Shown here: positions 1 through 64,000 of the stretch, piece after piece
Position numbering within the stretch: the first letter of the stretch is position 1
Layout: every line of letters begins with the position of its first letter
Source of the DNA: Williamsia sp. 1138
GTDB lineage: Bacteria > Actinomycetota > Actinomycetes > Mycobacteriales > Mycobacteriaceae
NCBI RefSeq assembly: GCF_002095435.2
Contig: NZ_MJEJ02000042.1
Location: 1-64,000 of the forward strand
Length of the DNA: 64,000 nt
Reading direction: 5' to 3'
Notes under the pieces: model-generated
Seen by the model: the letters and a program-made list of their open reading frames with translations, nothing else
What the model was told of the DNA's origin: nothing
The model's database searches: none
Position numbers and translations under genes: made by a program

Positions 1-2
1 TA

Positions 3-3027
<3,025 letters not shown>

Positions 3028-3029
3028 CC

Positions 3030-3827
3030 ATGGATTCGGAACCGGTCGACGCCTCGGAGGCCCACGACGCCGAAGCGCGGTCATCGACCTTCGCCGAACG
3101 ATATGACCGTTTGGTCGGATACGTTGGTGGCCACAGTGATCCAGAGGATCCACGGCAGGTGCTCGCCATGCAGATGGTGCTGCACATACCCAAGGCGGAG
3201 CAGCCCGACCGGACAGATCTTCTCAATGCGGCGGCGTCGGCGGTCGCACTGCTGTGTCTGGACGAGCGCAGCGGTGGCGACGGCCCATGGGCGGGTCCGA
3301 TGGATGCCTGGTGCGATGCGCGGATCAGGAAGATTGCGCGGCGTGCGCGCGGTGCTCACTGGGAAGCCGCGCAGGACGTTCCAGGGGTCACAGCAGGCTG
3401 TGGGACGGCGTCCGCCAGGGCCATCGTGCCGGGCCCGGTAGGAGAGACCGACAAACGCATCGCGCGCCTGCAGATCGGTGGCACCGAGATATCGGGGGAA
3501 GCAGCCGGCAGCCAGGCTCCGGCCGGGCCCATGCTATGGGTCAACCCCACGCTCGAGATGACCGTCGGCAAGCTCGCGGCACAGGTCGGGCACGCCTCGA
3601 TGCTGGCCGTCAAACTGATGGACCGAGACCAAGCGGCCCAATGGTTTTCTGCCGGCTGCCCGGTGTCCGTCAGAGACGCGTCGAGAAGCGACTGGGATCG
3701 GCTCCTCACCGCAGATGCGGACGGAACGGCGGTCGCAGTCCGGGACGCGGGCTTCACCGAGATCGCGCCCGGTTCGGTCACCGTGATCGCCGAGACGAGC
3801 CGGGCGGCCCGGACGACGTCGGACTAA
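3030..3827 (+). CDS. Pth2-family peptidyl-tRNA hydrolase-like protein
   Basis: 265 residues. The C-terminal part (about 170-262) resembles the PTH2 fold: a hydrophobic strand LWVNPTLEM, then GKLAAQVGHAS with K181 and H188, which corresponds to the conserved K-x-A-A-Q-x-x-H-A element of PTH2 enzymes. The family cleaves peptidyl-tRNA, but these C-terminal versions in actinobacteria often lack experimental proof. The N-terminal 165 residues are charged and I do not recognise a domain there. It starts 2 nt after serB, suggesting co-transcription. Function is inferred from the motif. Confidence 0.65.
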   Translation: MDSEPVDASEAHDAEARSSTFAERYDRLVGYVGGHSDPEDPRQVLAMQMVLHIPKAEQPDRTDLLNAAASAVALLCLDERSGGDGPWAGPMDAWCDARIRKIARRARGAHWEAAQDVPGVTAGCGTASARAIVPGPVGETDKRIARLQIGGTEISGEAAGSQAPAGPMLWVNPTLEMTVGKLAAQVGHASMLAVKLMDRDQAAQWFSAGCPVSVRDASRSDWDRLLTADADGTAVAVRDAGFTEIAPGSVTVIAETSRAARTTSD

Positions 3828-3830
3828 TCT
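3825..3830 (+). promoter_or_regulatory. -10 box TAATCT, predicted leaderless cupin mRNA
   Basis: TAATCT overlaps the stop codon of the upstream gene and ends 6 nt before the ATG at 3837. No Shine-Dalgarno sequence precedes that ATG. This spacing puts the transcription start on the start codon. Confidence 0.5.
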
Positions 3831-3836
3831 GGGCGT

Positions 3837-4280
3837 ATGACAGATCTGCCGGAGTGGGCCGTCGACCTCGCATTGGAACCCCACCCCGAGGGCGGTTTCT
3901 ACCGGCAGACCTGGGTCAGCGATCTGGCCATCCCGAAATCGGTGTTACCGGACGGATATCCCGCAGAGCGCGCCGCCGGTACCGCAATCCTTTTCTTGCT
4001 CTTGCCCGGCCAGCATTCTGCGTGGCACACCGTGCGCAGCGCGGAGATCTGGCTGCACCACCGTGGATCTCCGGTCGCTCTGGGGCTGGGTGGTCAGGGC
4101 AGTGCGCCGGCGGACGAACACACGGTGCTGGTCGGCTCGGACATCCTGGCCGGGCAGCGTCCGCAGTACGTGTTGTCCCCGGGCCAGTGGCAACGTGCCA
4201 CCCCGCATGGTGACGAGCCGTCGTTGGTGAGTTGTATTGTCGTGCCGGGCTTCGATTTTGCCGACTTCACGATGGGCTGA
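3837..4280 (+). CDS. Cupin-family protein (DUF985 type)
   Basis: 147 residues with the DUF985/cupin_5 pattern: an N-terminal helix, HPEGGFYRQTW, then AILFLLLPGQHSAWHTVRSAEIWLHH carrying cupin histidines, and a C-terminal strand VVPGFDFADF. Members are small single-domain beta barrels. Substrates in this family are mostly unknown and I do not assign one. The start is an ATG with a TAATCT box 6 nt upstream and no ribosome site, so the mRNA is probably leaderless even though the gene follows its neighbour by only 9 nt. The family call is firm. Confidence 0.8.
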   Translation: MTDLPEWAVDLALEPHPEGGFYRQTWVSDLAIPKSVLPDGYPAERAAGTAILFLLLPGQHSAWHTVRSAEIWLHHRGSPVALGLGGQGSAPADEHTVLVGSDILAGQRPQYVLSPGQWQRATPHGDEPSLVSCIVVPGFDFADFTMG

Positions 4281-4371
4281 CGCCCCACACCGTCGCATAC
4301 GGGATTCGCGGATTCGGCGACACTCTCGGCATCGGACGGTCAGTCGCCCCGCGGTGCGGCACGATAGGGGG

Positions 4372-5202
4372 GTGCGTGAAACGGACCCAGACCTGCTGAT
4401 CGACTTCGAGGACGTGGCGTTGCGACGCGGCGGAAATACCCTCGTCGGGCCCATCTCCTGGAAGGTCGAGCTCGACGAACGGTGGGTCATCCTCGGCCCC
4501 AACGGTGCGGGCAAGACCTCCCTGATGCGGATGGCGGCTGCTGAAACCCACCCTTCCAGTGGCAGTGCGTTCCTGCTCGGTGAACCCGTCGGCCGCACGG
4601 AGGTCCGCGAGCTGACCACCAGGATCGGCGTCACCTCGGCGTTGCTCGGTGAGCGGATCCCGGAGCAGGAGATCGTCAGCGACCTCGTCATCTCCGCCGG
4701 TTACGCGGTGCTCGGCCGTTGGAAGGAGGCGTACGACGACGTCGACCGGGAACAAGCCCTCGAGATGCTCGAGTCGATGGGGGCGGAACATCTCGCCGAC
4801 CGCACATTCGGCACGTTGTCGGAGGGCGAACGCAAACGCGTACTCGTCGCACGAGCTCTCATGATCAATCCGGAGTTGCTGCTGCTCGACGAACCCGCCG
4901 CAGGCCTGGACCTCGGCGGTCGGGAGGAACTGGTGGCCCGGCTCGCAGTCCTGGCCGCCGACCCCGACGCCCCGGCGACCGTCCTGGTGACGCATCATGT
5001 CGAAGAGATCCCGATCGGGTTCACTCACGCGATGCTGCTCAAGGAGGGTCTGGTCGTGGCTCAAGGCCTGATCGAAGACGTCATCACCGCCGAGAACTTG
5101 TCCAGCGCGTTCAGCCAGTCCATCGCTCTGGACAAGGCCGACGGCCGGTTCTTCGCCCGGCGGGCACGTGCTGCCGGCGGCCACCGGAGGCGCGCCGAAT
5201 GA
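4372..5202 (+). CDS. ABC transporter ATP-binding protein (stand-alone type)
   Basis: 276 residues from GTG 4372. It has Walker A GPNGAGKTS at residues 42-50 (K48), ABC signature LSEGERKR at 149-156, Walker B LLLLDEPAAGLD with D173-E174, and the H-loop in VTHHVEEI. No membrane subunit is adjacent, as for the Rv3041c homologue. It could energise a permease encoded elsewhere or act as a soluble ABC protein. The frame is open further upstream into the cupin gene, but a purine-rich stretch sits just before GTG 4372 and the ABC fold begins there. Its stop overlaps the ATG of the NUDIX gene, so the two are translationally coupled. Confidence 0.88.
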   Translation: MRETDPDLLIDFEDVALRRGGNTLVGPISWKVELDERWVILGPNGAGKTSLMRMAAAETHPSSGSAFLLGEPVGRTEVRELTTRIGVTSALLGERIPEQEIVSDLVISAGYAVLGRWKEAYDDVDREQALEMLESMGAEHLADRTFGTLSEGERKRVLVARALMINPELLLLDEPAAGLDLGGREELVARLAVLAADPDAPATVLVTHHVEEIPIGFTHAMLLKEGLVVAQGLIEDVITAENLSSAFSQSIALDKADGRFFARRARAAGGHRRRAE

Positions 5203-6002
5203 CGTTCACCATCGTCGACGACCCGGAATCAGTTCCGATGCGCGACGCCGCGACTGTCGTGCTCGTACGGCCGGGGGCGAGCGCACCGATCGAGGTGTTC
5301 CTGATGCGTCGGGTGAAACAGATGGAGTTCGCCGGCGGTATGACGGTGTTCCCGGGCGGCGGTGTCGACCCTCGTGACGCCGAAGTCGATCTCGCCTGGA
5401 CCGGTCCCGATGAGGACTGGTGGGCAGCACAGTTTCACACCGAGCCCGCGACGGCCCAGGCGCTGGTCTGCGCAGCGGTTCGCGAACTCTTCGAAGAATG
5501 TGGCGTTCTCCTGGCCGCCCGCTCGGACGGCAGCTTCCCCGACACGTCGCAACTGACGGCTGAACGCGCCGGGCTCGTCGACAAATCCCTGTCGTTCGCC
5601 CAGTTCCTGCGCGAGGCCGGCCTCTCGCTGCGTGCGGACCTGCTGCGACCGCTCGCGCACTGGATCACCCCGCTCGGAGAGAAGCGTCGCTACGACACCC
5701 GGTTCTTTCTTGCCGTCCTGCCGGAGGGGCAGACCGCCGACGGGGAGACCACCGAGGCGTCCGAGACCGGTTGGGCAACCCCTGCTGCGGCGATCGCGTC
5801 GTGGGACGACGGTAAACACTTTCTTCTGCCACCCACCTGGACCCAGCTCAAGGAACTGTCGAAATACGACAGTGTCGACGCTGCGCTCGCGGCCGACCGG
5901 GTGGTCGAGAGCATCACCCCGAACTTCGTATCCACTGGAGAGAAGGTTCGGATCGAGTTCGACGGCGAAGAGGAATACCGTCGGGTCAACGATCTCTTCT
6001 GA
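5199..6002 (+). CDS. NUDIX hydrolase (NUDT7/NUDT19-like)
   Basis: 267 residues. NUDIX hydrolases cleave X-linked nucleoside diphosphates. The box is present in split form: FPGGGVDP near residue 50, then RELFEECGVL with R95, E96, E99 and E100 as metal ligands. A roughly 35-residue insertion separates the glycines from the REUxEE helix. That insertion and the overall length resemble the CoA-diphosphatase-like NUDT7/19 group, but the substrate is not determinable here. The ATG overlaps the ABC ATPase stop (ATGA) and is preceded by CCGGAGG. It matches the position of Rv3040c in M. tuberculosis. Confidence 0.82.
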   Translation: MTFTIVDDPESVPMRDAATVVLVRPGASAPIEVFLMRRVKQMEFAGGMTVFPGGGVDPRDAEVDLAWTGPDEDWWAAQFHTEPATAQALVCAAVRELFEECGVLLAARSDGSFPDTSQLTAERAGLVDKSLSFAQFLREAGLSLRADLLRPLAHWITPLGEKRRYDTRFFLAVLPEGQTADGETTEASETGWATPAAAIASWDDGKHFLLPPTWTQLKELSKYDSVDAALAADRVVESITPNFVSTGEKVRIEFDGEEEYRRVNDLF

Positions 6003-6009
6003 CCCTCCG

Positions 6010-6221
6010 ACCACCGCCGACCGGGCCCTTATCACCGCCGATCGTGCCCTTACCACCGCCGATCGTGCCGTTACAGACGTCCACTGTGCCGTTATGACGC
6101 TGGACCTGTCGGTGTGATGCTCGCTGTTCCACAGCGGGGCACGGTCGGCGCCCAAAAAGGCACGTTCGATGCCCGAAACGGCACGGTCGGCGCCCGAAAC
6201 GGCACGGTCGGCGAACTCGGT
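6010..6221. repeat. Two opposed arrays of 21-bp repeats between convergent genes
   Basis: The left array has four 21-bp units at 6010, 6031, 6052 and 6073 (for example CACCGCCGATCGTGCC) plus a decayed fifth at 6094. The right array has four 21-bp units at 6138, 6159, 6180 and 6201 sharing GGCACGGTCGGCG. The reverse complement of the left unit reads GGCACGATCGGCGG, so the two arrays are one repeat family in opposite orientation. Units are contiguous with no variable spacers, so this is not CRISPR. The last unit runs into the stop codon of the LigD-type polymerase gene. Confidence 0.85.
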
Positions 6222-7189
6222 CAGGCGTCGGGATCGGGTGTCGGTTCAGCACCTTCGCGTTCGTCGCGGTCGGCCCACTCGAGCAGGGTGTCGAGGCGGT
6301 AGGCGCGATCGTCGATTTCGGCGTGGAGGTCACCGAGTTCGGCGAAGCGAGCGGGCACGGTTGCGATGGTCAGACTCGGCGGGTCGACGTCGTCGATCTC
6401 GTCCCAGCTGATGGGTGTCGAGACGGTGCCTTCGGGGTTGCCGCGCACCGAGTACGCACTGGCGATGGTGTGGTCTCGAGTGTTCTGGTTGTAGTCGACG
6501 AACACGGCGCCGGGGTCGCGGTCTTTGCGCCACCAGGTGGTGGTCACTTCGCTCGGAGCCCTGCGTTCGACCTCTCTGGCGAAGGCATGCGCGGCGCGGC
6601 GGACGTCGGCGAAACCCCACTCGGGTTCGATGCGCACGTAGATGTGCAGACCTGATCCGCCTGACGTCTTCGGGAATCCACGTATGCCGAGCTCGTCGAG
6701 GACCTCGTTGGCGACGTGAGCGGTGCGCCGCACCTTGTCGAAGGAACAGTCGGGCATCGGATCGAGGTCGATGCGCCACTCATCGGGCTTTTCGGTGTCG
6801 AAGCGCCGAGAGTTCCAGGGATGGAACTCGACAGTCGACATCTGCACCGCCCAGATCACGCTGCCGAGTTCGGTCACACAGACCTCATCGGCGGTCCTGC
6901 CGAACCGCGGGAAGTAGATGTTGACGGTCTCGAGCCAGTCCGGGGCGCCCGCGGGGATCCGCTTCTGGTGGACCTTCTGCCCGGCGACGCCCTTGGGGTA
7001 GCGATGCAGCATGCACGGCCGATCGAGGAGCGCGCGCACGATTCCGTCGCCGACCGCCAGGTAGTAGTTGACGAGGTCGAGCTTGGTTTCACCGCGGGCC
7101 GGAAAGTACTCACGCTGTGGGCTCGAGACGCGCACCACGCGGCCACCGACCTCGATCTCGACTGCCTCACCGTGTGGGGTCGCTGCCAT
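6221..7189 (-). CDS. Stand-alone LigD-type polymerase/primase domain protein
   Basis: 322 residues covering only the archaeo-eukaryotic primase (LigD polymerase) domain. No ligase or nuclease domain is attached. Visible motifs are HPWNSR (123-128), catalytic D141 and D143 in RIDLDPMP, KTSGGSGLHIYV (174-185) and D232 in FVDYNQN. In mycobacteria such PolD1/PolD2 proteins add short, often ribonucleotide, patches in DNA repair; that role is inferred here. The ATG at 7189 has TACTGT 6 nt upstream and no ribosome site, so it is probably leaderless. The reading frame extends upstream but would overlap the divergent gene. It is an insertion relative to the M. tuberculosis order. Confidence 0.88.
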   Translation of the reverse strand: MAATPHGEAVEIEVGGRVVRVSSPQREYFPARGETKLDLVNYYLAVGDGIVRALLDRPCMLHRYPKGVAGQKVHQKRIPAGAPDWLETVNIYFPRFGRTADEVCVTELGSVIWAVQMSTVEFHPWNSRRFDTEKPDEWRIDLDPMPDCSFDKVRRTAHVANEVLDELGIRGFPKTSGGSGLHIYVRIEPEWGFADVRRAAHAFAREVERRAPSEVTTTWWRKDRDPGAVFVDYNQNTRDHTIASAYSVRGNPEGTVSTPISWDEIDDVDPPSLTIATVPARFAELGDLHAEIDDRAYRLDTLLEWADRDEREGAEPTPDPDA

Positions 7190-7195
7190 CCCCCG

Positions 7196-7201
7196 ACAGT
7201 A
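7196..7201 (-). promoter_or_regulatory. -10 box TACTGT for the LigD-type polymerase
   Basis: On the minus strand TACTGT ends 6 nt before the ATG at 7189. The interval holds no Shine-Dalgarno sequence, which predicts a leaderless mRNA. Confidence 0.5.
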
Positions 7202-7222
7202 GGGGATCACCGGTGCACCCGG

Positions 7223-7228
7223 TAGCCT
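7223..7228 (+). promoter_or_regulatory. -10 box TAGCCT for the enoyl-CoA hydratase
   Basis: TAGCCT ends 7 nt before the ATG at 7236. It lies 22 bp from the opposing -10 box at 7196-7201, so the divergent promoters share one short control region. Confidence 0.5.
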
Positions 7229-7235
7229 GCGGAGC

Positions 7236-8024
7236 ATGCCTGAGTTCGTGACGTTGCAGACCTCCGACGAGTTTCCCGGGGTCGCGACCATCCTGCTGAA
7301 CCGCCCCCCGATGAATGCGCTGAGCCGGCAGGTCCAGGCAGAGCTGGCCGAGGCCGCACGGGAAGCGACCGTGCGCGATGACATCAAGGCGGTTGTCGTC
7401 TACGGCGGCCCGAAGGTCCTGGCTGCGGGTGCCGACATCAAAGAACTCAACGATCTGACGTTCTCCGAGGTCCAGAAGGTCGCAGGCCGCCTGCAGGCCG
7501 ACCTCGGTTCCATCGCCGCCATCCCGAAGCCGACCGTTGCGGCCATCACCGGGTACGCACTGGGCGGCGGACTCGAGGTGGCACTCGGCGCTGACCGGCG
7601 GATCGCCGGGGACAACGCCAAGCTGGGAGTGCCGGAGATCTTGCTCGGCGTGATTCCCGGTGGCGGAGGTACTCAGCGCCTTGCTCGGCTGATCGGCCCC
7701 GCGAAGGCCAAGGATCTGGTGTTCACCGGGCGTTTCGTCGGTGCCGCAGAAGCACTGGAGATCGGCCTGGTGGACGAGGTCGTCGCGCCGGACGAGGTCT
7801 ACAACGCTGCGCTCAAGTGGGCGTCGAAGTTCAATGGTGCAGCGAGCGTCGCGCTCGCCGCCGCCAAAGCCGCCATCGACGAAGGCCTCGACGTCGATCT
7901 GGCCACCGGACTCAAGATCGAAGAGCATGTCTTCGCGGCGCTGTTCTCCACCGACGACCGGAAGATCGGGATGGCATCCTTCGTCGAGAACGGCCCGGGC
8001 AAGGCCCAGTTCACCGGTAAGTAG
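7236..8024 (+). CDS. Enoyl-CoA hydratase/isomerase family (EchA17-like)
   Basis: 262-residue crotonase-fold protein, probably hydrating 2-enoyl-CoA in beta-oxidation. The oxyanion-hole elements are present: AAGADIKEL near residue 67 and ITGYALGGGLEVALGAD near 110. The catalytic-glutamate region reads LGVPEILLGVIPGGGGTQRL. The C-terminal helix is of normal length. It sits where Rv3039c (echA17) lies in M. tuberculosis and is followed after 30 nt by a methyltransferase. Start: ATG with TAGCCT 7 nt upstream. Crotonase family members differ in reaction, so the exact substrate is open. Confidence 0.9.
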   Translation: MPEFVTLQTSDEFPGVATILLNRPPMNALSRQVQAELAEAAREATVRDDIKAVVVYGGPKVLAAGADIKELNDLTFSEVQKVAGRLQADLGSIAAIPKPTVAAITGYALGGGLEVALGADRRIAGDNAKLGVPEILLGVIPGGGGTQRLARLIGPAKAKDLVFTGRFVGAAEALEIGLVDEVVAPDEVYNAALKWASKFNGAASVALAAAKAAIDEGLDVDLATGLKIEEHVFAALFSTDDRKIGMASFVENGPGKAQFTGK

Positions 8025-8054
8025 CCTCCCTCTACGGAAAGTGGTTGTAGACCA

Positions 8055-9020
8055 ATGACTTCGTCTCCCAGCGATCCCGCTCCCAACCCGCACGCGAGTG
8101 CCGATGAGGTGCAGGCCGCGCTCAAGGACACCAAGCTCGCCCAGGTGCTCTACCACGACTGGGAAGCGGAGACCTACGACGACAAATGGTCGATCAGCTA
8201 CGACGAACGTTGCATCGACTATGCCCGCGGCCGGTTCGACGCGGTCGCCGGTGACCAGCCGTTGCCCTATGGGCGCGCCCTGGAACTCGGTTGTGGCACA
8301 GGATTTTTCCTCCTGAATCTCATGCAGGGCGGGATCGCCACCAAGGGGTCGGTCACCGATCTCTCGCCCGGTATGGTCAAGGTCGCCCTGCGCAATGCCG
8401 AGAACCTCGGCCTCGACGTCGACGGCCGGGTTGCCGACGCCGAGACGATTCCGTACGAAGACAACACCTTCGACCTCGTCGTCGGGCATGCGGTCCTGCA
8501 CCACATCCCCGACGTCGAGAAGTCGTTGCGTGAGGTGCTGCGTGTCCTCAAGCCCGGCGGCCGTTTCGTGTTCGCGGGTGAACCGTCGACCATCGGCGAT
8601 TTCTACGCCCGCTGGCTCTCGCGCGCCACCTGGGCCGCGACCACGAACATCACCAAACTCGGTCCGTTGCAGGACTGGCGCAGGCCGCAGGCAGAACTCG
8701 ACGAATCCTCCCGGGCCGCAGCACTGGAAGCCGTTGTCGACATCCACACCTTCGACCCCGCAGATCTCGAGATGATGTCGCGGTCGGCAGGCGCCGTGGA
8801 GGTCAAGACCGCGACCGAGGAGTTCGCCGCAGCGATGCTGGGTTGGCCCGTCAGAACCTTCGAGGCGGCGGTGCCCCCGGAGAAGCTCGGTTGGGGCTGG
8901 GCCCGGTTCGCCTTCGGTGGCTGGAAGCGGCTCACCTGGGTGGACGAGAACATCCTGCGAAGAGTGGTGCCGCCCAAGTTCTTCTACAACGTGATCGTCA
9001 CCGGTACCAAGCCGAATTGA
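8055..9020 (+). CDS. Class I SAM-dependent methyltransferase
   Basis: 321 residues. Motif I is ALELGCGTGFFL near residue 77, followed by a VTDLSPGMV acidic loop, a post-I DNTFDLVVGHAVLHH segment and LKPGGRFVFAGEP. This is the UbiE/Methyltransf_11 layout. The C-terminal 130 residues are specific to this subgroup and do not reveal the substrate. The gene follows echA by 30 nt and corresponds in position to Rv3038c. A strong terminator follows the stop codon, so this is the last gene of the unit. Confidence 0.85.
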   Translation: MTSSPSDPAPNPHASADEVQAALKDTKLAQVLYHDWEAETYDDKWSISYDERCIDYARGRFDAVAGDQPLPYGRALELGCGTGFFLLNLMQGGIATKGSVTDLSPGMVKVALRNAENLGLDVDGRVADAETIPYEDNTFDLVVGHAVLHHIPDVEKSLREVLRVLKPGGRFVFAGEPSTIGDFYARWLSRATWAATTNITKLGPLQDWRRPQAELDESSRAAALEAVVDIHTFDPADLEMMSRSAGAVEVKTATEEFAAAMLGWPVRTFEAAVPPEKLGWGWARFAFGGWKRLTWVDENILRRVVPPKFFYNVIVTGTKPN

Positions 9021-9043
9021 GTTCCGTCTGAAGGCACAGAAGA

Positions 9044-9073
9044 AGACCCCCCACCATCTCCGGTGGGGGGTCT
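9044..9073 (+). terminator. Rho-independent terminator (bidirectional)
   Basis: A perfect 12-bp stem, AGACCCCCCACC pairing with GGTGGGGGGTCT, has a 6-nt loop and is followed by TTTTT. The other side is also T-rich when read on the minus strand, so it can serve the convergent gene ending at 9095. Confidence 0.9.
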
Positions 9074-9094
9074 TTTTCGTCTTGGCGCGACCGA

Positions 9095-9592
9095 TCAGAC
9101 GTCCTCCGCGGTTAACGCATTGGAAACGAACGCCTCGACGCGTTGCCTCAGCCCTGCCACGGCCTCGGCTCGCAACGCCTCGAGGTCGGTGGCTTTGTGA
9201 AAGGCCGGCGGAAGTCGGCGAGCGTTCCGTGGACAGCTGAAGTCCTCGCACGCGAGGACGCCGATCGTGTCGCCGCGACGCCCGGCCTGCCCCGCCCGGC
9301 GGGTCGAGAACATCACTGCCGCGCTGGTGAGGTTGACGTCGCGGCACCAGGCGCACATCGCTCGCCTTTTTGGTACAGCGTCGGCCTGCGTCAGCAGCAG
9401 CGTGACGAGGTCGCCCTGATGGGGCACACAGATGTACCCGCGGCGCGGGATCTTGCGGTCCCGCCATCCGTAGAAGTCGAGAGCGTCGAAATCGGTCTCG
9501 GCGAAATCGGTCGGAAGAGTGACCCGCTTGATCTCGCTGCGCGTCGCGCCACGAAATGAGTCGATGATCTGTTGGTGAGTGAGGTGCTGCAT
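9095..9592 (-). CDS. FBP-domain treble-clef zinc-finger protein
   Basis: 165 residues from ATG 9592. It begins HLTHQQIIDSFRGATRSE, the typical start of the bacterial FBP family (EF-G/fibronectin-binding C-terminal treble clef). It continues with a short DFDALDFYGWRD linker and MCAWCRD ... CEDFSCPRNARR, four cysteines suited to binding one zinc. Homologues bind the ribosome or EF-G and some give fusidic-acid tolerance; that function is not shown here. The frame continues upstream of ATG 9592, but the conserved domain starts exactly there. It is not part of the recalled M. tuberculosis order. Confidence 0.72.
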   Translation of the reverse strand: MQHLTHQQIIDSFRGATRSEIKRVTLPTDFAETDFDALDFYGWRDRKIPRRGYICVPHQGDLVTLLLTQADAVPKRRAMCAWCRDVNLTSAAVMFSTRRAGQAGRRGDTIGVLACEDFSCPRNARRLPPAFHKATDLEALRAEAVAGLRQRVEAFVSNALTAEDV

Positions 9593-9853
9593 GGTGCATC
9601 CATCCCGGCAAGCACTGCTGATGCGCATTACCTGCCATCGGAGAGCCGCGTCCGTGACGCGGTGAGTCGAATCCCCGACGGAGTCGGGGCGAGGACATGG
9701 CTGCGCAGCCGACCGGAAGGGACGGCTGCGGGGCGCGGTCATCTCGATGCGGCGCGCGGGGCGCCGGCACCTGCTTCGTCTCGGTGGATCACGTGGCCAC
9801 CGTACCGCGGGGCGGGACGGTGATGCATCCCCATTACCGACCGCCGCCGACCA
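9593..9853. other. Gene-free stretch between two minus-strand genes
   Basis: 261 bp. The only clear structure is a short hairpin, CCCCGAC pairing with GTCGGGG, at 9673-9689. It has no T-tract and no tRNA fold around it. The promoter of the FBP gene must lie here, but I see no convincing box. Confidence 0.5.
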
Positions 9854-10615
9854 TCACTCGAGCATCGCATCGGCATAGACGGCCATCGCGTCGCGGTAGT
9901 ACGCCGCCAGCCCTGGGGCGATCTTGTCGTATGTAGCGGTGAACCGCGGATCATCGACGTACATGTCTCCCAGACACTTGAACGCTGTGGCGTCCGGGGT
10001 CCACATCGTGCAGATCGTCCGGTAGGCCGCATCGATCTCTGCCTGGACTGCGGGATCGCCGACTTCGGTTCCGGCGCCCATGAGTTCGGCCATGCGAATC
10101 ATCGCGGCGGTCTGCTCGTGTTGTAGCCGCTCGATGTCCGCGGGTGTCATCGCAGCGGTACGGTCCTTCGACTCCTGCCACTGTTCGGGCCAGCGCTGCC
10201 TGGCCTCGTCGTCGTACTCGGTGGGGTCGAACCCTTCGAAGAGATTTTCCGGTCGGTTGATACGTGACATCTCGTTGTCTCCTGCGTGTTTTTCGAGTTC
10301 TTCGATGGTGCGCGCAACGGTGTGCGCCACCAGCGTGAGCCGGTCGCGTTCGCGCAGCAATCTCGCGTGGTGGCCGCGCAGGGCCTGCACCTGGTCGGAC
10401 TGCTCGTCGAGTATCGCCTGGATCTCGGCGAGCCCGAGATCGAGCTCCCGGAGCACTCGAATCTGCTGCAGCCGCAACAGATCATCGGCTTCGTAGTAGC
10501 GGTAGCCGTTGCTCTGCACGCCGGCGGCCGGCAGCAGCCCGATCTCGTCGTAGTGACGCAGGGTTCGCGACGTCACGCCGGACATCCGGGCGACCTCCAC
10601 GATCGACCACGACAT
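9854..10615 (-). CDS. MerR-family regulator with TipAS ligand-binding domain
   Basis: 253 residues. Residues 1-70 form the MerR winged helix (SIVEVARMSGVTSRTLRHYDEIG). A long coiled coil covers about 75-115. Residues 120-253 form a TipAS-like domain (RQRWPEQWQESKDR, AYYRDAMAVYADAML). TipA proteins bind thiopeptides or other hydrophobic drugs and activate their own promoter. ATG 10615 is preceded by GGAGGTGGG at good spacing; upstream extension would run through the operator. A perfect MerR-type operator lies at 10662-10692, supporting autoregulation. No resistance gene is adjacent downstream. Confidence 0.88.
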   Translation of the reverse strand: MSWSIVEVARMSGVTSRTLRHYDEIGLLPAAGVQSNGYRYYEADDLLRLQQIRVLRELDLGLAEIQAILDEQSDQVQALRGHHARLLRERDRLTLVAHTVARTIEELEKHAGDNEMSRINRPENLFEGFDPTEYDDEARQRWPEQWQESKDRTAAMTPADIERLQHEQTAAMIRMAELMGAGTEVGDPAVQAEIDAAYRTICTMWTPDATAFKCLGDMYVDDPRFTATYDKIAPGLAAYYRDAMAVYADAMLE

Positions 10616-10661
10616 GCGACCCACCTCCACCTGAACTCGGCCGGAATCTCCGACAATCATG

Positions 10662-10692
10662 ACGGTAGACGTTGACGCCGCGTCAACGTCAA
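10662..10692 (-). promoter_or_regulatory. MerR-type promoter/operator of the TipA-like regulator
   Basis: On the minus strand TTGACG (-35, 10692-10687) and TACCGT (-10, 10667-10662) are separated by 19 bp, the long spacing typical of MerR-activated promoters. A perfect inverted repeat with 10-bp arms, GACGTTGACG and CGTCAACGTC with a 3-bp centre (10668-10690), fills the spacer. The predicted start site leaves a leader of about 40 nt carrying GGAGGT. Confidence 0.8.
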
Positions 10693-10693
10693 C

Positions 10694-10760
10694 CCCGAAA
10701 ATGGTGGGTTCTGGCGGCCGCCACCTGGGGAAACGCTCGCCAGAACCCACCAAGATCGGG
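10694..10760. repeat. 67-bp palindromic intergenic element, copy A
   Basis: Arms TGGTGGGTTCTGGCG (10702-10716) and CGCCAGAACCCACCA (10738-10752) are perfect. The centre is 21 bp and contains CCACCTG. The 8-bp flanks begin CCCGA and end TCGGG. The element abuts the stop codon (TCA on plus at 10761) of the nuclease gene and lies 1 bp from the -35 box of the MerR promoter. Other copies are at 33760, 38890 and 42789. Confidence 0.9.
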
Positions 10761-11537
10761 TCAGCAGGTGGAGAGGACCTTCGTCATGGCGTCCTTTTCT
10801 GCAGCGGTGACCCAGAGTCCGTACCGGGCTTTGACGTCGATCTGCCTGCTGACGTAGGTACAGCGGTAGGCCTTGTTCGGCGGTAACCAGGTGGCGGTGT
10901 CGCCGTTGCTCTTCTGCTGATTCGTCGGGCCATCGGTGGCCTGGAGGTTGGCCGGGTCATTGGCGAAGTCGGTGCGCGTGGCCGTGTCCCATTGTGCGGC
11001 GCCCTTCTGCCAGGCGTCTGACATCGCGACCACGTGGTCGATCTGCACTGCGGGAGAGGTCTTTTCGCCACGGAGGAAGTCGATGGTCTTACCGGAATAG
11101 GGGTCGACGAGGACTCCGGAGAGCACCACGCACCCCCGGGACCCGGGTTTGACGGAGACGGCTGTGAGGTCGCGGCGCAAGATGTCGTTGCGGGTGTCGC
11201 ACCCGTTGTGGCCGTCGGGGACGTTGACGTCGTCGGTCCAGGCCTGCCCGAACTCGCTGCGTTCATAACCGGTTCTCGGGGCGCGTCCCTTGACGTCGAG
11301 CGCGGCGAGTTGTGTCCGGGCCGAGGAGGGCGAGGCCGGGGCCGTCGGTGCGGCTGCCGTCGGCGATGAGAGTGGGGGAGAGGCTGATGTCGTCGGTGCC
11401 GCGGCCTCGTCCCGGTCGCCGCCTCCGGCGTTCAGGCCGGCCCAGGTCAGGCCGGCGATGACCACCAGCGCGATCAGCCCCACCGGCCCGGCGACCCGGC
11501 CTCGCGGACGGTGTGATCGGGGTTTGCGTCGGTTCAC
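10761..11537 (-). CDS. Secreted HNH-type nuclease (DUF1524/GmrSD C-terminal-like)
   Basis: 258 residues from GTG 11537, with CAGAGGAGAAC as ribosome site. Residues 1-20 are basic, 20-40 a single membrane or signal segment (VGLIALVVIAGLTWAG), then a 40-residue Ala/Ser/Pro/Thr linker. The nuclease domain carries IDHVVAMSDAW, with the Asp-His of a His-Me finger, and NDPANLQATDGPTNQQKSNGD with the second half of the motif. Cysteines CDTRND, GCVV, YRCTY and a terminal Cys suggest disulfides outside the cytoplasm. Such proteins are widespread in Mycobacteriales; a role in nutrient uptake or competition is inference. Confidence 0.8.
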   Translation of the reverse strand: MNRRKPRSHRPRGRVAGPVGLIALVVIAGLTWAGLNAGGGDRDEAAAPTTSASPPLSSPTAAAPTAPASPSSARTQLAALDVKGRAPRTGYERSEFGQAWTDDVNVPDGHNGCDTRNDILRRDLTAVSVKPGSRGCVVLSGVLVDPYSGKTIDFLRGEKTSPAVQIDHVVAMSDAWQKGAAQWDTATRTDFANDPANLQATDGPTNQQKSNGDTATWLPPNKAYRCTYVSRQIDVKARYGLWVTAAEKDAMTKVLSTC

Positions 11538-11560
11538 GTTCTCCTCTGTGGTGGCATCGA

Positions 11561-11566
11561 TACTGT
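11561..11566 (+). promoter_or_regulatory. -10 box TACTGT for the THUMP-like methyltransferase
   Basis: TACTGT ends 7 nt before GTG 11574 and no ribosome site precedes that start. The divergent nuclease gene starts only 36 nt away at 11537. Confidence 0.45.
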
Positions 11567-11573
11567 TATACCT

Positions 11574-12764
11574 GTGGGCTACGACTTCACGATCGACGAC
11601 GTTGCATTCTTGCGTTCCGAATCCGGGCGCAGGGCTCTGGAATTCGCTGTTTCGCTTGCGCTCCAATCCGATACGATGCTCGCCGACATCGAGAAGCTGT
11701 CGCGCCGATTTCCCGACCATCAGGCTGCGCTGGCAGAGACCGTCACTTGTCGTCGTAAGGCGGCCGGGAAACTCCGCGATCCCGGACGGCTGTTGCTCAC
11801 GAACGATGCGCTTCAACAGGCCACCGCGTATCCGGTTGCCGAACACCGTGCCGCCGAGATCGCGGACCGATATCCGGGTGCCACCGTCCACGATGTCACC
11901 TGTTCCATCGGCGCCGATCTCGCAGCGCTGACGGCGGCCGAAGGCATCGCCGGAGCGATCGGCAGCGATCTCGACCTGGTCCGGCTCGCGATGGCCGCAC
12001 ACAACGTCCCTGCCGCGACGCTGGCCCGCGCCGATGCGCTGACACCGACTTCCGACGCGGATGTCGTGATCGCCGATCCGGCCCGCCGCAGTGGTGGGAG
12101 GCGCAGTTTTCGGATCGAGGACACCGAACCTCCGCTCTTGGAGGTACTCGCGGTGTACGCCGGCAGGCCGCTCGTGGTGAAATCAGCGCCGGGCGTGGAC
12201 TATCGGCTCCTGCGGGACCGATACGGATTCGCAGGCGAGGTGCAGTTGGTGTCGTTGAACGGGGGTGTCCGAGAGGCCTGTCTGTGGTCGCACCCCAGCC
12301 CCGGTGTGCGCCGCCGCGCAACGGTGATCCGCACGGGTGGAGGTAGTTTCGAGATCACCGACGCCGCCGACGATACGACGGATGTGGATGACGCCGGAAC
12401 CTGGATCATGGATCCCGATGGCGCCGTGATCAGAGCCGGTCTGGTTCGCCACTTCGCAAAGATGCACGGTCTGTGGCAACTCGATCCGCAGATCGCCTAC
12501 CTCAGCGGCGACGCACTACCGGTCGGGGAGCGTGGCTGGCGGGTGATCGAGCAGATGGGGTTCTCCGAGAAGAACCTCAAGCGACGACTGGCCGAATTGG
12601 ACTGCGGCACTGTCGAGATCATGGTGCGCGGCGTCGACCTGGACCCCGATCGGCTGCGTAAGCGACTCAAGCTCACGGGGTCCCGATCGCTGGCAGTCGT
12701 GATCACCCGCATCGGCAGGGCCGGTGCGATGTTCATCTGCGAGGCCGGGGTGCGGCAGACCTAG
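11574..12764 (+). CDS. SAM-dependent methyltransferase with C-terminal THUMP-like domain
   Basis: 396 residues, matching Rv3037c in position. The middle part has a Rossmann methyltransferase core (VHDVTCSIGADLAAL as motif I, GSDLDLVRLAMAAHN as the acidic loop, DADVVIADPARR as motif IV). The DPAR element resembles base-modifying RNA/DNA enzymes. The last about 75 residues (FSEKNLKRRLAELDCGTVEIMVRGVDLDPD) match a THUMP-like C-terminal domain, suggesting an RNA substrate. The N-terminal 80 residues are helical. The start is GTG, probably leaderless. The target is not known to me. Confidence 0.8.
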   Translation: MGYDFTIDDVAFLRSESGRRALEFAVSLALQSDTMLADIEKLSRRFPDHQAALAETVTCRRKAAGKLRDPGRLLLTNDALQQATAYPVAEHRAAEIADRYPGATVHDVTCSIGADLAALTAAEGIAGAIGSDLDLVRLAMAAHNVPAATLARADALTPTSDADVVIADPARRSGGRRSFRIEDTEPPLLEVLAVYAGRPLVVKSAPGVDYRLLRDRYGFAGEVQLVSLNGGVREACLWSHPSPGVRRRATVIRTGGGSFEITDAADDTTDVDDAGTWIMDPDGAVIRAGLVRHFAKMHGLWQLDPQIAYLSGDALPVGERGWRVIEQMGFSEKNLKRRLAELDCGTVEIMVRGVDLDPDRLRKRLKLTGSRSLAVVITRIGRAGAMFICEAGVRQT

Positions 12765-12769
12765 TCTTT

Positions 12770-12845
12770 CCCGCACACGCTCCACCTTTACCAAGACGCG
12801 CCACTTATTTCTGGAGCGTCTTCGTATTTCTGGAGCGTCTGCGGG
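12770..12845. repeat. Nested palindrome between convergent genes (copy E)
   Basis: Outer arms CCCGCACACGCTCCA (12770-12784) and TGGAGCGTCTGCGGG (12831-12845) pair with one mismatch. Inner arms AAGACGCGCCA (12793-12803) and TGGAGCGTCTT (12812-12822) pair with one mismatch around an 8-nt loop. The spacers on both sides are 8 nt. It starts 6 bp after one stop codon and ends 13 bp before the opposing one, so it can act as a two-way terminator. Confidence 0.8.
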
Positions 12846-12858
12846 TGTAGGGAGCTCG

Positions 12859-14163
12859 CTACTGCTGCTTCGGCAGGTCGTAGAAGTAGACCTCGCCGAG
12901 GTTGGTGGCGGTGGCGACCTGACCGGACGCCGACACCGCGACCCCGGTGGTGAAACCGACCGAACCCGGAATGGCCAGTTCGCGTTTGGTGGTTCCGTCG
13001 GCGGCGTTCAGTTCCATCAGGGTGAGCACGTCCTCGCCAGGCTTCCGGACCACGGTCCAGGCGGTGCCGTAGTTGGTCAGCGCCGAGAGGCTGACCGACC
13101 GTAGATCGGTGCGCTGCCACACCGGGACCGCTTTGTCGCCTTCGTCTTTGAACGCCCTGACCGGGGAGTCGAGAACTCCGGTCGGTATGAGCAACCCGTC
13201 CGGTGTGATGGTCATGGTCGCGAACCCGTAGTTGTCGACGAAGTAGTCCCACTTCGGGGTCCCGGTCAAGGCGTCGAGTGCGTAGATGCTGCCGAGCCGG
13301 TTGAAGACGTAGACGGTGCGACGGTCCGCGGACAGGGTGGGCGGGCCGATGACACCGCCGGGGATCTCGGTCTGCCACGATTCCCGGATACCACGTTCAC
13401 CGTCTTGCTCGGCGTATTCGTAACCGCGCACCTGGGAGGCGATGGCACCCTCGGGCCAGTAGTTCAGGTAGAAGCGTTCCCGATCCGAGTCGACGGCGGG
13501 CGGTGCCTGCACGGGGCAGCGAGGGCCGCCGGACACGCAGTCGCCGAGACCGTACAGCGGCTGGCTCGGATCGGCATCGGGACGTAGGCCGATGCCCGGT
13601 GCCGCGAGTTTGCCGGTCTGCGAATCGAACAGCAGGATCTGCCCCAGGTGACTGACCATCAAGACCAGACCGGGGGCCGCGAACTTCGCCGAAAGCGGGA
13701 CCCCCACGGTGCCGAAGCGCCATCGGACGTCCCCGGATCCGGTGAGCCCGAAGAAGGTACCCGCCTCGCCGAGATAGATGTTCTCGTACTGGTCGACGAG
13801 CATTGCATTGAGCTGAACGCCGCCGGCGAGGTGCTTGCAGAAGTTCTTCCGGCCGGCACGGGGGTCGAACAGGAATGTATTGCACCCCGAATCGGTGCCG
13901 GCGGTGACGCCGACACTCGAGCGTCCAGAGATGGTCAGCGGAGCCGAGATCGGTCCTCCGACCGGCCGCGACCAGGACAGTGTGAGTTCGTCGCTGACCT
14001 CGGGGTAGACGAAGTTCGAGTTCTGGGCATTGCCGCCGAAACTTGACCACCCTGCGCTCGGGATCGAGCGGACGTCGTCGACGCCGTCCGAGCAGGAACT
14101 GATCAGCACCGCGAGTAGTGGCACCAGCACCAACAGGGCGCGTGTGGTGGTCCGGCGGCGCAT
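12859..14163 (-). CDS. PQQ-like beta-propeller lipoprotein (Rv3035-like)
   Basis: 434 residues from ATG 14163. An AGGAG sits 4 nt upstream; ATG 14175 is an alternative start. The N terminus is basic with a hydrophobic core ending in LISSC, a lipobox, so it is exported and lipid-anchored. The rest is strand-rich with recurrent propeller blades (GSIYALDALTGTPKWDY, GQILLFDSQTGKLAAP, GEVYFYDLPKQQ), as in PQQ/BamB-like eight-bladed propellers. I see no clear PQQ-binding catalytic set, so it is more likely a scaffold or binding protein than a dehydrogenase. It is divergent from the acyltransferase and matches the place of Rv3035. Confidence 0.82.
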   Translation of the reverse strand: MRRRTTTRALLVLVPLLAVLISSCSDGVDDVRSIPSAGWSSFGGNAQNSNFVYPEVSDELTLSWSRPVGGPISAPLTISGRSSVGVTAGTDSGCNTFLFDPRAGRKNFCKHLAGGVQLNAMLVDQYENIYLGEAGTFFGLTGSGDVRWRFGTVGVPLSAKFAAPGLVLMVSHLGQILLFDSQTGKLAAPGIGLRPDADPSQPLYGLGDCVSGGPRCPVQAPPAVDSDRERFYLNYWPEGAIASQVRGYEYAEQDGERGIRESWQTEIPGGVIGPPTLSADRRTVYVFNRLGSIYALDALTGTPKWDYFVDNYGFATMTITPDGLLIPTGVLDSPVRAFKDEGDKAVPVWQRTDLRSVSLSALTNYGTAWTVVRKPGEDVLTLMELNAADGTTKRELAIPGSVGFTTGVAVSASGQVATATNLGEVYFYDLPKQQ

Positions 14164-14249
14164 CGTGCTCCTCATCGTCACTCGCACTTCTCTTCGATCG
14201 CCCGTGAGCCTATCGCGAACGACCAGCACGACCCGGAAACGGTGTCGAT

Positions 14250-14255
14250 TAGTGT
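14250..14255 (+). promoter_or_regulatory. -10 box TAGTGT for the hexapeptide acyltransferase
   Basis: TAGTGT ends 8 nt before ATG 14264 and no ribosome site is visible, which suggests a leaderless or near-leaderless mRNA. Confidence 0.45.
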
Positions 14256-14263
14256 TCCTAGAC

Positions 14264-15010
14264 ATGACGAGCATGTGGAATGCCCCGCTCCATCGCCGAT
14301 GGCGGGCAGGCCGGCGCCGAGACAAGGCGCAGGCCAGGTTCCTGACCCGGGAGTCGTTGCGCTGGGTGATCACCCATCGGGCGTACTCGCCCTGGTACCT
14401 CGTGCGCTATGCCCGCCTGTTGCGATTCCGGCTGGCCAATCCGCACGTGGTGCTGCGGGGAATGGTGTTCCTGGGCAAGGACGTCGAGATCCACGCGACC
14501 CCGGAGTTGTCGCGGATGGAGATCGGGCGCTGGGTGCACATCGGTGACGGGAATTCGATCCGATGCCACGAGGGCTCCCTCAAGATCGGTGACAAGGTCG
14601 TCTTCGGCGAGAACAACGTCGTCAACACCTACCTCGACATCGAGATCGGCGCGTCGACGCTGGTCGCCGATTGGTGTTACATCTGCGACTTCGACCACAA
14701 GATGGACGACATCACCGTCGCGATCAAGGATCAGGGGATCGTCAAGGGTCCGGTCCGGATCGGTCCCGATACGTGGATTGCCGCGAAGGTCTCGGTCCTT
14801 CGTAACACGGTGGTCGGCCGCGGGTGCGTGCTCGGTTCACACGCCGTCGTCAAGGGCGTGATCCCCGATTACTCGATTGCGGTCGGCGCGCCGGCGCGAG
14901 TGGTCAAGAACCGCAAGGACGACTGGGCCACGAACGCGCAGGAGCGCGCCGAACTGGAACGGGCCCTGGCCGACATCGAGCGCAAGAAGGCTGCTGCTAA
15001 GGGGGAGTGA
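14264..15010 (+). CDS. Left-handed beta-helix acyltransferase (Rv3034c-like)
   Basis: 248 residues. After about 60 basic helical residues comes a hexapeptide-repeat region (IEIGASTLVADWCYI, GPVRIGPDTWIAAKVSVLRNTVVGRGCVLGSHAVVKG) typical of LbH acetyl/acyltransferases. The catalytic histidine is probably in FDHKMDD. The terminal helix is charged. It faces the methylglucose-polysaccharide operon as Rv3034c does in M. tuberculosis, and Rv3034c-type enzymes are candidates for acylating that polysaccharide; here this is inferred from position. Its last 14 bp overlap the end of the convergent glycosyltransferase gene. Confidence 0.85.
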   Translation: MTSMWNAPLHRRWRAGRRRDKAQARFLTRESLRWVITHRAYSPWYLVRYARLLRFRLANPHVVLRGMVFLGKDVEIHATPELSRMEIGRWVHIGDGNSIRCHEGSLKIGDKVVFGENNVVNTYLDIEIGASTLVADWCYICDFDHKMDDITVAIKDQGIVKGPVRIGPDTWIAAKVSVLRNTVVGRGCVLGSHAVVKGVIPDYSIAVGAPARVVKNRKDDWATNAQERAELERALADIERKKAAAKGE

Positions 15011-16283
15011 TGTCGACCGGCTTCGCCGGATCTCTCTCGGGTAGCGGACGTTCGACGATATTCGGCCGTCCCAGTGGACGGCGGATCCGGCGTTTGGCGC
15101 CGAGGTACACCCCGGCCGTGCGTTGGGCGACCTGATCCCACGCGAAGCCTTCCGCGACACGATGGCGTGCGGCGATCGCGCGATTCTGTGCGGCCTCGGG
15201 GTCGGTGAGGGTGCCGCGGATGGCTGCGGTCAGGCCCGTGACGTCGCCGGGGGCGAAGCTCATGCCGGTGACCCCGTCGGTCACCGCCTCGCCGAGCCCG
15301 CCTGCTGTGGAGGTCACCAGCGGTGCCCCGGTCGCCGCCGCCTCCAGCGCGACGATTCCGAAGGGTTCGTACCGGCTGGGGAGCACGATGGCGTCGCACC
15401 GGTGCAGCAGGGTGGTCAGACCTGTGCGGTCGACGCTCCCGACGAAGCGGACCGCCCGCGAGACACGATGTTTGCGGGCGACCTCCTGTAGCCAGGCCAG
15501 CTGGGTTCCGTCCCCGGCGACGGTGAGCGTGGTGCCCGGGTGCGTCCGCCGAACGCGGGCAAGCGCTGCGATCGCGTCCTGCAGGCCCTTCTCGTATTCG
15601 AGCCGGCCTGCGAAGAGGAGTTCTGGGCCACCCGTATGTCGAGTCCGCGAGGCGAACGGCCACGCGTCGACGTCGATGCCGTTGTGGATGGTGTGGATCT
15701 CGGCGAGTTCGGGCCCGAACAGCCGGTTGACCTCATCGTGCATCGACACCGAACACGTGATCAGAGCGTCCGATTCCGCGGCGAGCCACCACTCGACCGA
15801 ATGGACCTGTTTGTTGACCCGACCACTGACCCACCCGCTGTGCCTGCCGGCTTCGGTGGCGTGGAAGGTACTCACCAGGGGGACGTCGAAGTGTTCGGCG
15901 AGTGCGATCGCCGGGTGCGCCACCAGCCAGTCGTGGGCATGGACGACATCGGGGATCCAAGGGCCCTTGGCACCAAGGTTTTTCGAGTCGCCGAGCGTCA
16001 AACCTGCGCGGATGAGTGAGTGGCCCATCGCCAGTACCCAGGCCATCATGTCCTCGCCGAACACGAAGTGCGGGGGATCCTCGGCGGCTGCGATCACGCG
16101 AACGCCTTCGCAGGCGCGGTCGCTGGCGGGATGGCTCAGACCGTCGCTGCCGCTGGGCTGGCGGGAGAGCACCACCACGTCGTGGCCGGCGCCCGCCAAC
16201 TCCACCGCCAGGTGATGGACATGACGGCCGAGGCCGCCCACGACCACCGGCGGGTACTCCCAGGACACGATCAGGACTCTCAT
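14997..16283 (-). CDS. GT4 alpha-glucosyltransferase (Rv3032-like) for methylglucose lipopolysaccharide
   Basis: 428 residues. The N-terminal Rossmann domain opens MRVLIVSWEYPPVVVGGLGRHV. The C-terminal domain has LLFAGRLEYEKGLQDAI, then the E-x7-E motif in RYEPFGIVALEAAATG, all typical of glycogen-synthase-like GT4 enzymes. Rv3032 of M. tuberculosis elongates alpha-1,4-glucan for methylglucose lipopolysaccharide. Here it is the third gene of a methyltransferase/GH57/GT operon, overlapping the GH57 gene by 4 bp. Its 3' end overlaps the convergent acyltransferase by 14 bp, an arrangement that makes the two transcripts partly antisense. Confidence 0.9.
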   Translation of the reverse strand: MRVLIVSWEYPPVVVGGLGRHVHHLAVELAGAGHDVVVLSRQPSGSDGLSHPASDRACEGVRVIAAAEDPPHFVFGEDMMAWVLAMGHSLIRAGLTLGDSKNLGAKGPWIPDVVHAHDWLVAHPAIALAEHFDVPLVSTFHATEAGRHSGWVSGRVNKQVHSVEWWLAAESDALITCSVSMHDEVNRLFGPELAEIHTIHNGIDVDAWPFASRTRHTGGPELLFAGRLEYEKGLQDAIAALARVRRTHPGTTLTVAGDGTQLAWLQEVARKHRVSRAVRFVGSVDRTGLTTLLHRCDAIVLPSRYEPFGIVALEAAATGAPLVTSTAGGLGEAVTDGVTGMSFAPGDVTGLTAAIRGTLTDPEAAQNRAIAARHRVAEGFAWDQVAQRTAGVYLGAKRRIRRPLGRPNIVERPLPERDPAKPVDITPP

Positions 16284-17833
16284 GCAACCCCCAGTCGGCG
16301 GGCGTCGAGGCCGGGGAAGAGATTGTCCGCGGCGTTCCAGCGCGTGGAGAGTTTGTCCGCCAGCTGTTCTCGGCCGCGATCGGCGGCGTCGCAGATCTCG
16401 CGAGTCGCATGGGCGTGGGTGTACAGCCGGTTGCGGGCGTAGTCGGCGGCAGTGTCCTTGGAGACCATGAACGGCCAGTCCGACGACGCCGTCAGCAGTG
16501 CCTCACGCAGAATCTGATCGCTGACCCGGTCCCGCGCCACCCGGCCGCGGTCTCCGCGCTTGGTGACGGTGGCGAGCGCGCTCTGCACGACCTCGGCATT
16601 GATCCGCACCAGGTCGGCGACCCCGGGTCCGTTCCACACGCGCCAATCCTTGCCCGATCCCCATGAGGATTTCTGCAGCGCAGCGGGTGGGCCGACGTAT
16701 CCCTGCTCACGCGCGGTCTTGAGCGTGCCGACCCGGATACCGGCTTCGGGGAGTGCACGGAGCACTGCCTCGAGCCATTGCGGTCCCTCGTGCCACCAGT
16801 GCCCGAACAGTTCGGTGTCGAAGGCGGCCACCACCAGGGCCGGCCTGCCGATGCGAGCGTTCTCGTCGAGCAGGCGGGCACGGACGCAGTCCACGAAGTC
16901 GGCGACGTGCCGGGCCAGCACTGCCGTGGTGCGTTCGGGTTCGTACGGCTTCTTGTCGCCACCGGCGACCCCGCGGCCGGTGACCCTGGCCGGTTTGAGT
17001 CCGAAGTGATGGTCGTAGGTGTGGAAGTCGCGGTACGCCGCGTGGCCCGGGTAACCGGATTTCGGGGACCAGACCCGGTAGGACACCTGCAGGTCGCGGC
17101 CGAAGGCGATGACGTCGCTGTCGTGGACGGGTCTGCCCAGTGATGTATCCCCGTGCAGCGCAGGACCATCCACCATGAAGTGGCCCACGCCTGCCTGCTG
17201 GTAACCGGTTTCCATCCCAGGGGCGTAGGCACACTCTGGTGCCCAGATCCCGGTAGGTCGGGAGCCGAATCGCTGCTCGGCGTCCGCCAGGCCCTCGCGC
17301 AGTGAGAAGTCGCGGAGCCGCGGATCGAGCAGCGGGCCGAAGGGGTGGGCGAGTGGGCCACCGAGGAGTTCGATGGTGCCGGTGTCGACCATCGAACGGA
17401 CCAGGGCCGAACCGCCGTGGCGCCAGTGGGTCTCGAAATCGTTGAGTGCCGCTGCCGCAGCACGGTATTCACGTTCGCCGAGGGTGTTGATCGTCGGTGC
17501 CGGCCGAGCGGTGGTGCCGGCCTCGTCACCGGCCACCGCCGCCTCACTCGCGCGCAGTTGCCAGTCGCCCAGCCATTGGTGCATCGCAGACAGGCAGTGC
17601 GGATCGTCGAGCTGGGCGGCGAGAACCGGGGTGATTCCGAGGCTCAGTTGGTCGGTGAAACCGTCCGCAGCCAGCCGGCGCAGCGCCGCGAAGACAGGTT
17701 GATACGACCCCGCCCACGATTGGTAGAGCCATTCCTCGCCGACCGGCCACCGACCGTGGTTTGCGAGCCACGGCAGGTGAGAGTGCAGCACCAGTGAGAA
17801 CATCCCCGGCACCGGATGACCATCTGCGGTCAA
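16280..17833 (-). CDS. GH57 1,4-alpha-glucan branching enzyme (Rv3031-like)
   Basis: 517 residues. It starts PGMFSLVLHSHLPWLANHGRWPVGEEW, the hallmark start of GH57 branching enzymes, and has the catalytic-region motif GIWAPECAYAPGME plus AFDTELFGHWWHEGP carrying the acid/base Asp. The family builds alpha-1,6 branches; in this context the product is the glucan of methylglucose lipopolysaccharide. The start is a TTG that overlaps the upstream stop codon (TTGA). This gives the same N-terminal length as Rv3031 as I recall it, so I prefer it over the internal GTG six codons later. Re-initiation at a rare TTG could keep its level low. Confidence 0.9.
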   Translation of the reverse strand: MTADGHPVPGMFSLVLHSHLPWLANHGRWPVGEEWLYQSWAGSYQPVFAALRRLAADGFTDQLSLGITPVLAAQLDDPHCLSAMHQWLGDWQLRASEAAVAGDEAGTTARPAPTINTLGEREYRAAAAALNDFETHWRHGGSALVRSMVDTGTIELLGGPLAHPFGPLLDPRLRDFSLREGLADAEQRFGSRPTGIWAPECAYAPGMETGYQQAGVGHFMVDGPALHGDTSLGRPVHDSDVIAFGRDLQVSYRVWSPKSGYPGHAAYRDFHTYDHHFGLKPARVTGRGVAGGDKKPYEPERTTAVLARHVADFVDCVRARLLDENARIGRPALVVAAFDTELFGHWWHEGPQWLEAVLRALPEAGIRVGTLKTAREQGYVGPPAALQKSSWGSGKDWRVWNGPGVADLVRINAEVVQSALATVTKRGDRGRVARDRVSDQILREALLTASSDWPFMVSKDTAADYARNRLYTHAHATREICDAADRGREQLADKLSTRWNAADNLFPGLDARRLGVA

Positions 17834-18633
17834 GGTTTCACCGCGACGAACAGCAGGTCCAGGCTGGCCTCGAGGTCGCGATCACTGATGGCGAAGTCGG
17901 CGGTCCGGATGCCCGCGACGTCGGCGGTCAGCTCCTGTGGCCACGGCTGCCCCGACAGGGCCCGCTCGATCTGAGCATCGATGAACGACCCACCCCAGGT
18001 CGCATCGAGTTCGCGCAAAGTTGTGTCATGCGCCACACCGAGGGTCTCTGTCACGACCAGTCCGGCGGCGGTCAGGAGTTCCCGCAGTTCTTCCGGATCG
18101 AGCTCGCGGGTATGGAACGGATTGAGCGGGGTGTCGCGGCCGGGGGAGAAGGTGATGCGGTTGGGGGTGGAGATGAGCAGCTCACCGCCGGGGCGCAGCA
18201 CCCGCAGGCATTCGGAGATGAAGGCCTGCTGGTCCCACAGATGTTCGATGACCTGGAAGTTGACCACGGTGTCGATGGAGGAGTCCGGCAGGGGCAGGTC
18301 GATCAGGTTGGCCTGGTGAATCGTCAGGTGTGAGTAGCGCGCCCGGGTGTGTTCGACCGCCGAGAGGTCGTAATCGACGCAGGTCACGGCGGTTGCGACG
18401 GTGGAGATGAGATTCGCCCCGTACCCTTCACCGGATCCGGCTTCGAGCACCACACGGTCGCGGCACCGTTCGAGGATGTACTCGTACGCCACCTCGTGCC
18501 GCCGGAACCAGTAGTTTTCTTCGGCTATGCCGGGCACCGTCCTTTCGCCGGTCAGCGCGAGCGTTTCCTGCTCTGTTTGCACTGGCTGCGGCGTTGAAAT
18601 GGTGTCGTGTGATCCACGCGGTCCTCTGGCCAT
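17830..18633 (-). CDS. SAM-dependent methyltransferase (Rv3030-like) for methylglucose lipopolysaccharide
   Basis: 267 residues. Motif I is VLEAGSGEGYGANLI near residue 82, followed by VTCVDYDLSAVE, then NFQVIEHLWDQQ and LRPGGELLISTPN. This is a Methyltransf_11-type core. Rv3030 is the proposed methyltransferase of methylglucose lipopolysaccharide, and the downstream GH57 and GT4 genes support the same role here. It is the first gene of the operon. ATG 18633 has TAGGCT 6 nt upstream and no ribosome site, so the operon mRNA is probably leaderless. It is divergent from etfB. Confidence 0.85.
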   Translation of the reverse strand: MARGPRGSHDTISTPQPVQTEQETLALTGERTVPGIAEENYWFRRHEVAYEYILERCRDRVVLEAGSGEGYGANLISTVATAVTCVDYDLSAVEHTRARYSHLTIHQANLIDLPLPDSSIDTVVNFQVIEHLWDQQAFISECLRVLRPGGELLISTPNRITFSPGRDTPLNPFHTRELDPEELRELLTAAGLVVTETLGVAHDTTLRELDATWGGSFIDAQIERALSGQPWPQELTADVAGIRTADFAISDRDLEASLDLLFVAVKP

Positions 18634-18639
18634 GAGGGG

Positions 18640-18645
18640 AGCCTA
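18640..18645 (-). promoter_or_regulatory. -10 box TAGGCT of the methylglucose-polysaccharide operon
   Basis: On the minus strand TAGGCT ends 6 nt before ATG 18633. It is the only promoter-like element seen for the three-gene operon. Confidence 0.5.
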
Positions 18646-18747
18646 GTGGGCGGCGAACGAGAGCTGAAGCAGCAGCTAGAACCCGAGTACAGAACGCAGG
18701 AAGAACGGCGTGAATGTGACACACCTCATTGCGCGCGTAATCTGGTG

Positions 18748-18776
18748 TTCGACCTGGCATTAGGCCGCGCTAAGGT
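18748..18776 (+). promoter_or_regulatory. Putative promoter of etfBA
   Basis: TTCGAC (18748-18753) and TAAGGT (18771-18776) have 17-bp spacing. The predicted start near 18783 gives an 80-nt leader with AGGAGG at 18843-18848. Confidence 0.5.
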
Positions 18777-18826
18777 GGGTAAGACCCCGGAGTACTTACC
18801 GCTTAGTAAGTTCCTTTCGGTAAGTT
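18777..18826 (+). promoter_or_regulatory. Cluster of GTAAG half-sites (candidate operator) in the etfB leader
   Basis: A perfect inverted repeat, ACTTAC-cgctta-GTAAGT, lies at 18794-18811. Further direct half-sites are GGTAAG at 18779 and GTAAGT at 18820-18825. All lie just downstream of the predicted start site, a repressor-like position. The cognate regulator is unknown. Confidence 0.5.
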
Positions 18827-18861
18827 GTCCAGAACCCTACGCAGGAGGTCGACGAAGACCC

Positions 18862-19647
18862 ATGACAAACATTGTCGTTCTGATCAAGCAGGTCCCTGAC
18901 ACCTACTCCGAGCGCAAGCTCAGCGATGGTGACTACACCCTCGATCGCGAAGCTGCCGACGCCGTTCTCGATGAGATCAACGAGAAGGCCGTCGAAGAGG
19001 CGCTGAAGATCAAAGAGGCAGGCGAAGGCGAGGTGACGGTGCTCGCAGTCGGACCCGACCGCACCACCGATGCCATCCGCAAGGCCCTTTCGATGGGCGC
19101 CGACAAGGCGATCCACATCAAAGACGACGCGATCCACGGTAGCGACGCGATCCAGACCGCCTGGGTCATCGCCCGCGCCCTGGGCACCGTCGAAGGCGTC
19201 GAGCTGGTCATCGCAGGCAACGAGGCGACCGACGGCCGCGTCGGCGCCGTACCCGCGATCATCGCCGAGTACCTCGAACTGCCGCACCTGACCCACATGC
19301 GCAAGCTCAGTGTCGACGGCGACAAGCTGTCCGGTGAGCGCGAGACCGACGAGGGCATCTTCCACCTCGAGGCCACCCTCCCGGCCATCGTCAGCGTCGG
19401 CGAGAAGATCAATGAGCCCCGCTTCCCGTCCTTCAAGGGCATCATGGCTGCGAAAAAGAAAGAGGTTCAGGTTCTTTCGCTCGCGGACATCGGTGTGGAA
19501 GCAGAAGAGGTCGGACTGGCCAACGCCGGTTCGACGGTCACCAGCTCGACCCCGAAGCCGCCGAAGACCGCGGGCGAGAAGGTTGTCGATGAAGGTGACG
19601 GCGGCTCGAAGGTCGCCGAGTACCTGGTCGGTCAGAAAATCATCTGA
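18862..19647 (+). CDS. etfB: Electron transfer flavoprotein beta subunit
   Basis: 261 residues from ATG 18862: NIVVLIKQVPDTYSERKL, then LDREAADAVLDEINEKAVEEALKIKE, the AMP-binding beta-subunit fold. LPAIVSVGEKINEPRFPSFKGIMAAKKKEV is the ETF-beta signature region. With EtfA it carries electrons from acyl-CoA and other dehydrogenases to the quinone pool. An upstream in-frame start at 18646 is rejected because it precedes the promoter and the AGGAGG at 18843. etfA follows after 47 nt. Homologue in M. tuberculosis: Rv3029c (fixA). Confidence 0.96.
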   Translation: MTNIVVLIKQVPDTYSERKLSDGDYTLDREAADAVLDEINEKAVEEALKIKEAGEGEVTVLAVGPDRTTDAIRKALSMGADKAIHIKDDAIHGSDAIQTAWVIARALGTVEGVELVIAGNEATDGRVGAVPAIIAEYLELPHLTHMRKLSVDGDKLSGERETDEGIFHLEATLPAIVSVGEKINEPRFPSFKGIMAAKKKEVQVLSLADIGVEAEEVGLANAGSTVTSSTPKPPKTAGEKVVDEGDGGSKVAEYLVGQKII

Positions 19648-19694
19648 CGGCCGGCCACACCAACCATCGACCACAGTCCCAAGGAGTAATCACC

Positions 19695-20651
19695 ATGGCT
19701 GAAGTACTTGTCCTCGCTGAGCTGGACGCCGAAGGTGCCCTGAAGAAGGTCACCTCTGAGCTCATCACCGCTGCCCGTGCGCTGGGCAGCCCGTCGGTCG
19801 TCGTCGCGGGTAAGCCCGGCACCACCGACAGCATCGCCGACGCACTGAAAGAAGCCGGCGCAGAGAAGATCTACGTCGCCGAGTCCGATGACGTCGCCGG
19901 CTACCTGATCACCCCGCAGGTCGACATCCTCGGCACCGTCGTGGAGCAGGCGTCGCCCGCAGGCGTGATCGTCGCCGCGACCGCGGACGGCAAAGAGATC
20001 GCCGGCCGTCTCGCGGCGCGTCTGGGTTCAGGCGTGCACGCCGACGTCATCGAGGTGAAGGAAGGCGGCGCCGGTGTGTACTCGATCTTCGGTGGCGCCT
20101 TCACCGTCGAGGCGACCGCCGGCGGCGACGTTCCGGTGTACTCGGTTCGTCCGGGTGCCGTCGAGGCTGCACCGCAGGCCGGAGCCGGCGAGCGCGTCGA
20201 CGTCGAGGTGCCCGCAGCGCCTGAGAACGGCGTCAAGATCACCAAGGTCGAGCCCAACGTCGGTGGCGATCGCCCCGAGCTGACCGAGGCCACCATCGTG
20301 GTCTCCGGTGGCCGGGGTGTCGGCAGTGCCGACAAGTTCACGGTTGTCGAAGAGCTGGCCGACTCGCTCGGTGCCGCTGTCGGTGCCTCGCGCGCCGCAG
20401 TCGACTCCGGGTATTACCCCGGTCAGTTCCAGGTCGGTCAGACCGGCAAGACGGTCTCGCCGCAGCTGTACGTGGCGCTCGGTATCTCAGGGGCCATCCA
20501 GCACCGCGCAGGCATGCAGACCTCCAAGACGATCGTGGCGGTCAACAAGGACGAAGAGGCCCCGATCTTCGAGATCGCGGACTTCGGCATCGTCGGCGAC
20601 CTGTTCAACGTCGCCCCGCAGCTGACCGAAGCGGTCAAAGCACGCAAGTGA
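19695..20651 (+). CDS. etfA: Electron transfer flavoprotein alpha subunit
   Basis: 318 residues, the normal length. The N-terminal domain starts [19 protein letters not shown]. The C-terminal FAD domain has [41 protein letters not shown] and the ETF-alpha signature [45 protein letters not shown]. It binds FAD and forms the heterodimer with EtfB. AAGGAGTAATCACC precedes the ATG. A strong stem-loop at 20684-20716 ends the transcript. Confidence 0.97.
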
Positions 20652-20683
20652 CACCGCTCGGCTGCTGACAGCCTGAACACTCG

Positions 20684-20716
20684 AACGACCCCCTGGCCAC
20701 TGGCCCGGGGGTCGTT
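20684..20716 (+). terminator. Terminator after etfA
   Basis: AACGACCCCC pairs perfectly with GGGGGTCGTT around a 13-nt loop. Only a short T-run follows. Confidence 0.75.
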
Positions 20717-20793
20717 TGCTGTTCACGCACCTTGCATCGACGCGTCACGCCGCCGCTGCCGCGAGGTTCACCTGGGTCGATACACCTGTGCTC

Positions 20794-21600
20794 ATGAGGA
20801 CCAAAGCAGCACGTGAGTCTGCCGCACTCGTAGCCGGCACCGCCTACAGCCTGTATCTGAGCACCGACCTCCATGACATCGACACCATCGCCCGATTGCG
20901 TTATCGCGTCTTTTCGGACGAGCCCGGTTTCGCCACCGCGATGGCGGGCGTGACCGACGGCCGCGACACCGACCGATTCGACGAACACTGTGACCACCTG
21001 ATCGTGCGCCACAACCTCACCGGAGAAGCGGTCGGCTGCTACCGGCTGCTGCCACCGCCCGGCGCCATCGCGGCCGGAGGTCTCTACACAGCAACGGAAT
21101 TCGACCTCACCGAACTCGATGGCCTCGCTCCGCAGACCGTGGAGATGGGTAGGGCCTGTGTGGCGGCCGAGCACCGCTCCGGCGCGGTGCTGGCGCTGAT
21201 GTGGGCGGGGATCCTCGTCTATCTGGAGCGCACGGACTACCGCTACCTGATGGGCGCGACGTCGGTCCCGGTCCTGCGGGACGTCGACGGCGGGGTTGCA
21301 GGTTCTCAGATCCGGGGAATCCGCGATTTCGTCTCCGATCGCCACCGCGGGCCCTGGCAGGTTCACCCCCACCGGCCGGTGTTGCTCGACGGCAAGCCTC
21401 TCGATGAGATAGCTGCCCCTACGCGGCTGGCGTTTCCGCCCCTGCTGACCGGATACCTGCGCATGGGTGCCTGGATCTGCGGAGAGCCCGCACACGATTC
21501 GGACTTCGGTGTCGCCGACTTCCCGACCGTGCTCGACCGCAGGCGGGCCAACACCAGGTATCTCGAACGTCTGCGCCAGATCACGGCAGGTGCGCGATAG
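20794..21600 (+). CDS. OlsB-like N-acyltransferase (GNAT/hemolysin-type fold)
   Basis: 268 residues. LRYRVFSDEPGF, then DTDRFDEHCDHLIVRHNLTGEAVGCYRLLPP and EMGRACVAAEHRSGAVLALMWAGI match the Acetyltransf_5 family, which includes OlsB (acyl-ACP:ornithine N-acyltransferase, first step of ornithine lipids) and FeeM-like enzymes. The next gene is a PlsC-type acyltransferase, the same pairing as OlsB/OlsA, so an aminolipid product is likely but unproven. ATG 20794 is chosen: an in-frame start at 20716 lies inside the etfA terminator. Positional homologue of Rv3027c. Confidence 0.8.
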   Translation: MRTKAARESAALVAGTAYSLYLSTDLHDIDTIARLRYRVFSDEPGFATAMAGVTDGRDTDRFDEHCDHLIVRHNLTGEAVGCYRLLPPPGAIAAGGLYTATEFDLTELDGLAPQTVEMGRACVAAEHRSGAVLALMWAGILVYLERTDYRYLMGATSVPVLRDVDGGVAGSQIRGIRDFVSDRHRGPWQVHPHRPVLLDGKPLDEIAAPTRLAFPPLLTGYLRMGAWICGEPAHDSDFGVADFPTVLDRRRANTRYLERLRQITAGAR

Positions 21601-22472
21601 TGGGCGCGCGAGCGACACACAGCTGGTTCCCGTCCAGCTCGTGCGACAACAGTTGCCTCGCCGATGAGTCGGTGGCCGGCCGGGTCCGGCAAGGATGGAG
21701 GGTGTTCGCTCTGCTGACCACCGCGGCCGTGGTGGTGTCGGTGGGGATGGCGATCGGCCTGCTGCCCCGCAGCGCCCGCGCGCGCTACGTCCGGACCGCT
21801 GCTCACCTGCTGATCAACTCGCTCGGCATGCGGATCGAGGTCTGTGATGAACGATCGAGCCACGTGGATCACCCGAGCCGGCACGATCGATCGGACCATG
21901 GTCTGATCGTGTCCAATCACATCTCGTTCCTCGACGTGCTCGCGATCGCCTCGGTGAGGCCGGCACGTTTTGTGGCGAAGGCGGAATTGGCAACCTGGCC
22001 GGTCATCGGCCCCATCACCCGCAGGCTCGCGGTGATCCCGATCCGGCGGGAATCATTGCGCGAACTTCCCACGGTCGTCGACACCGCACGCAGCGGTCTG
22101 CTCGCGGGGGACAACGTGGGCGTCTTCCCGGAGGGCACCACGCGCTGCGGGCGGGGCGGCGGCCGTTTCCGGCCCGCACTTTTCCAGGCGGCGGTGGATA
22201 CGGGTGTGCCCATACATCCGGTGGTGGTGAGTTTCCACACATCCACCGGCGGGCTGAGCACAGCCCCCTGCTTCATCGGCGCCGATGACATCGCCGACAC
22301 GATGCGCAGAGTCCTGGCGGCGAAGGGTCTGATCGTTCGAATACAGATGTGCGAGCAGCAGCTTCCCGGGGACGACCGTCGTGAGCTGGCGCTGCGTTGC
22401 GAACGGGCCGTGTTCGGCCATCCGGTCTCGCTGACCTCGGCGGACGCCACCTCGGTGGCCTTGGCGGCCTGA
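21600..22472 (+). CDS. PlsC-type 1-acylglycerol-3-phosphate/lyso-lipid acyltransferase (OlsA-like)
   Basis: 290 residues. One N-terminal membrane segment (VFALLTTAAVVVSVGMAIGLLP) precedes the acyltransferase motifs: NHISFLD (H-x4-D), PIRRESLRELP (block II), FPEGTTRCGRG (block III) and VPIHPVVVSF (block IV). The GTG start overlaps the previous stop codon (TAGTG), so translation is coupled to the OlsB-like gene. That fits the second step of an ornithine-type lipid pathway, though phosphatidate synthesis is equally compatible with the motifs alone. Positional homologue of Rv3026c. Confidence 0.83.
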   Translation: MGARATHSWFPSSSCDNSCLADESVAGRVRQGWRVFALLTTAAVVVSVGMAIGLLPRSARARYVRTAAHLLINSLGMRIEVCDERSSHVDHPSRHDRSDHGLIVSNHISFLDVLAIASVRPARFVAKAELATWPVIGPITRRLAVIPIRRESLRELPTVVDTARSGLLAGDNVGVFPEGTTRCGRGGGRFRPALFQAAVDTGVPIHPVVVSFHTSTGGLSTAPCFIGADDIADTMRRVLAAKGLIVRIQMCEQQLPGDDRRELALRCERAVFGHPVSLTSADATSVALAA

Positions 22473-22535
22473 TCCGGGTACGGCAGCGACCAGCGGGAAC
22501 AGACCACCCGCCGATGTGGTTATCCTTGGTTGGTC

Positions 22536-23756
22536 ATGTTCTCAGCCGATCGAAGCCCGATTTACCTCGACCACGCCGCCGCGACCCATATGGTTCCCGC
22601 CGCAGTCGTGGCGATGAGCCAGATCCTGGGCAACGCCGGTAACGCCTCCTCGCTGCACGGATCTGGTCGCCGGGCCCGCAGACAGCTCGAGGAATCTCGC
22701 GAATCGATCGCCGCGTCGCTGGGTGGGCGTCCGTCCGAGGTGATCTTCACCGGCGGTGGAACAGAGAGCGACAACCTGGCCGTCAAGGGAATCTTCTGGG
22801 CCCGCAACAAGCCCGACGCCGCACGACCGAACGGCAGGCCGCGCATCATCGCCTCGGCCATCGAGCATCACGCGGTGCTGGACCCGGTGCTGTGGCTGGC
22901 CGATTATGCAGGCGCGGAGGTGACCTGGTTGCCTGTCGACAGTCGTGGACTCGTCGATCCCGCGGACCTGCGCGCCGAACTCGCCGGGCGCGCCGACGAG
23001 ACGGCTCTGGTCAGCGTGATGTGGGCCAACAACGAGGTCGGAGCAGTCCAGCCGGTCGTCGAACTCGCCGCGATCTGCCGCGAGTTCGGTGTGCCGATGC
23101 ATTCGGACGCCATCCAGGCTGCCGGCCACCTGCCGATCGATTTCGCAGCGAGCGGCCTTTCGGCGATGAGCGTCGCCGCCCACAAATTCGGAGGTCCCCA
23201 CGGTATCGGTGCGCTGATGCTGGGTCGGGATGTCGATTGTGTACCGCTGTTGCACGGAGGCGGACACGAACGTGACGTCCGGTCCGGCACTCCGGATGTG
23301 GCAGCTTCGGTCGGAATGGCTGTAGCGCTTGATCATTCGGTTCGGGAGCTGACCACGACGATGCCTGCGGTCGCGGCACTGCGGGACAGGCTCTTCGACG
23401 TGCTCACGCGGTCCACGGATAACTGCGTGATCAACGGGCCGCTCGGCGATGACAGACTGCCCGGCAACGTGCACGTCTCGTTCCCCGGCTGCGAAGGTGA
23501 TTCGCTCCTGATGTTGCTCGACGCCAACGGCATCGAGTGTTCCACGGGGTCGGCGTGCACGGCGGGCGTGGCGCAGGCCAGCCACGTACTGACCGCAATG
23601 GGTGTCTCGACTGCGCGCGCCCGCAGCTCGCTGCGGTTCTCGTTGGCCCCGTCGACGACCGCAGAGGAGATCGACGCCGTCGGAGCGGTCATCGGCGAGG
23701 TGGTGTCCAGGGCACGGGCGGCAGGAATGGCGACGGCTATGGCAGGAGAGCGCTGA
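22536..23756 (+). CDS. Cysteine desulfurase (NifS/IscS family)
   Basis: 406 residues, PLP enzyme removing sulfur from cysteine as an enzyme-bound persulfide. [12 protein letters not shown] opens the fold. The PLP lysine is K217 in [12 protein letters not shown]. The sulfur-accepting cysteine is C335 in [11 protein letters not shown], on the short loop of group I enzymes. The next gene is mnmA, overlapping by 1 nt, so the main role is probably sulfur supply for tRNA 2-thiolation. ATG 22536 is preferred over TTG 22530. TATCCT lies 9 nt upstream, so the mRNA may have little or no leader. Homologue: Rv3025c. Confidence 0.94.
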
Positions 23757-24898
23757 TGCGGGTACTGGCGGCGATGAGTGGCGGAGTCGACTCTGCCGTG
23801 GCGGCGGCACGTGCCGTCGACGCCGGTCACGACGTGGTCGGCGTGCATCTGGCGCTGTCCACCGCTCCGGGCGCCCTGCGCACCGGTTCGCGGGGTTGCT
23901 GTTCACGCGAAGATGCCGGAGACGCGCGCCGCGCCGCCGACGTGCTCGGAATCCCTTTCTACGTATGGGATTTCGCGGACCGCTTCAAAGACGACGTGAT
24001 CGACGAGTTCGTGGCGGCCTATGCGGCCGGGCAGACGCCCAATCCGTGCCTGACGTGCAACGAGAAGATCAAGTTCTCGGCATTGTCCGAGCGTGCGATC
24101 GCGCTGGGATTCGATGCCGTGGCCACCGGACACTACGCGCGGCTCGAGAACGGGGAACTCCGCCGGGCCGTCGACGAGGACAAAGATCAGTCCTACGTGC
24201 TGGCTGTGCTGACCCCTGAGCAGCTCGCGCGCGCGATGTTCCCCATCGGTGACACCCCGAAGGAACAGATCCGCGCCGAGGCGGCAGCCCGCGAGCTGTC
24301 GGTGGCGAACAAGCCCGATTCCCACGACATCTGCTTCATCCCGACCGGCGACACCCGAGCCTTCCTCGGTGCCACCATCGGTGTCCGGCCCGGCAAGGTG
24401 GTCGACGCCGACTCCGGCGCCGAACTCGGCGATCACGAGGGTGTGCACGGATTCACCATCGGCCAGCGCAAGGGGCTGGGTATCGATGCCCCGGCCGCGG
24501 ACGGCAAGCCTCGCTACGTCACCGAGATCGACCCGGATTCCGGCACCGTCACAGTGGGATCGTCTGAGCACCTGCAGGTCTGGACGATTGTGGCGCGCCG
24601 TGCCATCTGGACCTCGGGCACGACGCCGACCGAACCCTTCGAGGCGATGGTCCAGGTCCGCGCGCATGGTGGGCTGGCTCTCGCAGACGTCGAACCGATG
24701 GACGGCGATGGCACCGATGGCGTGGAGGGACCGGCCTTCCGGATCAGGCTCCGAAGCCCGCTGACCGGAGTCGCGCGTGGGCAGGCGGCAGTGCTCTACC
24801 GGCCCGACGCCGACGCGGGCGATCTGGTGCTCGGCAGCGGCCGGATCGCGGTCACCGGTTCGGTCCCAGGCGAACTCGCCACCAGCGCGGGCACGTGA
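23756..24898 (+). CDS. mnmA: tRNA-specific 2-thiouridylase
   Basis: 380 residues. It installs the 2-thio group of wobble U34 in tRNA-Lys, -Glu and -Gln. The PP-loop SGGVDS is at residues 8-13. The catalytic cysteines are C98 in [14 protein letters not shown] and C193 in [11 protein letters not shown]. The central [12 protein letters not shown] domain and a C-terminal beta barrel follow. ATG 23756 overlaps the desulfurase stop (TGATG) and is preceded by GGCAGGAGAG. A longer in-frame start inside the desulfurase is rejected for that reason. Confidence 0.96.
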
Positions 24899-25908
24899 GT
24901 TCCATCCCGGTGGGCACCGGGACCGGGGTCGGGTCGATGCCGGGTCTCGACCCTCTTCGAGCCGCCGAGATCAGCGTCGGCGAGTGCGAATTGGCGTTCC
25001 TCCCCGAACTGCCAGCACGTGGGCTCGGGGCAGACATGGTCGGCCGTGCGGCGGCCCTGCTCGTCGACATGCCGATGGACTATGCCGCCTCGGGGTACCG
25101 ACTGTCGGCCAGGCAGTCGGTCATGGGCAGGCGAAGTCGTGACTTTCTCAGCGCCGACCTCGACGCATTCGAAGAGGCGTGGGAGAGGACGGGCCTGCGA
25201 GGCACCGATCGGACGGTGAAGGTGCAGGCCTGTGGGCCGTTCACTCTCGCGGCGTCGGTCGAACTCACCAACGGGCACAAGATCCTGCACGACCGTGGCG
25301 CCTGGACCGATCTCGTCGAGTCGCTGGCCGAAGGCCTCCGTGTGCATGCCGGTCAGGTCGAGAAAAGGACGGGCGCCACGGTGGTCGTGCAGATCGACGA
25401 GCCGATGATCAGCCGGGTGATCGAAGGTTCGGTGACTCCGCTGACGCGGTTCAACATCATCAACCCGATCCCCGAGCAGGTGCTCGCCGAACAGTTCGAC
25501 AACTTCATGACCGTGGTCGACAGGCCTGTGATCCTGCATGACTGCTCGGCGAACGTTCCCTGGAATCTGCTGGCACGCACTCGTTTCACCGGCGTCAGCG
25601 TCGATCTCGCGCAGATACGGACGGCAGACCTCGACGGCATCGGTCAGCTCCTCGACGAGGGCCGGGACGTGATCATCGGGGCAATACCCGGAACCGCCCC
25701 GGACCCCTTACCCGCGGCAGAGCAGGTCGCTGCCGCATGTGCAGAACTGACCGACCGGATCGGGCTGCCGCGCACGGTGCTTGCCGAGCATGTCGTCATC
25801 AGTCCGGCCTGCGGCCTGGCCAGGGCGGACGAAGAATGGGCCAAAACAGCTCTCACGTTGTGTTCGACTGCGGCGCAAGGGCTACTGGCAGACCCGACCG
25901 CGGTGTAG
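24895..25908 (+). CDS. MetE C-terminal-like (UROD/MetE fold) protein, Rv3015c-like
   Basis: 337 residues, against about 750 for full MetE, so only the catalytic barrel is present. [43 protein letters not shown] and [13 protein letters not shown] resemble the cobalamin-independent methionine synthase barrel. The zinc ligands of MetE (His, Cys, Glu, Cys) are only partly matched: a His-x-Cys occurs in LHDCS and a Cys in SPACGLA. True methionine synthase activity is therefore uncertain. GTG 24895 overlaps the mnmA stop, giving a three-gene coupled unit with the cysteine desulfurase. The conserved linkage hints at a sulfur or tRNA-related role. Confidence 0.7.
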
Positions 25909-26010
25909 AGCCCTCGCCGGGAACATTTCACCGCCGAGTCGACTCTGACCTGTATGAGCTTTCACGAACGGACCTGCGGTCGCCCGTCGAGGTGCCGCCC
26001 GCGCCGCCGG

Positions 26011-26271
26011 TCAGGCGGCCGAGCGCTTTTTGTACCAGAGCCACCCTGCGGTCACCAGTATCGCGCCCACCAGCGAACCGATGATGCCGCTGGGCCGGAA
26101 ATCGAGGCCGTCGCCGGCGATGAGGCTGATGAGCAGACCGCCGATGAATGAGCCGACGAGGCCGGCGACGATCGCCAGGCTCCAGTTGATCCGGCCTTCG
26201 GGTCTACCGACGATGAGTTGGGCGCCGGCGCCGATCAGCATGCCGAACAAGATGAGACCGATGATGAGCAT
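26011..26271 (-). CDS. GlsB/YeaQ/YmgE-family small membrane protein
   Basis: 86 residues, almost all membrane-embedded: three hydrophobic segments (IIGLILFGMLIGAGAQLIVG, SLAIVAGLVGSFIGGLLISLIAG, GIIGSLVGAILVTAGWLWY) and a KKRSAA tail. This is the transglycosylase-associated (GlsB) family, often stress-induced, with no proven activity. ATG 26271 is 6 nt after a perfect TATACT and has no ribosome site, so it is leaderless. The conserved domain begins exactly there, so the longer frame is rejected. Confidence 0.85.
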   Translation of the reverse strand: MLIIGLILFGMLIGAGAQLIVGRPEGRINWSLAIVAGLVGSFIGGLLISLIAGDGLDFRPSGIIGSLVGAILVTAGWLWYKKRSAA

Positions 26272-26277
26272 GCGAGG

Positions 26278-26283
26278 AGTATA
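26278..26283 (-). promoter_or_regulatory. -10 box TATACT of the GlsB-family gene
   Basis: TATACT on the minus strand ends 6 nt before ATG 26271; predicted leaderless start. Confidence 0.6.
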
Positions 26284-26325
26284 TGCAGGTGAGGTCGGGT
26301 GTCCTGTCGCCGCCACACCCGATGA

Positions 26326-26730
26326 TCAGCGAAGTTCGGCGGGTCGTTCTCCGTCATCGAGGCGGGCGATCAGCTTTTTGGGGGCGATCAGGCGGTAGCT
26401 CGCGTCGAGCAACTCCGCCACCTCCCGCCAATCCGGCTTCTTCGACAGGTCCAGACCCAGCCAGCCGTACGGACCCACATATGCCGGATAGAAGAACCGG
26501 GCATCCTGCTCCAGGGCGGCGCGATCGTTCTCCCCGACCTTGAACAGCAGGGAGGTCTCGAACTGTGGCCCGCCCTTGACCCCACCGCCGTACATCCCGA
26601 ACATCTTGCCGCCGCGAAAGGTGGGCCGACCGTGTGCGACGACCTCCGTCGCGTCGGGGAACGCGAGTGCGACCTCGCGCAGTCGGTTCAGGACCGGGTC
26701 GTCGTCGGAGAACATGATCGGGTGCGGCAT
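26326..26730 (-). CDS. MmcQ/YjbR-like protein
   Basis: 134 residues. LREVALAFPDATEVVAHGRPTFRGGKMFGMY and SLLFKVGENDRAALEQDARFFYPAYVGPYGWLGLDL match the MmcQ/YjbR domain, a CyaY-like fold with no established biochemical role. ATG 26730 lies 6 nt after TACCCT on the minus strand. The frame runs much further upstream, opposite ligA, but the domain begins at this ATG. It is divergent from ligA with a 57-bp intergenic region. Confidence 0.8.
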   Translation of the reverse strand: MPHPIMFSDDDPVLNRLREVALAFPDATEVVAHGRPTFRGGKMFGMYGGGVKGGPQFETSLLFKVGENDRAALEQDARFFYPAYVGPYGWLGLDLSKKPDWREVAELLDASYRLIAPKKLIARLDDGERPAELR

Positions 26731-26736
26731 GGAACC

Positions 26737-26742
26737 AGGGTA
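26737..26742 (-). promoter_or_regulatory. -10 box TACCCT of the YjbR-like gene
   Basis: TACCCT on the minus strand ends 6 nt before ATG 26730; no ribosome site. Confidence 0.5.
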
Positions 26743-26775
26743 AAAGACCTCGGATGATCTGTCGGTCCACTCGAC

Positions 26776-26781
26776 TATCTT
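26776..26781 (+). promoter_or_regulatory. -10 box TATCTT of ligA
   Basis: TATCTT ends 6 nt before GTG 26788; predicted leaderless start. The opposing TACCCT box is 33 bp away. Confidence 0.55.
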
Positions 26782-26787
26782 GGTTGA

Positions 26788-28917
<2,130 letters not shown>

Positions 28918-29004
28918 CGTCTGCTTCCCAGGCCGACCGCCTAGGGCGTGTCTCCCGAAGGTGCACTAACTCGCGAGTCCGTGGTCGCGACAGCACTGAC
29001 GGAG

Positions 29005-29850
29005 TCAGGCTGTGTACAAGCGCGCTAGATGGGAATGTCCGACGGCTTCGAATGCCTGGTCTCCCACCATGAACGCCCAAGCTGCGGTGCCCACCGCTTC
29101 GGCCACGTTCATCCTGCGCCACATCCCTCGGTCTCGAGGATCGCTGCCGTAGCCATCCAGGAAGGCCGCCTCTAGGGCTGGGTCCGAGAGGAAGTCTTGA
29201 CGACCTAGACGGACGAAGTCTTCTTCCGGTACCCGGAAATCGAATCGCCCAAGGTCGATCACCCGCAGCACGCCACCGTCATTCAGCCAATTCCTGGGTT
29301 GCCAATCACCGTGGGTCGGTACTGTCATCGCTCCGCCAGTTGGCCACCCTGCCAACTCGGAACGCACTCGTTTAACTGTCTCCGACGCAATGCGATGAGG
29401 CATATCCAGGAAGCGGAGGACACGTTTGCGCAGGTTGTCGTTCCACTGAAGGTCAAAAACCTGTTGTTGAGAGTGAAAGTCGGCCAGCCTTGTCCCAGCT
29501 TGCCGATACATATCCGGATCCTGTTGGGCCGACGAACCCTCAACGAGAATGCCCGGCAAGTACGTCGTGACCAGCACTCGGGCAGCCTCGTCGGCGCCGA
29601 TAAGCCGAGCCGCATGGCCCTTGGAGACCCACGGCCCCGTCCAGCGCCGGTGAGCTCGGATCTCCCGAGCAATATGCCCGTTCTTCTCTCCGCCGGCCTT
29701 CACAATGAAGCGCGCAGCTTGCGACTCGACCTCAATCACAACGGTGTCGGTCTGCCCCCATGAATGGTCAGCGATGACACGTACTTCGCCAAGCCAACTA
29801 TTCACGCACGCACGCTGTTCGACGCTCAGTGCCCCTGCGTCAGTAATCAC
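29005..29850 (-). CDS. Aminoglycoside phosphotransferase-family (APH) kinase
   Basis: 281 residues with a protein-kinase-like fold: RFIVKAGGE with K51, then the APH/Brenner motif VPTHGDWQPRNWL (H180, D182, N187) and the metal-binding VIDLGRFDF (D199, in place of the DFG aspartate). The substrate is unknown; family members phosphorylate aminoglycosides, macrolides or metabolites. Codons such as CTA, ACA, GGA and CAT are more frequent than in neighbouring genes. The gene sits beside an IS5-type remnant and is absent from the recalled M. tuberculosis order, so it was probably acquired by transfer. Confidence 0.78.
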   Translation of the reverse strand: MITDAGALSVEQRACVNSWLGEVRVIADHSWGQTDTVVIEVESQAARFIVKAGGEKNGHIAREIRAHRRWTGPWVSKGHAARLIGADEAARVLVTTYLPGILVEGSSAQQDPDMYRQAGTRLADFHSQQQVFDLQWNDNLRKRVLRFLDMPHRIASETVKRVRSELAGWPTGGAMTVPTHGDWQPRNWLNDGGVLRVIDLGRFDFRVPEEDFVRLGRQDFLSDPALEAAFLDGYGSDPRDRGMWRRMNVAEAVGTAAWAFMVGDQAFEAVGHSHLARLYTA

Positions 29851-29877
29851 AACGCAACACTAAGTTGTGCCTCTTAG

Positions 29878-30012
29878 TCGGCGTAGCCAAGTCAATGTTG
29901 CAGAGGGTGACTACGGCGCGGTAGGCGATCGCAAAGTTGTCGTACCGGGTGGCCAGGGTCGGGCTACTGCTTGGCCAGTGCGAAGAATCCCTCGACGACG
30001 TTTCGGTCGAGT
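29878..30012 (-). pseudogene. IS5-family transposase C-terminal remnant, frameshifted
   Basis: On the minus strand, 30008 to 29967 reads DRNVVEGFFALAKQ followed by a stop. In another frame the next codons read SPTLATRYDNFAIAYRAVVTLCNI. IS5-group transposases end with RNVVER-F-x-LKQ-x-x-x-LATRYDK-A-x-x-YR, so this is the decayed C terminus of such an enzyme with a frameshift and a stop. No complete transposase or clear terminal repeats remain. Confidence 0.75.
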
Positions 30013-30062
30013 AATTTGGAAGCCGCCAAATAGAAGAAGGAAGCGTCCGCACTTCCGCTTGG

Positions 30063-30089
30063 TCGAGGTTCGAGGTTCGAGGTTCGAGG
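30063..30089. repeat. 7-bp tandem repeat (TCGAGGT, nearly 4 copies)
   Basis: Three full TCGAGGT units are followed by TCGAGG. The array stops 1 nt before the stop codon of the ACT-domain gene and separates it from the transposase remnant. Confidence 0.85.
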
Positions 30090-30090
30090 A

Positions 30091-30747
30091 CTAGGGCTGG
30101 GCCAGCACCGTCGTCACGATCTTCGACAAATAACCCAGACGGGTGATCTCGGAGGGGCGGAAGTCGGGCCCGCCGGGACGGCCCAGGAGCAGCGCCTTGC
30201 CGGGCGAACCGATCGGTGCTGCGGCCAGGCGGGTGTCCATGTCCCGCCACAGTGCGGGCACCCAGTCCGATTCCGGGTCGAGTTCCTGGGCGTGGGTGAT
30301 CGGCAGCCAACTGGCGTCGGTGACCTGGGTTTCGGGGGCACTGGAGCTGCCGAACAATTGAATGGCGCCGGCACCGCCCGAGGTGATGATGGTCGCCCAG
30401 GCCACGCGCAGTACACCCGGGGCTGCGTCGACGAGCACTTGCAGCCGTTCGCGGCCCGCACCGGCAATGTCGTTGACGAGTTCGAGTTCTCGATGGGTCT
30501 CGAGGACCCCGGTGTACGGCCGGATCGAATCGACCCGCACACCGTCCACCTTTTCGGCCGCGGTGATCAGGGTGTCGGGTAGGGCGCCGCGCGGTACCTC
30601 CACGACGATGTCATCGACCGCGTAGCCCTCGCCTCGCTCGACGACATCGAGCGACAGGATGTCGGCACCGATGGAGCCGAGCGAGACAGCGAGCAATCCG
30701 AGAGATCCGGGGCGGTCCTGGAGGTAGACGCGCAAGAGGTATGACAC
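30091..30747 (-). CDS. ACT-domain protein (Rv3013-like)
   Basis: 218 residues from GTG 30747. The N-terminal 75 residues form an ACT domain (LLRVYLQDRPGSLGLLAVSLGSIGADILSLDVVERGEGYAVDDIVVEV). The rest (LQVLVDAAPGVLRVAWATI, LLLGRPGGPDFRPSEITRLGYLSKIVTTVLA) looks like a second sensory half. No catalytic domain is present, so it is a probable amino-acid-sensing protein with an unidentified partner. M. tuberculosis has Rv3013 at the same place between ligA and gatC. Its 3' end touches the 7-bp tandem repeat, so the C-terminal tail may have been altered by the neighbouring insertion. Confidence 0.78.
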   Translation of the reverse strand: MSYLLRVYLQDRPGSLGLLAVSLGSIGADILSLDVVERGEGYAVDDIVVEVPRGALPDTLITAAEKVDGVRVDSIRPYTGVLETHRELELVNDIAGAGRERLQVLVDAAPGVLRVAWATIITSGGAGAIQLFGSSSAPETQVTDASWLPITHAQELDPESDWVPALWRDMDTRLAAAPIGSPGKALLLGRPGGPDFRPSEITRLGYLSKIVTTVLAQP

Positions 30748-30814
30748 GCCGGATATTGTCGCACCGCGCGGTCACCCGCGCCGCGCACCCGGTCGCGACC
30801 GGCGTCGGACCCGG

Positions 30815-31165
30815 TCAGAACTCGCTGGGTCCGGGGACGGTTCCGGGCAGGGGTTCGATGGCGACCGCGGTCCCGTATGCGCAGACCTCGATACCGGTAC
30901 CGCCGAACTCGGTGGTCTCGAAACGGAACGCTGTGACGGCGTTGGCGCCGCGTTGCTGGGCTTCGTTTGCCAGGCGCTGCAGCGCTTCCTGCCGGCAGTC
31001 GTGCAGCAGTTGAGTGATGCCTTTGAGCTCACCGCCTGCCATGGCCTTGAATCCGGCGCCGATGTTCGAACCGATGTTCCGGGAGCGAACCGTGAGGCCG
31101 AAACACTCGCCGAACGCGTAGTTGATCCGGTAGCCGGGGATTTCATTGGATGTGACGATGATCAT
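30815..31165 (-). CDS. YbjQ/UPF0145 family protein
   Basis: 116 residues: TSNEIPGYRINYAFGECFGLTVRSRNIGSNIGAGFKAMAGGELKGITQLLHDCRQEAL and ANAVTAFRFETTEFGGTGIEVCAYGTAV. This is the pentameric YbjQ fold (putative heavy-metal-binding family), with no firm function. ATG 31165 is 6 nt behind TAAGGT on the minus strand and has no ribosome site. Confidence 0.9.
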   Translation of the reverse strand: MIIVTSNEIPGYRINYAFGECFGLTVRSRNIGSNIGAGFKAMAGGELKGITQLLHDCRQEALQRLANEAQQRGANAVTAFRFETTEFGGTGIEVCAYGTAVAIEPLPGTVPGPSEF

Positions 31166-31171
31166 CAGGCG

Positions 31172-31177
31172 ACCTTA
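31172..31177 (-). promoter_or_regulatory. -10 box TAAGGT of the YbjQ-family gene
   Basis: TAAGGT on the minus strand ends 6 nt before ATG 31165; predicted leaderless. Confidence 0.5.
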
Positions 31178-31239
31178 CCGACCAGGGACGTTGTCAGCAG
31201 GGTTATGCGCTGGCCCCCAGAAGGCGGGACCATGACGTC

Positions 31240-31857
31240 ATGGTTACCGAACGCAGTCCACAAGACTCCGGTGATCCGAACGAGCAACAATCGAATCTGC
31301 CCGATCGGCAGGACGATTCAGATGTGACCACATCCGTTGCCCGAAGGATCGAACCCGAGCGCGAACACGACTTTGTCGCCTGGACCGACGCCGGCATCGC
31401 GTTGGCCCGGACCTTTCCAGGATTCCTCGGTGGCGGCTGGGTCCGCTCGTCCAAGATTCGCGACGAGTACTACGTGATGTACCGATTCGAGACCCACGCA
31501 CAGGTCGACGACTGGGTGTCCTCACCGGTCCGTAAGGCGTGGTTGTCGCGCGGGGAGGGTATCGCCGTCGAGTACGCGACCCATCGACTGTCGGGCATCG
31601 AGGGTTGGTTCGAGCCGCAGTCGACGTTGACGAACGCGGTTCGGATCCTCAATGCCCCGCCGCCGCGCTGGAAACAGGCGATCACCATTTGGCTGGGCTT
31701 CTTTCCGTTGAGTCTGGCCATCAACTTCCTGGTGATCGCTCACCTGGGCGCCCTGCCGTTGGTGGTCAAGACCCTGATCGCGACGCTGATCAACACGCCA
31801 CTGATGGTGTACCTGGTCCTACCGTGGATCACCGCCCGGCTAAAACGGTGGTTGTGA
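31240..31857 (+). CDS. ABM-like domain fused to two membrane helices
   Basis: 205 residues. Residues 25-125 look like an antibiotic-biosynthesis-monooxygenase ferredoxin-like domain (VARRIEPEREHDFVAWTDAGIALARTFPGFLGGGWVRSS, YYVMYRFETHAQVDDWVSSPVRKAWL). Residues 145-200 are two membrane spans (AITIWLGFFPLSLAINFLVI, TLINTPLMVYLVLPWITARL). The C-terminal half is known in actinobacterial ABM-type proteins of unknown role. Catalysis is not indicated by any residue I can name. It lies just upstream of gatC but 101 bp away, with its own ATG at 31240 in GACGTCATGG. Confidence 0.68.
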   Translation: MVTERSPQDSGDPNEQQSNLPDRQDDSDVTTSVARRIEPEREHDFVAWTDAGIALARTFPGFLGGGWVRSSKIRDEYYVMYRFETHAQVDDWVSSPVRKAWLSRGEGIAVEYATHRLSGIEGWFEPQSTLTNAVRILNAPPPRWKQAITIWLGFFPLSLAINFLVIAHLGALPLVVKTLIATLINTPLMVYLVLPWITARLKRWL

Positions 31858-31891
31858 CCGGACGGCCTGCCGGGGGAGTGCGCTCGGCGAC

Positions 31892-31897
31892 TAGTCT
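31892..31897 (+). promoter_or_regulatory. -10 box TAGTCT, likely gatCA promoter
   Basis: TAGTCT lies 61 bp upstream of the gatC GTG, giving a leader of about 55 nt with AGAAAGGG as ribosome site. No good -35 is visible. Confidence 0.4.
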
Positions 31898-31958
31898 GGT
31901 TCGGGGTCCGGCCCACGGCCGTGAGCCACTCCACCGACTTTAGAAAGGGTGCATCTGC

Positions 31959-32258
31959 GTGTCTGCCATCTCGCGCGATGAGGTTGCGCATCTGGCCCGG
32001 CTGTCGCGGCTGGCGCTGACCGACGACGAACTCGACCACTACGCAGGACAGCTCGATTCGATCCTGTCGCACGTCGCCACCATCTCCGAGGTCGCCGCTG
32101 CCGACATCCCTGGAACCGCGCACCCGGCCGATCTGGCCAACGTGCTGCGGCCCGATGTCGTCGTTCCGGGTCTGACCACGGACGAAGCGCTGTCGGGCGC
32201 GCCCAACGTCGAGCAGGGCCGATTCGCGGTACCGCAGATCCTCGGAGAAGACGAATGA
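31959..32258 (+). CDS. gatC: Asp/Glu-tRNA amidotransferase subunit C
   Basis: 99 residues: [38 protein letters not shown] is the GatC family signature. It holds GatA and GatB together in the GatCAB complex that converts Glu-tRNA(Gln) to Gln-tRNA(Gln), and Asp-tRNA(Asn) to Asn-tRNA(Asn) where needed. GTG start with AGAAAGGG upstream. Its stop overlaps the gatA ATG (ATGA). Confidence 0.95.
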
Positions 32259-33748
32259 GCACCCCCACACGTGAGTCCGGCGCCATCACGGGACAGTCCG
32301 CTGCCGAACTCGCCGAGAAGATCCATTCCGGCGACCTGTCCGCCGTCGAGGTCACCCAGGCCCACCTGGACCGTATCGGCGAGATAGACGGCGAACTACA
32401 TGCCTTCCTGCACGTGAACTCCGGCGAAGCGCTCGCCGCCGCCGCCGCGGTCGACAAGGCTGTGGCGTCCGGACAAGCGCCTGCCTCGCCTCTGGCGGGT
32501 GTTCCGCTGGCCCTGAAGGACGTGTTCACGACCACCGACGCGCCGACCACCTGTGGCTCGAAGATGCTCGAGGGTTGGGTGCCCCCGTACGACGCGACCG
32601 TCACCGCACGGCTGCGCGCCGCCGGGATTCCGATCCTCGGCAAGACCAACATGGACGAGTTCGCCATGGGGTCCTCCACGGAGAACTCGGCGTATGGCGT
32701 CACCCGGAACCCGTGGGACACCACCAAGATCCCCGGCGGCTCCGGGGGCGGCAGCGCTGCGGCACTGGCGTCGTTCCAGGCGCCGCTCGCGATCGGCACC
32801 GACACCGGCGGCTCTGTGCGTCAGCCCGCGTCGGTCACCGGCACCGTCGGCGTCAAACCGACGTACGGCACGGTCTCGCGATACGGCCTCGTCGCCTGCG
32901 CGTCGTCGCTGGATCAGGGTGGGCCGTGTGCACGCACCGTGCTCGACACCGCGCTGCTGCACCAGGTGATCGCCGGCCATGATCCGCGTGATTCGACGTC
33001 GATCGACAAACCCATCGCCGATATGGTGGCGGCAGCGAAAGCCGGTGCGGCCGAAGATCTTTCCGGGGTCAAGGTCGGGATCGTCACCGAACTGCAGGGC
33101 GAGGGCTATCAGGCCGGCGTGCTGAGTTCGTTTAATGCTGCCGTCGAGACCCTCAAAGAGCGTGGCGCGGAGATCGTCGAGGTCTCGTGCCCCCACTTCA
33201 GCTACGCGCTCGGCGCCTACTACCTCATCCTGCCGTCGGAGGTGTCGAGCAACCTCGCACGGTTCGACGCCATGCGGTACGGACTTCGGGTCGGCGACGA
33301 CGGCAGCCACAGTGCCGAGCAAGTGATGGCCCTGACGCGTGAAGCAGGCTTCGGTGCAGAGGTCAAGCGGCGCATCATGATCGGAACCTACGCACTGTCG
33401 TCGGGTTACTACGACGCGTACTACGGCCAGGCCCAGAAGGTCCGGACGCTGATCGCCCGCGACTTCGCCAAGGCTTATGAGTCGGTGGACGTCCTGATCT
33501 CACCGACCACCCCGACGACCGCATTCGCGATCGGCGAGAAGGTCGACGATCCGCTCGCCATGTACCTCTTCGACCTGTGCACCCTGCCGGTCAACCTCGC
33601 AGGAAACTGCGCGATGTCGGTGCCGTCGGGCCTGTCGGCCGACGATGGTCTGCCCGTCGGATTGCAGATCATGGCCCCGTCGCTGGCCGACGAGCGGCTC
33701 TACCGCGTCGGTGCCGCCTACGAAGCAGCCCGAGGCCCGATAGTCTGA
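32255..33748 (+). CDS. gatA: Asp/Glu-tRNA amidotransferase subunit A
   Basis: 497 residues, amidase-signature enzyme releasing ammonia from glutamine for transamidation. The Ser-cisSer-Lys triad is K88 (LALKDVF), S163 (GGSGGGS) and S187 ([10 protein letters not shown]). Length is normal. It is co-translated with gatC. gatB is not next but 5.2 kb downstream, because a hydrolase/two-component insertion and pfkA lie between. A 67-bp palindrome follows 11 bp after the stop. Confidence 0.97.
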
Positions 33749-33759
33749 CCCCCCGCACC

Positions 33760-33826
33760 CCCGAAGATGGGGCCTTTTGGCGGTGCCCACCTGGGCATAT
33801 GGTCGCCAAAAGGCCCCATTTCCGGA
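33760..33826. repeat. 67-bp palindromic intergenic element, copy C
   Basis: Arms ATGGGGCCTTTTGGCG (33767-33782) and CGCCAAAAGGCCCCAT (33804-33819) are perfect over 16 bp. The centre is 21 bp with CCACCTG. The plan equals copies A and B but the arm sequence differs (GCCTTTTGG instead of GGTTCTGG) with matching changes in both arms. It lies between convergent genes, 1 bp from the hydrolase stop codon. Confidence 0.9.
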
Positions 33827-33827
33827 T

Positions 33828-35024
33828 CTACCGGGGGCAACTGGGAACGGTGAGTCCCTGTTCTGTGCCGTATTGGTGTCCATGTCCGGCGGGGTACGAC
33901 AGCGCCCCGATCAGGTCGGCGCTCGCCTGGACAAAACTGGCCATCGGGAACCACGGCGGCGCCGGCAGGTCTGAACTCGTCGTCGGCGGGAGATCCGGTG
34001 GCTGCCACAGCAGGCGCGGCGACCATCGCACGACAGGATCTGAGCCGTTCGCGACCACGGTGGTTTTCGCTGCTGCGAGCGTGGCCGAACCGGCAGGTGC
34101 GCCGACCAGCACCGTGTGGCAGAGGGACTCCGGGGCGTGGCGCTCCGCCCATGATCGCGCCGAGTCGGCACCGACCGCCCCGAGGCTCTGGCCGTAGACG
34201 TAGATGCTGGGCCGCGCCGATTCCGGAGCGGCCCCGATGGCGCGCACGAGCGCGGACACCAGCGCGACGGCGCTTTCACGGGCCGGTTCTGGACTGCTCA
34301 CAAAGGCCTGCCAGGACGGGATGTCACTGTATTGCAGCGCGATCACGCTGACGTCGCCACCGAACCGCGACTCGAAACCCTTCATCGCGTCGCCGTCGAC
34401 CCAACCCGATCCGGTCGGCACCGCGACCACCACCGCGCCGCGTTCCATGCCTCCCGCGGTCTGCCAGCGGTGCACGGTCGCCGCGGCGCGGGCGTCGAAA
34501 TCCCTGTCGGCGCCCTCGAGTGAGCCGTAGATCCGTAAGGAGGAGGGCTGCGCGTCGGCGGTGACAAAAGTGGTCGCCACCGCGGGGTTCGCGCCCGCGG
34601 GTGACGGCATCGCCGTGAGCGCCACGGCTGCGGCGAGTACCGCACCCGCAGCGCGGCTCCGGCGGCCGAGCGTGCATGCTGCCGCGAGGATCACCGACGG
34701 GGCGAGCGCGGTCGCAATCCACCCGGCGCCGACCGGTGGCACACCCAGCGCGCCACGCAGATCGTTCTGCCACAACACCATCGCGGTGAAGAACGCGACA
34801 CCGAGGGTGCCTGCGAGGGCGGCCACGATCCGGCGCGACCGGTGGCCGCACTGCCACCGGTGACCCGCCATCGCGCCGAGCAACGCGCCCAGGCCGCCGA
34901 ACGCCGCGAGCAGCAGTCCTGCGATCAGACCGGTGCGCGGCAGCGAGCCAGGCGCCAGCGCAACAGCGGCGCCGACCAGAGCGCCGATGCTGACGAGGGG
35001 ATGAGGCCACCGCGGCGCGCTCAT
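33828..35024 (-). CDS. Membrane alpha/beta-hydrolase (Abhydrolase_9 family)
   Basis: 398 residues. Residues 8-140 contain about four hydrophobic segments (VSIGALVGAAVALAPGSL, GLIAGLLLAAFGGLGALLGAMAG, IVAALAGTLGVAFFTAMVLW, TALAPSVILAAACTLG). Residues 160-398 form an alpha/beta-hydrolase domain with nucleophile S280 in YVYGQSLGA. The domain most likely lies on the outer side, but topology is inferred. Members are common in Mycobacteriales and uncharacterised; lipid or ester substrates are plausible. ATG 35024 overlaps the upstream stop (ATGA), coupling it to a secreted phospholipase-like gene. Confidence 0.75.
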   Translation of the reverse strand: MSAPRWPHPLVSIGALVGAAVALAPGSLPRTGLIAGLLLAAFGGLGALLGAMAGHRWQCGHRSRRIVAALAGTLGVAFFTAMVLWQNDLRGALGVPPVGAGWIATALAPSVILAAACTLGRRSRAAGAVLAAAVALTAMPSPAGANPAVATTFVTADAQPSSLRIYGSLEGADRDFDARAAATVHRWQTAGGMERGAVVVAVPTGSGWVDGDAMKGFESRFGGDVSVIALQYSDIPSWQAFVSSPEPARESAVALVSALVRAIGAAPESARPSIYVYGQSLGAVGADSARSWAERHAPESLCHTVLVGAPAGSATLAAAKTTVVANGSDPVVRWSPRLLWQPPDLPPTTSSDLPAPPWFPMASFVQASADLIGALSYPAGHGHQYGTEQGLTVPSCPR

Positions 35025-35623
35025 CGCAGGCCTGCCAGCACCATGATCTCGTCGCCGCCGCGGACGAACGTCGACGCGATGATCGCCGTCGTCGACTCCT
35101 TCGCCACCGGCGCGCTGTCCCGCTGGCGCCAGGTATTGAACGCAACGCCGGTGTACGCCAGATCGGCTGCCCAGTCGCAGACCGGGTTACTGCAGGTCTG
35201 ATGCATTCTGTCGCCCAGCATGCGGTCCAGGGCCACCCGGGCCCATCCGCCCAACGGCGTGCCGTTCCCGGCGGCAAGCCGCAGCAGGTCGTACCCGAAG
35301 TCGTGGACCTTGCACGGTTCCTCGAACCGGCCGGGCAACGGGACCGGCGATGAGCAATCGCCTGCGGGGTCGGTGGGCGTGCCGTCGACCAGAGCCGGGC
35401 GGTAGCCCATCTTCGCCTCGAAGTCCGCGGGTAGAACGGCCAGGGCGACCGCGGGGTCGGGGCCGACGAGCGCCGCTACTGCGGCACCGACCGGTGTGCG
35501 GAGATCAGCGTCGTCCGCATACGGACCGGCCGCCGCCGCCGCTGGCGCGGGCCACATCCCGAGTCCGACGACAAAGGAGATGGCCAAGCTGGACAACAAC
35601 ATTCGACTTCGTGCTGCGTGCAT
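35021..35623 (-). CDS. Secreted prokaryotic phospholipase A2-like protein
   Basis: 200 residues. There is a signal peptide (about residues 8-31, ending in AAAAA). The core has DCSSPVP ... FEEPCKVHDFGYD, with C90, C104 and the catalytic-type H107-D108 pair, then MHQTCSNPVCDW with C144/C149. That matches the Cys-x-x-His-Asp-Phe-Gly-Tyr pattern of bacterial and fungal PLA2. Calcium-binding residues are not obvious. It is translationally coupled to the membrane hydrolase gene, so the two may act in sequence on extracellular lipid. Not recalled from the M. tuberculosis block. Confidence 0.75.
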   Translation of the reverse strand: MHAARSRMLLSSLAISFVVGLGMWPAPAAAAAGPYADDADLRTPVGAAVAALVGPDPAVALAVLPADFEAKMGYRPALVDGTPTDPAGDCSSPVPLPGRFEEPCKVHDFGYDLLRLAAGNGTPLGGWARVALDRMLGDRMHQTCSNPVCDWAADLAYTGVAFNTWRQRDSAPVAKESTTAIIASTFVRGGDEIMVLAGLR

Positions 35624-35750
35624 GGAACCAAACTAGGAATGGACGCCACGAGCGCACATCGGTCGGATGTGTGATCACGGGCCGACCTGCCCGCGTGAGG
35701 TCGGCCCGACGGTCTGCGCCGAAAGTCAGACCATCATCTCCCTCTCAGGT

Positions 35751-37061
35751 ATGAGGACCGACGAGGAATGGGTGGCTACCGTGAACGCAATGAGACTGTG
35801 GAATGCCGCCACCGACTACGTGGTCGACGAGGCGAAGAAGTTGCCGATCGCCACCGAACCCGCGGTCGCGCACTTCCTGGGCCAGAAGATCAACCTCTTC
35901 TTCACCGTCCTCGCATTGATCCTGTACTCGATCGCCTGGCCGACTCTGGCCGTGACGCACGAGGTGCAGCCGGCCATGTTGCCGATCATCTCTGCCTTCG
36001 CCGCCCTGCCGATCATGTTCGGCTGGTCGAACCCCACCCTGGGGTGGGCCATCTCGGTGATTTCAGCGCAGGTCATCGGTCTGACCGTCGACCGCATCGA
36101 CGACTGGAACTACACCATCCAGGTGGTGCACCTGATCGAACTGCTGGTGTTGACGGTGTTGGCATACTTGCGGGCCCCACTGCGGTTGTTGCCGGTGTTC
36201 TGGGCGGTCTCGTGTCTCGTGATCTACATGGCGGCGCCGCCGGAAGCCGAGGACGGCTGGGTGGTGGGGCTGACCATAGCGGCAGTGATCTGCGTCCTGA
36301 TCCGGATCATCCTGCGGTCGCGTGCCCAGTTGGCCCAGCAGACCATGTTGAAAGACACCGAGAAGTCGAAGAACGCCGTACTCGAAGAGCGTACGCGGAT
36401 CGCCCGGGACCTTCATGACGTTGTGGCGCACCGGATGTCGGTGGTGGTGGTGCAGTCGCAGACCGCGAAATACCGGATCGACGGCGTGGGGGAGGCGGCA
36501 GCTGCCGAGTTCGACGCCATCGCCGATGTGGCTCGAGAGGCACTCGACGAGGTCCGGGTGATGCTGGGAGTGCTTAGGCTCGAGGATGATTCACCTCGCG
36601 CGGAAGCGTATGCGCGCAACCCCAACCCCGGGATCGCAGACATCGACGGGATCGTTGCCGCGACCAGGGGTGCCGGTGTCGACGTGACCTATCGACCGTT
36701 CGACACCGGCGAGCACGTCGGGGATGCCTGCGCGCTGGTGGCGTACCGCATCGTGCAGGAGTCGCTGGCGAACGTCACCCGCTATGCCGCCGGCGCCCGG
36801 GTCGACGTCGTCTTGTCGGTGTCGGGCGACGATCTGGACGTGGTGGTGTCGAACACCGTGCCGACCGCCAGTCCCATCAACCTGGAATCGGCTGGCGGTC
36901 AGGGAATTCCGGGAATGCTCGAACGCGCCAAGGCCGTCGGCGGGGTGCTCTCGGCGGCACCGCAACCCGACGGGGGCTTTGTGGTCCGAGCCCGGCTGCC
37001 GCTCCGGGCAGTCGGCACGCCCGGTCTCGGGCAGTGGGGTCCCGTCGCCGAGTCGGCCTGA
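35751..37061 (+). CDS. NarL/DesK-type sensor histidine kinase
   Basis: About 436 residues from ATG 35751; GTG 35781 is a possible alternative, so the first residues are uncertain. Residues 45-185 hold five or so membrane spans (INLFFTVLALILYSIAWPTL and following). HisKA_3 reads ERTRIARDLHDVVAHRMSVVVVQSQ with H222 as the phospho-acceptor. The ATPase domain has VAYRIVQESLANVTRYA and GQGIPGMLERA. The response regulator gene follows after 15 nt. The sensed signal is unknown; the multi-spanning N terminus suggests a membrane or lipid signal. It is divergent from the phospholipase-like gene. Confidence 0.88.
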   Translation: MRTDEEWVATVNAMRLWNAATDYVVDEAKKLPIATEPAVAHFLGQKINLFFTVLALILYSIAWPTLAVTHEVQPAMLPIISAFAALPIMFGWSNPTLGWAISVISAQVIGLTVDRIDDWNYTIQVVHLIELLVLTVLAYLRAPLRLLPVFWAVSCLVIYMAAPPEAEDGWVVGLTIAAVICVLIRIILRSRAQLAQQTMLKDTEKSKNAVLEERTRIARDLHDVVAHRMSVVVVQSQTAKYRIDGVGEAAAAEFDAIADVAREALDEVRVMLGVLRLEDDSPRAEAYARNPNPGIADIDGIVAATRGAGVDVTYRPFDTGEHVGDACALVAYRIVQESLANVTRYAAGARVDVVLSVSGDDLDVVVSNTVPTASPINLESAGGQGIPGMLERAKAVGGVLSAAPQPDGGFVVRARLPLRAVGTPGLGQWGPVAESA

Positions 37062-37076
37062 AAGTAGGGTGGGGGC

Positions 37077-37730
37077 GTGTCGATCACGGTCTTCATCGCA
37101 GACGATCAAGCGATGGTGCGGCAGGGCTTCGGTGCTCTGCTGGGCGCGCAATCCGATATCTCGGTGGTCGGTGACGCAGCGGACGGCCAGGCGGCCGTCA
37201 CCGCGATCCGGCAATTGCACCCCGATGTCGTGTTGATGGATGTCCGGATGCCCAAACTGGACGGTCTGGCCGCTGCCGAGCAGCTGTTGACCGGCCCCGG
37301 CAAGGTGCACAGCAAGATCTTGATGCTGACCACCTTCGACATCGACGACTACGTCTACCAGGCACTCCGGATCGGTGCCTCCGGCTTCATGCTGAAGGAT
37401 GCGCCCGCGGAGGAGCTCGTCCGGGCGGTACGGGTCGTGGCCGCGGGGGAGGCCCTGCTCGCACCATCGGTCACCCGCAGGCTCATCGCAGAGGTGACCA
37501 GCAGACACAGGCCCCGGAGAGCAGAACCCGGCGAGCTCGCCGGCCTGACCCCGCGCGAACGGGAGGTGCTCGAACAGGTCGCCGAGGGTAAGTCGAACGC
37601 GGAAATAGCCGGACATCTGTTCGTGGCCGAACAGACGGTCAAGACCCATGTCAGCAATGTGCTGTCCAAGCTGCATCTGCGCGACCGTGCCCAAGCAGTG
37701 GTCTATGCCTATGAAAACGGAGTTCGCTGA
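37077..37730 (+). CDS. NarL/LuxR-family response regulator
   Basis: 217 residues. The receiver domain has phosphorylation site D55 in VVLMDVRMPK, with D9-D10 upstream and K105 as the conserved Lys (FMLKDAP). The C-terminal HTH is LTPREREVLEQVAEGKSNAEIAGHLFVAEQTVKTHVSNVLSKL. GTG start with TAGGGTGGGGG as ribosome site. It is the partner of the adjacent kinase. The divergent hydrolase/phospholipase pair is the nearest plausible target. Confidence 0.93.
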   Translation: MSITVFIADDQAMVRQGFGALLGAQSDISVVGDAADGQAAVTAIRQLHPDVVLMDVRMPKLDGLAAAEQLLTGPGKVHSKILMLTTFDIDDYVYQALRIGASGFMLKDAPAEELVRAVRVVAAGEALLAPSVTRRLIAEVTSRHRPRRAEPGELAGLTPREREVLEQVAEGKSNAEIAGHLFVAEQTVKTHVSNVLSKLHLRDRAQAVVYAYENGVR

Positions 37731-37849
37731 CCTCGTCCGACGCCGGTAGCCGAGCGGAGAACCGGCGATGAGTTGCACAATTGAACACGGCGGTAGCAGA
37801 TGCCCGCCCGACCCGAACGATGATCGTCAGACGAGGAGCGGGACACCAC

Positions 37850-38881
37850 ATGCGCATTGGAGTGCTTACTGGCGGCGGCGACTGCCCGGGCCTGAACGCG
37901 GTCATCCGCGCCGTGGTCCGGACCAGCGAGGTGCGGTACGGCTCGGCGGTGGTCGGATTTCTCGACGGCTGGCGCGGACTGCTCGAGGACCGGCGCATCC
38001 ATCTCGCTGCCGACGACCGCAACGATCGGCTGCTCGCCAAGGGCGGCACCATGCTCGGGACCGCTCGGACCCACCCCGACAAACTTCGGGCCGGTCTCGA
38101 TCAGATCCGTCAAACGCTCGACGACAACGGCATCGATGTCCTGATCCCCATCGGCGGCGAGGGGACGCTGACCGCGGCCACCTGGCTGTCGGATGAGGGA
38201 GTGCCGGTGGTCGGGGTGCCGAAGACCATCGACAACGACATCAACTGCACCGACGTCACGTTCGGCTTCGACACCGCGTTGACGGTCGCCACCGATGCCA
38301 TCGATCGCCTGCACAGCACCGCGGAATCGCATCAGCGCGTGATGCTGGTCGAGGTGATGGGACGGCATGCCGGTTGGATCGCCCTGCATTCGGGGATCGC
38401 CTCGGGTGCACACATGATCCTCATCCCCGAACAGCCCTTCGACGTCGAAGAGGTCTGCCGGTTGGTCAAACGACGGTTCCAGCGCGGAGATTCGCACTTC
38501 ATCTGCGTCGTGGCCGAGGGTGCCAAACCCAAGGAGGGCACTTTCTCGATGGCTCAAGGCGGTATCGACGAGTTCGGCCATGAGCGTTTCACGGGCGTTG
38601 CGCAGCAACTGGCGATCGAGATCGAGCGCCGGATCAACAAGGAAGTCCGCACGACCGTGCTCGGGCACGTTCAGCGCGGCGGTAAGCCGACCCCGTACGA
38701 CCGGGTGCTGGCCACGAGGTTCGGTGTCAACGCTGCCGACGCCGCGCACAACGGCGACACCGGGATGATGGTCAGCTTGCAGGGGCCGAACATCGGACTC
38801 GTCCCGATCGGTGAGGCGACCAAGGAACTCAAACTCGTCCCACAGAACCGTTACGAGGATGCGGCGGCCTTCTTCGGCTGA
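37850..38881 (+). CDS. pfkA: 6-phosphofructokinase
   Basis: 343 residues: [36 protein letters not shown] and [10 protein letters not shown] with the catalytic TIDND aspartate, then [11 protein letters not shown] and [25 protein letters not shown], with Gly instead of the Asp of PPi enzymes, fits ATP use, while the Lys of PKTIDND is the group III feature seen in actinobacteria. The cofactor is therefore inferred, not certain. ATG 37850 gives the same length as mycobacterial PfkA and follows ACGAGGAGCGGG. The 119-bp upstream gap shows no clear boxes. Confidence 0.95.
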
Positions 38882-38889
38882 CCCCACCC

Positions 38890-38956
38890 CCCGATCTTGG
38901 TGCCTTTTGGCGAGGCCGACCTGGTCTTTTGTTCGCCCGAACCCACCACTTCCGGG
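38890..38956. repeat. 67-bp palindromic intergenic element, copy D (chimeric, decayed)
   Basis: Left arm TTGGTGCCTTTTGGCG is of the copy-C type. Right arm CGCCCGAACCCACCAC is of the copy-A/B type, so the arms no longer pair well. Total length, 21-bp centre (containing CGACCTGG) and flanks fit the other copies exactly. It lies between pfkA and gatB, which run in the same direction. Confidence 0.8.
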
Positions 38957-38982
38957 CCGCGGGAGCCGGTTAAACTCGTGGC

Positions 38983-40473
38983 ATGACTGACTTGCTCGAC
39001 TATGACGACGTGATCGCGGAGTTCGACCCGGTGATGGGTATGGAGGTCCACGTCGAGCTGGGCACCAACACCAAGATGTTCTGTGGTTGCCCCACCACGT
39101 TCGGCGCCGAGCCCAACACCCAGGTCTGCCCGGTCTGCATCGGACTGCCCGGATCGCTACCCGTGGTGAACGAGAAGGCCATCGAGTCGGCGATCCGGAT
39201 CGGCCTCGCCCTGAACTGCTCCATCCGGCCGTCGAGCACATTCGCGCGAAAGAACTACTTCTACCCGGATCAGCCGAAGAACTACCAGATCTCGCAGTAC
39301 GACGACCCGATCGCGCACGACGGGTACCTCGACGTCCTTTTGGACGACGGCAGCACGTGGCGCGTCGACATCGAGCGCGCCCACATGGAAGAGGACACCG
39401 GCAAGTCCCTGCACATCGGCACCACCGGGCGGATCTCCGGGGCCAGCCACTCACTGCTCGACTACAACCGGGCCGGCGTGCCCCTCATCGAGATCGTCTC
39501 CAAACCCATCGAGGGTGCGGGTGCCCGAGCCCCCGAGGTCGCCCGGGCGTACGTCACCGCACTGCGTGACCTGCTCAAGTCGCTCGACGTGTCGGATGTG
39601 CGCATGGATCAGGGTTCGATGCGCTGTGACGCGAACCTGTCGTTGATGCGCAAGGACGCCACCGAGTTCGGTACCCGTACCGAGACGAAGAACGTGAACT
39701 CGCTCAAGAGCGTCGAGGTCGCGGTGCGGTACGAGATGCGTAGGCAGGCAGCGCTTCTGCTCGCCGGGACCGCCATCGTCCAGGAGACCCGGCACTTTCA
39801 GGAGACCGACGGGTCGACCTCCGCGGGCAGACGGAAGGAAACCGCGGACGACTACCGGTACTTCCCCGAGCCCGACCTGCCGCCGGTGCAACCCGCCGCG
39901 GACTGGATCGAAGAGATCCGCGCCACCCTGCCCGAGCTGCCCTGGCTGCGCCGGGCACGTATCCAGCAGGAATGGGGCGTCTCCGACGAGGTGATGCGCG
40001 ACCTCGTCAACGTCGGTGCGGTGGATCTGATCATCGCCACCGTCGACGCCGGTGCGCCGGTCGAGGCGGCCCGCGGGTGGTGGGTGTCGTTCCTTGCGCA
40101 ACAGGCCAATTCCCGCGACACCGAACTGGCTGATCTGCCGATCACCCCGATCCAGGTCGCCAAGGTCGTTGCCCTCGTCGAGGAAGGCAAGCTGACCAAC
40201 AAGCTTGCCCAGCAGGTGGTCACCGCGGTTCTCGACGGTGAGGGCGAGCCCGAGCAGATCATCGCGGACAAGGGCCTGGAAGTGGTGCGCGACGATTCGG
40301 CACTGCAGAAGGCCGTTGACGAGGCCTTGGCCAACAACCCCGACATCGCCGAGAAGATCCGCAGCGGCAAGGTCGCCGCGGCCGGCAAGATCGTCGGAGA
40401 CGTCATGAAGGCCACTCGCGGCCAGGCCGACCCCGGCCGCGTGAAAGAGCTTGTGCTGGCTGCCTGTCAGTAG
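38983..40473 (+). CDS. gatB: Asp/Glu-tRNA amidotransferase subunit B
   Basis: 496 residues: [46 protein letters not shown] with zinc-type cysteines, [15 protein letters not shown], and [15 protein letters not shown], the GatB kinase-like domain. The C-terminal YqeY-like tail ends [18 protein letters not shown] and contacts tRNA. It activates the glutamate carboxyl for amidation. Its stop is 1 nt from the end of the convergent lppZ-like gene, so there is no room for a separate terminator. Confidence 0.97.
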
Positions 40474-40474
40474 C

Positions 40475-41617
40475 TCAGACGTTGGTGTCGGCGGGACCCT
40501 GCGGCATCGGGATGATGATCACCCGATCATCGGTGGGGCCCGCGGTACCGGTCTGCTTGTTCACCGTGCCGACCTGGAAGAGTCCCGCGGGAACCGCGGT
40601 CAACCGCCCGAGTGCGCCGTAGCGCCGTTCCAGCACGGTGATGGGCTCGGCCGTGGTCGGCTTCTCCTCCGTCGGCGCGGTGATGGCCTGCAATCGCTGA
40701 GTCCTGGTCTGCGAGACCATGATCACCCCGTTGACGGCGGCGCAGCCCGCGGTCTCGGGCTTGTCGGGCCAGGTCCACAGCGTGCGTCCGACGCCGGTCG
40801 GGCTGATCAACTGCAGGCGATCCTCGGCCGGTGCACGATCACTCAGGTACAGGGCGCCGGTGACCACGTCCGGACACAGCGCGGGATTCTGGCCGAGACC
40901 GCTGGTGAGCACCCTCGGCGGAGTGTTGCCACCCGACGACAGATCGGTCACCGACAAGAGTTTTCCGGCCAGTGAGCCCGGATCTGCGGCGGCCGCGGGA
41001 TCGCCTGCGTCGCCGGTGGCCACCAGCAGTTCGCCCGGACTCTTGAAATGGATCGTGCCCATGTTGCCGGTGTCGCCCTTGGGGATACCGGTGAGGATCG
41101 GCTTCGGTACGTCGCCTGGGGCCAGCCGAACCACCCGATTGTCGGTGGGGGTGGTGATGTACGCGTACATCAACTGGTCCTGCGCGTAGTCGGGGGATGG
41201 TGTGAAGTCGAGCAGGCCGCCGTCACCGGAAGCGTCGACGTCGAACGAAGCGATGTCCACCGTCGGACCACCCCGTTTGGTGCGGACGATCTTGCCGCTC
41301 GTGCGCTGGGCCACCACGGTCGACGTGGCGTCCGCGCTGGCAGCGATGAGACCGCTGGTGGCGTCCAAGCAGGTGGCGATCACGGTCGGATCCGGATCGG
41401 GGCAGGGGCCCGTGGGGGCGCCTGGATCCGCGGGCGGTGTGCTCGGCGGCGTCTGTTCCGGCTGCTGCATCGGGGGATTGACGTTGGTGGAGAAGTCGCC
41501 GGCCTCTCGGTTGCGGTCCTGCTCGGCGAACCCGTCGGAACATCCGGTCAGCACCACGGCGGCCGCCACCAGCATGATCACGATCCGCGCGATCGCAGAC
41601 CGGTGGGGCGTTGTCAT
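40475..41617 (-). CDS. lppZ: Lipoprotein with PQQ-type sugar-dehydrogenase-like propeller (LppZ-like)
   Basis: 380 residues from ATG 41617. Signal peptide IARIVIMLVAAAVVLTGC ends in a clear lipobox (LTGC). A Pro/Gln-rich linker follows, then a beta-propeller resembling GSDH/glucose-sorbosone dehydrogenase (GGLLDFTPSPDYAQDQLMYAYITT, GTIHFKSPGELLVATGDAGD). The family key histidine of soluble glucose dehydrogenase is not evident, so enzymatic activity is doubtful. The ATG lies 7 nt behind TAGTGT, predicting a leaderless mRNA. Position equals Rv3006 (lppZ). Confidence 0.82.
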   Translation of the reverse strand: MTTPHRSAIARIVIMLVAAAVVLTGCSDGFAEQDRNREAGDFSTNVNPPMQQPEQTPPSTPPADPGAPTGPCPDPDPTVIATCLDATSGLIAASADATSTVVAQRTSGKIVRTKRGGPTVDIASFDVDASGDGGLLDFTPSPDYAQDQLMYAYITTPTDNRVVRLAPGDVPKPILTGIPKGDTGNMGTIHFKSPGELLVATGDAGDPAAAADPGSLAGKLLSVTDLSSGGNTPPRVLTSGLGQNPALCPDVVTGALYLSDRAPAEDRLQLISPTGVGRTLWTWPDKPETAGCAAVNGVIMVSQTRTQRLQAITAPTEEKPTTAEPITVLERRYGALGRLTAVPAGLFQVGTVNKQTGTAGPTDDRVIIIPMPQGPADTNV

Positions 41618-41624
41618 GGCGTCC

Positions 41625-41630
41625 ACACTA
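41625..41630 (-). promoter_or_regulatory. -10 box TAGTGT of the lppZ-like gene
   Basis: TAGTGT on the minus strand ends 7 nt before ATG 41617; no ribosome site. Confidence 0.5.
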
Positions 41631-41704
41631 CTGATCGGCCGGCGCGAGACGTCTGATCGGGCGCGCCGTGCCCAGGGCAGAGATGCGTTCGACCGACATG
41701 CCTC

Positions 41705-41710
41705 TAAGGT
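41705..41710 (+). promoter_or_regulatory. -10 box TAAGGT of the doxX-like gene
   Basis: TAAGGT ends 7 nt before GTG 41718; no ribosome site. It faces the lppZ-like promoter across 74 bp. Confidence 0.5.
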
Positions 41711-41717
41711 CACTAGG

Positions 41718-42788
41718 GTGACCGAACGAGATCCCGACGGCCAAGGGTCGAGCCCATACGACGAGCCCACCGAACAGATCGAGTTGCCCGTGACGCGGGC
41801 AAACGAGCCTTATCCGGCCGAAGGTGAGACCGGCGCCTACGGATACGCCCCGTACCGGTCGAACAAGGCCGGCCAGGACGAGGCGGCCCGATTCGACGAG
41901 GATCTCGAGGAGACCGAGCAGATCCCCACCCTGCGCAAGCAGGCGGCGAACGATTCTTCCCGGCCGACGTCTGCTGGTTCCGATCCTGCCGACGCGGACC
42001 CGGTCGTGCGCGAGGACATCGCAAACCAAGACACCGATGTCGTCGGCGCCCCGTCTGGCCACACCACCCGGATACCGGCGGGGGTCGTCGACCGCGACGA
42101 CTTCCACCGCGAGTACGGACCCCCGCCGCGCTATGACGATGACGACGACTTCGCGCTGAAGGGCCCTGCCGAACCCGAACCCATCGAGCCGCTCGTCACC
42201 GAGGTTCCCGCCCGCCGCGGCACCCTCGATCTCGGGTTGCTGCTACTTCGCGTCGGCGTCGGTCTGATCGCGATGGCGCACGGCAGTCAGAAGCTGTTCG
42301 GCTGGTGGAATGGTCCGCGCCTCAGCGGATTCGAGGACTACCTCCTGAACGCCGCGAACACCAACATCGGGTTCAGTTCCGATGCCGCGAAGCCACTGGC
42401 GATCCTGGGTGCTCTCTCGGAGACCATCGGTGGCCTCATGCTGGTGCTCGGCCTGTTGACCCCGATCGCAGGCTCGGCGGTGTTGGGCGTGATGACCGTC
42501 GCCGCGGCCTACAAGGCGACTCTCGCCGGCGGCGTGTGGTTCTTTGCCGCCGACCCCGACTTCACCGGCGGCGGAATCGAGTACGAACTGTTCCTGGGTC
42601 TCGCTGCCGCGGTCATCATCCTGACCGGGCCGGGACGCATCTCGCTCGACTTCGGGCGGGGCTGGGCGACGAGGCCGTTCATCGGTTCGGTCGCCTGGCT
42701 GATTGTCGGTATCGCAGCGCCGGTCGTCATCTGGTTCCTCTTCAACGGCACCAACCCGTTCGAATCGCCGGGCAACCCGGTCCCGTAG
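41718..42788 (+). CDS. DoxX-family membrane protein with long acidic N-terminal tail
   Basis: 356 residues. Residues 1-165 are acidic, low-complexity and probably disordered (PPRYDDDDDF near the end). Residues 170-350 contain the DoxX four-helix region (LDLGLLLLRVGVGLIAMAHGSQKLFGWWNGPRLSGFE, LGALSETIGGLMLVLGLLTPIAGSAVLGVMTVAAAYK). Rv3005c, its positional homologue, is the DoxX of a membrane redox complex with SodA and SseA in M. tuberculosis; the same role is inferred here. GTG 41718 is chosen because a TAAGGT box lies 7 nt upstream. The stop codon is followed directly by a 67-bp palindrome. Confidence 0.85.
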   Translation: MTERDPDGQGSSPYDEPTEQIELPVTRANEPYPAEGETGAYGYAPYRSNKAGQDEAARFDEDLEETEQIPTLRKQAANDSSRPTSAGSDPADADPVVREDIANQDTDVVGAPSGHTTRIPAGVVDRDDFHREYGPPPRYDDDDDFALKGPAEPEPIEPLVTEVPARRGTLDLGLLLLRVGVGLIAMAHGSQKLFGWWNGPRLSGFEDYLLNAANTNIGFSSDAAKPLAILGALSETIGGLMLVLGLLTPIAGSAVLGVMTVAAAYKATLAGGVWFFAADPDFTGGGIEYELFLGLAAAVIILTGPGRISLDFGRGWATRPFIGSVAWLIVGIAAPVVIWFLFNGTNPFESPGNPVP

Positions 42789-42855
42789 TCCGAAAGTGGT
42801 GGGTTCTGGCGACCGCGACCTGCGTAAACAGTCGCCAGAACCCACCACAATCGGG
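42789..42855. repeat. 67-bp palindromic intergenic element, copy B
   Basis: Arms GTGGTGGGTTCTGGCGAC (42796-42813) and GTCGCCAGAACCCACCAC (42831-42848) pair perfectly over 18 bp. The element fills the whole space between the doxX-like stop (ends 42788) and the ilvD stop (42856 on plus) with no spare base on either side. It can act as a two-way terminator. Confidence 0.92.
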
Positions 42856-44703
42856 TCAGTCGACCTGTCGGACCGCACCCTTGTCCGCCGAGGTGGCGAG
42901 CTTCGCGTAGGCGCGCAGGGCTGTGGTCACCTTGCGTTCGCGATGCTCTCGCGGCTGCCATGGCCGTTCGGCAGCGTCCATCTTCGCGCGGCGGTCGGCG
43001 AGGACGTCCTCGTCGACGAGGACTTCGAGCTTGCGAGTCTTGACGTCGATCAGGATCTGGTCGCCGTCTTCGATGAGCCCGATGACCCCACCTGCAGCGG
43101 CTTCGGGGGAGATGTGTCCGACCGAGAGTCCGGACGAGCCGCCGGAGAATCGGCCGTCGGTGATGAGCGCACACTTCTTGCCCATGCCGGTGCCCTTCAT
43201 GAACGCGGTCGGGTGCAGCATCTCCTGCATTCCCGGACCGCCCGCGGGTCCTTCGTAGCGCACGACCAGGACCTCGCCGGCCTTGATGGTCTTGCTCAGG
43301 ATCACCTGCACGGCCTCGTCCTGTGATTCCACGACGCGGGCCGGGCCCTGGAAGTGCCAGAGGTCCTCGTCGATACCGGCGGTCTTCAGCACCGCGCCGT
43401 CGACTGCGAGATTGCCCTTGAGTACGCACAGACCGCCTTCGACGGTGTAGGCGTGCTCGAGGTCGCGGATGCAGCCACCCGCAGCGTCGGTGTCGAGGGA
43501 ATCCCAGCGATTCTCGGTCGAGAACGGCGTCGTGGTGCGCACCCCTCCCGGAGCGGCGTGGAACAGTTCGAGCGCCTCGTCGGTGGCGGTGCCGCTGCGG
43601 ATGTCCCAGTCGTCCAGGAACGTCGCAAGGGTCGGCGAGTGAACGGTACTGGTGGTGTCGTCGATGAGACCCGCGCGGCGAAGCTCGCCGAGGATGGCCG
43701 CGATTCCACCGGCCCGGTGAACGTCCTCCATGTGGTAGTCGGAGTTGGGTGAGACCTTCGACAGACACGGGACCTTGCGGCTGATGTCGTCGATGACGCC
43801 GAGGTCGAAGCCCTCGACCTCGCCCTCCTGTGCGGCGGCGAGTACGTGCAGGACGGTGTTGGTGGATCCACCCATGGCGACATCGAGGGCCATGGCATTC
43901 CGGAAAGCTGTGGGGGTGGCGATGTTTCGGGGGAGCACCGACTCGTCCTCGTCGCGGTAGTAGCGCAGTGCTGCCTCGACGATCACCTGGCCTGCCTTGG
44001 TGAACAGTCCCCGCCGCGCTTCGTGCGTGGCCAATGTCGAACCGTTGCCCGGCAGGGCCAGACCCAGTGCCTCGGTCAGGCAGTTCATCGAGTTGGCGGT
44101 GAACATGCCCGAGCACGATCCGCAGGTGGGGCATGCTGCCAGCTCGACTTCGCGGAGGGCGGCCTCGTCGACGGCGTCGTTGGCCGACGCGGAGATCGAG
44201 GTGATCAGGTCCGAGGACGGATGGACGGTGCCATCGACGACGACGGCCTTGCCCGCCTCCATGGGCCCACCGGACACGAAAACGGTGGGGACGTTGAGCC
44301 GCATCGCGGCATTGAGCATCCCGGGGGTGATCTTGTCGCAGTTCGAGATACAGACCAGGGCGTCGGCGGTGTGCGCGTTCACCATGTATTCGACGGAGTC
44401 CGCGATGATCTCACGGCTCGGTAGCGAATAGAGCATCCCGTCGTGGCCCATCGCGATCCCGTCGTCGACGGCGATCGTGTGGAACTCCCGGGGCACACCA
44501 CCGGCGGCGCGGACGGCATCGGCGACGATCTCACCGACATCCTTGAGGTGGACGTGGCCGGGTACGAATTGGGTGTACGAATTGGCTATCGCGACAATCG
44601 GTTTGCCGAAGTCGTCGTCGGTCATGCCGGTGGCGCGCCAGAGCGAGCGCGCTCCGGCTGCGTTACGACCGACGGTGGTTGTGCGTGACCTCAACTGCGG
44701 CAT
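42856..44703 (-). CDS. ilvD: Dihydroxy-acid dehydratase
   Basis: 615 residues. Iron-sulfur enzyme of valine, isoleucine and pantothenate synthesis (dihydroxy-acid to keto-acid). Motifs: [16 protein letters not shown] and [14 protein letters not shown] give two of the cluster cysteines. [26 protein letters not shown] and [20 protein letters not shown] are family signatures. The length is that of the E. coli-type enzyme, longer than the 575-residue Rv0189c type. It sits tail to tail with the doxX-like gene and is oriented away from ilvBNC. The 5' region (44704-44777) shows no obvious attenuator. Confidence 0.97.
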
Positions 44704-44777
44704 GGCTATTCGTTCCTCGACTGGCTCGGGTCGACTCCGCCCACGGGCTGCGAGGGGGAGAACTTGCGCAGTTGAGG

Positions 44778-45356
44778 CTACTCCGAGGTCTTGTCGACGC
44801 CTTTCTCGGCCGGATCGGTTGCTCCCGTCTCGCGCTGCCGCGTCGCGGCCGGGTCGGGAGCGGCACCCGATTTCGATGTCGGCACGGACTTGTCCGCCGC
44901 CTTCTTGTTCGTCGCCTTCTCGGGCGGCGCGTCGACGTCGATGCGCTCGGCGTCGGGACTGTCGATGGCGTAGGGGTCAGGAATGCGGCCGCGGCTTGCA
45001 GCCGACAGTCGCGGCAGATCCCGGAAACTGATGGCGGGCAGGATGAGGTGCGACTTGTCGTCGAGCACAGCGCGGACGGCACCCCATCTCGGGAATTGCA
45101 GTCCTGAGATCTGATCCCACGTCGCTGACCTGCGTCCGCGCAGCGTCACCGACGTCACACCGTCTTCGGTGACGATGGTGCGCAGTCGCCGCACCCAGAT
45201 GGCCACCACGATCGGAAGGGCCAGCGTCCAACCGAGGTAGGGCAGTGACACACCGGCCAGGACAAGCGCGGATACGCCCATCATGAAGACGGCGAAGTAC
45301 GCGATCGGGTGAATGCGGAACTCCGCGGGCAGCTCGACGGCTTGGGGCTCAGACAC
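44778..45356 (-). CDS. Membrane-anchored bacterial PH-domain protein (Cfp6-like)
   Basis: 192 residues from GTG 45356. Two hydrophobic segments near residues 17-55 ([37 protein letters not shown]) precede a bPH-like region ([60 protein letters not shown]). The last 60 residues are a charged, Lys/Ala/Pro-rich tail. Rv3004 (Cfp6) has the same place in M. tuberculosis but lacks the long tail. GAGG precedes the start. Function unknown. Confidence 0.78.
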
Positions 45357-45416
45357 ATCCTCATTGTTTCATCCCGCGCGGGGCGTCCCATCATGTGGGA
45401 TACACGGTGGTCAAGT

Positions 45417-45446
45417 TTGACTCACTGCAGCACACAGTCCTAGCCT
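45417..45446 (+). promoter_or_regulatory. ilvBNC promoter
   Basis: TTGACT (45417-45422) and TAGCCT (45441-45446) have an 18-bp spacer. The predicted start lies at about 45453-45455, on or next to the GTGATG that opens the leader peptide. Confidence 0.75.
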
Positions 45447-45457
45447 GACTCACTGTG

Positions 45458-45502
45458 ATGCAAAAACAGATTCTCGTACTCGGCCGGCGCGTCAACGCCT
45501 GA
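45458..45502 (+). CDS. ilvB leader peptide (14 residues)
   Basis: Encodes [14 protein letters not shown]. The run Ile-Leu-Val-Leu, with a later Val, places branched-chain codons where a stalled ribosome would cover the first attenuator stem. A GTG at 45455 in the same frame may be the actual start. The promoter puts the transcript 5' end there, so the leader would be translated from a leaderless mRNA. It is too short for ordinary gene finding. Confidence 0.85.
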
Positions 45503-45573
45503 CCGAGTACAACGAGTACTCACAAAGCATCGACGCGCCACCCTCGCACAGCACCTGCTGTCGGGGGTTTTTT
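45476..45573 (+). promoter_or_regulatory. Transcription attenuator of ilvBNC
   Basis: Competing pairings are visible. GTACTCGG (45476-45483) pairs with CCGAGTAC (45503-45510). GAGTAC (45505-45510) can instead pair with GTACTC (45516-45521). GGCGCGTC (45486-45493) can pair with GACGCGCC (45532-45539). The terminator (45540-45573) has stem ACAGCA/TGCTGT extended by ACCC/GGGGGT and then TTTTTT. Stalling at the Ile-Leu-Val-Leu codons would block the first pairing and shift the fold. This is the classical design; I did not compute energies. Confidence 0.85.
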
Positions 45574-45629
45574 GTTGTCCACCGACGTGCGCGGCCCCAG
45601 GCCGCGGCGTCAGAGCAGAGGGAAGTGCA

Positions 45630-47644
45630 GTGAGCGCACCAGCAGCACGCACCCAGCCGGGGTCGCACCCAGGCGGTCCGGGATCGCAGCAGGCCAAAGG
45701 GCCCGCAGCGCCGCGGCGCCAGTCAGGTAACGGCTCGCCAGTAACGGCGGCCGCGGCCGCAACCCGGCGCACGGTGGCGCCGGAACGTGTCAGCGGCGCG
45801 AAGGCGGTAGTGCGCGCCCTCGAGGAGCTCGGCGTCACCTCTGTGTTCGGTATTCCCGGCGGCGCGGTGCTCCCGGTCTACGATCCGCTCCTCGACTCCG
45901 AACAGGTTCGCCACATCCTCGTCCGCCACGAGCAGGGCGCAGGCCACGCGGCCACCGGATACGCCCAGGCGACCGGTCGTGTCGGAGTGTGCATCGCGAC
46001 CTCGGGTCCCGGCGCCACCAACCTGGTGACCCCGCTCGCGGATGCCCAGATGGATTCGGTTCCCGTCGTCGCGATCACCGGCCAGGTGGGCCGGTCGCTC
46101 ATCGGGACCGACGCCTTCCAGGAGGCCGACATCTCCGGCATCACCATGCCGGTCACCAAGCACAACTTTCTCGTCAACAGCGGCGCCGAGATCGCCAAGG
46201 TGATGGCAGAAGCTTTCTACATCGCCGAAAGTGGTCGTCCCGGAGCGGTTTTGGTGGACATCCCCAAGGACGTGCTGCAGGCGCAGACCACGTTCTCGTG
46301 GCCGCCGCAGCTCGACCTCCCGGGCTACCGGCCCGTCACCAAACCGCACGGCAAGCAGGTTCGGGAGGCGGCGCGGCTGATCGCGGCAGCCACCTCACCG
46401 GTGCTGTACGTCGGCGGCGGGGTCATCAAGGCCAATGCCTCCGAACAACTTCTCGAACTCGCAGAACTGACAGGCGTCCCCGTGGTCACCACCCTCATGG
46501 CCCGCGGCGCTTTCCCGGACAGCCACAAGCAACATCTGGGAATGCCAGGAATGCACGGCACCGTCGCCGCAGTGGCGGCGCTACAACGCAGCGATCTGCT
46601 GATCACCCTCGGCGCTCGCTTCGACGACCGTGTCACCGGCATGCTCGACTCGTTCGCCCCGGACGCCAAGGTGATCCACGCGGACATCGATCCTGCTGAG
46701 ATCGGTAAGAACCGGCATGCGGATGTGCCCATCGTGGGCGACTGCGGTGCGGTGATCTCGGAACTGATCGAGGCAGTGCGCGACGAGCGCGCCACCACCA
46801 CCGCGGCGCCCGACCTGAGCACCTGGTGGTCGTACCTCGACGGTATCCAGCGGACCTACCCGCTGAGTTACGACCGTCCGGCCGACGGATCGATGTCGCC
46901 GGAGTTCGTCATCTCGGCGATCGGCAAGACCGCCGGACCCGACGCGATCTATTGTTCGGGTGTCGGACAGCACCAGATGTGGGCAGCGCAGTTCATCTCG
47001 TACGAGAAGCCACGAACCTGGCTCAATTCGGGTGGTCTGGGCACGATGGGGTACGCGGTGCCCGCAGCGATGGGCGCCAAGCAGGGCATGCCCGACGCCG
47101 AGGTGTGGGCCATCGACGGCGACGGCTGTTTCCAGATGACCAATCAGGAATTGGCCACCTGTGCCATCGAGGGCATCCCCATCAAGGTCGCCGTCATCAA
47201 CAACGGCAACCTGGGCATGGTCCGGCAGTGGCAGACCCTCTTTTACGAAGAGCGGTACTCCAACACCAACCTCTCGACCCACAACACAGAGACGTCGGTG
47301 CGGATCCCGGACTTCCTGAAGCTGGCCGAAGCGCTGGGCTGCGTCGGATTGCGTTGTGAGCGTGAGGAAGACGTCGATGCTGTGCTCGCAGAAGCGCGGG
47401 CCATCAACGATCGTCCGGTCGTCATCGACTTCGTCGTCGGCGCCGACGCACAGGTGTGGCCGATGGTCGCCGCAGGAACTGGCAACGACGAGATCATGGC
47501 AGCCCGTGGAATCCGGCCGCTGTTCGATGACGACGAGGCCGCTTCCACTCATCCGGACGAGATCCACCAGACCATGACCCGCAGTGTCGGTGGGGTCGAA
47601 CAGGTCGGTTCGCAGCGCGAGTCCGACGAGAAAGGCGAGCAGCA

Positions 47645-47648
<4 letters not shown>
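45630..47648 (+). CDS. ilvB: Acetolactate synthase, large (catalytic) subunit
   Basis: 672 residues; ThDP enzyme making acetolactate or acetohydroxybutyrate. Catalytic E101 is in [14 protein letters not shown]. The ThDP-Mg motif is GDG (497-499) ... NNGNLG. The N-terminal 50 residues are a Pro/Ala/Gln-rich extension, common in actinobacterial IlvB. GTG 45630 with AGAGGGAAG. Transcription passes the attenuator at 45476-45573. The stop overlaps the ilvN start. Confidence 0.97.
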
Positions 47649-49232
<1,584 letters not shown>

Positions 49233-49247
49233 TCTGCAGTAGCTTTC

Positions 49248-49283
49248 AAAACAGCCCCGGGCAAGTTTGCCCGGGGCTGTTTT
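49248..49283 (+). terminator. Bidirectional terminator after ilvC
   Basis: AAAACAGCCCCGGGCAA and TTGCCCGGGGCTGTTTT form a perfect 17-bp stem with a 2-nt loop. A tracts and T tracts on both sides allow use in either direction. Confidence 0.95.
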
Positions 49284-49288
49284 GTTTT

Positions 49289-49540
49289 CGAAATGACACC
49301 GGGGGTTTTGTTTGAAACTGGCACCGCCCGTGTGTGGCCCCGCGTGCTCTGGACGGAGGAGCGAGGGAGCGCAGCGACTGAGTCGACGTAGGAAGAGCAC
49401 GCGAGAGTGGGCCGCACACCCGCGTAGCGAAGCGGAGCGAAAAAACACAGCTGGTGAGACGAACACATAAAGCCCCAGAGCACGCGGGCCGCACGCGGGC
49501 GGTGTCAGTTCTCAAGCCCTCCCGCGCGGTGCCAATTCAG
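49289..49540. repeat. 250-bp foldback element in the 304-bp gap after ilvC
   Basis: Left core arm 49314-49352 and right core arm 49475-49511 are inverted copies with few differences; both contain CGCGTGCTCTGG or its complement. Weaker symmetry (GACACCG/GGCACCG blocks) extends to about 49289 and 49540. A third copy, AGAGCACGCGAGAGTGGG, lies in the middle at 49394-49424 in the same orientation as the right arm. The right end reaches the stop codon of the protease gene. No open frame inside looks coding. Confidence 0.75.
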
Positions 49541-50202
49541 GCCAGCGTGAAGCCCGTGACACCTCGGGCTTTCAAATCCTTCATGATCGGGCCGATGTTG
49601 GTGCCCTTTTCCGGGCCTGCACAGGCGACCTCGAAGTACGCATTGACCATCCCGACGAGTCGGTCGCCGAGAACCACCGGAGCACCCGAGTCACCTTCGA
49701 TGACGCACATCTGCGATATGTGGACCTCGTGGCCGGAGATCCAGACGACGCCGCAGGTGTGTCCGGTGGTCCGGCCGTCCTTGCAGGCGATGTCGGGGAA
49801 TTGCGGCGGCGCCATCTGAACCGAGTCGATGGTCACCCGGCCCACTGTCCGAAGGGGTTCGACGCGGCGTTCATCGAAACGGATCAGCGCGTAGTCGAGG
49901 TCGGTGTCGACTTCCGCGATGACGCCGAGTGGGTGCTTCAGTGGCCACAGTTCCGAGAGGACCGATTGCCCCGGGTCCCCGCAGTGGCCGGCGGTGAGAC
50001 CGATCAGATTGCCGTCCTGATCATGGCCGATGGTGGTCAGCGTGCAGATGGCTGCCGTGCCGTCCCACTGCTCGATCACGATTCCGGTGCCGCCGCCGAG
50101 TGGTGCCTTCGCCTGCGAGGGGATCGCGGTGGCCGGGGCGATCGCGGAACCGCTCAACACGGCGAGCGCGCCGATCATTGCCACTACCGCCCTGCGAACC
50201 AT
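49537..50202 (-). CDS. Secreted S1-type serine protease, paralogue 1
   Basis: 221 residues. Signal peptide about 1-26 (AVVAMIGALAVLSGSAIAPATA). Chymotrypsin-like triad H73 (LTAGHC), D103 (DLDYALIRF) and S172 (IEGDSGAPVV). Cysteine pairs C53/C74 and C140/C150 fit disulfides. It is about 55 percent identical by eye to the next gene, a tandem duplicate. The small size and the GDSGAP motif resemble streptogrisin-like or MarP-like secreted proteases without pro-domain. The 3' end touches a foldback element. Confidence 0.85.
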   Translation of the reverse strand: MVRRAVVAMIGALAVLSGSAIAPATAIPSQAKAPLGGGTGIVIEQWDGTAAICTLTTIGHDQDGNLIGLTAGHCGDPGQSVLSELWPLKHPLGVIAEVDTDLDYALIRFDERRVEPLRTVGRVTIDSVQMAPPQFPDIACKDGRTTGHTCGVVWISGHEVHISQMCVIEGDSGAPVVLGDRLVGMVNAYFEVACAGPEKGTNIGPIMKDLKARGVTGFTLA

Positions 50203-50307
50203 TGGTCTGCTCGATTCCCGACGCCGAGCCCCCGACGGCGCGGGGGGTGTGATGACCGTAACCGAGGTCGCCGCAGCTCGCCGGTTGTCCGGGCCGGCGA
50301 ATACCGA

Positions 50308-50970
50308 TCAGTAGACGCGGAAGCCGTCGACGCCGCGTTTGGGCAGGTCCATCAAGATCGGGTTGATGTTGGTGCCGGTCTCGGGGCCGATACATCCGAC
50401 GAAGTAGTACGCGTTGACCATGCCGATGAGTCTGTCGCCGACGACGACCGGGCTTCCGGAGTCTCCCTCGGTGACGCAGATCTGGCTGATGTGCTCGGCG
50501 CCGTTGGAAAACCACGTGACCCCACAGGTGTTGCCGGTGGTCCGGCCTTCCTTGCACGCAATGGTGCCGAAGTTCGGGGGAGTGGTCTGTACCCCGCGGA
50601 TGGTCACACCGCCGACTGTTCGGGTGGGCACAACCTTGTCTTGATCGAACGAGATGATCGCGTAATCGAGTTTGTGATTGGAGAAGGTGATGCGACCGAG
50701 CACACCGCGGTTCTGTTGCTGTTCGGAGGCGACGCGCTGTCCGCCCTCGCCGCAGTGCGCTGCCGTCAGGCCGTACAGCCCGCCCTTGTTGTCGTAGCCG
50801 ATGGTCGTCAACGTGCACGCCGACGCACTGTTGCCGCCTCTGAGGACGAGGATTCCCGATCCGCCGCCCAGCGCCACCTTCGATGGAGCCGCGTTTGCGG
50901 TGCTCACCCCGCTCAGCAGGAGCAAAGCAGTCGCGAGTGCCGCGCACAGAGCGAGCAGTTTCCTGAGCAT
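50308..50970 (-). CDS. Secreted S1-type serine protease, paralogue 2
   Basis: 220 residues. Signal peptide about 1-27 (LLALCAALATALLLLSGVSTANA). Triad H72 (LTAAHC), D102 (KLDYAIISF) and S171 (TEGDSGSPVV). The cysteine pattern is the same as paralogue 1 and alignment is gap-poor along the whole mature part. 105 bp separate the two genes, with no terminator seen, so they may be co-transcribed with this copy first. The upstream 290 bp (50971-51260) also contain the serA leader. Absent from the recalled M. tuberculosis order. Confidence 0.85.
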   Translation of the reverse strand: MLRKLLALCAALATALLLLSGVSTANAAPSKVALGGGSGILVLRGGNSASACTLTTIGYDNKGGLYGLTAAHCGEGGQRVASEQQQNRGVLGRITFSNHKLDYAIISFDQDKVVPTRTVGGVTIRGVQTTPPNFGTIACKEGRTTGNTCGVTWFSNGAEHISQICVTEGDSGSPVVVGDRLIGMVNAYYFVGCIGPETGTNINPILMDLPKRGVDGFRVY

Positions 50971-51260
50971 TCGATCCCCATTCGTCTACGGGCGTCCTCG
51001 CGGATCGCGGCAATTACGGTCGAACTGCGCTGCGTTCCGTCCCCCGGCCCGGTTGCAATATAACGGTAATGCATGTCACACACGGTCGGTTTACCTCTGA
51101 GCGAATCGTTATGCGGCATCGGCGCAGGTCCGCGCGGGTCGGCGAGCATGAGGCCGGGGGCGAACGCACCACAGGCGGCCACTAAGCTGATCGCTGGAGT
51201 TGCCACCATCGTGAGTCCGGCGTAATGCGCCGGACATTGCCTGACCGCAGGAGAAAAACC

Positions 51261-52856
51261 GTGAGCCCCACCGGCCGCCCAATCGTCTTGATCGCCGACA
51301 AACTGGCACAGTCCACCGTTGCCGCCCTCGGTGAGGATGTCGAGGTGCGGTGGGTCGACGGGCCCGACCGGCCCAAGTTGCTGGAAGCAGTGAAGGACGC
51401 CGACGCCATCCTGGTGCGTTCCGCAACGCAGGTCGATGCGGAGGTCCTCGCGGCCGGACCGAACCTCAAGATCATCGCCCGCGCGGGTGTCGGTCTCGAC
51501 AACGTCGACGTCCCGGCCGCGACCGAGCGTGGCGTCATGGTCGTCAACGCCCCGACGTCGAACATCCATACGGCCGCCGAGCATGCGGTGAGCCTGCTGC
51601 TGTCCGCGGCGCGTCAGATCCCCGCCGCCGACGCCACCTTGCGCGAGCACACCTGGAAGCGTTCGAAGTTCAACGGCGTCGAGATCTTCGGCAAGACCGT
51701 CGGCGTGGTCGGCCTCGGCCGTATCGGCCAGCTGTTCGCGCAGCGTCTGGCCGCGTTCGAGACCAACATCATCGCCTACGACCCCTACGTGTCCCCGGCG
51801 CGCGCCGCGCAGCTCGGCATCGAGCTGGTGACGCTCGACGAACTGCTCGAACGCGCTGACATGTTCTCGGTGCACCTGCCCAAGACCCCGGAGACGCTGG
51901 GTCTGATCGGTGCAGACGAGCTGGCGCGCACGAAGAAGGGCGTCATCGTCGTCAACGCTGCGCGCGGTGGACTGATCGACGAGCAGGCCCTTGCCGACGC
52001 CATCAACTCCGGACACGTCTTCGGCGCAGGCCTCGACGTCTACGCAACCGAGCCGTGCACCGATTCGCCGCTGTTCGAACTCCCGCAGGTCGTGGTGACC
52101 CCGCACCTGGGCGCATCGACGTCCGAGGCGCAGGACCGCGCGGGCACCGATGTCGCAAAGAGCGTGCGGCTGGCGCTGGCGGGCCACTTCGTCCCCGACG
52201 CCGTAAACATCACCGGTGGCACCGTGGACGACGAGGTCGCGCCGTGGCTCGAACTCGTCCGCAAGCTCGGTGTACTCGTCGGTGCCCTGTCCGGTCAGGT
52301 GCCGGCCAACCTCACCGTCGACGTCCGCGGTGAGATCGCCGTCAAGAGCGTCGACGTCCTGGGCCTCTCCGCGCTGCGAGGTCTGTTCTCTGCGGTCATC
52401 GAAGAGCCGGTCACCTTCGTCAACGCGCCGTCGCTGGCTGCCGAGCGTGGTGTCACCTCCGAGGTGACCACCGCCTCGGAGAGCCCGAACCACCGCAACC
52501 TCGTGGATCTGCGAGCAGTGTTCGGCGACGGCACGGTCCTCAATGTGGCGGGCACCCTGTCCGGCCCCGCTGAGGTCCAGAAGATCGTCAACATCAACAG
52601 CCGCAACTTCGACCTGCGAGCCGAGGGCCTCAACCTCGTCGTCTCCTACGGCGATCAGCCCGGCTCGCTCGGTAAGATCGGCACCCTGCTCGGCAACGCC
52701 GGGATCGACATCCAGGCCGCCGGTTTGTCTCAGGATGCCGAGGGCGAAGGCGCCACCATCCTGTTGCGCGTGAGTCAGCAGATCCCGGATGCCGTCATCA
52801 CGGCCATCGGCGAGGCCGTCGACGCCACCCTGATCGAACAGGTCGACCTGTCATGA
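51261..52856 (+). CDS. serA: D-3-phosphoglycerate dehydrogenase (long form)
   Basis: 531 residues; first step of serine synthesis. Catalytic R-E-H set: [36 protein letters not shown] with the acid Glu and His. NAD motif [14 protein letters not shown]. Then the intervening (ASB) domain, about 320-455, and the C-terminal ACT domain ([31 protein letters not shown]), as in the mycobacterial type inhibited by serine. GTG 51261 is preceded by AGGAGAAAAACC; a longer frame is rejected. It is translationally coupled to leuB. Confidence 0.97.
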
Positions 52857-53866
52857 AACTCGCTGTCATCAAGGGCGACGGCATCGGCCCCGAGGTCATC
52901 GACGAGGCGTTGTCAGTCCTGGATCTGGTGCTGCCCGGCGTCGAGACCACCGAGTTCGACTTGGGCGCACAGCGTTACCACCGCACGGGCGATCTCTTGA
53001 CCGACGACGATCTCGATGCCATCCGCGGCCACGACGCAATTCTGCTGGGTGCCATCGGCGATCCGTCGGTCACGCCGGGCATTCTCGAGCGCGGGCTGCT
53101 GCTGAAGATGCGGTTCGCCCTCGATCACCATGTGAATCTGCGTCCGAGCAAGCTCTTCCCGGGGGTCGCGTCACCGCTGGCAGGCAATCCCGAGATCGAC
53201 TTCGTCGTGGTCCGCGAGGGCACCGAAGGCCCGTACACCGGCAACGGTGGCGCCATTCGTGTCGGTACGCCGCACGAGATCGCCACCGAGGTCAGCGTCA
53301 ACACCCGGTTCGGTGTCGAACGGGTTGTCCGGGACGCCTTCGCGCGTGCACAGAGTCGTCGCAAGCATTTGACGCTGATCCACAAGACCAACGTGCTCAC
53401 GTTCGCCGGCTCGATGTGGAAGCGGACTGTCGATGAGGTCGCGGTCGAGTTCGAAGATGTCACCGTGGCGTACAACCACATAGACGCGGCCACCATCTAC
53501 ATGGTCACCGATCCGGGCCGCTACGACGTGATCGTCACCGACAACCTGTTCGGCGACATCATCACCGACATCGCGGGTGCGGTCAGCGGCGGCATCGGCC
53601 TGGCGGCATCAGGCAACATCGACGCCACCGGCACCAATCCGTCGATGTTCGAGCCGGTCCACGGCAGCGCACCGGACATCGCCGGGCAGGGCAAAGCCGA
53701 TCCGACTGCAGCAATACTGTCGGTCGCGCTGCTCCTGCGTCATCTCGGCCACGACGCCGAGGCAGAACGGATCGACCAGGCCGTGTCCGCCGACCTGGCA
53801 GGTCGCGGTGACACCCCGGTGACCACGACCGAGGTCGGCACCAGGATCCGCGCCGCACTCGGCTGA
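52853..53866 (+). CDS. leuB: 3-isopropylmalate dehydrogenase
   Basis: 337 residues; NAD-dependent oxidative decarboxylation in leucine synthesis. [33 protein letters not shown] (substrate arginines), TVDEVAVEF and [26 protein letters not shown] (metal Asp residues), then [27 protein letters not shown] overlaps the serA stop (ATGA), an unusual serine/leucine coupling also seen as Rv2996c/Rv2995c. A nested palindrome follows. Confidence 0.97.
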
Positions 53867-53879
53867 ACCCCACTTCACG

Positions 53880-53947
53880 AATTCGCGCCACCTCCGTGCG
53901 TTCGCGCCAGTTGCAGCTGGCGCGTCCGCATGCAGGTGGCGCGAATT
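53880..53947. repeat. Nested palindrome between convergent genes (copy F)
   Basis: Outer arms AATTCGCGCCACCT (53880-53893) and AGGTGGCGCGAATT (53934-53947) pair perfectly. Inner arms CGCGCCAG (53903-53910) and CTGGCGCG (53917-53924) pair around a 6-nt loop. 9-nt spacers separate outer and inner arms. TTT follows on plus. The plan matches the palindrome at 12770-12845. Confidence 0.85.
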
Positions 53948-53981
53948 TTTGGGAGACGGAGCTCGACCTGAGTTCGGTCGC

Positions 53982-55184
53982 TCAGGACACGGTGACCGCG
54001 GTCTTGCGTTCTTCGTCTGCCGGTACCAGACCGACCGCGACCGCGGGCGCGGCGGCGGAGAGCAGGAACGCCGCCGGATAGCCGAACGCGCCGATCGCCA
54101 ACCCGAAGACCGGGGTGGACGCCGCCATCCAGAGGTACTGCCCGGTGTTCTGTATCGCCAGGCCACGGCCACTCCATTGGGGGCCGGCGAACTCGGCGAT
54201 GGCCGTGAACGCCAACCCGTTGTCTGCCACCGTGATCACGCTTGCCACGACCATGACGAGGGCCGCGGTCGGGCTGTCGAGCCAATCGGTGAACGCCAAG
54301 AGTCCGACGGATGCCGTTGCGCCGATCGCGATCAGGCGGATGGGCTTGGTCCGAGAGCCCCAGGAGTCCGACCATCGGCCTGCCGCGATGCGACCGAACG
54401 CGCCGAGCACCTGGCTGATCGTGACCAGGACACCGGCGGTCAGCGCCGACCACTCGTGCTGCACGATCAGCCACGCCGGAACGAACGTCCAGAGCATCGA
54501 CTGGGGGATCGACAGCAGGATGCTCACCCCGTGCACGCGCGGCAAGAAGGTGCTTCCCCGGTAGGGGTTCGGTGACGTGATCGCCGATCCGTCGGCCATC
54601 TTCTCGCGGGGCGGGTCGATGATCACCGCGGTGACAAAGATCGTGGCGAGGATCGTCACGACAAAGGGCACAGCCAAACCCGCTGTTACACTGTATTTTT
54701 CGGCGAGAACGGGCATGGTGAGAGCGCAGACTCCGATACCCAGCGGTTGCGCCATTTGCCGTACGCCCATTGCCGTCCCGCGACGCTCGGGCGGGAACCA
54801 GCCGACCACGATCCTGCCCCCGGCGCCGTTGGTGGCTGCGGAGGTGATGCCCGCGACGAGCAGCAGGGCGCCCAGGACGAACTCCGACGCGTCGAGTGCG
54901 TCTGCCAGGCATGCCGATCCGGTCGCGGCCACCGTCAGGGTCAGCGACAACAACAGGATTCGGCGTTCACCGAAACGGTCCAGCGCGAATCCCCACGCGA
55001 TCGTCGACAGCAGTAGTCCGACCATGGGTACCGCTGCCAGAGTGGATGCCTGAGCCAGCGACAGCCCCTCGGTCCTGTGCAGTTCCGGGATCAGAAATGC
55101 GACTCCGCTGACAACGCAGGTGGTCGCCATCGCGCCGAGGAGGGAGGCTGTGAGCATCACCCAGCGTCGGGTATCGGTGGGCAT
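53982..55184 (-). CDS. Major facilitator superfamily transporter (Rv2994-like)
   Basis: 400 residues with about 12 hydrophobic segments. The motif-A-like loop is GFALDRFGERR after helix 2. RMAQPLGIG lies in helix 5. No clue to the substrate. ATG 55184 has AGGAGG with 8-nt spacing; upstream frame extension is rejected. The AT-rich leader at 55205-55236 contains a palindromic site. M. tuberculosis has an MFS gene (Rv2994) at the same point between leuB and the FAH-family gene. Confidence 0.85.
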   Translation of the reverse strand: MPTDTRRWVMLTASLLGAMATTCVVSGVAFLIPELHRTEGLSLAQASTLAAVPMVGLLLSTIAWGFALDRFGERRILLLSLTLTVAATGSACLADALDASEFVLGALLLVAGITSAATNGAGGRIVVGWFPPERRGTAMGVRQMAQPLGIGVCALTMPVLAEKYSVTAGLAVPFVVTILATIFVTAVIIDPPREKMADGSAITSPNPYRGSTFLPRVHGVSILLSIPQSMLWTFVPAWLIVQHEWSALTAGVLVTISQVLGAFGRIAAGRWSDSWGSRTKPIRLIAIGATASVGLLAFTDWLDSPTAALVMVVASVITVADNGLAFTAIAEFAGPQWSGRGLAIQNTGQYLWMAASTPVFGLAIGAFGYPAAFLLSAAAPAVAVGLVPADEERKTAVTVS

Positions 55185-55208
55185 GATGCAAACCTCCTCG
55201 TATCTCAA

Positions 55209-55235
55209 AATATGAAACAATATGACCACATACTA
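55209..55235 (-). promoter_or_regulatory. AT-rich operator/promoter of the MFS gene
   Basis: Contains the palindrome TATGACCACATA (55221-55232), a direct repeat of AATATGA/ATATGAA, and TAGTAT on the minus strand (55235-55230) as a possible -10. The AT richness stands out from the surroundings. The overlap suggests repression. Confidence 0.45.
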
Positions 55236-55294
55236 AAACAATGAGCGTGCCTGTCCCAACCGGCCTCCCGCAGGTTGAGACACCGCTGGTGCGA

Positions 55295-55300
55295 TAGTGT
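55295..55300 (+). promoter_or_regulatory. -10 box TAGTGT of the FAH-family gene
   Basis: TAGTGT ends 7 nt before ATG 55308; no ribosome site. Predicted leaderless. Confidence 0.5.
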
Positions 55301-55307
55301 GGCGATC

Positions 55308-56081
55308 ATGCGTCTAGGTCGAATTGCCAGCCCCGACGGGGTCGCGTTTGTCAGTATCGAAGGTGAGGACGGTGCCGAGACGGCACGCGAAATCGCCGAA
55401 CATCCCTTCGGTACACCCACCTTCACCGGGCGGAGTTGGCCGCTCGCCGACACCCGGTTGCTGGCCCCGATTCTCGCCAGCAAGGTGATCTGTATCGGTA
55501 AGAACTACGCGGCCCATGCTGCGGAGATGGGTGGCGAGGCGCCGGAGAACCCGGTGATCTTCATCAAGCCGAACACCTCGATCATCGGACCGCAGGTACC
55601 CATCCTGCGTCCGAAATCGTCCGATCGCGTCGATTACGAGGGCGAATTGGCGATCGTGATCGGCAGGCCGTGCCGCGACGTGAAGGCTTCGGCGGCCAAG
55701 GACGTGATCCTCGGGTACACGGTCGGCAACGACGTCACCGCGCGCGATCAGCAGAAAGCCGACGGTCAGTGGACGCGCGGCAAGGGGCACGACACCTTCT
55801 GCCCGCTGGGCCCGTGGATCGAAACCGAGCTCGACCCCAGCGATCTGGAGATCCGCACCGAGCTCGACGGTGAAGTGAAGCAGCGGAGCCGTACGAGCCT
55901 GCTGCTGCACGACGTCGGTGAGATCGTGGAATGGATCAGTGCGGTCATGACACTCTTGCCCGGCGACGTGATCCTCACGGGGACCCCGGAAGGTATCGGA
56001 CCGATGAACGCCGGTCAGAAGGTCAGCGTGACGATCGAAGGTATCGGAACGCTCACCAACCCGGTCGCCGATAGGGGGTAG
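55308..56081 (+). CDS. Fumarylacetoacetate hydrolase-family protein (Rv2993c-like)
   Basis: 257 residues. VICIGKNYAAHAAEMGGEAPENPVIFIKPNTSIIGP and VDYEGELAIVIGRPCRDVKASAAKDVILGYTVGNDVTARD show the FAH fold, with metal ligands of the E-x-E...D type (EGELAIVIG). DVILTGTPEGIGPMNAGQKVSVTIEGIGTLTNPV is the standard C terminus. Members are decarboxylases, isomerases or acylpyruvases; the substrate cannot be read from sequence. ATG 55308 is 7 nt behind TAGTGT. A hydrolase gene follows after 4 nt. Confidence 0.9.
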   Translation: MRLGRIASPDGVAFVSIEGEDGAETAREIAEHPFGTPTFTGRSWPLADTRLLAPILASKVICIGKNYAAHAAEMGGEAPENPVIFIKPNTSIIGPQVPILRPKSSDRVDYEGELAIVIGRPCRDVKASAAKDVILGYTVGNDVTARDQQKADGQWTRGKGHDTFCPLGPWIETELDPSDLEIRTELDGEVKQRSRTSLLLHDVGEIVEWISAVMTLLPGDVILTGTPEGIGPMNAGQKVSVTIEGIGTLTNPVADRG

Positions 56082-56085
56082 AGGA

Positions 56086-56913
56086 GTGCGTCAGCAACCC
56101 AAAACCGCTCAGGTCAACGGTATTACGATCAGCTACGAGGACTCCGGCGAAGGACCGCTCGTGGTCATGGTGATGGGCACCGGAAGTCCTGGTCGCGTAT
56201 GGAAGGCCAACCAGCAACCGGCTCTGGTCAAGGCCGGGTATCGGGTCGTCACGTTCGACAACCGGGGTATCGCGCCGTCGAGTGAGTGCCCCGGCGGATT
56301 CACCATCGCCGACATGGTCGCCGACACCGCGGCGCTCATCGAGCATCTCGATGCGGGGCCTGCGGCGGTGATCGGAACGTCTCTGGGCGCCAAGATCACT
56401 CAGGAGCTCGCGCTCGCCCGGCCCGATGTCGTGAAGTGTGTCGCGATGATCGCGACGTACGCGCGCAGCGGTCCGCTACAGGAGTCGATCTCCATCGGGG
56501 AGCGCGAACTGTACGACCAGAAGATCACACTGCCGCCGCGCTATCACGCCGCGATCACCGCGCATCTCAATCTGTCCCGGCACACGCTCGACGACGACAC
56601 GAAAGTGCGCGACTGGCTCGACGTCATCGAGTTCTCCGGCCAGGAGGTCACCGCCGGCGTGCGGGCCCAACTCCAGCTGCACGAGGGCGAGGCGAACCGG
56701 ACCGCCGCGTACGCCGGGATCACCCGGCCGGCGCTGGTGATCGGTTTCGCCGACGATCGGACGCTGCCGCCGCACCTCGCGAAAGAGGTCGCCGACGCGA
56801 TACCCGGTGCGACGTACCGGGAAGTCGCCGAGGCCGGGCATTACGGCTACTTGGAACAACCGGACGAGGTCAATGCGTTGCTCATCGACTTCCTCCGGGC
56901 GAACGTGGGGTGA
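56086..56913 (+). CDS. Alpha/beta hydrolase
   Basis: 275 residues. [11 protein letters not shown] (oxyanion strand), [13 protein letters not shown], nucleophile elbow [13 protein letters not shown], acid in [12 protein letters not shown], and catalytic His in [13 protein letters not shown]. This is the 3-oxoadipate-enol-lactonase-like group of meta-cleavage hydrolases. With the FAH-family gene 4 nt upstream it may form a small carbon-carbon or ester hydrolysis unit. GTG start with AGGGGG upstream. It is an insertion between Rv2993c- and gltX-type genes. Confidence 0.85.
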
Positions 56914-56949
56914 GTGTGCCCGGTCGGTGAAGCGCCGGGCCGCGGGCGA

Positions 56950-56955
56950 TAGCCT
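56950..56955 (+). promoter_or_regulatory. -10 box TAGCCT of gltX
   Basis: TAGCCT ends 7 nt before ATG 56963; no ribosome site. Predicted leaderless. Confidence 0.5.
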
Positions 56956-56962
56956 GGGCATC

Positions 56963-58435
56963 ATGAGTGATTCGCAGGTCCGCGTTCGTTTCTGTCCGTC
57001 CCCGACCGGCACCCCGCATGTCGGGCTGGTGCGCACCGCGCTGTTCAACTTCGCGCATGCAAGGCACACCGGCGGCACGTTTGTCTTCCGCATCGAGGAC
57101 ACCGACGCCGCCCGCGACAGCGAGGAGTCGTACCAAGCGATTCTGGACGCTCTGCGCTGGCTCGGTCTGGACTGGGACGAGGGGCCCGAGGTGGGTGGCC
57201 CCTACGAGCCGTACCGGCAGTCGCTGCGCAGGCCGCAGCACCTCGAGGTCGTTGCAAAGCTCCTCGACGCCGGTGAGGCATACGAGGCGTTTTCGACCGC
57301 AGAGGAGGTCGAGGCCCGCCACCTCGCCGCGGGCCGCAACCCGAAACTGGGTTACGACAACTTCGATCGGGAACTGACGGCCGATCAGAAGCAGGCGTAT
57401 CGCGACGAGGGCAGGCCCGCCGTCGTGCGGCTCCGGATGCCCGATCACGACATCGAGTGGGATGATCTCGTGCGCGGAACAACCACCATCAAGGCGGGCA
57501 CCGTGCCCGACTTCGCGCTCACCCGCGGCAACGGGGATCCGTTGTACACGTTGGTCAATCCCGTCGACGACGCCCTGATGGACATCACCCACGTGCTGCG
57601 CGGTGAAGACCTGCTCTCCTCGACCCCACGCCAGATCGCCCTCTACGAGGCTCTCACCCGTATCGGGATCGCCAAGGGGACACCGCAATTCGGCCACCTC
57701 CCGTTCGTGATGGGGGAGGGCAACAAGAAGCTGTCCAAGCGAGATCCGCAGTCGAACCTGTTCCATCATCGCGATCGCGGGTTCATCCCGGAGGGGTTGC
57801 TGAACTACCTGGCGCTGCTCGGCTGGGGGATTGCCGACGACCACGACATCTTCAGCCTCGACGAGATGACCGCCGCCTTCGACGTTCGTCAGGTCAATTC
57901 GAACCCGGCACGCTTCGATCAGAAGAAGGCAGACGCGATCAACGCAGAGCATCTGCGCAGGCTCACGCCAGAAGACTTCGCCGGTCGCCTGCGAGCATTT
58001 CTGATCAACGCCGGGCAACTGAGTGAGCCCATCGACGACACCCAGTTCGCGGTGATCGCGGATCTGGTGCAGACCCGAATCCAAGTTCTCGGCGACGCGT
58101 GGGGACTCATCGCGTTCCTCTATGTCGACGATGCCGATTTCACCATCGACGAGGCTGCCGCGCGGAAGAACCTCGGAGCGGATGCGGGGCCGGTACTGGA
58201 CGCGACCATCGAGGCACTGTCGGCAGTCGATGAATGGGCCACTGAGGGCATAGAGAGCGCCCTCAAGGACGCTCTGGTGGACAAGCTCGAACTCAAGCCG
58301 AGGAAGGCCTTCGGTCCGGTGCGTGTCGCGGTGACGGGGTCGCACATCAGTCCGCCGCTGTTCGAATCCCTCGATCTGCTCGGGCGCGACCGGACCCTCG
58401 CCAGGCTTCGGGCCGCACGCGCGGACATCGCCTGA
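56963..58435 (+). CDS. gltX: Glutamyl-tRNA synthetase
   Basis: 490 residues, class I synthetase. The HIGH-type motif is [10 protein letters not shown] (about 12-21) and the KMSKS-type motif KLSKR at 256-260. FRIEDTD follows the first motif. The organism also has gatCAB, so GltX is expected to be non-discriminating and to charge both tRNA-Glu and tRNA-Gln. Both tRNA genes lie directly downstream. ATG 56963 is 7 nt behind TAGCCT; the longer frame into the hydrolase gene is rejected. Confidence 0.97.
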
Positions 58436-58536
58436 AAAAGGGCCTCTGAACTGGCGATTGTGGGTTCAGCCGAGGGGTTTGATACTCTTCTTCTCGGCAC
58501 TTTTCAGCGCAGCGCGAGCGGGTGAGAAGTACTTAT

Positions 58537-58608
58537 TGGGGTATGGTGTAATTGGCAACACAGCGGTTTCTGGTACCGCCATTCTAGGTTCGAGTCCTGG
58601 TACCCCAG
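58537..58608 (+). tRNA. tRNA-Gln (anticodon CTG)
   Basis: 72 nt. Acceptor TGGGGTA pairs with TACCCCA, discriminator G. Anticodon stem GCGGT/ACCGC with loop TTCTGGT gives CTG. T arm GGTTCGAGTCC. CCA is not encoded. Confidence 0.95.
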
Positions 58609-58635
58609 CGACTACAGCGTAAGCTGAGTCAGCTT

Positions 58636-58708
58636 GGCCCCGTCGTCTAGTGGCCTAGGACGCCGCCCTCTCAAGGCGGTAGCGCGGGTTCGAATCCCGT
58701 CGGGGCTA
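58636..58708 (+). tRNA. tRNA-Glu (anticodon CTC)
   Basis: 73 nt. Acceptor GGCCCCG pairs with CGGGGCT, including one G-U pair, discriminator A. Anticodon stem CCGCC/GGCGG with loop CTCTCAA gives CTC. T arm GGGTTCGAATCCC. CCA is not encoded. It lies 27 nt after tRNA-Gln, so one transcript is likely. Confidence 0.95.
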
Positions 58709-58712
58709 CAAC

Positions 58713-58751
58713 AGAGAGACCCTCGCCTGCACTGCAGGCGAGGGTCTCTCT
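58713..58751 (+). terminator. Terminator after tRNA-Glu
   Basis: AGAGAGACCCTCGCCTGC and GCAGGCGAGGGTCTCTCT form a perfect 18-bp stem with a 3-nt loop, followed by TTTGTCTT. Confidence 0.95.
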
Positions 58752-58868
58752 TTGTCTTGCCGGGCGTTGGGAATGAGTGATGCCGATCGGCCGCTGGTAG
58801 TGCCATCTCCCACGGTGTGGCCACTGGTGTGACTCTCTCGCCGGGGAGGGCCTTGCGATCACGTCGGG

Positions 58869-59378
58869 TCAGGGCAGGCAGACGCTACCAAAGCAATCCG
58901 GCCCCGGGTCCTGTTCGGGAGTGGTGTCAATGGTGAATGTCACCGGGGGGTGGGATGGAATTGTGGCCGGCGTGGCCATGAAGTTCGAATAGCCGAACAG
59001 GTCGAAGGTTCCCACAACATTGCCGACACAGGTGAAGTAGACCGCGTAGTCTCCGTCTGCCAGATCTCCGTGTGGCCGAGACTCGACTGGCGCCGTCGAC
59101 GCATCAAATGACCCGGCGAACACGGGAGTGCCAGGGTCTGCTGCGGTAGGGGGAGGCGAAGATGCCAGCATGCCCGAGTATCCGCAGGCGAGTTGCACCT
59201 GCGGGGAGCGGAGATTCGTAAACGTCACGGTCACCGAGTCAGCGCCTGGTGCCACTGGGGCAGTGACAACAAGTTCATCGGTAGGCGCCGCTGTCGCGAG
59301 TCCTGCGCCCACTGACGCACCAGTGATTGCTGCTGCTGAAATAAAGGTGATTACAACGGATTTCAGTGTCTTTCGCAT
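58869..59378 (-). CDS. Secreted protein of unknown function
   Basis: 169 residues. Signal peptide about 1-32 (VVITFISAAAITGASVGAGLATAAP). The mature part is Thr/Pro/Ser-rich and strand-like (ELVVTAPVAPGADSVTVTFTN, DYAVYFTCVGNVVGTFDLFG) with four cysteines that could form two disulfides, the last pair in DCFGSVCLP. I do not recognise a family. ATG 59378 follows GAGGCGCG. It may adopt an Ig-like or beta-sandwich fold. Confidence 0.7.
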   Translation of the reverse strand: MRKTLKSVVITFISAAAITGASVGAGLATAAPTDELVVTAPVAPGADSVTVTFTNLRSPQVQLACGYSGMLASSPPPTAADPGTPVFAGSFDASTAPVESRPHGDLADGDYAVYFTCVGNVVGTFDLFGYSNFMATPATIPSHPPVTFTIDTTPEQDPGPDCFGSVCLP

Positions 59379-59657
59379 GATTTCGCGCCTCGGTATCTCC
59401 CCGACCGAACGTGCCACTGATTGTGAACCAACCGGCACGACCTCGGGCCGTTTTGCGAAAGATTGCCGCCATCGCTTTTCGGTAGCGAAGCTCGACCAGG
59501 GTTGATGGGCCGGCATGTTCTGCTCGTGATGCTCGCGACCCGGTTTCGGCGGCCTGTTGTGGGATCCCATGACTATTGCGAGTTTGTGATCGATGGCGGC
59601 TTGCGGCGCTTACGATCCGGTCGGGCAGACGCCCGTGCCACAGAGGAGAGGTCTCTA
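59379..59657. other. Divergent intergenic region, nothing recognised
   Basis: 279 bp between two exported-protein genes. It is less GC-biased than the surroundings. AGAGGAGAGG near 59650 belongs to the next gene. I see no clear promoter pair, repeat or RNA. Confidence 0.4.
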
Positions 59658-60101
59658 ATGAAACGCATCGTGCTCGTCTTCGCGGCAACCGGACTTCTCC
59701 TCGCGGGTTGCTCCGAGGACGGCGGGTCCGAGGACGGCGGGTCCGAGGTGGCCGGGACTGCCACCTCCACGAGGACGAGCGCCGCTCAATCGCCGGTGGC
59801 GTCCTCGTCGCCGGCACCCTCGACAGGCGTGGCTGAGGCGACCTCGCTCCAGGAGAGGGCACAATCGCTCGTCCAGCTCACGTCAGCGGGGGCGCCACTC
59901 GACGAGATCTCCGTCTATCTCGAGCCGTCGTGCACCGACTACCTACGTCAATTCGAATCCCAGATGGGGCCATCGCCGTCGACGGTTACGTCTGTGGACG
60001 AAGCGACCGGCGCGGTCACGACCCTGACGACCGCGTCCGGTACATCGGACACCATGATCTGGACCAAGGCGAGTGGCACCTGGCTGATGACCTGCCCCTG
60101 A
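59658..60101 (+). CDS. Small lipoprotein of unknown function
   Basis: 147 residues. Signal peptide RIVLVFAATGLLLAGC with lipobox LAGC. Next is a directly repeated EDGGS unit (SEDGGSEDGGSE, from a 15-bp DNA duplication) and a Ser/Ala/Pro linker. The globular part (about 65-147) holds two cysteines, CTDYLRQFES and the terminal TCP, and a TSVDEATGAVTTLTTASGTSDTMIWTKASGTWLMTCP strand region that could bind ligand. ATG 59658 with AGAGGAGAGG. No family recognised. Confidence 0.72.
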   Translation: MKRIVLVFAATGLLLAGCSEDGGSEDGGSEVAGTATSTRTSAAQSPVASSSPAPSTGVAEATSLQERAQSLVQLTSAGAPLDEISVYLEPSCTDYLRQFESQMGPSPSTVTSVDEATGAVTTLTTASGTSDTMIWTKASGTWLMTCP

Positions 60102-60258
60102 GCGTATGTGGTGACGTTCACATAGCATCCGCTGTAATTCGGACATTCTGATTCTCACGATCACCCTTGCGTCCTTTACGGCAGATCGCCTGTGGCGCAG
60201 GTGGTTAGGCCTGATCACGAGTAGTTGTCGACGACGTGTTTGTGTGACAATTCCGAAC

Positions 60259-60684
60259 ATGAAGCTCCTGCTCAGGTTGTTGGTCGTCGCCGCAGCGGCC
60301 CCGTTGCTCGGCGCGTGCGGCGACAACACCGGTGAGCCGATTTCGCTCGGGTCGTCGACTGTCGGCACCGTGATGACACCGGAAGCACTCGCCGCGCAGT
60401 ACGCCGCCGACCTCGAACTCGACAAGGCGATCTGTCAGAACACCGGCGCGCGTGGTGACTGCCTGGCGAAGCGTGACGCGGTCATGCACGAGATCAGGGC
60501 GAGCGCTGGGGGCTTGGAGCCTTCGCTGCTGCGGTCCGAGCTGTTCGAGTCGATTGCCGGCTGGGACATCGCATACGACGAGTGGAAGGCCGCGGGCTGC
60601 ACCAACAGTTCGATCGAACCCGAATGTTGGACCCTGCCCTTGGATGGGCAGTGGACAGAGGTTCGTGTGCAACTGGGTTTCTGA
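60259..60684 (+). CDS. Small lipoprotein of unknown function
   Basis: 141 residues from ATG 60259; GTG 60244 is possible. Signal peptide LLLRLLVVAAAAPLLGAC with lipobox LGAC. The mature part has an N-terminal helix (TPEALAAQYAADLELDKAIC) and four more cysteines (C-x8-C pattern in ICQNTGARGDC, then GC and EC), suggesting disulfides outside the cell. No family recognised. It has no similarity by eye to the lipoprotein just upstream. Confidence 0.7.
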   Translation: MKLLLRLLVVAAAAPLLGACGDNTGEPISLGSSTVGTVMTPEALAAQYAADLELDKAICQNTGARGDCLAKRDAVMHEIRASAGGLEPSLLRSELFESIAGWDIAYDEWKAAGCTNSSIEPECWTLPLDGQWTEVRVQLGF

Positions 60685-60818
60685 ACGCTCGTCGCCGATG
60701 GAGCGTGTCCACCTGAGGTCGACTCGGAGGTCGTCGGCCATCTCGTCTGCTGCGATGGCCTCTGGCGTGCGAAGGCGCCCGGTTGAACTATCGCCGTGCC
60801 GTGGCGCAGGATTGAGCG

Positions 60819-61043
60819 ATGACCAAGAAGCTGACAAAAAACGAGTTGCTGGCCGAACTCGACCTGAAGGTCGAGTCGGTGTCACCGGACATGGCGTCGG
60901 ACGAAGCCGGTAACGAGACGTCGGACACCTCGGCCGAGATCCGGTCACGTGACGCGCAGGTGCGGCAGTGGCGAGATCAGGTGAAAGCGGCGGCCGACGA
61001 CGATCCGATCATCGATGAGATCGCAGCGAAGCTCGACAGCTGA
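60819..61043 (+). CDS. Small acidic hypothetical protein
   Basis: 74 residues, highly charged (KKLTKNELLAELDLKVESV, then a Ser/Asp/Glu segment, then VRQWRDQVKAAADDDPIIDEIAAKLDS). Predicted helical at both ends. AGGA lies before ATG 60819, and a perfect palindromic terminator follows 16 nt after the stop, which supports a real gene. No family recognised. Confidence 0.5.
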   Translation: MTKKLTKNELLAELDLKVESVSPDMASDEAGNETSDTSAEIRSRDAQVRQWRDQVKAAADDDPIIDEIAAKLDS

Positions 61044-61059
61044 CCCTCGTCGCCGAGCA

Positions 61060-61097
61060 ACAGCGCCCCGCCCATCGATCGATGGGCGGGGCGCTGT
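61060..61097. terminator. Palindromic two-way terminator
   Basis: A perfect 38-bp palindrome (arms ACAGCGCCCCGCCCATCGA and its complement) lies between convergent genes. No T-tract follows, so termination strength is uncertain. Confidence 0.7.
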
Positions 61098-61114
61098 GGT
61101 GAGACGGAGCCGAC

Positions 61115-61621
61115 CTATTTGAGGTCGAGGAACTCGGCCGTGCTGCCGGCGATGGGGATCTCGGGGAGCCCGAGCTTGCGGTGATCCCAGCTACGGGTGC
61201 GGTCGGGCACGACGCGCACGGCGACGCGCTTGTTCATCATCTGGTCGACGAAGGGGCGGACCTCCTCGCTGTACGGACCGTTGTAGCGTTCCCACACACT
61301 GATCCCGCATTTGAGGATGGAATCGGGGTCGTCGAGAATCTCGGCAGTTCCCTCGATGGACACCCCGCGCAGGGTGTCGTAGGTGTGACCGTCCTCGATC
61401 ATCACGGTGCATATCGGGTTGCGCCGGATGTTCACGGCCTTCTGGGACTTCGCCTTGGTCTCGAACCAGATCTCGCCATCGATGACGGCGTACCACATGG
61501 CCACCAGGTGTGGCCTGCCCTGAGCCGACACCGTCGCCATCGTGGCGGTGCGGCTGCGGACGATGAACTCGGTGATCTCGTCCTCGGCCATGACGATCTT
61601 GCCGCGCTCGTTGGTTCCCAC
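61115..61621 (-). CDS. PPOX/FDOR-family flavin- or F420-binding protein (Rv2991-like)
   Basis: 168 residues from GTG 61621, with GAGAGG 7 nt upstream. Split-barrel fold: DEITEFIVRSRTATMATVSAQGRPHLVAMWYAVIDGEIWFETKAKSQKAVNIRRNPICTVMIED, the pyridoxamine-5'-phosphate-oxidase-like family. The KSQKAVNIRRNP segment is typical of the F420-dependent FDOR-B subgroup, in which Lys and Arg hold the F420 tail. F420 use is inferred. Position matches Rv2991 between gltX and the IclR gene. Confidence 0.83.
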   Translation of the reverse strand: MGTNERGKIVMAEDEITEFIVRSRTATMATVSAQGRPHLVAMWYAVIDGEIWFETKAKSQKAVNIRRNPICTVMIEDGHTYDTLRGVSIEGTAEILDDPDSILKCGISVWERYNGPYSEEVRPFVDQMMNKRVAVRVVPDRTRSWDHRKLGLPEIPIAGSTAEFLDLK

Positions 61622-61731
61622 AGGTGTCCTCTCGCTTTCGGTACGTGAGTTCACCGGGTAGGTGGCTCACTCACATCGTGTTGTGATCTTTGCTACTCAC
61701 AGTATTGCTGTGAGTCCCTCGACACCCGACA

Positions 61732-62451
61732 CTAGAGCCGCTTGTTGATGGCGTCGGCTGCGGCCAGGAGATCGGCGGCCCATCGGGACCCGGGCCGGCG
61801 TCCCATGCGGTCGATGGGTCCGGACACCGAGATCGCCGCGATGACCTCACCGCCGTTGTCGCGCACGGGCGCCGAGACACTCGCCACGCCGGGTTCGCGC
61901 TCCCCGGCACTCTGCGCCCAGCCGCGCCGACGGACCTCGAGCAGGGTGCGCTCGCTGAAGCCGTTCTCGCCCAGAAGGAGCCGGGCGGTGGCCGGATCGG
62001 CCCAGGCGAGCAGGACCTTGGCGCCCGAGCCTGCGTTCATCGGCAACCGCGCACCGACGGGCACGGTGTCCCGAAGGCCCGATGGCGGTTCGATCGCTGC
62101 GACACAGACCCTGTCGGCGCCTTCGCGGCGGTACAGCTGCACGCTCTCTCCGGTGATCTCGCGCAAGCGCGGCAATACCAGCGCCGCCGCCTCGCGAACG
62201 GTGTCGGTGGCCCCGGCCGCCAGCTCGCCCAGAACCGGTCCCGGACACCACAACCCGGAGGTGTTCCGGGAAAGGAGCCGATGCGTCTCGAGGCCGACAG
62301 CCAGGCGGTGTGCGGTGGCGCGCGGCAGTCCGGTGCGCGCGCAGAGCTCGTTCAGGTTGCACGGACCCTCGGCGACGGCGTGCAGAACGGCCACGGATTT
62401 GTCCAGAACACCGATTCCACTGGCCACCGGAGATGCGGTATCATTTCTCAC
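61732..62451 (-). CDS. IclR-family regulator divergent from leuC (LtbR/NdgR-type)
   Basis: 239 residues from GTG 62451. The N-terminal winged helix is [41 protein letters not shown]. The C-terminal IclR effector domain is [37 protein letters not shown]. LtbR of Corynebacterium and NdgR of Streptomyces lie divergent from leuCD and repress leucine genes; the same is likely here. A TAGTAT -10 box 6 nt upstream overlaps the palindrome at 62462-62475, so it probably controls itself too. Confidence 0.92.
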
Positions 62452-62457
62452 AAGCCG

Positions 62458-62463
62458 ATACTA
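62458..62463 (-). promoter_or_regulatory. -10 box TAGTAT of the IclR gene
   Basis: TAGTAT on the minus strand ends 6 nt before GTG 62451; predicted leaderless. It overlaps the left end of the operator. Confidence 0.55.
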
Positions 62464-62475
62464 TGCTCTCGCATA
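62462..62475. promoter_or_regulatory. Candidate IclR operator, TATGC-TCTC-GCATA
   Basis: A perfect 5-bp inverted repeat with a 4-bp centre lies in the intergenic region between IclR and leuC. It overlaps the IclR -10 box. TATGCT (62462-62467) could also be the leuC -10 box, so binding would shut both genes. Confidence 0.55.
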
Positions 62476-62523
62476 CTGAGATGCCAGCCCCAACTCGGTA
62501 CTTCAAGAAAAGTGGTGATCACG

Positions 62524-63966
62524 ATGAGCGAACGTCCGTTGACCCTGGCCGAAAAGGTGTGGGAAGAACATGTGGTGGTGCGCGGTGAGGGAGACGGTGT
62601 CTCTCGCAAGCCCGATCTCATATACATAGACCTGCACCTCGTCCACGAGGTGACGAGCCCACAAGCGTTCGACGGCCTCCGCCTCGCGGGCAGGCCGGTG
62701 CGGCGTCCGGATCTCACGATCGCCACCGAAGACCACAACGTGCCCACCGTCGACATCGATCAGGTCATCGCGGACCCGGTGTCGCGCATCCAGGTCGACA
62801 CGCTGCGCCGCAACTGCGAAGAGTTCGGAATCCGTCTGCACTCCATGGGCGATGCCAGTCAGGGCATCGTGCACATCATCGGTCCGCAGCTCGGGCTCAC
62901 GCTGCCCGGTATGACGGTCGTCTGTGGTGACAGCCACACATCGACGCACGGTGCGTTCGGTGCGATCGCCATGGGAATCGGCACCTCTGAGGTCGAGCAC
63001 GTGATGGCGACGCAGACCCTGTCGCTCCGGCCCTTCAAGACCATGGCCATCACCGTCGACGGTGAACTGCCGCCCGGCGTGACGAGCAAGGACCTCATCC
63101 TGGCGGTCATCGCGCAGATCGGAACCGGTGGCGGGCAGGGCTACGTGCTCGAGTACCGCGGATCGGCCATCGAGAAGCTGTCGATGGAGGCCCGAATGAC
63201 CGTGTGCAACATGTCCATTGAAGCGGGTGCCCGGGCAGGGCTTATTGCACCCGATGACACAACTTTCGACTACATCAAAGGTCGCCCACACGCGCCCACC
63301 GGTGCCGACTGGGATGCCGCCGTGGCCAACTGGCGTGAGCTCCGCACCGATCCCGACGCGGTGTTCGACGCCGAGGTCCATATCGATGCGTCGACTCTCA
63401 CCCCGTTCGTCACCTGGGGGACGAACCCCGGCCAGGGGGCGCCGCTGGGTTCATTGGTGCCGGACCCCTCTGAAATGGTCGATGCGGACAAGGCAGCAGC
63501 CGCTGAGAAGGCGCTGCAGTACATGGATTTGAAGCCCGGAACGCCGCTACGGGACGTCCCGGTCGACACGGTCTTCGTGGGTTCGTGCACCAACGGCCGG
63601 ATCGAGGACCTGCGGGCGGTCGCCGAGATCTTGGAGGGCCGAACGGTTGCCGACGGCATCAGGATGCTGATCGTGCCGGGTTCCACCCAGGTTCGGGTGC
63701 AGGCCGAGGAGGAGGGGCTCGGTGCGATCTTCGACGCGGCCGGCGCCGACTGGCGACAGGCCGGGTGCTCGATGTGCCTCGGGATGAACCCGGATCAGCT
63801 CGCACCCGGTGAGCGTTGCGCGTCCACCTCGAACCGCAATTTCGAAGGGCGGCAGGGTAAGGGCGGACGCACTCACCTCGTCTCACCTGCGGTTGCGGCC
63901 GCGACCGCCATCCGCGGCCGCCTGTCCGCGCCGACGGATCTGCCCGATCTCGTGACCACGGTCTGA
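62524..63966 (+). CDS. leuC: 3-isopropylmalate dehydratase, large subunit
   Basis: 480 residues; aconitase-type enzyme of leucine synthesis with a [4Fe-4S] cluster. Cluster cysteines are in [14 protein letters not shown] and [52 protein letters not shown] and [28 protein letters not shown] are family signatures. ATG 62524 is chosen from the conserved start; the frame extends back into the IclR gene. leuD begins 25 nt downstream. Confidence 0.97.
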
Positions 63967-63991
63967 ACCCCGGCGACAAGGAGAAACAACG

Positions 63992-64000
63992 ATGGAACCG
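63992..64000 (+). CDS. leuD: Start of leuD (cut by window end)
   Basis: ATGGAACCG (Met-Glu-Pro) follows leuC by 25 nt, with AAGGAGAAACAACG as ribosome site. The gene order leuCD is near universal, so this is probably the small subunit. Only three codons are visible. Confidence 0.6.

Follow-up and report, generated by a model that had tools for sequence, protein, structure and literature searches.

In Mycobacteriales, the TRIT motif of Mycobacterium tuberculosis terminators lies at gene ends, is conserved in sequence and resembles a terminator. The 67-bp palindrome analysed here may be like it, as a conserved gene-end motif in Mycobacteriales. How transcripts end in high-GC Actinobacteria is an open question, to which a defined, numerous and covarying gene-end hairpin is relevant. 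In mycobacteria, passages of a review (PMC12288462) describe intrinsic terminators as scarce and place I-shaped terminators, which lack a U-tract, within 50 bp of the stop codon. Like bidirectional and I-shaped mycobacterial terminators, the 67-bp element has a GC-rich hairpin that comes right behind the stop codon and can fold on either strand. It differs from them in its conserved loop and clamp, in the lack of a U-tract and in being a dispersed homologous family, and its role as a terminator is putative.

A second likeness is to REP/BIME elements: the 67-bp element is short, extragenic, hairpin-forming, present in about 100 copies and a target of IS110-family insertion, as portions of PMC1525189 and PMC11208160 report for REPs. 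It is set apart from them by its 67-bp length, its 21-bp centre and its tie to stop codons, and by having neither an enriched GT(A/G)G head nor a Y1 (RAYT) gene in nine genomes. A bridge-RNA guide arrangement is described for IS110-type elements in sections of PMC11208160, and the leader of the insertion sequence (IS) found in our palindromes is predicted to be similar. This IS resembles the IS621-like bridge-RNA elements of E. coli REPs in its protein (DEDD plus Transposase_20), in its CT-consistent junctions, in its insertion into a palindrome arm and in guide-like matches in its leader, which are predicted here. In contrast to IS621 in REPs, the palindrome that receives this IS is without the REP features that we tested, and two junctions, one among the five on the left and one among the five on the right, fall outside a recognisable palindrome. 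Finally, template switching is described in part of PMC8604942 as homogenising arms and inverting spacers.

A dispersed family of 67-bp palindromes

The window, that is the whole stretch of 64,000 nucleotides from Williamsia sp. 1138 that was analysed, contains four copies of 67 bp, as an earlier note on this DNA had reported. The copies, and the parts and neighbours of the fourth, are:

10694..10760, + strand: copy 1, 67-bp palindrome, arms 15/15; 87.7 bits with covariance model R1
33760..33826, + strand: copy 2, arm type TGGGGCCTTTTGGCG, arms 15/15
38890..38956, + strand: copy 3, decayed arms, 11/15
42789..42855, + strand: copy 4, 67-bp palindrome with ACCTG on the + strand; 88.4 bits with R1
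42797..42812, + strand: main stem (16 bp) of copy 4, 5' strand, element columns 9-24
42818..42822, + strand: conserved ACCTG in the centre of copy 4, columns 30-34
42832..42847, + strand: main stem of copy 4, 3' strand, element columns 44-59
41253..42788, + strand: DoxX-domain protein gene upstream of copy 4; its stop codon adjoins the element
42856..44625, - strand: convergent dihydroxy-acid dehydratase family gene (IlvD/Edd domains); its stop codon adjoins copy 4

Copy 4 fills the gap between the two convergent stop codons with 0 spare bases, and the 18-bp perfect arms claimed for it appear in its fold as 18 consecutive stem pairs. Copy 1 adjoins the stop of an open reading frame at 10761-12002 (- strand), which was missed by our gene script and had left this copy labelled divergent. 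Copy 2 lies between convergent genes, at distances of 11 and 1 bp from their stops, and copy 3 between co-directional genes, 8 bp past a stop codon. Fold energies of three window copies are -43.8 to -52.7 kcal/mol; the copy at 38890 has a weak fold (z -2.3 and -1.5). The arms match at 15 of 15 positions in the other three copies and at 11 of 15 in this one. Elsewhere in the window, inverted repeats at 9038, 49245 and 58711, with a 12-13 bp centre and T-runs at the stem end, resemble ordinary terminator hairpins, and a nested inverted repeat at 53884-53930 (CGCGCCACCTCCGTG...CATGCAGGTGGCGCG, enclosing a second one) lies outside the 67-bp family.

Of 60 copies from the same genome, 53 have exactly the 67 bp of the 8+15+21+15+8 plan in the earlier note (model boundaries), but a different division describes the element better. 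In these 53 copies, a clamp (columns 2-5 paired with 63-66) is separated by a 3x3 internal loop from a 16-bp main stem (columns 9-24 with 44-59); the element carries terminal inverted repeats, and the loop holds a small inner hairpin around ACCT, with columns 28 and 34 paired in all 53 copies (C or T with G) and columns 27 and 35 in 41. Invariant positions are C3, T9, G10, G20, G21, A30, G34, C47, C48, A52, C58, A59, G65 and G66. The ACCTG core, said to be kept in all copies, is present in all four in the window and exact in 47 of the 53, of which 31 have an exact CCCGA flank and 28 an exact TCGGG flank. Wobbles at column pairs 22-46 and 24-44 are mostly G-T when read on the ACCTG strand (29 copies, against 2 with A-C), tallies that count sequences and not independent events.

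Covariation was assessed in 68 sequences (51 from the same genome, 7 from the genus and 10 from other genera). Two 67-bp copies of the same genome that were truncated where a stretch ended did not enter this set, nor did 13 loci of the series L056-L085 (30 in all): seven from the genus and six with weak or off-length matches. Pairing occurs in 94.0% of cells, against 32-47% in slid controls. Both sides have changed in 15 of 22 pairs, and cells changed on both sides number 155 versus 47.5 after shuffling, a comparison that does not amount to a probability because the aligned sequences are related. The arms thus covary strongly, and the clamp and 16-bp stem are preserved.

R1, the covariance model, was built from 10 copies. 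On the 6.08-Mb genome it gave at least 147 matches on both strands, at least 100 of them in distinct places at E <= 0.01. Sixty stretches of this genome plus the window (1.243 Mb, with contigs chosen partly for known R1 matches) contain 31 distinct copies, of which three are interrupted by an IS. Separately, one 21.6-bit match (L272:5059) was dropped. All nine genus genomes have matches, from 64 to at least 150 per genome. In a family-wide sample, 25 of 301 genomes match at E <= 1e-5, representing 5 of 31 genera with the own genus included, and in an order-wide sample 4 of 298 match at E <= 1e-6, one being the genome itself and one a weak single match outside the family. Lone weak matches of this kind in other genera may be due to chance. 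In Tsukamurella and one further genus the 67-bp plan is kept with different arms, and the Tsukamurella copies retain the ACCTG centre. A pattern scan of contigs returned 3 Tsukamurella records only, from a set that may omit the window's near relatives.

The sampled contigs contain 40 palindromes with 15-bp arms (at least 13/15 matched) and a 21-bp centre; one shuffle gave on average 3.7 for each centre length. The count alone does not single out the 21-bp centre, because centre lengths of 5-9 bp are about as numerous in the unshuffled contigs (34-39 each). In contrast, ACCTG or CAGGT occurs within 16 of the 40 palindromes with a 21-bp centre and in 0 at centre lengths of 5-9 bp. A scan built on the ends that the earlier note had proposed, TGGCG-N19-23-CGCCA, was uninformative, with 218 matches versus 199 in the reversed control. 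The family that the note had proposed, and had staked on copy number and on shuffled sequence, withstood that comparison, with at least 100 places in this genome and members in 9 of 9 genus genomes and in other genera. The dispersed 67-bp palindrome family is real. One exact element pattern was found in 0 viral contigs and a 67-bp query matched no plasmid or phage, searches that diverged copies could escape. Rfam, run on the window and three further loci, gave two tRNAs and no family at gathering score at the element copies; around 42789 its one weak match was mir-1909, at 21.9 bits versus 80 required. A literature search by title and abstract opening found no description of the element, which may be in print elsewhere.

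Placement at gene ends and a possible role at transcript ends

Placement was examined for 60 copies from the same genome, 28 from the stretch sample and 32 from stretches or loci chosen for holding copies; the three IS-split copies were excluded, and genes were called by our own codon-usage script, which missed at least one gene. By these calls, 38 copies lie between convergent, 19 between co-directional and 3 between divergent genes. Listed against stop codons, as the earlier note had proposed, 56 of the 57 copies that have an adjacent stop are within 15 bp of it (8 of the 56 run into the called gene), compared with 7.3% of random non-overlapping placements in gaps. Both stops are this close in 34 of the 38 convergent copies, or in 33 without a copy that extends 28 bp into a gene. 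Of the 31 copies in the stretch sample, 14 are convergent versus a length-weighted expectation of 13% (p 1e-5). Of 16 examined loci in other genera, 14 have a stop codon no more than 15 bp away, 12 are convergent, and 2 are not near a stop; these loci (which exclude L079, L081-L085, L304, L311 and L312) are partly orthologous to each other, and the script that called their genes had been trained on the window's genome.

In the best reading of these data, which we regard as probable though far from settled, the family consists of dispersed 67-bp two-way gene-end hairpins without a U-tract, maintained partly by template switching. Transcripts from either side would fold the hairpin just past the stop codon, and the hairpin would define the 3' end of the mRNA for both directions of transcription. 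It would act either as a terminator of the I-shaped kind, which has no U-tract, or as a block to 3' exonucleases after Rho-dependent termination. Most copies would be inherited at their original sites. During replication, template switching from one arm to the other would keep the arms matched and would now and then invert the centre; swaps of arm type would come from exchange between copies. A two-way 3'-end hairpin is favoured because of the stop-codon adjacency, the foldability on both strands and the covariation.

A GC-rich stem-loop follows the stop codon, as expected of an intrinsic terminator, but the columns that follow the stem contain no T-run in the 53 own copies, and a terminator search of 42500-43100 found 0 sites. 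The suggestion of a two-way terminator has support from placement and covariation but not from a U-tract. Canonical terminators were called at 5 of 36 palindrome gene ends and at 37 of 531 others (p 0.17), and mutual exclusion between the two was rejected. A plain intrinsic terminator is disfavoured because there is no U-tract, no exclusion with canonical terminators and a conserved loop. Nothing in a plain hairpin explains why ACCTG is conserved, why the centre has a fixed length or why a clamp is present.

These features could be accounted for if the element were instead a binding site, with a putative protein or RNA-binding factor reading the ACCTG centre in the hairpin or cruciform; the roles that we name for such a factor are termination, 3'-end processing and DNA organisation at convergent genes. 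The near-constant ACCTG and 67-bp length, the near-invariant clamp, the conservation of the centre in Tsukamurella though the arms have changed and the bias of wobbles toward G-T on the ACCTG strand all point this way. However, the factor is hypothetical, the wobble counts represent sequences rather than independent events, the centre flips at orthologous sites, and orientation relative to the gene is variable (opposite in 13 and same in 6 co-directional copies, p 0.17). We consider a binding site of this kind unlikely. The idea of a strand-specific RNA was likewise set aside, the orientation bias being non-significant and the wobble asymmetry a matter of sequence counts only.

The two-way hairpin and the factor might also be combined, in a putative factor-read, strand-symmetric gene-end module of Mycobacteriales that sets the 3' ends of both convergent genes. 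In such a module the stem would be free to vary, the ACCTG loop and the CCCGA/TCGGG clamp would be retained for factor binding, and the centre could flip through template switching with function kept. This proposal is speculative and we doubt that it is correct; if true, it would add a third mode of ending transcripts to the two known from U-tract intrinsic terminators and from Rho.

Orthologous sites and mobility

The preferred reading, that of two-way gene-end hairpins maintained partly by template switching, bears on what is seen at orthologous sites. Three window sites were compared in eight relatives. At these sites the genome itself, G007, G005 and G002 have copies in one shared orientation. 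In more distant relatives the centre is reversed, mostly with arms of another type, in four genomes at the 33760 site (G001 was not resolved) and in five at the 38890 site. The 42789 site has the palindrome in 3 of 8 relatives and other sequence in the remaining five. By eye, another inverted repeat is visible in each of these five: in G006, G004, G008 and G003 the gap is about 100 bp and contains the inverted repeat GGGCCGCCGGGGGCATATGTCCCTCGGCGGCC or near (loci L090-L093, L098, L104 and L105), and in G001 (L095, L106) a yet different one surrounds ACGAGCCACATATTTGTGGCTCGT. Sequence partly similar to the GGGCCGCCGGGGGCATATGTCCCTCGGCGGCC repeat is also found at site 22 of G002 (L175), and this repeat is possibly a second gene-end hairpin family.

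With 25 further sites added, 28 sites were followed in the three relatives G007, G005 and G002, where a copy is present at 23, 23 and 25, respectively; five of the comparisons had no clear outcome. Among the 71 present copies we counted, by eye, 10 flips (G007 sites 1, 8 and 15; G005 sites 1, 16 and 17; G002 sites 5, 12, 17 and 24), of which that at G002 site 24 adjoins 1.9 kb of extra DNA and is perhaps a different copy. Flips that the comparison script assigned to site 22 (G007, G005) and site 10 (G002) are artefacts of its rule and do not enter this count. Extra DNA of about 1.9 kb lies beside the palindrome at this site in both G002 (L259) and G007 (L188). In two flips only the centre is inverted, between arms of like sequence: at site 15 of G007, 20 of 21 centre bases match in the inverted and 4 in the direct sense, and at site 12 of G002 the figures are 19 and 5. 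The other flips carry a different arm type and therefore need exchange with another copy or re-insertion. The orthologous sites preserve natural examples of how short palindromes invert their spacer, swap arms or are deleted. At site 2 of G005 (L232) a tandem repeat, TGTCCGGAGACGAAGCGAAGCGGAGCTCGACCGAAG, flanks the palindrome.

The same comparison weighs on the proposal that this is a mobile REP- or MITE-type palindrome, moved by a transposase acting in trans and left at gene ends by loss of other insertions. Such mobility would fit an element that has terminal inverted repeats and is dispersed in at least 100 copies, copy numbers that vary within the genus (at least 144-150 matches in four genomes versus 64-90 in five) and the variation in arm type and orientation at the same site in different relatives. 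Yet most copies are in place at orthologous sites, and two window sites are occupied even in relatives of about 76% identity. Copies are absent from site 3 (G007, G005), site 18 (G005), site 19 (G007, G005) and site 22 (G002), and the alignments show no clean empty site at any of these six absences; two partial deletions (site 16 in G007, site 23 in G005) end, by eye, at GGGT repeats. No target duplication was seen among the 28 sites in the three relatives. The transposase search covered the Y1 and IS110 families, and PF01797 (Y1/RAYT) matched 0 of 9 genus genomes, with control matches in 5 of 14. Nor is a GT(A/G)G head enriched at the hairpin foot (9 of 60 copies versus 397 of 2000 random placements), and membership in the RAYT-driven REPs was rejected on this result together with the missing Y1 gene. 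The empty-site search that the earlier note had proposed thus yielded no clean insertion, and its suggestion of REP/MITE-like mobility is not supported in the form in which it was made, with no Y1 gene in the nine genus genomes, no clean empty site and most copies inherited in place. We regard a mobile palindrome of this type as quite improbable.

An IS110-family element in the palindrome arms

Four contigs start with the same IS, reading into half a palindrome, and the IS is found at 10 contig ends of this genome (positions 1-1318 of L024-L027; L203, L205, L206 and L211-L213). It looks recent, because the copies are identical over 1318 bp. Its protein belongs to the IS110 family, with PF01548 (DEDD), PF02371 (Transposase_20) and an NF033542 match of 183.5 bits. 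Eight of the 10 junctions, whose left and right sides are unpaired in the assembly, lie within a palindrome arm: four of five left junctions end in CCGATGATGKG plus 1 base (all but C5), and four of five right junctions continue as palindrome from TTYTGGCG (all but C15). All 10 are consistent with a CT core.

Flanking a predicted stem, the leader of the IS has target matches TGATGGG, GGGCCT and CCAAAAG, and donor matches ATAGGAGC and ACTGAG. Of these, TGATGGG does not match in register. For the right target CTTCTGG the leader offers no match of 6 bases, and for the left target with GTGCC the guide region offers none. Because of this register and the two unmatched target variants, the bridge-RNA guide arrangement is put forward as a prediction.

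Among the 8 other genomes of the genus, the only trace of the IS is one 36-bp match in G002. We also ran R1 on 23 other IS110 loci of the genus, where it gave E 0.24 at best. R1 detects the longer right half-palindromes (28-39 bits) and is blind to left half-sites, and this null result is weak evidence because four own loci with known left half-palindromes also gave no match.

That the IS110 element itself created or spread the palindromes might be suggested by the arm junctions with their CT core and by the guide-like leader matches, but this origin is largely refuted, and in our view very improbable, because the palindrome is in all 9 genus genomes and the IS, save for the 36-bp match, in one. 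On balance, the IS110-family element appears to be a parasite of the palindromes rather than their source. Its junctions would extend RNA-guided IS110 insertion to a REP-like class of target in a different host group.
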